From positions 1 through 30,322 of the IMG/VR virus record IMGVR_UViG_3300025138_000211: a DNA stretch of 30,322 nucleotides. One strand, 5' to 3'. Of the stretch, positions 1 through 30,322 are shown in pieces. Numbering within the stretch: position 1 is the first letter of the stretch; the number at the start of each line of letters is the position of its first letter. The notes under the pieces were generated by a model. The model ran no database searches. It had not been told where the DNA came from and saw nothing but the letters and a program-made list of their open reading frames with translations. The DNA comes from a virus. The position numbers were made by a program, and so were the translations under genes.

Positions 1-1220
1 TATTTCGTGAAAATATCTCTAATTTCATCCAGTAATTCTGTCTCTTCCTCATCCCAGTCAAATAAAAATGAATCATAAGTATATAAAACTAGTTTTGTCT
101 TACATCCCCGTAATATACGAAACATATCCCATAAAACCAAAACATTTTGTGAAGTTTCCATATTTTGTAGTACATAATTAAATAACTTTTGAGGGTTCAT
201 TTCCCCCAAATTTTCCTTTGTATATACAAAATTTGATATTGGACATTCTATATACCCTTCATTATTAAACTTATCCCAGGATTTTATAATATATTTTTCA
301 ATCCTTTTAAAGAATTCCAGGTGCTTATAATTTTTAAATACCCCTCCATAAAGTTGTTTGAAGGTAAGTTCTTTTGATTTTTTATAATCCACCCCATATA
401 AAGATGCAAAATGAGAGTGAATATCGCTAGTGGGAAAAGTATAATCAACGAGACGAGCAGCCAAACTAGGATGATAAGCACTGATGTCAATTTCCACAAA
501 TTTGTTATTACGTGGTATAAAACTTTTTCTACATCCATTTTCTTTATTAAGTGCTGCATAATTTACATTTTTAAATTTATTTGATGGTCTTGTTGTTGTT
601 GTTTTTAAGTTGAACTGAGTGTTGATGTATTCACCGTCAACCTCGTGGAAGTATTCACTGAAGGTTTCATTGTGTATACGTATGCCACTTCTTTCGATTG
701 CGTTGAATACCACGGATACTCTACTGTTAAAGAATTCATCATATTTTGTTTTTTTTATGTTAATATTCGTTTTTAGATCTTCAAAAATGTTTTCACACAA
801 CTCATAGTGTTTAACAATGGGTATAATTAGGTTTAACTCATGGTTATCCTTGTGTTTACGGTAATATAAATCGTGTGTTGATGTTGTAGGTCGTATATAC
901 GTAGTAGGTGGTTGATTAATGTCATAAAGAGTTTTGTTTGGAAAATAATGTAATATTTCCTTTTTATCACGACAATATAATGTTTCAAATTTATCTATTA
1001 GTTTGTTTACACGCGTGTTTAAAGCATTTAATGACTCACTATGCGTAACACATACCATAAAGCCTTTACTCGCTTCAATCGGTCTAATATACACTAAACT
1101 TATGTGATTTAGTACGGGGTGTATAGTATCATTGTAAGGTATTACCTCAATGAACGCTTTTTTATAACCACTATTTATTAAAACATTTAACTGTTCCTCG
1201 TTTTCTACAAGCCAATACAT
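1..1220 (-). CDS. Family A DNA polymerase, divergent, 3' end cut by window edge
   Basis: The frame is open from an ATG at 1220 to the left edge (406 codons, no stop). The second half carries family A polymerase motifs. Motif A is EIDISAYHPSLAARL with the metal-binding Asp at about residue 245. The O-helix (motif B) pattern is K-x3-F-x3-Y-G at residues 283-292 (KELTFKQLYGG). Motif C is TYDSFLFD with Asp at about 383. A TTTTRPSNKFKNVNYAAL stretch at about 207-224 occupies the place of the T7-type template-binding loop. The first 150 residues show no clear DxE exonuclease motif and may be a degenerate exonuclease domain. Motif C reads YDS where HDE is usual. The protein should synthesise phage DNA. 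T4 itself uses a family B enzyme, so this is a different replication module joined to T4-like structural genes. A TTG at 1238 is an alternative start. Confidence 0.75.
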   Translation of the reverse strand, partial: MYWLVENEEQLNVLINSGYKKAFIEVIPYNDTIHPVLNHISLVYIRPIEASKGFMVCVTHSESLNALNTRVNKLIDKFETLYCRDKKEILHYFPNKTLYDINQPPTTYIRPTTSTHDLYYRKHKDNHELNLIIPIVKHYELCENIFEDLKTNINIKKTKYDEFFNSRVSVVFNAIERSGIRIHNETFSEYFHEVDGEYINTQFNLKTTTTRPSNKFKNVNYAALNKENGCRKSFIPRNNKFVEIDISAYHPSLAARLVDYTFPTSDIHSHFASLYGVDYKKSKELTFKQLYGGVFKNYKHLEFFKRIEKYIIKSWDKFNNEGYIECPISNFVYTKENLGEMNPQKLFNYVLQNMETSQNVLVLWDMFRILRGCKTKLVLYTYDSFLFDWDEEETELLDEIRDIFTK

Positions 1221-1251
1221 ATAACCATTTTTGGTCAATATAAGAAATTAA

Positions 1252-2163
1252 TTAATACCCTCCAAATGATCCTCTAATTGTTGTTGGAGATGGGGTATTT
1301 ATAGATTCTGTTATATTTGATCCTGTTATATTTGATCCTGTTATATTAGATTTAATAAAATCTAGGGAATAGTGGGATTTAGGAGTATGAGTTGCTCCTA
1401 CCATTGCTCCCTTGGTAGGATGGATGTGATATTTTCCTTTATAAGGAAGATTAGTAGAAGAAATTAAATATTCAGTTCCATCAGTTTCTAAATTTTCTTG
1501 TATTCCTACTATTTTATAATATTCTGTTAGTTTATTTTTAAAATAAGTTAATAAACCAGATATTTTAGTTCTTTTTTCAGTTAATTTTAAAATACTATAA
1601 TTAATATTTGCTACCTCATTTTTACTTTTTCCTGCTATAGTCCATAAAAATTTAAAAGGGTAATACAAATCATATTGTACTGTTTGATCTTTTTTAGCAT
1701 ATAATTCATATGTTTGTTTGTTTACTTCTTTAAATATAGGGTTATTAATTTTTTTTAAAAAATACCTTTGAAATCTATTATTATTGTAATCTTTTTCTGT
1801 TGGGTAAATTACACTATTTACGGGTGCGGTAATATTTAAAGAAAAATAATCTATACTACTTATTTCAAAATAGGGGCCATATATATATTCAGGTTTAGTT
1901 TCTATACTTGTGTTTAAAGTTGAATTTTGAGATTGGGCTAATAATTGATTATCCTTAATAAGGTTAGGGGATTCATAACCCTTTGGAGTTTTTTGTAATA
2001 TTAATTCTGTAGATCCTGGGGATTGTGGGGTTTTTCCACTTTGATAACTCCCATTAGATGTTTTAAAGTAATATCCTATATAATTTTCTCCTGTGAATGC
2101 ATTTTCTAGTTCATTCCCAGGAGTATATAAATTGGTCGATATTTGTGATTTTGGATAGTACAT
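1252..2163 (-). CDS. Unknown protein, probably virion-associated (tail/baseplate region)
   Basis: A 303-residue protein I do not recognise. It follows the large hub gene with a 6-base gap and so is probably co-transcribed with the baseplate genes. It is rich in Tyr, Asn, Ser and Thr, has no signal peptide or membrane segment, and looks like a soluble beta-rich protein. The N-terminal third is Pro/Gly/Ser-rich. The C-terminus has a short Asn-Ile-Thr-Gly-Ser tandem repeat followed by a Gly/Ser/Tyr tail ending RGSFGGY. Position suggests a baseplate or tail accessory protein, but nothing in the sequence proves it. It is the last structural-type gene before the polymerase. Confidence 0.6.
   Translation of the reverse strand: MYYPKSQISTNLYTPGNELENAFTGENYIGYYFKTSNGSYQSGKTPQSPGSTELILQKTPKGYESPNLIKDNQLLAQSQNSTLNTSIETKPEYIYGPYFEISSIDYFSLNITAPVNSVIYPTEKDYNNNRFQRYFLKKINNPIFKEVNKQTYELYAKKDQTVQYDLYYPFKFLWTIAGKSKNEVANINYSILKLTEKRTKISGLLTYFKNKLTEYYKIVGIQENLETDGTEYLISSTNLPYKGKYHIHPTKGAMVGATHTPKSHYSLDFIKSNITGSNITGSNITESINTPSPTTIRGSFGGY
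1306..1350 (-). repeat. Three tandem 15-bp units inside the 303-residue gene
   Basis: Three in-register copies of a 15-base unit (plus strand, second copy: TCCTGTTATATTTGA); the first and third copies each differ at one base. They encode repeated Ser-Asn-Ile-Thr-Gly pentapeptides near the C-terminus. A 15-base unit preserves frame, so copy number can change by slippage without breaking the gene. Confidence 0.85.
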
Positions 2164-2169
2164 TATATA

Positions 2170-5100
2170 TTATACATATGAAGGTACAAATGATGGTTCT
2201 TGATTAGATTGACCAGCTAAATATAATCTTCTTGTTGCAACTAATGCTTTTACAATATCCCCTACAGTTTCAGATGTTGTAGATCTATTTACAGTTCCTT
2301 GATAATATCCAGTGTTACCAGCTCCTGTAGTAACATTACCTACATTTGTATTACCTGAATTATCTTTGATTGTAGCCGGCATACTTGCCCATTCTTGTGC
2401 TAGGGATTGAACCGCCTTAGATAATTCTTGTTTAGTTCCTGGAACCGTCCCATCTATATATTTTCCAATATTTGGTCTACTATTAAATAAAAGAGTATCA
2501 CAAAGTTTTTCTTGGTTTGCAGGGCTAAATATGTCAGTTGTTGAAACCCCTGTTGTGCTACGAAGTAGGGATTTTAAAGTATTGGGGATTATTTGGTACC
2601 TTCCCATAGCAAAAGTACATATAGGTACTAAACAACTGGAAAAAGTAGTTGATCTTTGATCTAATAATTCCACTATTGTTTTCCCTACAACTACTGTATT
2701 ATCTGGGATTGTTGCCTTTGTTAAACTATAACCCCCTCTGCTTCCTTGATTTGCTATATCATATTTATTTCTACTTTCATGTAAGGCTATCATATCTTTA
2801 ATAGGTTGTAATCTTGGGTCTCCGCTGTAAGCTGTTATTTGAGGTGCTGGATTAGCTGATAGTAAAGCCTGAACTGCCTGGCTTGTATTATTAGTACTTC
2901 TAACTGATGTTACTGGTGTTGTATTTCCTGTATTTGGTTTTGCATTTAGGTTAGAAGTTGATAATGTTTGTAAGTTAGTAGTCCACCCACTTCCATCTAT
3001 TTTATGATTTATTCCTTTTATTAAAAATTGTAAAGAATTAGCGTAATTAGAAGGTAAAAATCTTTGATTAATGTCAATTTTATTATAAATTCTAAATCCA
3101 GCAATACCTTCCATATCCATAGAAAATTCTATAGGTAATAAGCCTATTTGGTTAGATGGTTCTTTTGTTGGGTTATTTGCCGCTGCTCTATTGTTTGCTT
3201 CATCTAAATATATTTTATAAGCAGATTTTCCTGCTTTTGCAAATGAAGATTCAGCTTTTCTAAAAGTGTATTCAGCATTAGTTTTAGAAATAGGTGAAAC
3301 TTGAATATTAAGAGCTTGTTGTGTAGCAAGAGGTACATTAGGTGTACCCCCAAACATTTGAGCAAGATAAGCAGAATAATTTGCCCCTGCTAATGCTCTG
3401 GCACTCCGTCTTTGGGCACCTGTTGCTGAATTATTTGTAGAGGCTTGACCTCTCCAGTTCAAGAGTGGTGTAAATGTTGGATAATATACATTGTTACGTA
3501 TAACCTCCCTATTATTAGAATTTGAAAATTTTGGAGAGCTTAAATCCGGTGGGGTTTGTAGTCCATAACCTAATGCTAAACCTTTTATTATTTCTTTCTT
3601 AATATGTACACCATATGAAACACCATCTTTAATCCTTTTTAGGAAATCTTGTTCAAATGTATTTCTCCCCTCATCAGTATCATGTATATCATAAGACATA
3701 TAAACAGTTGTTACAAAGTTTGTTGCTTTCCATCCTACTGGATTGGTCCCATTGGCAGTAGATGCTTCTTGGGCGTCAAAACCATCCTGTATTATTTCAT
3801 CAAGTAAAGTATTTTTTGCTCCTACATTTCTCATAAATGTAGTGTCATTAACACCCTTTCCTTCTAAAGTCTGTTTTCTTATTACATTTACAGTATCTTG
3901 TTTGATTGGAAGGAAACCATCTTTACCACCATCTGGATTTGTAGTATCACCACCTCCATAATTACTTCCTATAATTTTACCTTGATCATCAATAAAAATT
4001 TTAATAGTTTCAACATCAGCAGCTGGGTGGACTAAAACGGGGAGGCCGCTTCTTATTACTACAGTTTTTGACATTTTAATACCAAGATCTATCATCATTG
4101 GAAATAGTGCTGGGTTTGAAAGTTGAGTGCCCGTCACAGGTACTAGTAAAGATTGCAAAAATGCGCTATTACCGGCATATCTATTTCCTACACTAGTTTG
4201 ACCAGAGTTGCCTGTGGAGGTATTACCTCCGGTGTTTATACTAGTAGCAACAATATCTGGGTCCTCAATTGTTTGTTGAAATCTATCAACTAACCCACTA
4301 TTCCATTTAGAAAGACCAGTAGCATCCTGTCCTAGGGCAACACCATTAGCTGTAGCTCCAATAGATAGTTGGCTAGCTAATTTAGGTGAAAATTTAGTAT
4401 TAAAAGAAATATTTTTTAGAAAAGTACCTTGTGGTTGGGTTTGTGAGGTCCCAAGATCAAAACCAACAACTTCAAAATGTGCAGTTTCTGTGGGGTTTTT
4501 TGTTACAAGTTTACTCATATTACTACTAAGCCCCTCTATAGGTTTTGTATCCATAAAAGTTATAACTTTATCATCTTTAATTATAGGTTCTATATCTATA
4601 ACATTAGCAAAAGCAGAATTAATATTATCACACATACTTTGTAAAAACTTAAAAAAAGTTAAATTTCCTTTTTTATCAACATTTTTACTAAGAGTAGCAA
4701 ATATCATATCATAATTTAGATATATGTTTAATATTTTACCATATATCATATCACTAGAGGAAATTGCATTTCCGGTAGGATTACGTGCAGTTTGTGACTT
4801 AAATGTGAAATCGGAAGGTATTATTTGAGTGGTTCCTGAGGGATATTCATATGAATTATTACTAGGGTCATATGCTGAAAAACTTTCAACTGTTTGTGGG
4901 TTATAGATAATACTATCAAGGACTATATCATGGGTAGGACCTGTTGGAGGTGTACCACTACTATTTCCCTCTATTACCGTAAATTCTTTCATGGATTTTG
5001 TATAATCTGGGATGTTTATTCCATTTATATCATTTCGGTTAAGATTTGTACCATCATCCATTTTAACCATACACACAGCAGGATCAAAAGAAATTAAATT

Positions 5101-6306
5101 AGGTTGAATGCTACATACTACTTTATTTGTTTGTTTATCAAATTCAGTAAATTTTATTTTATTATTATTATTAATATCAGGTGTTATATGTGTTTCTATT
5201 AAATTTAATAATTCTCCAAACCTAATAAAATAATTGTATTCAATTTTTATTCCTGAAGTAGTATTACCTCCGAGAAAACTATTATATGAAGAATTTTGTA
5301 ATGCTTGGAATAAATTAAAATAATCTCCATTACCACCACCACTCCAAACTGATTCTTTGTTTAATACTCTATATAAAATAGTACCTAATTTGGTTACAGT
5401 TTTATTTGCATCAATAGTAGATTTTGCTTCCTTTAATAATACAAGTCTTTCGTGAGACATATTTTTTAAAGTTTCTTTTAGTGCCTTTGATGGGGATTGG
5501 TTAATTTTCATAGATTCAATAACATCCCCTAATCCTGTCATTTTAACTGTTATTTTATAAGAACCATCGGCATCATATTTCCAATTAAAATTAACAACTT
5601 TTCCAAAAAGACCACCCGTGTTACCAGAATAGTCTAGTGTTTTTTCATTTATAGCCTTAACTATATCATCTTGATTTGTAGATTGAAAAAAGTTATCTTC
5701 TACTACTGTAGATCCTACTGTTTGATAAACCCCATCATTATCTATATATTTATCCCATCCCCATTCTAATATCATAGAAAAACCTAATCTACAATATAAT
5801 GTTTCAATTATCTCAAATTGATATCTATTAAACGCAGTAATTTGAATCGTAGCGGTTTTTATTGATCCTCTATTTTTACTATCAATAGATATAGAATTTA
5901 TACCTGGCATAGGTAAAATACCAAAGTCATTTCCTCCTAAACCATAAGCTGAATTATTAAAATAGGAAGTAGATGGTAATATTGCATTAGCACCAGCATT
6001 TACTCCAGCTCTCATTTGTAATTTTGCTTGAAGTTCTGATAAACCATTAAACAATATTGCTTTTGTAGCTAAACCTTCACCTTTAAAATTTGACGGGTTT
6101 CCTGTATTTGCAGGAGTTCTTAAATTTTCATCTAATATGGAAACAGAAGATGCCATTTTAATCCAGGCATTTCTATTATTCATAAATTGTATATCCTGGG
6201 GGGTACGTACGGTATTTATTAGCCCCTTCCCATAAGTTTCCTGGCGAACCCTTACTTGATTGCTTACAAATTCTGCGGTATTTTCTCCAATTACACTACC
6301 TGTCAT
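2170..6306 (-). CDS. Giant baseplate hub protein with C-terminal tail-lysozyme domain
   Basis: 1378 residues, by far the longest gene here. The N-terminal part is Gly/Asn/Thr-rich with a conserved-looking segment at about 155-205 (RGSIKTATIQITAFNRYQFE, then a Trp-Gly-Trp-Asp motif), as in phage baseplate hub proteins. At about residues 1160-1320 there is a lysozyme/transglycosylase-like domain: a candidate catalytic Glu in MIALHESRNKYD (about 1174), then MGRYQIIPNTLKSL, FSPANQEKL, GKYIDG and LAQEWASMP. This combination is typical of phage muralytic enzymes that cut the host wall during DNA injection. In T4 that role belongs to gp5, a separate and smaller hub protein. The gene lies 3 bases after the LysM gene in the baseplate cluster. 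The lysozyme call is by motif pattern; hub assignment is from position and domain combination. Confidence 0.7.
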   Translation of the reverse strand: MTGSVIGENTAEFVSNQVRVRQETYGKGLINTVRTPQDIQFMNNRNAWIKMASSVSILDENLRTPANTGNPSNFKGEGLATKAILFNGLSELQAKLQMRAGVNAGANAILPSTSYFNNSAYGLGGNDFGILPMPGINSISIDSKNRGSIKTATIQITAFNRYQFEIIETLYCRLGFSMILEWGWDKYIDNDGVYQTVGSTVVEDNFFQSTNQDDIVKAINEKTLDYSGNTGGLFGKVVNFNWKYDADGSYKITVKMTGLGDVIESMKINQSPSKALKETLKNMSHERLVLLKEAKSTIDANKTVTKLGTILYRVLNKESVWSGGGNGDYFNLFQALQNSSYNSFLGGNTTSGIKIEYNYFIRFGELLNLIETHITPDINNNNKIKFTEFDKQTNKVVCSIQPNLISFDPAVCMVKMDDGTNLNRNDINGINIPDYTKSMKEFTVIEGNSSGTPPTGPTHDIVLDSIIYNPQTVESFSAYDPSNNSYEYPSGTTQIIPSDFTFKSQTARNPTGNAISSSDMIYGKILNIYLNYDMIFATLSKNVDKKGNLTFFKFLQSMCDNINSAFANVIDIEPIIKDDKVITFMDTKPIEGLSSNMSKLVTKNPTETAHFEVVGFDLGTSQTQPQGTFLKNISFNTKFSPKLASQLSIGATANGVALGQDATGLSKWNSGLVDRFQQTIEDPDIVATSINTGGNTSTGNSGQTSVGNRYAGNSAFLQSLLVPVTGTQLSNPALFPMMIDLGIKMSKTVVIRSGLPVLVHPAADVETIKIFIDDQGKIIGSNYGGGDTTNPDGGKDGFLPIKQDTVNVIRKQTLEGKGVNDTTFMRNVGAKNTLLDEIIQDGFDAQEASTANGTNPVGWKATNFVTTVYMSYDIHDTDEGRNTFEQDFLKRIKDGVSYGVHIKKEIIKGLALGYGLQTPPDLSSPKFSNSNNREVIRNNVYYPTFTPLLNWRGQASTNNSATGAQRRSARALAGANYSAYLAQMFGGTPNVPLATQQALNIQVSPISKTNAEYTFRKAESSFAKAGKSAYKIYLDEANNRAAANNPTKEPSNQIGLLPIEFSMDMEGIAGFRIYNKIDINQRFLPSNYANSLQFLIKGINHKIDGSGWTTNLQTLSTSNLNAKPNTGNTTPVTSVRSTNNTSQAVQALLSANPAPQITAYSGDPRLQPIKDMIALHESRNKYDIANQGSRGGYSLTKATIPDNTVVVGKTIVELLDQRSTTFSSCLVPICTFAMGRYQIIPNTLKSLLRSTTGVSTTDIFSPANQEKLCDTLLFNSRPNIGKYIDGTVPGTKQELSKAVQSLAQEWASMPATIKDNSGNTNVGNVTTGAGNTGYYQGTVNRSTTSETVGDIVKALVATRRLYLAGQSNQEPSFVPSYV

Positions 6307-6309
6307 ATT

Positions 6310-6594
6310 TTATGAATTAAGAGCTTTATAGTTTTGAATTATTATATCTATATTTTGAGGAATTCTAATTTGTGTTCCAGGTTTAATAAAATATGAACCT
6401 TGGTTTATTGAGGGATTTGCAATTGATATAACCCACCATAGAGTTGAGTCTTTGTAAAATTGTTGAGCTAGTATATCCATTCTATCCCCTTCAGTAGTTA
6501 TAAAATAATTATCTTCAAAACTTAGGGGAATATTAGGGTATCTTGGAACAATACCGGATGATCTATTACCTGTTAATTCTCTATATCTATCCAT
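6310..6594 (-). CDS. LysM-domain baseplate protein (gp53 / P2 gpX-like)
   Basis: A 94-residue protein. Residues about 30-80 form a LysM-like fold: FITTEGDRMDILAQQFY, then STLWWVISIANP and IKPGTQIRIPQN. LysM-type modules occur in T4 gp53 (baseplate wedge) and in P2 gpX-type tail proteins, where they sit between hub and wedge rather than binding peptidoglycan. The Trp-Trp pair after the first helix is typical of the phage version. It sits 3 bases upstream of the giant hub gene and 40 bases after the tube-initiator-like gene, consistent with a baseplate operon. Whether it is a true gp53 orthologue or a gpX analogue cannot be told from sequence alone. Confidence 0.7.
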   Translation of the reverse strand: MDRYRELTGNRSSGIVPRYPNIPLSFEDNYFITTEGDRMDILAQQFYKDSTLWWVISIANPSINQGSYFIKPGTQIRIPQNIDIIIQNYKALNS

Positions 6595-6634
6595 TTTTAT
6601 TATATTTTATATTAAAAACACTAATTAACTACCT

Positions 6635-8503
6635 TTAAAAAGGTGTAGGGGCATTAAAGAGGTTTTGTAAAGCATCTTTTTGCTCTTGAGTAAAACCATT
6701 ATTATTAGGTGGTAGTGGGGCTTTAGGGAGGTAATTATTTCCCCCTGTTATGGTTCCATCAGCATTACCATAATTATCATTTAAAATTGCTGGAAGTGAA
6801 CCAGATGCCGCTGTACTTCCTCCATTAGATAACATAATATATCTTTCTTTTCCATACTGTTGTACAAAATTCTCTGTTACTTCTCCTGCAGAAGTTTTGT
6901 AGATTGATTTACCATAAGAATTCTTTTGTATTGAAGGTACAAAACTTTGTATAGGGGTAAATTTAAACCCTGTAACCTCTATTCTATGTGGCATTTCTTT
7001 TACAGAGCTATCATTAAATGAACCTGAGGTATTTGTTTTATCACCTATGGCTATTTCCCATGGACTATCATCTGGTACCTCATATGAAATACCTTCTATA
7101 AATCCTATTTGTTCATATAACCAACCTCCTATAGTTAAACTAACTAAATTACCTCTCATATACCCTTTTTCTGAGTAGTCAGGAGCCATAGTTGATGCTA
7201 AATAATTTAATTTTTGATACATTGGTATTAATTCGTCTTTAGATTGTGCCGCCATAGTCCAAGATAATGAAATTGATCTGGAAAACCCACCATATCTATA
7301 AAGTTCTTCTCCTCTACCTACAAATTGTGTTCCTGACCATTTAGATGAATATTGGTCACTCATTCCACTAATAAATGCTCTAAAATGAATATATGTTTTT
7401 TGAGTTGGGACATCATTATCAATTACACCTATTCTAAATTTTACTAAATCATTTTTTATATTATCTTCTACAACATTATCAGATTGATATATAGGTAAGG
7501 CATTAATTTTATCTGTAGGGCCTATTAATGAGTTATCTACAGGATTTCGTTTACCTATTACATAACTTGATTTATTACCTATTTGACCCGGGTCACCTAA
7601 ATTAACTCTTTTTTCAATATTATAGGCTGTGTAACTTAGGGTTTTAGGTAAATTACTTTCATTAGGTTTGGGAGGTTTTAAAAAAGTAGTAAAAGATGGA
7701 CCAATTCTAGCGTTCATCCTTGAATAAGCACTTCCTCCCATATCGGAGATTTGCTTATAAGTCATTGTAGCTACATTGTAATATTTAAAATCCCCAGTAG
7801 TCCCTATTGAATTTTCGGCATCTCTGGTGTTGGTTGATCTATCTATTCTAGTTTTTCCAACTGTACCTAATATAGATCCAGGGCCTCCATCATATTGTAA
7901 AAGAAGTGTTGGGTTATTACTTTCGGTATGGATTTTCTTTTTTGTTAAATCCACTAACCTATTTGTACTTAATGAAATTACTTTACTATTTTCATCTCTT
8001 AAGATTCCTTTTCCTTGTCCACCTGTTATAAAAGAAACATTTTCATATTGGGGTTGAACTAAAATTCCTCCCTTGGCAATTAGACCAGTTGGGTCTATTC
8101 CTTGTTTGTTTAAATGTATTCCTAATGCATTAACACCAGCTTGTGCTACAGTAGAAGTAGGTAAATAAATACCATTATTAAATGCAATTGGGCTAGCTTG
8201 AGTTTTAACATTAGACCTAGACAACATAAGTTGCTTAGCCGTAAAGAAAATACCATTAGGGGATTTCAGATCAAGAAACATTTTTGTAAGTCTTGATACA
8301 TCATCTACAGTATTTTTAGCAAGCAAAGTACCTCCCCTTAACAAAAAGTCTGAATAACCTGTGTTATTTAGCCCAAATTTGTCTACACCTATAGATTCAG
8401 GAATAGGAGTGGTTATATATGGTTGCCCACTATCTCCTCCTCCTTGCCTATCTCTTCCATATCTTAAAGACTTAAGATTTGTTGTTAAATTTACTAGAGA
8501 CAT
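6635..8503 (-). CDS. Baseplate tube-initiator-like structural protein
   Basis: A 622-residue protein. The diagnostic part is about residues 375-510: FRAFISGMSDQYSSKWSGTQ, FVGRGEELYRYGGFSRSISL, then a GYMRGNLVSLTIGGWLYEQ strand region and SYEVPDDSPWEIAIG. Large phages carry this pattern in baseplate proteins with a tail-tube-like beta fold, which cap the hub and start tube polymerisation (the role of T4 gp48/gp54). The N-terminal 370 residues are Gly/Asn/Thr-rich and not recognisable. It starts 10 bases after the 63-residue gene and precedes the LysM gene. The role is inferred from the fold pattern and gene order. Confidence 0.6.
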   Translation of the reverse strand: MSLVNLTTNLKSLRYGRDRQGGGDSGQPYITTPIPESIGVDKFGLNNTGYSDFLLRGGTLLAKNTVDDVSRLTKMFLDLKSPNGIFFTAKQLMLSRSNVKTQASPIAFNNGIYLPTSTVAQAGVNALGIHLNKQGIDPTGLIAKGGILVQPQYENVSFITGGQGKGILRDENSKVISLSTNRLVDLTKKKIHTESNNPTLLLQYDGGPGSILGTVGKTRIDRSTNTRDAENSIGTTGDFKYYNVATMTYKQISDMGGSAYSRMNARIGPSFTTFLKPPKPNESNLPKTLSYTAYNIEKRVNLGDPGQIGNKSSYVIGKRNPVDNSLIGPTDKINALPIYQSDNVVEDNIKNDLVKFRIGVIDNDVPTQKTYIHFRAFISGMSDQYSSKWSGTQFVGRGEELYRYGGFSRSISLSWTMAAQSKDELIPMYQKLNYLASTMAPDYSEKGYMRGNLVSLTIGGWLYEQIGFIEGISYEVPDDSPWEIAIGDKTNTSGSFNDSSVKEMPHRIEVTGFKFTPIQSFVPSIQKNSYGKSIYKTSAGEVTENFVQQYGKERYIMLSNGGSTAASGSLPAILNDNYGNADGTITGGNNYLPKAPLPPNNNGFTQEQKDALQNLFNAPTPF

Positions 8504-8513
8504 TTAAAATAGA

Positions 8514-8705
8514 TTAGTTACCTGTGATATCTTGTGCTAAATTTGGGTCTATTCCATTAGGTAAATTGTTTAAATATTGACCATTTTTAAATGTAGTGTT
8601 AATAGGAAGTGTAGTCCCATCAGTTAAAGGTCCAGTTGGTAAACTACCATTTAGGTCTCCATCAAAAATAGATCCCTCTTCTGTGAATTTTGAAATAATT
8701 GACAT
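8514..8705 (-). CDS. Small unknown protein, first gene of the baseplate unit
   Basis: A 63-residue acidic protein without Cys, signal peptide or membrane segment. The central part is Gly/Pro/Leu/Thr-rich (GSLPTGPLTDGTTLP), suggesting an extended chain rather than a compact domain. It has its own copy of the recurrent promoter-like motif 29 bases upstream of the ATG and is followed after 10 bases by the tube-initiator-like gene. That makes it the leading gene of the baseplate transcription unit. The open frame, spacing and promoter support a real gene. I do not recognise a function; a small baseplate or tail-tip component is possible. Confidence 0.55.
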   Translation of the reverse strand: MSIISKFTEEGSIFDGDLNGSLPTGPLTDGTTLPINTTFKNGQYLNNLPNGIDPNLAQDITGN

Positions 8706-8734
8706 AATTTTTAAATTTTAAAGTTATTAATTTT

Positions 8735-8746
8735 ATTATAAATATT
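8735..8746 (-). promoter_or_regulatory. Putative phage late promoter for the baseplate unit
   Basis: Minus-strand AATATTTATAAT, one of ten identical 10-base cores (ATATTTATAA). It ends 29 bases before the ATG at 8705 and begins a few bases after the tape-measure stop codon. No -35 element is visible. Confidence 0.6.
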
Positions 8747-8750
8747 AATA

Positions 8751-11075
8751 CTAAGGGGAAATTTCATAGGTATTCATTGATACTGCCGTACCCATTTTTT
8801 CTGCATCCATAGTAACCGTACCTTGTGTAGAAGCTATTCTACTTAATAAAGAATTCGTTTGCGCTTGTAATTCTTCTAACCTTTTCATTGATGTAGTACT
8901 CATACCCCCACCACTTTGTGCATTAGCTAAAGCTTCTGATGCTCCTGGGGCTGCTACAATATCATCATTATTAGAAAGTTCAAATAATCCTCCTTCTTTA
9001 GTAGAAATTTGTGTTTTACCATCAGCTGGAGAATTTACATCACCTGCTTTTAAATATTTATATCCTAATGCAAGGGCCGCAGCACCTGCTACTGCTGCTA
9101 ATACTGGTCCTATAACTGGAGTCATAGCTGCGGATTTTGCTGCAGTAATAGCTAAACCACCTACATCTTTTGCTGCTGATGCTGCTTTCAGAGCCGCATT
9201 CCTTTTCTCCATCATCATGGATATTTTCTGGTATACTTGGTAGCCTTTGTAAGCCCCTACCATAGCTACAATCAACCCTAAATTTTTCTGAGCGAAAGTA
9301 GTTAAATCAGTCATGGTCTGTAGGATAGGCATAAGAAGTTTTCCCATTTCCATAAAAGTTTCATTCATTTTTTCAGAAGCTAAAGCCATTTTTTCTTGTT
9401 CCGAAGCTTGATTAAATAAATTTTCTAATGTACCTGCTTCTTGGGCTTGCATAGCAGCATCTAAACCATGTTTTTCAATAGCAATGTCTAATTTTTTCTG
9501 TTCTTCTTTAGCTTGTTCTCCTGTTAATCCTTGTAATTGTTCTTGGGTAAATAGGGTTTGCGCTAAGTCTTCTCTAGACATACCAACAGCAGCAGCTAAA
9601 GCTTGTTGTTGGATTCTATTCATTTCGGCAAATTCAGCAGCTGATCCTGCTTCTTTTGCTATTTCTTCTGCAACCGTAGCCATATCATTATTTAAAGCAG
9701 CAGTTCTTGCTTTTTCTAAATTAAGATTTTTACCAAGTAATAATTCAGCTTCCATTTCTTTTTCAATAGAAGATTCAAAATCAAGTAAACTATCAGCTAT
9801 ACTTTCTACATTAGACATTTCCATACCTAAAGCTTTCGCGGTAGCAACAGCTTTTGCAATTGCCTTTGGATTTTTACCTAATGATAAAGTTGTAGCTGCT
9901 GATACCTTTGATATAGAAGCCATTAACTTCTTTTCATTTAATAATACTCCATGTTTTAAAGATGCAGATTTAGCCTGGGCTAGAAATTCCCCAGTCATTT
10001 TTTTCATATCCTTACCAGTAGCAAAAGATAGTTTACCTATACCCATCATTTCTTCTTGGGTCATTCCTGCTAATTTTTCCATTTGGGAAAAAGTAGCTAA
10101 TGTTTTAGCACTTATAGCAGTTGAAGTACCCATTTCAGCATTAATAGCCATTAAGGCATGTTTTTGACCTTCATAAGTAACACCAAGACTATCAGATGCT
10201 TGAGAGGTTTTTAACATTTCTCCAGAGAGTTTATTTGCTTCACCTACACTTATATTTAATCCTTTAGCAATTTTACCAGCAGATTCATCTGCTTTCATCA
10301 TCCCACTAAATACTTTTGTTAAAATTGCTAGGGGACCAAAAGAATCCATTAGTTTTCCAACTCCAGCACTTAACCCCTTAAACCCTGCTTTAACTTTATC
10401 TAATCCAGATAAAGCTGATGCTGTGCCATCTTTACCTATTGAAACCATACTAGCGGCCGCTTCTTTAGATGCTTTTGCTGCTTCTTCAAACCCACCAGTT
10501 AATTGTCCAACTCCAGGAATTGCTTTTGCTACAGCAGCTAATGAGCTAAATAATTTTACTGAACCTAAATCTGCAAGTTGTTGTGAAGCTGCAACTTGGG
10601 AGTCAAGTATTTTAACTCCTTCTTGTTGATTTTCTACTTGTGTAGCTATTCCCTGTTGTAAGTCTCTAGAAAGAGCAATTTGTTTTTGTGCATCAGCAAT
10701 TTCTTTTTTAGACATAGTAGCTTTAGTAGCTGCTAAATCATTTTCTTGAATTTTAATGGCTTTACCTAACTGGCTGTTTTCTCTTCTAAGATTAAGTAAA
10801 CCTTTTGTATAGTCTTGTTGTTTTTTTACGATACTATTAGTATCAGTTAAAGCTTTATTGGTAGTTTTAGCTATATCTACTTGGAATTCTGCTTGTTTAT
10901 TTAAAGCAGTTAAAGATTTCCTAACGGAATTTTTTAAATCCGCTTCTTTAGTTATTAATTTTAACCCCTCACGGATTTCATTATTAATATCCCTAGTAAT
11001 CCTAAGATTTTCCTCCTGAGCATTTCCTAAGGCTTTAGTTTCTTCGGTTTGTTTCTTAATTTCTTTAGAATCCAT
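8751..11075 (-). CDS. Tail length tape measure protein
   Basis: A 774-residue, largely helical protein rich in Ala, Lys, Glu and Met. Residues 1-170 are Lys/Glu/Gln-rich coiled coil. The middle (about 260-580) is a long helical region (AKGLNISVGEANKLSGEM, KLMASISKVSAATTLSLG). Hydrophobic segments lie at about 600-615 and 645-676 (TPVIGPVLAAVAGAAALALG), as expected for a tape measure that inserts into the host membrane during injection. It directly follows the chaperone gene and its frameshift extension, the usual place of the tape measure in long-tailed phages. At about 1.5 angstroms per residue, 774 residues would specify a tail of about 115 nm. T4 itself encodes its tape measure (gp29) in a different gene order. 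Confidence 0.75.
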   Translation of the reverse strand: MDSKEIKKQTEETKALGNAQEENLRITRDINNEIREGLKLITKEADLKNSVRKSLTALNKQAEFQVDIAKTTNKALTDTNSIVKKQQDYTKGLLNLRRENSQLGKAIKIQENDLAATKATMSKKEIADAQKQIALSRDLQQGIATQVENQQEGVKILDSQVAASQQLADLGSVKLFSSLAAVAKAIPGVGQLTGGFEEAAKASKEAAASMVSIGKDGTASALSGLDKVKAGFKGLSAGVGKLMDSFGPLAILTKVFSGMMKADESAGKIAKGLNISVGEANKLSGEMLKTSQASDSLGVTYEGQKHALMAINAEMGTSTAISAKTLATFSQMEKLAGMTQEEMMGIGKLSFATGKDMKKMTGEFLAQAKSASLKHGVLLNEKKLMASISKVSAATTLSLGKNPKAIAKAVATAKALGMEMSNVESIADSLLDFESSIEKEMEAELLLGKNLNLEKARTAALNNDMATVAEEIAKEAGSAAEFAEMNRIQQQALAAAVGMSREDLAQTLFTQEQLQGLTGEQAKEEQKKLDIAIEKHGLDAAMQAQEAGTLENLFNQASEQEKMALASEKMNETFMEMGKLLMPILQTMTDLTTFAQKNLGLIVAMVGAYKGYQVYQKISMMMEKRNAALKAASAAKDVGGLAITAAKSAAMTPVIGPVLAAVAGAAALALGYKYLKAGDVNSPADGKTQISTKEGGLFELSNNDDIVAAPGASEALANAQSGGGMSTTSMKRLEELQAQTNSLLSRIASTQGTVTMDAEKMGTAVSMNTYEISP

Positions 11076-11092
11076 ATTAAAAGGGTGATTTT

Positions 11093-11104
11093 GTTATAAA
11101 TATT
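11093..11104 (-). promoter_or_regulatory. Putative phage late promoter for the tape measure gene
   Basis: Minus-strand AATATTTATAAC. The conserved core ends 17 bases before the ATG at 11075 and lies directly after the U-tract of the hairpin that ends the chaperone unit. Terminator and promoter are therefore back to back. Confidence 0.6.
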
Positions 11105-11137
11105 AAAAAAAGCAACTATTTATAGCTGCTTTTTCCT
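11105..11137 (-). terminator. Hairpin terminator after the chaperone extension, symmetric on both strands
   Basis: A 13-bp stem (11107-11119 with 11122-11134, one G-U pair) and tiny loop, flanked by A on one side and T on the other. It could terminate transcription in either direction. On the minus strand it is followed by a run of T. The stop codon of the frameshift extension (11116-11118) lies inside the stem. Confidence 0.7.
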
Positions 11138-11400
11138 TTATATGGTTTAGATGCTTGGGTAAAAGCTGGGGTATTAATCTTACCATCTTTTCCTATTAAA
11201 GTTTCTTTTCCTTTTTCTTGTGGTGGAGCAGATGATTTTTTATTAAAATTTCTAATTTCTGAAAAAATGTATTTTCTTAACCATATAGGAATATTATATA
11301 CAGTATTAAAATCATAACCACCATTACCATGGTAAATTATTTGATGTAAATGATTAAATAGATTTAATCTAATTGCGGGTGCATTATTAAGCGTCAGGCC
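11116..11400 (-). CDS. Tail chaperone extension reached by frameshifting (no start codon)
   Basis: 94 codons are open from GGC at 11400 to TAG at 11116, in the +1 (equivalently -2) frame relative to the upstream chaperone gene. The frame has no ATG, GTG or TTG start, and a TAA closes it upstream at 11410-11412. It looks coding: YHGNGGYDFNTVYNIPIWLR followed by a charged helix (KYIFSEIRNF), then a Lys/Gly/Pro-rich tail ending KGKSSYK. Small proteins with a similar Gly-Gly-Tyr and Pro-x-W/H-L-R pattern occur beside gp26 in T4-like phages, from memory. In lambda, P2 and Mu a frameshifted chaperone is made at low level, binds the tape measure and assembles tube subunits; the same role is inferred. 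The fused product would have about 332 residues. A CTG at 11397 is a less likely non-canonical start. Confidence 0.7.
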   Translation of the reverse strand, partial: GLTLNNAPAIRLNLFNHLHQIIYHGNGGYDFNTVYNIPIWLRKYIFSEIRNFNKKSSAPPQEKGKETLIGKDGKINTPAFTQASKPYKGKSSYK

Positions 11401-12115
11401 AAAAAAAGTTTAATCCCAGAGGGACTTCTACCTCCCTTCCATTGTCTAAAGTGACGTTCATATCAACATCTGGTTGAGTATTTTTTAAATGTTCTCTAAA
11501 AGATCTAGAATCTCTAGCTAACATATACCCATCAACAAATTCTCTAATAGATTTAGAATCTTCATCTCCATTAACAGAAATTATTATGTGTTTTAATCTA
11601 GTTGTTAATTCAGGTACATTGTCCTTTTGAATTTTCTTTAATCCTTTTAATTCAGCTTCTATTTTAGCATTATCATGACCATTTAATAATTTATAAGTAA
11701 TTTTAGTACCACTATGGGGTAGAGTATAAGCAAGTTCATTTTTTCCTTCAATTAATGTTGAAGAATCAAATGGTTTGTTATCTAATTCAGTTAAATCTAT
11801 ATCTAGTGTTTCTCCTTCATATGTAATATGATATTTTTTACCATATCCTAAAATACGAGTTGCAATTAGTATAGCATTTTTATCACCTATAAGTAAATCT
11901 TTTAATTTTATAGATTTATCTATAATAACAGATTCAAGTACTTTGTCTAAAACTGTTCCTTTTTGAATATAGGATTGATTAGTTAAAATATCTTCTTCCT
12001 TAGCGGTCATATATTTAATTTCTACTTTACCACTTGATAGTGGGTTGTCTTTAGGATACAATAATCCTTCAGAGGGTAAGTCTACTTCTTCAGTTGGGAA
12101 TTTAAATTCACTCAT
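11387..12115 (-). CDS. Tail assembly chaperone / T4 gp26-like protein
   Basis: 242 residues. The N-terminus (FPTEEVDLPSEGLLYP, then KYMTAKEEDILTNQSYIQKG) matches the pattern of the T4-like gp26 family, annotated as baseplate hub or assembly protein in T4-like phages. The rest is alpha/beta with no membrane segment. It lies between the tail tube and the tape measure, where long-tailed phages keep the tail assembly chaperones, and its 3' end overlaps a second open frame through a T7 run. Both facts favour a chaperone role over a virion role. No copy of the promoter-like motif precedes it. The 100 bases upstream hold the tail-tube terminator, so a separate unrecognised promoter or readthrough must drive it. 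Confidence 0.75.
   Translation of the reverse strand: MSEFKFPTEEVDLPSEGLLYPKDNPLSSGKVEIKYMTAKEEDILTNQSYIQKGTVLDKVLESVIIDKSIKLKDLLIGDKNAILIATRILGYGKKYHITYEGETLDIDLTELDNKPFDSSTLIEGKNELAYTLPHSGTKITYKLLNGHDNAKIEAELKGLKKIQKDNVPELTTRLKHIIISVNGDEDSKSIREFVDGYMLARDSRSFREHLKNTQPDVDMNVTLDNGREVEVPLGLNFFWPDA
11401..11410 (-). other. Putative ribosomal frameshift site (AAC TTT TTT TGG)
   Basis: Seven T (plus-strand A at 11401-11407) preceded by AAC. The downstream frame is closed by TAA at 11410-11412 and the chaperone frame by TAA at 11387-11389, so any shift must occur between them. Shifts of +1 (AAC TTT TTT, skip T, GGC) or -2 (AAC TTT TTT TTT GGC) both work. A possible 5-bp stem (AGGGA/TCCCT) lies just upstream. 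Confidence 0.65.
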
Positions 12116-12162
12116 AATCTTTATTTAATTAAAACGTTTTTATCGTTGATACATATTAATAT

Positions 12163-12190
12163 AAAAAAAAGCTTGACCAAAGCCAAGCTA
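12163..12190 (-). terminator. Intrinsic terminator after the tail tube gene
   Basis: On the minus strand AGCTTG, an 8-base loop, CAAGCT (12189-12184 with 12175-12170), then about eight T. It lies about 26 bases past the tail tube stop codon and isolates the tube message from the chaperone gene. Confidence 0.8.
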
Positions 12191-12215
12191 TTCTTAAAAA
12201 TATTTGTTTTGTTTT

Positions 12216-12704
12216 TTAGAAATTTAATACACAATAATCTGGTTGTACAGTGAAAGTTAATTCCTGTGCTGCGTCAGCATCTTCCCATGAATAATCTCCA
12301 AATGAAGCATCTGTAATCATTGCTCCTTTTATAATCCATTCAGATACTACATCACCTACAGGACCTAATACATTAAATGTAAGATCTTTTTTATAGAAAT
12401 CACTGTATCCATCTCTACCTGTTACTGATTCATGGTGTAAACGTACCCATTCCATTACGGCTTGTGCTCCTGATGGTGTAATTGGATCAAATAATGTGAA
12501 ACTTACGGTATTCCACACTGTTTTACCTTTAACATAACGTTGGACGTTGATGTGGTTAAGTGCTACACTACCTTGCGTTAATGACACGGCCCCTACAGCT
12601 TTTACCATATATGATGGAAAACCATCTATATACATAATAAATCTGTTCTTTTGCTTTGGCTCGAAGGCGGTAAAAAATATTTCGTTTGGATCTAATATTG
12701 CCAT
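12216..12704 (-). CDS. Tail tube protein (T4 gp19-like)
   Basis: 162 residues, the usual size of T4 gp19 (163). The sequence has the T4-like tube pattern: an N-terminal FEPKQKNRFIMYIDGFPSYM strand pair, then VWNTVSFTLFDPITPSGAQA, ESVTGRDGYSDFYKKDLTF, and a C-terminal ITDASFGDYSWEDADAAQEL ending in DYCVLNF. It forms the inner tube through which DNA passes. It stands alone, with a promoter-like motif 16 bases upstream and a strong terminator downstream, which suits a protein needed in many copies per virion. The start is the ATG at 12704. Confidence 0.92.
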   Translation of the reverse strand: MAILDPNEIFFTAFEPKQKNRFIMYIDGFPSYMVKAVGAVSLTQGSVALNHINVQRYVKGKTVWNTVSFTLFDPITPSGAQAVMEWVRLHHESVTGRDGYSDFYKKDLTFNVLGPVGDVVSEWIIKGAMITDASFGDYSWEDADAAQELTFTVQPDYCVLNF

Positions 12705-12720
12705 TTTATTATCTTATTTT

Positions 12721-12732
12721 ATTATAAATATT
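12721..12732 (-). promoter_or_regulatory. Putative phage late promoter for the tail tube gene
   Basis: Minus-strand AATATTTATAAT, ending 16 bases before the ATG at 12704, in the 42-base gap after the sheath gene. The space between motif and start is A-rich with no Shine-Dalgarno sequence. Confidence 0.65.
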
Positions 12733-12746
12733 GTTAATTTAAACTT

Positions 12747-15029
12747 TTATGATGGGAATGTTGCTCCTGTTGGTAATACATTGAAATCTAATATAATAAA
12801 TTCAGCTGTTTTAGTTGGTTGGAGGTAAATTTGACCTACCATCTCATTTCTATCAATAACATCTGGTGTATTATTTGTTTCATCCATTACTACTCTAAAG
12901 GCATACAATCCTTGTCTTTGTTGTACTGATTCTAAGTATGGGTTTACTTGGGATAAGAAATTATTTCTTGTACCCATAGTGTTTTGTTCAAATACTAAAT
13001 TATCAGATACTTGTACTATATAAGATTTTAATGCTATTAATAATCTACGTACATTTACTCTATCTAAAGCACTTGCTTTTCTCTGTAAAGTTTTTTGTCC
13101 AAATACTACAACTCCACTTTGTGGGAAAGTAGCAATTGGGTTTATATTTGCTTCATATAGTGTATCTCTGTTTCCAGAAGTTAATTTTCTTTCAGCTCTA
13201 ATTACTTGACCTAATCCACCTCTAGTTAAACCTGCTGGTGCGAACCATGGGTCTGAAGAAGCATCTGTAAAAGCAAATACTCCGGGGATTAATGTTGATG
13301 CAGGTGACCAAATTGTTCTTCCTGAATCTGGGTCAACTAATTGTAACCATGGCCAATAAGTTGCTGCATATGAAGTATCGAATGAAGAAGCTCCACCTAC
13401 TACATTTCCAACAGTAGAACCATATCCTCTTAAATCAATAATTGATAAACAATCTTGACGTGCTTCCGCTGTTGTTACAAGTAAATTAACTTGTGAAGAG
13501 TGGAACTCTGAAATTAATCCTGGTGCTGATAATACATTAAATTGGTAATCATCTTTATTAGTTAATAAATTAATAGATGCTGTGTAATCTAAAGGACCAA
13601 TTCCTTGTATGTTATTAGCATCAATGCTTTCATTAAATTTAGCAGCTCCACCTGGGAATAAAGAACCAGTAGCATTAGTAAATGAGCCTGAGCTTACTAA
13701 AGGTATACTTGCTGTAAATTGTGATTGTGCATTTCCGGCATTATCAAAATAATTAGGGGTTGGATAGTTAACTGCAGATACATAAATGTATTTACTTCTA
13801 TTAACATACGACCCATTTTGTTGAATGTAGTAATCACTACCATCTTGTTGAACATCACTATAATAACTGTTACCTATTACAGTTTCAATATAATTAGTAG
13901 CTAAAGGATCTAAAGATACATTATTAAATGTTTCTAGTATTGATTTTTGTGCATTTGTATCATTTCCTCTACGAACTGCTAAACTAAATACACCAGAACC
14001 TGTATTACGTCCTGTAATTTCCCATCTTAAGTTATCTTGTGAACCATTAGCTAAAGCTCCTCCTGTAAGCATTGAACCTGAACTGTTCATGATAGCTCCT
14101 TGTGAAATAGTACTTAATACAAACGGCATACCATTTTCTACGGCTGCTGCTGTTAAAGGTAAAAAAGTTGCATCATTTGCACCACCAAGTACGGCTGCTG
14201 CAATTGTAACTACATCATTTAATTTATAACCCGTTCCTGGGTTGTTAACTGTTACTGCTGTTATTGTTGATTTTAAATCTACTTGTTGGATTTGAATAAC
14301 TAAATCACCACCTACTGTACCAATACTACCATCAGAATTCATTACTGCTTGTGATACTGTTATAGTAGTACCCGCTACATAACCACTAGATCCGGCATTG
14401 GATATTACTGCTCCAGTAATGTTAGTTCCGTCTCCTGTTACTATTACTGTTGCACCTGTACCAGCAGCAGATGTTGTTGCTAAAGCAGCTGTTGTTCCAG
14501 AACTATCAGCAGTTACTCCTGATGGAACTGTTAGTACTGCATCTGGTAAGAAAGTATCTAATGTTGCTACTGTATAATTTACAGTAAGACCTCCACCACT
14601 TCCTCCTACGGTTGCAGCTCCTACAACATTACCAACAGTTCCCGTTGTTGGGTTACTGTTAATTAAAGTAAATAAATTAAATCCTGATTCTAAACCACCA
14701 ACTTCTACTTCATTATATAGATTTATAGAGTTAGCACTGGTAAAAGAACCAGATGCTACTCTAGTTACTAGTAAAGTTGAACCACCTTGTCTAAAATAAT
14801 TATTAGCTGCTACTTGGTTTAAGTAGGAATATTGTTGTGAACCACTTGTTACGGATCCTCCAAAAATTGCTAAATATTCGCTGTATGAAGTTACTATTGT
14901 TGGAACTTCAACAGGACCTTTAATAGAAGGTCCAATTATTGCTGCACCTACTTCTACTGGGCCTTGAGTAATTTGAGATGAATCATTCTCTCTTGCTAGT
15001 ACTCCTGGAGATATTAATGTTTCTGCCAT
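12747..15029 (-). CDS. Contractile tail sheath protein (T4 gp18-like)
   Basis: 760 residues. The N-terminus (SPGVLARENDSSQITQGPVE, GAAIIGPSIKGPVEVPTIVT) is the standard sheath start. The C-terminal third holds the conserved sheath core, with DRVNVRRLLIALKSYIVQVS, VFEQNTMGTRNNFLSQVNPY and QRQGLYAFRVVMDETNNTPD. Between about residues 130 and 290 lies a Gly/Thr/Ala/Val-rich insertion with two similar beta units (SNAGSSGYVAGTTITV and VNNPGTGYKLNDVVTI), probably a surface domain. The protein contracts to drive the tube into the host. It has its own promoter-like motif 27 bases upstream and is separated from the tube gene by another one. Confidence 0.93.
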   Translation of the reverse strand: MAETLISPGVLARENDSSQITQGPVEVGAAIIGPSIKGPVEVPTIVTSYSEYLAIFGGSVTSGSQQYSYLNQVAANNYFRQGGSTLLVTRVASGSFTSANSINLYNEVEVGGLESGFNLFTLINSNPTTGTVGNVVGAATVGGSGGGLTVNYTVATLDTFLPDAVLTVPSGVTADSSGTTAALATTSAAGTGATVIVTGDGTNITGAVISNAGSSGYVAGTTITVSQAVMNSDGSIGTVGGDLVIQIQQVDLKSTITAVTVNNPGTGYKLNDVVTIAAAVLGGANDATFLPLTAAAVENGMPFVLSTISQGAIMNSSGSMLTGGALANGSQDNLRWEITGRNTGSGVFSLAVRRGNDTNAQKSILETFNNVSLDPLATNYIETVIGNSYYSDVQQDGSDYYIQQNGSYVNRSKYIYVSAVNYPTPNYFDNAGNAQSQFTASIPLVSSGSFTNATGSLFPGGAAKFNESIDANNIQGIGPLDYTASINLLTNKDDYQFNVLSAPGLISEFHSSQVNLLVTTAEARQDCLSIIDLRGYGSTVGNVVGGASSFDTSYAATYWPWLQLVDPDSGRTIWSPASTLIPGVFAFTDASSDPWFAPAGLTRGGLGQVIRAERKLTSGNRDTLYEANINPIATFPQSGVVVFGQKTLQRKASALDRVNVRRLLIALKSYIVQVSDNLVFEQNTMGTRNNFLSQVNPYLESVQQRQGLYAFRVVMDETNNTPDVIDRNEMVGQIYLQPTKTAEFIILDFNVLPTGATFPS

Positions 15030-15056
15030 GTTATATATTAATTAATATTATATTTT

Positions 15057-15068
15057 GTTATAAATATT
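15057..15068 (-). promoter_or_regulatory. Putative phage late promoter for the sheath gene
   Basis: Minus-strand AATATTTATAAC, ending 27 bases before the ATG at 15029 in the 57-base gap after the small coiled-coil gene. Confidence 0.65.
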
Positions 15069-15086
15069 AGAAGCTATTTCAAAAAT

Positions 15087-15317
15087 TTATTCTGGTTTCG
15101 TAAATTCCCCAGTTTCTAAATCAATGTTTCCATCTCCGTATTTTTCTTGAAGTTCTTTGCCTAATTTGTCTTGTTTTCCTTGAACTTCTTTCACTGAAGA
15201 ATATAATGAAACTTTTTGTGCTTCTAGTTGTCCTAAAGAAAATATTAATTCATTTCCTTCAGTTTGTAAATCTTTTAACATTTGCAACTCTTTTTCTGAT
15301 AACTTGATTTTACTCAT
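15087..15317 (-). CDS. Small coiled-coil protein of unknown function
   Basis: 76 residues, Lys/Glu/Leu/Gln-rich and predicted to be a single long helix (about 5-60), followed by a short tail YGDGNIDLETGEF. Small proteins of this build, a helix followed by a Tyr-Gly ... Ile-Asp-Leu-x-Thr-Gly-Glu tail, are frequent near the sheath genes of T4-like marine phages (from memory). The function is not known to me. It has its own promoter-like motif 23 bases upstream and sits between the gp15-like and sheath genes, each separated by a promoter. The independent promoter suggests a stoichiometric or assembly-factor role. Confidence 0.65.
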   Translation of the reverse strand: MSKIKLSEKELQMLKDLQTEGNELIFSLGQLEAQKVSLYSSVKEVQGKQDKLGKELQEKYGDGNIDLETGEFTKPE

Positions 15318-15340
15318 TTTTTTATGTTTTTATTATTATA

Positions 15341-15352
15341 GTTATAAATATG
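15341..15352 (-). promoter_or_regulatory. Putative phage late promoter for the 76-residue gene
   Basis: Minus-strand CATATTTATAAC, ending 23 bases before the ATG at 15317, in the 51-base gap after the gp15-like gene. Confidence 0.6.
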
Positions 15353-15368
15353 TTTAAATTTATTAAAA

Positions 15369-16292
15369 TTATCTAATTCTACCATCACTGTTTGGATTTT
15401 GGACATTCGTAGGACTATTTACACTATCTATATTAGATACAACTTCAGAAGTTATTGTAATTTTAGCTTTAGTGTTATATTTTTTAATTGAGTTTAAATC
15501 CTTTTGTATAGTATCTGGTATTATATACCCTTTTAAGCTTAAATTAAATAATCCTTTTACTAATCTATCTTTACCAGGAGTTAATTCCGTTGATGTAGTA
15601 AAGCTATTAATTCTAGCTCTAAATTTAAATCTTTCAGGATTACCCCAATAAGAATCAGAAGCATATTCTATAGCTTCAATTATCTTATTTAATTGTTCCA
15701 TATAATATGTTTGAATAATACAACTATATTCTAGGTCTACAAAATCAGGAACAGCTATTGCTTGAAATTGTTCTACTGGTTTTCTATTATTTAGTAAATT
15801 AAAATTTGAATATGCATTTTTAGAATTAAATCCTTTTCCTATATTCCCATATAAATTAGGCATATTAGAATCTAATTTATTATAGGTTGATCTATCTTTA
15901 GTAATTGTATCTCTTTTGATTACTAATATAGGTAACATTACGGCACCAGAATCATCTCTATAATAACCATCTCTTTGAAAAGATTTCCATCTTTCTGGGC
16001 TACCATAAATTACTGGGACTGTTCTTCTTTCATCATTCTGGTATACAAAAGGTTTTATTACATTATTAAAATAAAAAAATACCGCTTCATCTAAATCCTG
16101 TATGCCAATTGAGAATTGTTTATCAGTATCCCCTTTTGAACTCATTTTGGTTGACCTATTAAAGTCAATACCAGTTTGTGATTGGTTTGGGTTAGCAGGG
16201 GAATTAGGATTTCCTCTATGTTGATCGAAAGCAACCTGTTTAGAAATACTTATTTCTTTTTGGGATTTTGGATATGGTTTAAAGTTTGCCAT
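15369..16292 (-). CDS. Tail completion / sheath terminator-like protein (gp15-like)
   Basis: 307 residues. The middle part has DLDEAVFFYFNNVIKPFVYQ, RTVPVIYGSPERWKSFQRDG and VMLPILVIKRDTI, then AVPDFVDLEYSCIIQTYYME and LNKIIEAIEYASDSYWGNPE. T4 gp15, the tail sheath stabiliser, has a comparable order (VP-xx-YG near the N-terminus, a Leu-Pro strand, then a PVPY-type strand and a helix that pairs subunits). This match is by pattern and position, not by strong identity. The gene abuts the gp14-like gene with no gap (TAA directly followed by ATG) and comes before the sheath genes, as expected for the neck-tail joint. The N-terminal 50 residues are polar and probably disordered. Confidence 0.55.
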   Translation of the reverse strand: MANFKPYPKSQKEISISKQVAFDQHRGNPNSPANPNQSQTGIDFNRSTKMSSKGDTDKQFSIGIQDLDEAVFFYFNNVIKPFVYQNDERRTVPVIYGSPERWKSFQRDGYYRDDSGAVMLPILVIKRDTITKDRSTYNKLDSNMPNLYGNIGKGFNSKNAYSNFNLLNNRKPVEQFQAIAVPDFVDLEYSCIIQTYYMEQLNKIIEAIEYASDSYWGNPERFKFRARINSFTTSTELTPGKDRLVKGLFNLSLKGYIIPDTIQKDLNSIKKYNTKAKITITSEVVSNIDSVNSPTNVQNPNSDGRIR

Positions 16293-16823
16293 TTAGAATC
16301 TTTCTTTATAAGGTGATATTGCTAATTTATCCCTTGGTATATAATAAGTTTCAAGTATTATAGATAAATTAGTTCCAAAATTTTCTAACCCAGGGTTTAG
16401 AGGGTTTGGAGTCCCATTAGAATCGTTATTTGGATATTGTGGGTTTTTACCTACAAAATACTGATTTGTAATTGTTTGTTGTACCCCATAATAGTCATTT
16501 TGGTATAAAACAACATCTCCAACTTCAGGAACCACATTAGCATCTACTAAGTCATCTCTTAAAAATGCAAACCTAATATTTCTTTGATATTCTATTCCTA
16601 AAGAATCTTCAGGATAAAGTTGTGGTTGTCTTAATAATAATACATTAAATAAGAAGGGTCCATCATAATATTTTTCACCTGCGGCTTCACCATACAAATT
16701 AACTAGTGTTTCTTCTAATTTATACTTGTATATAGCCGCTTGTTGGGTAACAATATTACCCATTAATTCACGATTAAGATGTCGTACTAAACTAACATCT
16801 CGCTGTCGTCCGAACATTGCCAT
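16293..16823 (-). CDS. Neck protein (gp14-like)
   Basis: 176 residues. The N-terminal helix (SLVRHLNRELMGNIVTQQAA, YKYKLEETLVNLYGEA) is followed by beta segments FLFNVLLLRQPQ, NIRFAFLRDDLV, VPEVGDVVLYQNDYYGV and VGKNPQYPN, a plan typical of gp14-type neck proteins of T4-like phages, which join the portal vertex to the tail. It overlaps no neighbour but lies 1 base after the gp13-like gene and abuts the gp15-like gene, so the three are one translationally close unit. Orthology to gp14 is inferred from this plan and the gene order 13-14-15. Confidence 0.6.
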   Translation of the reverse strand: MAMFGRQRDVSLVRHLNRELMGNIVTQQAAIYKYKLEETLVNLYGEAAGEKYYDGPFLFNVLLLRQPQLYPEDSLGIEYQRNIRFAFLRDDLVDANVVPEVGDVVLYQNDYYGVQQTITNQYFVGKNPQYPNNDSNGTPNPLNPGLENFGTNLSIILETYYIPRDKLAISPYKERF

Positions 16824-16824
16824 A

Positions 16825-17973
16825 TTATCCTATGTATATTGTATACGGAACTTGTTTTAATTCCGTTTGTTTAAATTCTGCTTCTTGTGCTCTTCTTTCT
16901 AATAAAGATTTACGTGATGTTTCATCGAAATATGACCTTAATCTTTCTAATAATGATGTTTTTTCAGCAGTAGCTGCAGCTATTAAATCGGATTGATTTA
17001 AAGTAACTTGTGAGTCAGGGATTGGAATAGTACCATATTTACCTCTTACATACCCTAACATTTCTTTTGAAATTGCTAGTGAATATTCAAAAATCCATTG
17101 ACGACCTACACTATTAATATTTTTATATGTTGGATTAGTATAAGGAGTATTTGATACATTAGATACTTTTGTGGTATCATTAGATACTACAGATGAATCT
17201 ATTCTATCTTGTCTTTTTATATATTCAAACCATATTTTTCCACTACCTGTTGTTGGGATAGGGAAAATTTTTAATTTATTATTTTGTATTTCAAAGCTAT
17301 AATTTGATCTACGAATAGTATCACTCATTTCAATTTGCTGAATTATAGCTAAGTCATAATTAAGTGGCATCATTAAAAAATTAATAGCAGGACTCATTCC
17401 CCCGAATCCAAAACTTTCCATCATATTCATTTGCCCCATTCCCGTTCCTACATAAGGATCATAAAATTTAACAGATGCTGGTGGAGATTCGTAAAATACT
17501 TTTTTAACTTCAATACCATATTGTCCTAAACCACCAGGGATATTTTGAGTTAAATCATAAGCTTGTTGGTTAGCTTTCATTTCTACTGAAGAGCTATAAT
17601 ATGTTATATTTCCTCCAGTTCCTGCTTCAGCACCATACATTTCTGTTAACCTAATAATAGGTTCAAAGTTAGAAGCTAGTAAAGCATTATTTAAATTAAC
17701 AGCAGTGTTTGATCCTTCTAAAGATAATTGATTGTCTCTTATTTGATAAGAGTATAATTCATTTCCATAAGTAGTTACTGCTTCTTCAAAAGCGGCATAA
17801 AAACTTATATCCTGTAATTCTACGTCAACTAAGGGGTAACCTAATCTTCTAGTAACGAACATAGCTACCTTATCAGCATCTACTCTAAATTCTTCATCGT
17901 AATCATAAAATCCAAAAGGTGTATTACCTGGATCGAATGAACTGGAACCTGCCCAAATTGGTATATTTGCCAT
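16825..17973 (-). CDS. Neck / head-completion protein (gp13-like)
   Basis: 382 residues. Features are a conserved start (NTPFGFYDYDEEF), VTRRLGYPLVDVELQDISFY, a YDLTQNIPGG segment, a Met/Gly-rich loop near 185-205, and SFEIQNNKLKIFPIP with WFEYI. Proteins of this build sit just before gp14 in many T4-like environmental phages and serve as the neck ring under the portal. T4 gp13 is somewhat shorter (309). The C-terminal 60 residues are Lys/Glu/Arg-rich helix. It starts 13 bases after the 143-residue gene and shares its promoter region. Family assignment is by position and general pattern. Confidence 0.55.
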   Translation of the reverse strand: MANIPIWAGSSSFDPGNTPFGFYDYDEEFRVDADKVAMFVTRRLGYPLVDVELQDISFYAAFEEAVTTYGNELYSYQIRDNQLSLEGSNTAVNLNNALLASNFEPIIRLTEMYGAEAGTGGNITYYSSSVEMKANQQAYDLTQNIPGGLGQYGIEVKKVFYESPPASVKFYDPYVGTGMGQMNMMESFGFGGMSPAINFLMMPLNYDLAIIQQIEMSDTIRRSNYSFEIQNNKLKIFPIPTTGSGKIWFEYIKRQDRIDSSVVSNDTTKVSNVSNTPYTNPTYKNINSVGRQWIFEYSLAISKEMLGYVRGKYGTIPIPDSQVTLNQSDLIAAATAEKTSLLERLRSYFDETSRKSLLERRAQEAEFKQTELKQVPYTIYIG

Positions 17974-17986
17974 AATTTATTTATTT

Positions 17987-18418
17987 TTAAGCTACTGAAT
18001 TATCTGCTGCTACTAAGTACTCTATTTTATTTTTTGATGAAGATGTATCTACTTGACATTTAACAGTTGTAATATCTCTCCAGCTACCTGATGTTGATGT
18101 AAAATAATCATTTGAAAGAAAGAAATTTTTACCTGTGTCTATTTTAAAATGAGCTTCATCACCATTTGCATTAGAAATAGTTAAAGCTACAGTTGCTGTT
18201 CCTTTATTAGTAATTCTTCCATAAGTTAAGGCATTACCATTAAATGTTCCAGAACCAATTTCTCCTATTTCAAATATAGTAGTTTGTCTACTACCTGTTA
18301 CATACATTTGTCTTTTGTCATAATCTAAAATAGTTAACTCCTTTTCAGTTTCTATAACTACTTCAGGGGTATCTAAACCCGAAATTTTTTCTCTTAAAAA
18401 GACATTTAACTTTCCCAT
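17987..18418 (-). CDS. Small beta-rich virion protein, candidate capsid decoration protein
   Basis: 143 residues, mostly alternating hydrophobic and polar residues as in beta sandwiches (RQTTIFEIGEIGSGTFNGNA, YGRITNKGTATVALTISN, FKIDTGKNFFLS). There is no signal peptide, membrane segment or Cys pair. I do not recognise the family. It lies between PhoH and the neck genes and has two copies of the promoter-like motif upstream, the only gene here with two close copies. A highly expressed small beta protein next to head genes fits a decoration or head-fibre protein; this is inference only. Confidence 0.5.
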   Translation of the reverse strand: MGKLNVFLREKISGLDTPEVVIETEKELTILDYDKRQMYVTGSRQTTIFEIGEIGSGTFNGNALTYGRITNKGTATVALTISNANGDEAHFKIDTGKNFFLSNDYFTSTSGSWRDITTVKCQVDTSSSKNKIEYLVAADNSVA

Positions 18419-18429
18419 AATATATTTTA

Positions 18430-18441
18430 TTTATAAATATG
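18430..18441 (-). promoter_or_regulatory. Putative late promoter, proximal copy, for the 143-residue gene
   Basis: Minus-strand CATATTTATAAA, ending only 11 bases before the ATG at 18418. If transcription starts a few bases downstream, the message is nearly leaderless. Confidence 0.55.
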
Positions 18442-18444
18442 ATG

Positions 18445-19182
18445 CTAGGTTCTATTATTATAAATATTAGAACCTGATGTTGATATTGTTATGCCTTTAT
18501 TAATGGCTTCTTGATAATATTCTAATAAATCTTCAACTATCTCATTTCGATGGTTTGTAGTTAAAGTAATTGCCTCTAAATTTTTGATTTTTCTAGCAGC
18601 GGCATATAAGAATTTAAAACCAGAATCAGATTTTTTCTTTAAATCCGTTTGTTGTGCATCACCACATACTACCATTTTACTTCTTAAACCAATACGAGAT
18701 GTAATCATCTCCATTTGTTCATGAGTTACATTCTGTGCTTCATCTACTATAATTAAAGAATCTAAAAATGTTCTACCTCTCATAAAGGATACAGGTACAA
18801 TCTCTATTTTACCATCTTCAATAAATTTTTCAATCTTTACTTTATCATATAATGCAAAGAAATTTTGGTAAATAGGTTGAACCCAAGGATCCATTTTTTC
18901 TCTTAAATCACCAGGTAAAAAACCTATTTCTTCTTTAGATACTGTAGGTCTAGTAATTATTATTTTATTATATTGTTTTCTGAATAATCCATCTAATGCA
19001 ACATTACATGCTAATAATGTTTTTCCACTACCTGCACTACCACCTAAAAGGGTAATAGTATTTTCAAGTATTGATCTTTTAGCTTCTTTTTGTTCTTCAT
19101 TAAGTTGGAGTTTGAACTTAATTGGGTTTTTAGGAACTCTCTTAGAACGAAATACATCGTCCGTATGGTGTTTACTTGCCAT
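18445..19182 (-). CDS. phoH: PhoH-like ATPase
   Basis: 245 residues, the usual size of a single-domain phage PhoH. Walker A is LLGGSAGSGKT (G47-T55). Walker B is LIIVDEAQN (143-151, with D147 and E148). Further conserved stretches are ITRPTVSKEEIGFLPGDLRE, MRGRTFLDS and VVCGDAQQTDL. It is a cytoplasmic P-loop ATPase of the superfamily 1 helicase fold. PhoH is common in marine phages as an auxiliary gene, but its biochemical role during infection is not established. Here it sits between capsid and neck genes. It follows the capsid terminator and a promoter-like motif, with a leader of about 120 bases, much longer than the others. The start is the ATG at 19182; an in-frame stop lies just upstream. 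Confidence 0.93.
   Translation of the reverse strand: MASKHHTDDVFRSKRVPKNPIKFKLQLNEEQKEAKRSILENTITLLGGSAGSGKTLLACNVALDGLFRKQYNKIIITRPTVSKEEIGFLPGDLREKMDPWVQPIYQNFFALYDKVKIEKFIEDGKIEIVPVSFMRGRTFLDSLIIVDEAQNVTHEQMEMITSRIGLRSKMVVCGDAQQTDLKKKSDSGFKFLYAAARKIKNLEAITLTTNHRNEIVEDLLEYYQEAINKGITISTSGSNIYNNRT
18457..18468 (-). promoter_or_regulatory. Putative late promoter, distal copy, inside the end of phoH
   Basis: Minus-strand AATATTTATAAT, overlapping the last codons of phoH and lying 38 bases before the ATG at 18418. The two copies are 27 bases apart. Confidence 0.5.
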
Positions 19183-19304
19183 AAATTCTTTAGATTAGGT
19201 GTTATGTTATCAGTGAATATAACTGTTGTAAATACGTTAAAAAACATGTAATTTTTAATATAGCTATATAATGAGATAAATATAGTTTCGATGTAACGCA
19301 TTTT

Positions 19305-19316
19305 ATTATAAATATG
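19305..19316 (-). promoter_or_regulatory. Putative late promoter for phoH
   Basis: Minus-strand CATATTTATAAT, beginning 8 bases after the U-tract of the capsid terminator and ending 122 bases before the phoH ATG. It is the only copy with a long leader. Confidence 0.55.
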
Positions 19317-19321
19317 AAAAA

Positions 19322-19349
19322 GATAAAAAAACCCGGCCTAAGCCGGGTT
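19322..19349 (-). terminator. Strong intrinsic terminator after the major capsid gene
   Basis: On the minus strand, AACCCGGC, a 4-base loop, GCCGGGTT (19349-19330), then T-rich sequence. The 8-bp GC-rich stem stands out in AT-rich DNA. It lies 29 bases past the capsid stop codon. Confidence 0.9.
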
Positions 19350-19378
19350 AATTTATTAAGAAATGTTTAATTCTCTAA

Positions 19379-21007
19379 TTATAGAGAGTTTAAACCATCT
19401 ACTTGAATCTTACCATAAAATTCTGGACGTACCATTTTCTTAGCGTAACGAGTTAATAGACCCTTTCTTGGTGTGAAAGTTTCTGGATCGTATACTAATG
19501 GAGTCATAATTAATGGAATGTACGGAGCAAATACAGCACCAGCTTCTAAGAATTGAGATCCTCTAAATCCTAATAGGATTTGATTTTCTTTCATATATGG
19601 ATTCTTATAAACTTTCTGACGGCTATTAATTGAACCTACTTTCTGTACACCAAATGCGTAAGAAGCTTTAGAAACATCACCATCTGAATCAGCAGCAAAT
19701 CCTGGAATTGATTCTAGGATAGTACCCACTGAAGGAGAACATACTAGGAAGTTTGCACCACCTCTTAATGTTTTCTGGTGAATAATGTTACTTAGTTTTT
19801 GGATTTTAGTTCCTAATGTTTGGAACCATTGTCCTTGACTGTTATAGAAGTTTAAATCTGATTGTACTTCTCCAACGAATGATCTGTTATTTACAGCAGA
19901 CCATACTTCAGTTCCAGCAGCAGCACTTTCCATTAACATATCTAATATCTCTAAGTCAATTTCTAATGAAATGTACTCACTCAAGATAGATGTTAATTCA
20001 GCTTCAGCATCTAAAGCGTGGTAAGCATTTAAATCTTGTGCGAACTCAGGAGTCCATACAGCTTTTAGCTTACGTGTTTTAGCTACGATAGCAGATGATT
20101 GCATCTGTACGTTAATTTGTGGGATTGAGATTGATGGAGAATCTAAGCTGTTTGGCTCTGGGTTTCCATCTTCAAAATCACCTCTAAATTGATCAGTTGG
20201 TTGTAATTGGTATGATGCCGTGAAAAATTGACCTGCTGCAATTTCTCCTGGAGAAAATGAACGTGATACTATAATAGTAAGCTGTGCGCCTTCAATAGCA
20301 GTAAATTGTGAAAATTGAACATTTGATCCTGTGTTAGCAATTCCAAAGTTGAATCCTCTTACACCTCTTAAATCAGCAAATTCTAAATCTGCTGTTGTAA
20401 AAGCTATTTTTCTCCAATCACCATTTGCCATTGATGCAGAATAGTCTGAATTGTAATCTAAGTCTGCATAAGAAGCAGTTGTAACTCCTCCAACATCTAC
20501 TGTAATACCTGATGATGTGTTGTTTATAGAATAAGTAAATCTACCTGGTCCATAAGCACCACCTGTGTCTGTGTTTCCAAATGGAGTATTTCCACCTGTA
20601 GCACCATATAAAGAATTCCCAGATGTGTATGGATCTTTGTTAGTTCCATATTGGAAATCTAAATAAAATACAAGACCTGAAGGTAAATTCATTGGTTGTA
20701 CTGATACGAATTCTTGAGCGGCGATCTGTCCGAATACTTTACGTACTAACGGAAGAGCTACACCAGCCCATTGCTCACCTACACCTGCAGTAAAGTTACC
20801 TGTTGATGCAGCACCTCCACCTGTTTGTGAAGATTCTACTACAAGTTGTTTAGCTTGGTTTTCAAGAATCATTCCCATGTTATTTTTGTGGGAACCATCT
20901 AAACCTTCTAAAAGACCTGTTTTTTCCCATTTGCTAGATAATCTAGCTGCATCACCCTGTACTGAGTGATATGGGTTTGCACTTTCTAATAAAGTTTGTA
21001 AACTCAT
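19379..21007 (-). CDS. Major capsid protein (T4 gp23-like)
   Basis: 542 residues, near the length of T4 gp23 (521). Conserved T4-type features are EFVSVQPMNLPSGLVFYLDF (about 100-120), KLKAVWTPEFAQDLNAYHAL, AEAELTSILSEYISLEIDLE, and near the C-terminus FAPYIPLIMTPLVYDPETFT with RYAKKMVRPEFYGKI. It builds the HK97-fold capsid shell. The N-terminal 60 residues are probably a delta domain removed by the prohead protease. Candidate sites of the T4 type (I/L-x-E) are at E34 and E49. It follows the scaffold gene by 17 bases and is ended by a strong terminator. No separate promoter-like motif precedes it. Confidence 0.95.
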   Translation of the reverse strand: MSLQTLLESANPYHSVQGDAARLSSKWEKTGLLEGLDGSHKNNMGMILENQAKQLVVESSQTGGGAASTGNFTAGVGEQWAGVALPLVRKVFGQIAAQEFVSVQPMNLPSGLVFYLDFQYGTNKDPYTSGNSLYGATGGNTPFGNTDTGGAYGPGRFTYSINNTSSGITVDVGGVTTASYADLDYNSDYSASMANGDWRKIAFTTADLEFADLRGVRGFNFGIANTGSNVQFSQFTAIEGAQLTIIVSRSFSPGEIAAGQFFTASYQLQPTDQFRGDFEDGNPEPNSLDSPSISIPQINVQMQSSAIVAKTRKLKAVWTPEFAQDLNAYHALDAEAELTSILSEYISLEIDLEILDMLMESAAAGTEVWSAVNNRSFVGEVQSDLNFYNSQGQWFQTLGTKIQKLSNIIHQKTLRGGANFLVCSPSVGTILESIPGFAADSDGDVSKASYAFGVQKVGSINSRQKVYKNPYMKENQILLGFRGSQFLEAGAVFAPYIPLIMTPLVYDPETFTPRKGLLTRYAKKMVRPEFYGKIQVDGLNSL

Positions 21008-21024
21008 GATTTTAATTTTTTTTT

Positions 21025-22203
21025 TTAGTTTTTAATAATACCAGCTAATTTTTGCATACGAGCAAATGCTGCGTTTTCAACTATTGGCTGTTTAGCTGTA
21101 GGAGCCATTCCCATAGCTTTTGAAGCACTACCTTTTACTTCATTAATTGATGTTTTTGTCATTTTAGATGACAAACCTTCATTTAATGTTTCAAAAATAA
21201 CTTTTGCTTCTTTTACTGTTGTCGCTTTATCAAAAGCTTTCAACACTTTTACTTTCTTACCTTCCGATAAGTTTTTTGCTTTAAAGATTTTATTAGTATA
21301 AAGTAATTTAGCATTTAATAAGTTAACTTCATTTAATTCAACTTTAAGGGCATCAATTTCACTTAACGCTTCTTTAAATCTCATTTTTTCAGTTTCTTTT
21401 TCAGTTTTAGAATCGTCTTTGTCTCCATCCTCGTTTCCAACACCTTTTTCGCCTTTTACTTTTTCATTAATAGAATACGCAGCTGTTGATTTTCCAACTT
21501 TTTTAGGATCTAATTCTTTTTTACTAGCTCCTCTTGTAGGGTTGTTTTTATCATTCCAACTTACGGCATCCATTTCCATGATTTCTTCTTCTTCATCTTC
21601 TACTTCGACTTCTACATCCATGTCTGATTCTTCATCATCCATTTCCATTTCATCTCCAGCTTCTAATTCTCCAGCTTCTACCATGTCCTTAATTACATCC
21701 TCAATAAAGGATTTAAGGTCATCTTCTGACATATCTTCTAGATCAACATCTTCGTCGTCTAGGTCTTCCATGTCTTCTTTCTCGTCTTCTTCTCCGTCAA
21801 GGTAACCTTCTTCCTCAGCATCCGTACGTTCGTCCTCTTTCAAGTCCTCTTTTTCGTCCTTCATACCGTCTTTGTAGCCTTCCTCTTCAGCATCTGTACG
21901 AGCATTTTCTTCAAGTTCTAGCTCAGCTAGTAACTCATCAAGATTGATTTCTTCAACTTCTTCTTTTTCTTCTTTTACATCATCTTTCGAATCCATTTCT
22001 TCTTTAACGTCGTCTTCTTCATACTTATCGTATCCTTCGTCAACGTCTTCTTTGTCCATTTCTTCTAACTTTGCTGAAAGCATAGATTTTAGATGGGGAG
22101 TAAAAGCTTCTTCAAGAGCAAGTTTAGCGTTTGCTATGGCTGTTTCTTTTACAGCTTTAGCATCAGCAATTGCTTCAGTAAGCAAATCTCTGTTGTTTAA
22201 CAT
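21025..22203 (-). CDS. Prohead scaffold / core protein (gp22-like)
   Basis: 392 residues, extremely acidic in the middle (residues 45-215 are mostly Glu and Asp), with a Lys-rich C-terminal half (about 225-392) predicted helical. This bipolar, helical, low-complexity build and its place directly between protease and capsid identify it as the scaffold that shapes the prohead and is then degraded by the protease. T4 gp22 is shorter (269); the extra length comes mainly from the acidic region, which contains a duplicated 24-residue unit. It has an unusual leader with two hairpins and none of the recurrent promoter motif. The start is the ATG at 22203. Confidence 0.8.
   Translation of the reverse strand: MLNNRDLLTEAIADAKAVKETAIANAKLALEEAFTPHLKSMLSAKLEEMDKEDVDEGYDKYEEDDVKEEMDSKDDVKEEKEEVEEINLDELLAELELEENARTDAEEEGYKDGMKDEKEDLKEDERTDAEEEGYLDGEEDEKEDMEDLDDEDVDLEDMSEDDLKSFIEDVIKDMVEAGELEAGDEMEMDDEESDMDVEVEVEDEEEEIMEMDAVSWNDKNNPTRGASKKELDPKKVGKSTAAYSINEKVKGEKGVGNEDGDKDDSKTEKETEKMRFKEALSEIDALKVELNEVNLLNAKLLYTNKIFKAKNLSEGKKVKVLKAFDKATTVKEAKVIFETLNEGLSSKMTKTSINEVKGSASKAMGMAPTAKQPIVENAAFARMQKLAGIIKN
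21772..21900 (-). repeat. Duplicated 24-residue acidic unit in the scaffold gene
   Basis: Residues 102-120 (RTDAEEEGYKDGMKDEKED) and 126-144 (RTDAEEEGYLDGEEDEKED) are near-copies with a 24-residue period (72 bases). The nucleotide copies have diverged at third positions, so the duplication is not recent. Confidence 0.85.
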
Positions 22204-22228
22204 AATCGCAAAATTTTAATTTGTGAAA

Positions 22229-22248
22229 TACGGTTATTAGGAACCGTA
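22229..22248 (-). promoter_or_regulatory. Leader hairpin 1 upstream of the scaffold gene
   Basis: A perfect 7-bp inverted repeat TACGGTT/AACCGTA with a 6-base loop, 25 bases upstream of the scaffold ATG. No T-run follows on the minus strand, so it is not a plain terminator. It could be an mRNA-stabilising or translation-control structure. Confidence 0.45.
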
Positions 22249-22267
22249 ATAGTGATATTTATTTTTG

Positions 22268-22288
22268 ACATCATATAAGAGATGATGT
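22268..22288 (-). promoter_or_regulatory. Leader hairpin 2 upstream of the scaffold gene
   Basis: A perfect 7-bp inverted repeat ACATCAT/ATGATGT with a 7-base loop, between the protease terminator and hairpin 1. The unit promoter is not obvious. CATATACGTATAAG at 22296-22309 is a distant match to the recurrent motif, and AAATAAATATC near 22254-22264 resembles a T4-type late core. Neither is convincing. Confidence 0.4.
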
Positions 22289-22325
22289 ATTGCGCTTATA
22301 CGTATATGAAAAGATACTAAGAATA

Positions 22326-22348
22326 CAAAAAGCGCTCAAATGAGCGCT
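22326..22348 (-). terminator. Intrinsic terminator after the prohead protease gene
   Basis: A perfect 8-bp palindrome AGCGCTCA/TGAGCGCT (22348-22331) with a 2-base loop on paper, followed on the minus strand by five T. It lies about 40 bases past the protease stop codon. Confidence 0.85.
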
Positions 22349-22388
22349 CAATGGTTTAAATCCGTCGGTAGCGTCCGAAGAAATGTTT

Positions 22389-22994
22389 TTATACTATAGG
22401 ACATGAACCTTTAGAACAAAGAATTTCATGTATTGTTTTATTTACATTTGTATAATCATATACAATAGTATTTTTTCCTTCATTTAATGTGTGCATATAA
22501 GAACCAGGGTTAGAAGGTGTTGAAACAAAATCCCAACATAATAATTCAAAATCATCTTGTACCTCCATTACTCCATCTCTATCTTCCAATGAACCCATTC
22601 CTCGTGAAGATACACCTACAGTTACACCTGCTTTTATTAATTCTTTAAGTATATTTCCTGATGGGGTTGGTAGTACTTCTATTTTACCTATTACATTATC
22701 CCCATCCCAATAATATTCTGAAATTAGATGGGAAACATTTTGTAAATTAATAACAGATGATTCAGGGTGATCTAATTCTCCCATTGAACGTCTTTCTTTA
22801 ATTAATTCACCATACTTTTGCATCTCTCTATCCCATAGTTCTTTAGAATAATAACGACCATTACCATTTTTTACTTCGGCTGTAGCTAAAATACCCTCAA
22901 CCATTAAGTTACCTGTTTCTTTATTAACATTTTCTGTTAATTGTAGGGGGTTAATCTTAAAGGTATTTGTTTCTATTAATAGTGCTTTGCTCAT
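22389..22994 (-). CDS. Prohead maturation protease (gp21-like)
   Basis: 201 residues, close to T4 gp21 (212). The herpes-type/U9 serine protease signature is clear: MGELDHPES with the catalytic His at about 76, and VGVSSRGMGSL with the nucleophile Ser at about 129-130. It cleaves scaffold, core and capsid precursors after prohead assembly. It lies 7 bases after the charged 406-residue gene, is ended by a terminator, and precedes scaffold and capsid exactly as in T4 (21-22-23). The C-terminal 35 residues (after the LLCWDFVSTPSNPGSYM segment) may be a self-cleaved tail. Confidence 0.9.
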   Translation of the reverse strand: MSKALLIETNTFKINPLQLTENVNKETGNLMVEGILATAEVKNGNGRYYSKELWDREMQKYGELIKERRSMGELDHPESSVINLQNVSHLISEYYWDGDNVIGKIEVLPTPSGNILKELIKAGVTVGVSSRGMGSLEDRDGVMEVQDDFELLCWDFVSTPSNPGSYMHTLNEGKNTIVYDYTNVNKTIHEILCSKGSCPIV

Positions 22995-23001
22995 TATTTT
23001 T

Positions 23002-24222
23002 TTATTTCATCTTAGAATCTCCAGAGAATTTTCTTTTATTATCAGCTTTTTCCATGTTTTCAGAATCAGCTCTCCTTTGAGCCATATCTTGTTTTTTCTT
23101 ACCATGTTTAGCTCCTTCAGCATCATCTAATCTGTCATCATACCCTTGTTTCTTCTCTTCAATTTCTTCTACTTCATCTACCATTTCTTTTTTAGCATAT
23201 TTTTTACCACAAGACTTTTCATAAATTCTCTCCATTTTGGATTTCTTTCTTTCTAAATCTTTGATTTCTCTTTGCATTTGTTTCATTTTAGATTTATCAA
23301 TTAATTCACTAAGATTTTCATCTTCTTGAATTGAACTAACTCTATCTATTTTTTCTTGAATATGGTCATGTAGAAAATCTAATTGAGCTTCCATTTTTAC
23401 TTTTTCAGCTTCTTTTCCTATTTCAGCTAATTTACTATCTATAGATTCTTTTTTCATTTTTTTCTTTTTATCTTTAGCTGCTTGTTTCATTGATTCTTCC
23501 TTATCACCATCACCATCAATATCAGCAAAATCTGGTTTAGCAGCTTCACTAGTGTTAGAATAAGATACTGCTGTACCTTCATCTTCCATTTCGTCCATAG
23601 GTAATTTTTTTTCTTCTTCTTTTTCAGCCATCATTTGTCTGATGGTATTTCCAGATTGGGCAGCTAATGAATTTGGATTTCCTGATGTTGTTACTCCTCC
23701 CATTAGGGATTCTTTAACTACTTTTTTAAGTTTATCTGAGTATCCACTAGAAGCAAATTTACCAGAAACTTCTTCTAATTCTGTTTCTTGAAAGCCTAAA
23801 CCTTCAATCCCGAACATAGCATTTTTAATATAAAATAATGGATCTTTAGCTAAATTTTTAGCAACTACTTTTCTTGCTTTAGATATAGCTTCTCCTATGT
23901 TAGCATCGGATACAGTTTCTCTTACTTTATTCATTTCAAAATAAACTCCTTTAGAAAATTCTTCGGCATTTAAATTATCTATATTATCTAAATCAGCATA
24001 ATCAAATGCATGAGAATCTACCTCTTCAACATGCTTAGATTCTTTTTTAGATACTACAGGTACTGCTTCATCTTCTTTCTTCTTCTCTTCAGCTAAATAT
24101 TCAGCATATTTAATTTCATAGTCTTGTTTTGGTGAAGATTGTATTTGAGTTATAGGTTTAAGATCAACATACCCTAAATTTTCATTTAATAAATCTTTAA
24201 ATAATTTTTCTGCTTTTTTCAT
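23002..24222 (-). CDS. Highly charged prohead-core-like protein with DxDxDG motif
   Basis: 406 residues, dominated by Lys, Glu, Asp and Met, with long helical stretches (about 250-340). A calcium-binding-like loop PDFADIDGDGDKEESMKQAA lies near 230-250 and resembles a dockerin or EF-hand loop. The C-terminus carries GYDDRLDDAEGAKHGKKK and KRKFSGDSKMK. From memory, this tail and the DIDGDG loop recur in proteins next to the prohead protease in T4-like marine phages. T4 has its prohead core genes 67 and 68 between portal and protease. Position and composition therefore suggest an internal core protein, a likely protease substrate. The function of the DxDxDG loop is unknown to me. Confidence 0.6.
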   Translation of the reverse strand: MKKAEKLFKDLLNENLGYVDLKPITQIQSSPKQDYEIKYAEYLAEEKKKEDEAVPVVSKKESKHVEEVDSHAFDYADLDNIDNLNAEEFSKGVYFEMNKVRETVSDANIGEAISKARKVVAKNLAKDPLFYIKNAMFGIEGLGFQETELEEVSGKFASSGYSDKLKKVVKESLMGGVTTSGNPNSLAAQSGNTIRQMMAEKEEEKKLPMDEMEDEGTAVSYSNTSEAAKPDFADIDGDGDKEESMKQAAKDKKKKMKKESIDSKLAEIGKEAEKVKMEAQLDFLHDHIQEKIDRVSSIQEDENLSELIDKSKMKQMQREIKDLERKKSKMERIYEKSCGKKYAKKEMVDEVEEIEEKKQGYDDRLDDAEGAKHGKKKQDMAQRRADSENMEKADNKRKFSGDSKMK

Positions 24223-24224
24223 GT

Positions 24225-24464
24225 TTATTTTTCTAATAATGTTTTTATATCCTTAATATAATCTGATATTAAATCAGTAGGTGCTATAACCCCAAATGAT
24301 TCAGGTTGTTCTCTATATGTTTTTATTGTTTCTAGTTTTGCTTGTCTTAAGGGTTTAATTAAAGATTTTAAATCATTTTCTATTTCATCAAAGGCGTTAA
24401 TACGTTCTTTTTGGAATACTTCTTCTTTACTATCTTCTTCCTTAATTACTTTATACTTATACAT
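24225..24464 (-). CDS. Small charged protein in the prohead-core gene block
   Basis: 79 residues, acidic and helical, without a membrane segment or known motif. It lies 1 base after the preceding gene and 2 bases before the following one, so translation is probably coupled. In size and charge it resembles T4 gp67 (the prohead core PIP precursor, 80 residues), which lies between portal and protease in T4. This is an analogy of size, charge and place; I cannot show homology. Confidence 0.55.
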   Translation of the reverse strand: MYKYKVIKEEDSKEEVFQKERINAFDEIENDLKSLIKPLRQAKLETIKTYREQPESFGVIAPTDLISDYIKDIKTLLEK

Positions 24465-24465
24465 A

Positions 24466-25077
24466 TTAAAAGTTTTTTACTTCCAAACCACTACCTTTTT
24501 GAACATAATTTCCTTTTTTGTTTTTAGGTACTAATTTATATTTAAACTGTTTTACGTAAGCATTATCTTTTACTCCCTCATCACTTGCTTTTGGACCAGG
24601 TCCTAAATCAGCACCATTCCCAATTTCACCTTCTTTAGCTAAAGTATATCCTAATTCAGTATAGGCTTCATCATCGGCTTTAGCACCTTTTTTTCTAAAA
24701 GCATAAGGTGTTAAGTAAGACCCGGCACCACCAGAAGTAGACATTTCATCTACATCTGCTTCATTTACTCCCCTAGATTTTTTATATTCTTCTGGGTAGT
24801 TGTTTCTGGTATGAGTTCGAATAGCGTTTCTAAGGGATCTAGCTTGTTTGTAAATATCTAAAAATACTTTATCATCTTTAACTTTAGTATAAACACCTTT
24901 TGCTGTAGCAACTAAATCATCTGATTCGTCAAGTAATCTATCTATATTAGGTATTTGTGAAATAGACCAAGATATAGCACCTGTAGTAGGATTAATATCA
25001 GTAACAGTGGATTTAGTACCATTATCAACTTTTACATCACCTATTTCAAATTCTTTAAGTTTATATTTTTTTGCCAT
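24466..25077 (-). CDS. Unknown protein of the prohead-core block (STSGGAGSYLTPYAF motif)
   Basis: 203 residues from the ATG at 25077 (MAKKYKLKEFEIGDV); the frame is also open to a TTG two codons upstream, less likely as a start. The N-terminal 100 residues include a helix (RLLDESDDLVATAKGVYTKV, then IYKQARSLRNAIRTHTRNNY). A conserved-looking loop DEMSTSGGAGSYLTPYAF follows at about 110-130, then a Lys-rich basic tail. I have seen similar STxGGxxGYxTPYAF loops in small proteins near the protease of T4-like marine phages (from memory). The gene overlaps the end of the upstream gene by 17 bases. A core or internal head protein is likely but unproven. Confidence 0.6.
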   Translation of the reverse strand: MAKKYKLKEFEIGDVKVDNGTKSTVTDINPTTGAISWSISQIPNIDRLLDESDDLVATAKGVYTKVKDDKVFLDIYKQARSLRNAIRTHTRNNYPEEYKKSRGVNEADVDEMSTSGGAGSYLTPYAFRKKGAKADDEAYTELGYTLAKEGEIGNGADLGPGPKASDEGVKDNAYVKQFKYKLVPKNKKGNYVQKGSGLEVKNF

Positions 25078-25927
25078 TTGCAATTTGAATTTCGTTTACT
25101 AGTTCATAATATTGTAATAAATCAACTAGATTATTATTATTAATTTTAGTGGTTTTATCTAATTCAACAAGATATTTAGCTACTTCAGTAATTTTTATTT
25201 GAGTTGCTTTATCTTTAATAGTTTTAGATTCTTCAGATAGTTGGTTTTTTAATCCTTTAATTTTAGAATTATAAAAATTTCTTAAAGCGGGTGCTGAATC
25301 TACTGAATTTATAAATTCTTTAAGAACTTGTTTTTGCTCAGAAGATAAAGTGTCATATTTGTTGTTAAACTTTTCTAAAAGTACTTTATAAGTAAGAATT
25401 CTTAAGTCTTTATCATAAGTAGAAAATTCTTGAATAACATCTTTTTTAACTTCATTTTCGTTAATTTCCTTTTTAGTTAAATGTTCTAATAAAGTTATTT
25501 TATTATCTATTAACTGTTGGGAATTACTTACACCATTAAAATTATACCCTTCAATTAAAGTATATAAGGAAGCTAGCTCTTTATAATCTTTAATTTTAGT
25601 GCCAAAAAATACATCTAAATTATAATGAGCTTTTATTTCATTAATTAAATTATATTTTTGTTTTCTTAAAGAAGTTCTATTAAATTTTTTAGAAGACTCT
25701 AAAATAGTAGAAACTACCATATTTGCTCTTCCTTCATTTAAAACCTTAGATTTTAAAATAGATTCATATAATTTATATTCACGACCTAATGAAGTTTTTA
25801 CGAAATATTTCTTTAATATATCGATAGCTGGGGAGTCACCACCTTTTAATGTGTCCGCTGTAATTTGACGCACTAAAAGTTCAAATAAGATACCCGTATT
25901 TTTGTATTTTGAGTGTTTAATTTTCAT
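25061..25927 (-). CDS. Conserved helical protein between portal and core genes
   Basis: 288 residues. I chose the ATG at 25927; a TTG just upstream would add one residue. It is Lys/Glu/Leu/Asn-rich, nearly all helical, with no membrane segment. The start (MKIKHSKYKNTGILFELLVR) recalls a family of unknown function found after the portal gene in T4-like environmental phages. The recurrent promoter-like motif ends 15 bases upstream, so this is the first gene of a five-gene unit running to the protease terminator. A role in prohead core assembly is inferred from position only. Confidence 0.65.
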   Translation of the reverse strand: MKIKHSKYKNTGILFELLVRQITADTLKGGDSPAIDILKKYFVKTSLGREYKLYESILKSKVLNEGRANMVVSTILESSKKFNRTSLRKQKYNLINEIKAHYNLDVFFGTKIKDYKELASLYTLIEGYNFNGVSNSQQLIDNKITLLEHLTKKEINENEVKKDVIQEFSTYDKDLRILTYKVLLEKFNNKYDTLSSEQKQVLKEFINSVDSAPALRNFYNSKIKGLKNQLSEESKTIKDKATQIKITEVAKYLVELDKTTKINNNNLVDLLQYYELVNEIQIANGKKI

Positions 25928-25942
25928 CAAAAAATATATTTA

Positions 25943-25954
25943 TTTATAAATATG
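25943..25954 (-). promoter_or_regulatory. Putative late promoter for the prohead-core/protease unit
   Basis: Minus-strand CATATTTATAAA, ending 15 bases before the ATG at 25927. It drives the five-gene unit 25927-22389. Confidence 0.6.
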
Positions 25955-25963
25955 TAAAATTTA

Positions 25964-27871
25964 TTACTTCTTTAATTGATTTTCATCTAACAATGTAGAT
26001 GTATCTTTATCCTGCTCAAAAATTAATACTTTTTCATTCATTTTCTTGAACATATCTACATTTTTTAAATAAGATATTTGAGTATTTTCTAAAGCTAAAC
26101 CGGATTTATTTGTATCTGTTCTACTATTTCTTGAATCATTTTTATCCGTGTCTTTCATACGTTTAGTACCTAATGGGTCTTTGCCAAAGTTACTATCTTG
26201 TTTACCATGATTAGAAATACTATCTTTAGGACGACCTAATTTAGTATCGGGATCTGTATCATAACCATCAGGTACATTTCCTGGGTCTGAATACATTCTG
26301 CCTTTACCATATAATGAAGCTAAATCATGGGGAGTACCATATGATTTACCCGTTTCTACTGGGTCGTTACCTTCAGCTACTATTTGTGCATTTCTAAATT
26401 TACGTTTAGAATCTTCACGTATTAAGTCTCTATATTCATCATATTGGTCTTCAGATAAATGGAAAATATTATCATATATCCAATCTGATGGTAACAAATT
26501 ATTTTCTAATAAAGATTGTGCTAATTCAGTTTTAGACTTCATTAACTCAATTTTTTCTTGTTCAAAGATAATTGATGGAGTTTGCATTGATAACTCAAAG
26601 TTAGTTAATGCCTCATCTCTATATCCTTGAGCATATAAATGAACAAGTGCAATTTTATTTAACTCAGATACTAATATTCTTTGTAAACGTTCAATTGTAC
26701 GTGCAAATCTTATATCTTCGGCTGCTAAAGTTGCTTTACCTTCTATATTTTCATCGTACCCTAAAAAGGCTTTAGGTATTTTAAGTGCTGCAAATAATTT
26801 ATCTCTTAAATATTCAACATCTTGAATACCATCATAATCTAAACCTTTAGTAGTTTCTATTTTTGTTGTTGTATCATTTCCACGAATTGGGATATAAAAA
26901 TCCTCCATCATGTTCTGCATGTTATATTTTAAGTTATATTCCCCTGTCTTTTGGTCTACATAAGGAGTACGTTTCATATTAGTAATAGTTTTCTGCATGA
27001 AAGCATCTATTTCATTTGGTGGAATACCACCAACGTTCATATAGAAAATACGTTTTTCAGGTGCACGAGCAATTCTATGAATTAACATTGCATCCTCCAT
27101 TAATGTATATTGTTTAAATAACTTACGAGCAGGTTCTATATAAGAACGACCATAAGGTAAATAATTAACATCACCAATTAATCTAAAGTGAGCCATTTCA
27201 TAATTATCAAAATATATCCCAGGTGAATTATCATTTCCAGCACCTGGTACATTGTACATCCCGGTATTAGAATTAACTAAACCATCAGGAGAATATCTAT
27301 AACGAATTTCTGCAGGGTTTTTTGGATTAAATCCTTCTTGTCTTTCAATATGATATGCAGTATAAGGTACGACATTATAAACACCAAACTTTTCTGAAAT
27401 TTCTAATTTTAAGAAAAAATCTCCATATTTAGACATTTGTCTAACCCATGACCACATATTAAATTCAATATTTAATATATCATAAAATAGATTATATAAT
27501 ATTTTTTGAATATCTTCGTTTGAAGAACGAATAGATAAAACTTCACCCATATCATTTTTTAGGGTTGATTCATCTGCTATAATATCTAAGGCAGAAGCAA
27601 TAATCGCATCTGTATCCATTACATCATATTCTGAGTATAATTGTGGTCTTAAATATTGATAGTTAAAATTAAATTGAGCACCATATAATGAAGATGGGTT
27701 AGTAGAATGTATTCTGTTATACCTATCTACTAGTGAATTTGTCTGTAATTCACCATTTTGTTGAATTGTACTACTATCAATTACCTTGATTTGATTACCT
27801 CCCGTGTTACGGATAATTACATCAGTTGAAAATAATCTTTGTAGTCTACTAAATAAGCCTTTGTCTGCCAT
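25964..27871 (-). CDS. Portal protein (T4 gp20-like)
   Basis: 635 residues (T4 gp20 has 524). Conserved parts are RPQLYSEYDVMDTDAIIASA, ALDIIADESTL, VPYTAYHIERQEG, AHFRLIGDVNYLPYGRSYIE, MLIHRIARAPEKRIFYMNVG, and KIPKAFLGYDENIEGKATLA with ARTIERLQRILVSELNKIAL. It forms the ring at the unique vertex through which DNA is packaged and ejected. The extra length is mostly a polar C-terminal tail (about 515-635) rich in Asp, Asn, Lys and Ser, probably disordered. It follows terminase by 24 bases, with a promoter-like motif overlapping the terminase stop codon. Confidence 0.93.
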   Translation of the reverse strand: MADKGLFSRLQRLFSTDVIIRNTGGNQIKVIDSSTIQQNGELQTNSLVDRYNRIHSTNPSSLYGAQFNFNYQYLRPQLYSEYDVMDTDAIIASALDIIADESTLKNDMGEVLSIRSSNEDIQKILYNLFYDILNIEFNMWSWVRQMSKYGDFFLKLEISEKFGVYNVVPYTAYHIERQEGFNPKNPAEIRYRYSPDGLVNSNTGMYNVPGAGNDNSPGIYFDNYEMAHFRLIGDVNYLPYGRSYIEPARKLFKQYTLMEDAMLIHRIARAPEKRIFYMNVGGIPPNEIDAFMQKTITNMKRTPYVDQKTGEYNLKYNMQNMMEDFYIPIRGNDTTTKIETTKGLDYDGIQDVEYLRDKLFAALKIPKAFLGYDENIEGKATLAAEDIRFARTIERLQRILVSELNKIALVHLYAQGYRDEALTNFELSMQTPSIIFEQEKIELMKSKTELAQSLLENNLLPSDWIYDNIFHLSEDQYDEYRDLIREDSKRKFRNAQIVAEGNDPVETGKSYGTPHDLASLYGKGRMYSDPGNVPDGYDTDPDTKLGRPKDSISNHGKQDSNFGKDPLGTKRMKDTDKNDSRNSRTDTNKSGLALENTQISYLKNVDMFKKMNEKVLIFEQDKDTSTLLDENQLKK

Positions 27872-27885
27872 TGTATGTTATTATT

Positions 27886-27897
27886 ATTATAAATATT
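27886..27897 (-). promoter_or_regulatory. Putative late promoter for the portal gene
   Basis: Minus-strand AATATTTATAAT, overlapping the terminase stop codon (27896-27898) and ending 14 bases before the portal ATG at 27871. Confidence 0.6.
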
Positions 27898-29467
27898 ACT
27901 TAAGAAGCCAACTAATGTCTTCTTTTCCTCCATCTGTATCCATATGGTAGGGATTATCATTACCACTTGCAAAATATCCACCTTGGTATGATGTTCTGTT
28001 TACTTTTATGTTATCTAACGCCTTTCGGGTTGTTTCTAAACCACGTTGTTTATTTATTAAAGCTGTATCCCTAATATACATGGCTATACCAAAAGCCATT
28101 ACTAAATCATCATTATATCCAGTTTGGGCTTCTGCTCTACCATTTTTCCAAATAAACACTTTCATTTCTGCAACTAACCTCTTTGATTGGATAGTTACAC
28201 CTTTATCTGCTATATACTCTTGAAACTTCCCTATTACCATAGGTCGTGTTCTAGAGGACATTGTAAAACCTGCTACCAATTTTGAATGGTCCTGATATCT
28301 GTCAAAATACGAACTAGCATTGGCTGAGTCACTCTTTTGTGAATAGTAAAGATTAGAATATTGTCTATCAATAGCTACTTGTATAGTAGCCCAACCAATA
28401 TTAGCATTTTCTATCACTAACATTGCCTCATTATATTCTGTAGCTAATCCTACTAATAGATGTCCAAATTCTTTAGTACCTAATTGCCCTTTATATTCTG
28501 CAACTTGTACATTATTTTCAACATCTATTACATGGCATGTAGAAAAATCTTTTCCATCACCTCGGGCAACATCAGCAACAACTATGTAATCTCTTGAGTA
28601 ATCAGGAGATTCCCATACCCATAGGTTTTGGTCTGCTCCTCTTCTTTCCATAGGTTCTTTAATATGAGACTTTTCGTAAAATTCTAAATACTCATTATAA
28701 AATACTATATCACCTGAGGTACTAAAATCGCAATCACATTCTTGTGCAGCTAATCTAGGATCGCCTAATAATGCATCTTGGGCATCTCTCCATTTTTGAT
28801 CTCTTTCTGGGTGAACATACCAAGGTAATTTAATTGGTAAGAAATCGTTTTCACTGTTTTCAGCTTTAACCCATGTTTGATGAAACCAATTACCAGTACC
28901 ATAAGGAGTAGATAATACAATAGCACCACCACCTGTTGCTAGGGTTTGTTGAGCAGATGCCCATGTCTCAGCAATATTATCAATAAAAGCTGCTTCATCA
29001 ATTATTAACAATGATACTGCTTCCGAACGTGCAGCATCAGCATTTGAAGATTTTGCTTGTACTTTTGAACCATTAATAAACCTAAGTGATAGTTTATTAT
29101 TTTCCGCAGAATCTACTTTAAGCCATGAAGGTAAATTTTCCCACATGAATTGTACTTTTGTTACTAAGTTTCTTGCAGTTGCCTGTGTAGTTGCTAAAGC
29201 TAATATATTTTTATCTTTATGAAAGGTCATTAACCAAAGAGAGTAACCTGATACTAAAGTAGATATACCTAATTGTCTAGATTTTAGTATAGCACTATAA
29301 TCATTTTCTTGAAATAACGTTAATACTTTTTCTTGAAATGGGTACAGGTTGAACTGTATGCGACCACGTTGTGGATGCTGTATATAACAGTATTTACGCA
29401 TAAAATGTACTGGATCTTGAGCACATTTAAGATATTCTTGGCGTATAACTTTTTTTAAATCTGACAT
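27896..29467 (-). CDS. Terminase large subunit (T4 gp17-like)
   Basis: 523 residues. The ATPase half has the terminase-type Walker A KSRQLGIST (62-70), Walker B LLIIDEAAF (153-161) and the coupling-type LSTPYGTGN (185-193). The nuclease half has VVADVARGDGKDFS (296-309) with metal-binding Asp at about 299, and ends with NDDLVMAFGIAMYIRD. It packages and cuts DNA at the portal. T4 gp17 is longer (610), with a longer N- and C-terminus. The gene starts 4 bases after the putative outer spanin gene. No small terminase subunit is in the window; in T4 it precedes gp17. Confidence 0.94.
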   Translation of the reverse strand: MSDLKKVIRQEYLKCAQDPVHFMRKYCYIQHPQRGRIQFNLYPFQEKVLTLFQENDYSAILKSRQLGISTLVSGYSLWLMTFHKDKNILALATTQATARNLVTKVQFMWENLPSWLKVDSAENNKLSLRFINGSKVQAKSSNADAARSEAVSLLIIDEAAFIDNIAETWASAQQTLATGGGAIVLSTPYGTGNWFHQTWVKAENSENDFLPIKLPWYVHPERDQKWRDAQDALLGDPRLAAQECDCDFSTSGDIVFYNEYLEFYEKSHIKEPMERRGADQNLWVWESPDYSRDYIVVADVARGDGKDFSTCHVIDVENNVQVAEYKGQLGTKEFGHLLVGLATEYNEAMLVIENANIGWATIQVAIDRQYSNLYYSQKSDSANASSYFDRYQDHSKLVAGFTMSSRTRPMVIGKFQEYIADKGVTIQSKRLVAEMKVFIWKNGRAEAQTGYNDDLVMAFGIAMYIRDTALINKQRGLETTRKALDNIKVNRTSYQGGYFASGNDNPYHMDTDGGKEDISWLLK

Positions 29468-29471
29468 GCAG

Positions 29472-29876
29472 TTATTTTAATATAAGTATTACTCCACCTA
29501 TTGCTATTAGACCTGCGCCTCCTAAAATTTTATTTTTAAGCCTTTGTTTTTTAATTTCAAGTCTTAACTTATCGTTTAATTGTTTAGTAAATTCTAATTG
29601 AGATCCTTTAGTTGATAGTATAGAATTAAAATTACTTATTTGGAAGTTAAGATTATTAATAACACTATCTTTTAATACTACCTTATTTTCTAAGAATGAG
29701 TATTTAGTTGTTATTAAACTTAATTCTTTTTTAAAACTATCTCCAGTTATTAAGTCCTTAATTACTAGACGGACTATCGGTTTTTGTAATCGAATCGAGG
29801 TACTGTCTATAACGTTCTGTGAAAAACTGTTCAAGCTCATCATCCCTATAAGAATCAACATTATTAACTTTCTCAT
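29472..29876 (-). CDS. Putative outer component of a spanin pair (exported, coiled coil, C-terminal TM)
   Basis: 134 residues. The N-terminus MRKLIMLILIGMMSLNSFSQ is a signal peptide of the style common in Flavobacteriia. There is no lipobox Cys, so it is not a standard Rz1-type lipoprotein. Residues about 50-110 are coiled coil and about 117-133 (GGAGLIAIGGVILIL) form a C-terminal membrane anchor. Its 5' end overlaps the upstream membrane coiled-coil gene by 119 bases in another frame, the arrangement typical of Rz/Rz1 pairs that fuse inner and outer membranes at lysis. The topology differs from known spanins, so the call is tentative; a periplasmic or virion role is possible. Confidence 0.4.
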   Translation of the reverse strand: MRKLIMLILIGMMSLNSFSQNVIDSTSIRLQKPIVRLVIKDLITGDSFKKELSLITTKYSFLENKVVLKDSVINNLNFQISNFNSILSTKGSQLEFTKQLNDKLRLEIKKQRLKNKILGGAGLIAIGGVILILK

Positions 29877-30141
29877 TTGTTTGTTTTTTTAATATAACTA
29901 TTTTACTATCTTGCTTACTAATTTCTTGGTCTAATACTGATATTTGTGTGTTTAATACACCAATTTCTGATGTTAGATCTTCATTAATGTTATGTAAAGA
30001 ATTTATTTTATCATTTAAGGCTTCTATTTTACTATTATACTCAGTAATATATTCTTCCTCATTTGAGGAGTACATATTAACTAAATAATAGACACCAAAA
30101 AATACTATGGCGAAATATAAAAACCTTTCTTTAGATGACAT
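29758..30141 (-). CDS. Putative inner-membrane spanin (Rz-like)
   Basis: 127 residues. A single N-terminal membrane segment (about 7-23, FLYFAIVFFGVYYLVNM) is followed by a long coiled coil (35-95) and a conserved-looking end DDELEQFFTERYRQYLDSI. An N-in anchor plus periplasmic coiled coil is the plan of i-spanins. The last 39 codons overlap the next gene in a different frame. It starts on a 1-base TAATG overlap with the upstream gene. The lysis role is inferred; no holin or endolysin is visible nearby in the window. Confidence 0.5.
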   Translation of the reverse strand: MSSKERFLYFAIVFFGVYYLVNMYSSNEEEYITEYNSKIEALNDKINSLHNINEDLTSEIGVLNTQISVLDQEISKQDSKIVILKKQTNEKVNNVDSYRDDELEQFFTERYRQYLDSITKTDSPSSN

Positions 30142-30322
30142 TATATCTTTTTATTATCTAGAATACTTTCTAGTTCCTTTTTTAATTTAGTTTTATCTTT
30201 TAAGATTTTAACTAATTTTTCTTTATCAGCACCTTCAGCTTTAGAATACTTTTTAGCTAATGATTTCATCTCACGAGTTAATAAAGCTAATTCTTCTTTT
30301 GCTTTAGCTAAACCCTTAGTTT
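30141..30322 (-). CDS. Partial protein, C-terminal charged coiled coil (cut by window edge)
   Basis: 59 codons and a TAA at 30141-30143, with no start inside the window. The visible part is Lys/Glu/Leu-rich helix (KAKEELALLTREMKSLAKKY, KEKLVKILKDKTKL) ending ESILDNKKI. The stop overlaps the ATG of the spanin-like gene (TAATG), so translation is probably coupled. There is no recognisable family; it could be part of the lysis cassette or a small terminase-region protein. Confidence 0.6.
   Translation of the reverse strand, partial: TKGLAKAKEELALLTREMKSLAKKYSKAEGADKEKLVKILKDKTKLKKELESILDNKKI

Follow-up and report, generated by a model that had tools for sequence, protein, structure and literature searches.

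The window (the whole stretch of 30,322 nucleotides analysed here, from IMG/VR record IMGVR_UViG_3300025138_000211) carries a gene for a gp26-type tail assembly chaperone whose 3' end overlaps an open frame that has no start codon of its own. By which means is this second frame translated? We propose, with a probability of about 0.86 and from comparison of sequences, that the locus is a single tail-assembly-chaperone gene making two proteins through programmed +1 ribosomal frameshifting.

Organization of the locus

The window comes from a T4-type myovirus (terminase, portal, major head protein and sheath families). By terminase the closest named phages are the Flavobacterium immuto phages (~63% identity) and the Microcystis phage Mel-JY01 (52%); direct DNA comparison (E < 0.01) matched the immuto phages only. 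On the minus strand the gene order is sheath, tube, chaperone, extension, tape measure (Table 1), and the tail tube protein is 59% identical to the product of the gene of equivalent position in immuto.

Table 1. Features of the chaperone locus and its neighbours in the window.
Feature	Coordinates	Strand	Evidence
Tail sheath protein	12747..15029	(-)	phrog_23 tail sheath, E 2.1e-72
Tail tube protein, upstream gene	12216..12704	(-)	phrog_4542 tail tube, E 1.5e-23
gp26-type tail assembly chaperone, short form (TAC-N), zero frame	11387..12115	(-)	ORF; phrog_150 baseplate hub, E 3.9e-8; AlphaFold model
Shine-Dalgarno-like AAGGGAGGT, candidate stimulator, 23 nt upstream of the T run	11430..11438	(-)	anti-SD energy; family conservation
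Short hairpin TCCC-TCT-GGGA, after the SD-like element and before the shift site; weak candidate	11414..11424	(-)	family mean z
Putative shift site, T7 of AAC TTT TTT TGG (UUU-Y)	11401..11407	(-)	TTT TTT TGG in 227/296 related loci; UUU-Y in 293/293 with a +1-phase extension
Doubly read GG CCT GAC GCT (zero frame W-P-D, +1 frame G-L-T)	11390..11400	(-)	CCT/GAC codon bias
Start-less +1-frame extension (TAC C-terminal domain), 94 codons + TAG	11116..11400	(-)	no ATG/GTG/TTG; third-position-biased substitutions; conserved motif
Tape measure protein, next gene downstream	8751..11075	(-)	34% identical over 241 aa to the tape measure protein annotated in Flavobacterium phage immuto

The chaperone ORF has 242 codons and ends with GGA TTA AAC TTT TTT TGG CCT GAC GCT TAA, the stop lying at 11389-11387. 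The extension frame stretches from a TAA at 11412-11410 to a TAG at 11118-11116, i.e. 97 codons from the opening stop, 94 of them past the T run. Joining the two frames needs a net +1 (or -2) change of register between 11409 and 11390; because the TAA at 11412-11410 bounds the +1 frame upstream, the shift is confined to the roughly 20 bases between the two stops. The sequence AACTTTTTTTGG, which holds the run of seven T, occurs only once in the window (11410-11399, minus strand). The first-pass annotation had claimed these frame coordinates and stops and a join at the T7 run, and all of them hold once placed on the minus strand; the absence of ATG, GTG and TTG that it had reported was also confirmed in the extension frame of the window.

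Two regions away from the chaperone locus deserve mention. Two ORFs with hydrophobic stretches (29472-29876 and 29758-30141(-)) overlap by ~119 nt in different frames, and both are possibly real genes. A 1378-aa protein is encoded at 2170-6306(-); its C-terminal part (~1205-1332) matches phrog_37890, of unknown function, and most of the protein falls in no family.

The split gene in related phages

Related loci were collected from five IMG/VR scans with chaperones of different lineages and one with the extension, from one GTDB genome scan and from annotated phage records, giving 296 loci with a readable junction. Identities reach down to 24%. An extension in the +1 phase is found in 293 of the 296, over at least 40 codons in 288 of them and running into the contig end in the other five. 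The three loci that depart from this arrangement are L204 and L209, whose extension has its own ATG, and L112, from a huge uncultured phage, in which the only open frame is a different one.

In the sub-clade of the window, substitutions in the extension are concentrated at third positions of the +1 frame; against one related locus (L085), for example, they number 3, 3 and 17 at the first, second and third codon positions. The extensions of the relatives also have in common a conserved motif, GG[YF]...Y.[ML]P..LR. Judged by these comparisons the extension is under coding (purifying) selection in the +1 frame, and its earlier description as a convincing protein segment is borne out.

Nucleotide conservation at the junction

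The commonest junction is TTT TTT TGG, present in 227 of the 296 loci, Rhodothermus phage RM378 among them, against only 8 occurrences of T7 in the 223,806 nt of remaining sequence of these genes. Other forms are TTT CTT TGG (35 loci), TTC TTT TGG (14), TTT CTA TGG (4), CTT TTT TGG (3) and rarer ones such as TTT TTT CAC in Bacillus phage SP-15, TTT TTT AGT in Listeria phage LIS04 and TTC TTT CGT in Streptococcus phage GXN1. All 293 loci with a +1-phase extension have a zero-frame UUU followed by U or C, on which tRNA-Phe could make a cognate re-pairing one base downstream, the property expected of P-site slippage of the prfB and PSA type. Cognate re-pairing two bases back is possible in 237 of them only and impossible in 56, where the T run is just 3-4 long. 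Thus the T7 run, which the first-pass annotation took as the joining element, is the commonest form of the site and not its essence; what does not vary is a UUU (Phe) codon with a pyrimidine after it, and selection maintains this zero-frame UUU-Y codon rather than the length of the run.

Codon usage around the junction was examined in 101 clusters at 80% identity, which are not fully independent, so that the P values are optimistic. TTT encodes the second Phe in 89 of 89 clusters (background 76.5%), CCT the Pro in 95 of 97 (37%) and GAC the Asp in 62 of 64 (21.5%). The base preceding the T run is T in a single cluster of the 101. The preferences for CCT and GAC are at least partly due to double reading (W-P-D and G-L-T); the preference for TTT and the avoidance of T before the run are not. 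On these codon biases the synonymous positions of the shift site are under selection. UGG, which would occupy the zero-frame A site, is scarce: away from the junction region, the 101 genes contain it 18 times in all.

At the position just before the run (11408 in the window), AAC is found in 31 clusters and AAT in none, though AAT is the commoner codon. Two loci (L103 and L104) have, besides the normal site, another T7 run further upstream in the same overlap region, 79 nt ahead of the chaperone stop.

Proposed +1 shift and its alternatives

We suggest the following course of events. The majority of ribosomes would stop at the zero-frame TAA and release the 242-aa TAC-N. In a smaller number, which hold peptidyl-tRNA-Phe on a P-site UUU while the rare Trp codon UGG waits in the A site, this tRNA would move one base forward onto UUU (UUU to UUY in the family), after which GGC would be read. 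The product of the shift would be a 332-aa TAC-NC with the junction N-F-F-G-L-T, a minor form beside the 242-aa one. By analogy with lambda G/GT, the two proteins would bring tail tube subunits to the tape measure. That the slip takes place on the ribosome, and its efficiency, we infer. Very probably, then, the shift yields a fused product that is longer and rarer than TAC-N; the genome records examined do not annotate it.

The first-pass annotation had left a choice between +1 and -2. Its conclusion that the phase is not that of a -1 shift stands, and within the window alone both remaining shifts would be possible; the choice of +1 rests on the relatives. A programmed -2 shift as in phage Mu, in which the P-site tRNA-Phe goes back two bases and an extra Phe is inserted (NFFFG), has a precedent (PMC5009743) and is permitted by the T7 run, itself conserved in most loci. 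It is nevertheless unlikely, since cognate +1 re-pairing is permitted in all 293 relatives and cognate -2 re-pairing in 237: the other 56, with junctions such as TTT CTT TGG, TTC TTT TGG, TTT CTA TGG and TTC TTT CGT, keep the same phase. First-position wobble is conceivable for CTT to TTC, but not for TTT to TCT as would be needed in the 14 TTC TTT TGG loci.

The same 56 loci bear on transcriptional slippage, in which RNA polymerase would omit one U or add two in the T7 run and thereby give a minority of fusion transcripts. The homopolymer of the 227 loci would allow it, and the rarity of T8 together with the avoidance of T before the run would fit a control of homopolymer length. But a long homopolymer is not conserved, and as the 56 loci with the same arrangement have a longest T run of only 3 or 4, slippage cannot be general; we consider it very improbable.

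Less probable again is a separate translation of the extension, either from a non-standard start or by ribosomes that re-initiate once past the stop of the chaperone. An SD-like element does lie upstream, and L204 and L209 do carry a separate ORF with an ATG; on the other hand the +1 frame has no conserved start codon, the window having none at all, and separate translation does not require the selected nucleotides of the slip site, which decay exactly where an ATG exists. The CTG of GGC CTG was considered as a non-standard start and rejected, this codon being CTT, CTC or CTA in relatives.

Homopolymers are prone to sequencing and assembly errors, but the idea that the gene is truly one 332-codon ORF with six T has next to no chance of being right: another IMG/VR contig (L082) has the same chaperone, extension and junction as the window, the phase is constant in 293 loci, many of them without a T run longer than 4, and a miscounted run (6 or 8 T), named beforehand as what would overturn the claim, is excluded by hundreds of loci.

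Loci with an ATG of their own

In the chaperone tree L204 and L209 group together as a single clade (support 100), which sits among the TTT CTT TGG loci. Their extension starts with its own ATG just past the chaperone stop, in a different phase. The corresponding sites read TTC TTG TAT CCT GAC or TTC CTT TGG CCA GAT, i.e. the slippery nucleotides are gone while F-L-[WY]-P-D is retained. The nucleotide motif is therefore kept elsewhere for the change of frame and not for the amino acids. Relatives with an ATG before the same frame had been announced as a refutation of frameshifting; they exist, in this one clade only, and as the slip site is lost there too they serve as a control. With UUU-Y in 293 of 293 loci that have the +1-phase extension and its absence from these two, the site is conserved and tied to the frame arrangement, as in systems of the G/GT type. 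On these alignments shift site and reading frame co-vary across hundreds of loci, and the earlier proposal of a gp26-type chaperone joined to a start-less extension by a programmed frameshift is supported by the comparative evidence. The free C-terminal ORF of L204 and L209 begins with a new N-terminal stretch common to both, M.NID..L.E.Q....GRQFLG.

Candidate stimulators

Most of the 101 clusters have an SD-like element at about -34 to -24, with a motif match between -36 and -20 in 70 of them. The amino acids that it encodes vary (EE, GG, KE, RE, RR). The anti-SD energy has a minimum of -11.3 kcal/mol at the element of the window; the family mean is -6.3 kcal/mol, versus -2.6 in synonymous shuffles at the same place. 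This element may act as a stimulator of the frameshift. Such elements lie 3 nt from the shift site in prfB and about 10 nt in dnaX; the one in the window lies further off than in these known cases. A short hairpin is modestly favoured in the region -21..-3 (family mean z -1.9 versus synonymous shuffles) and is only a candidate. Downstream of the site, RNA structure is weak (mean z -0.5 to -0.7; about -1 versus synonymous shuffles), none of it convincing.

Relation to T4 gp26 and gp51

The gp26-type protein is assigned to phrog_150. The AlphaFold model of the zero-frame protein (pLDDT 89) matches the structures of T4-like baseplate hub assembly proteins and of the SP-15 hub protein; its match to the HK97 tail assembly chaperone is not significant (E 0.45). 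By hhalign the fused protein aligns collinearly to its C-terminus with the T4 gp51 family (E 3e-5, precisely 3.3e-5, probability 72%), and over its N part only with the T4 gp26 family (E 0.0012, probability 19%); both alignments are weak, and the 72% is reached only with family alignments, T4 gp51 as a single sequence giving 1.5%. For the extension, Pfam returned nothing reliable (DUF6760 at E 0.14, below the cut-off). A PDB sequence search gave no match, and a single-sequence AlphaFold model of the fusion was unusable (pLDDT 32).

These alignments fit a scheme in which T4 gp26 is the short and gp51 the long chaperone, encoded as two genes. Some T4-like phages are described as having a short and a long chaperone in two genes (Vladimirov et al. 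2022, as cited in PMC10885494). The relatives of the window thus resemble the T4 family in protein and differ from it in gene number: each of six related contigs of 118-188 kb has just one chaperone copy (the window itself is a fragment).

Comparison with known systems

The locus resembles the lambda G/GT type of tail chaperone frameshift (Xu, Hendrix and Duda 2004, as cited in PMC2147016; reviewed in PMC5009743) in its short chaperone, its start-less overlapping extension, a slippery site close to where the short ORF ends and its position between the tail tube and tape measure genes. In lambda and most other cases, however, the shift is -1 at heptamers, while here it would be +1 at UUU-Y and the N domain belongs with T4 gp26; the extension of the window is in the +1 phase, unlike those of the -1 heptamer subclass (lambda, P2). 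With T4 it has in common the gp26-type chaperone fold, T4 having two genes (26 and 51) where a single gene and a change of frame are found here. The -2 shift of phage Mu gives the same product frame as +1; the re-pairing is possible in the window but not throughout its relatives. In the tail chaperones of Vandenendeviridae and Andersonviridae a -1 frameshift occurs at GTTTTT (PMC12846349, 2025); as here, a poly-T site ends a myovirus TAC-N gene before the tape measure, a likeness of site and place, with the direction opposite.

Among structural genes, +1 frameshifts are known in HSTV-2 (tail chaperone) and Listeria PSA at CCC (PMC5009743). These, like bacterial prfB, would share with our locus a P-site +1 slip that needs no long homopolymer. 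They differ in that here the codon is Phe UUU, the A site holds the sense codon UGG and not a stop, and the SD-like element is 23 nt away. The prfB codon CUU U occurs in the immuto clade too. For Bacillus phage 0305phi8-36 a two-gene form without frameshift has been proposed (PMC2147016).

Tail-chaperone frameshifting is well known, in -1, -2 and +1 versions. According to a 2016 review, conservation of G-T frameshifting is wide, "except T4" (PMC5009743). Our literature search, which largely could not reach subscription papers, turned up no account of gp26-type chaperones with a +1 UUU-Y shift. PMC12846349 refers to Vladimirov et al. 2022 for poly-T signals in "TAC-N genes of T4-like phages", so frameshifting in some T4-like chaperones may have been described earlier in that paper. 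A +1 frameshift conserved over a large, mostly environmental T4-type clade would, if true, close part of the T4 exception. It would also make a +1 shift site available in hundreds of natural variants, together with a built-in loss-of-site control, and the shift sites would be simple ones, UUU-Y and no clear 3' structure. As for annotation, the records of immuto, Mel-JY01, SP-15, RM378 and LIS04 have no joined gene at this place; the second tail chaperone is at present either overlooked or entered as a short hypothetical ORF (immuto 232, SP-15 046, Mel-JY01), which the present reading would correct.

Frame states across the family

Six distant relatives from jumbo phages (CM1, Vibrio 2.275, 121Q, Atu_ph07, PA5oct and XacN1; L313-L318) have a comparable C-terminal frame in the -1 phase. 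These frames are start-less or nearly so and adjoin TTT TTC or TTT TTT A runs; from their sequences they look like cases of unannotated -1 frameshifting. On the chaperone tree, whose deep branches are long and of unsure placement, the frame state needs two changes only, one between -1 and +1 and one to an own ATG, whereas the sequence of the +1 site was altered many times. It is about an even bet that one chaperone family kept a two-product output while switching the means: jumbo phages would shift -1 at TTTTTTC-type sites, the lineage of the window would shift +1 at UUU-Y, stimulated by an SD-like element at an unusually large distance, one sub-clade would have set its C-terminal ORF free, and T4 would have duplicated the gene.

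In Streptomyces phage BRock (L312) the extension is in the +1 phase and follows TTT CGC, consistent with the UUU-Y rule. The BRock record annotates only a 60-codon piece of this extension, as a hypothetical protein.
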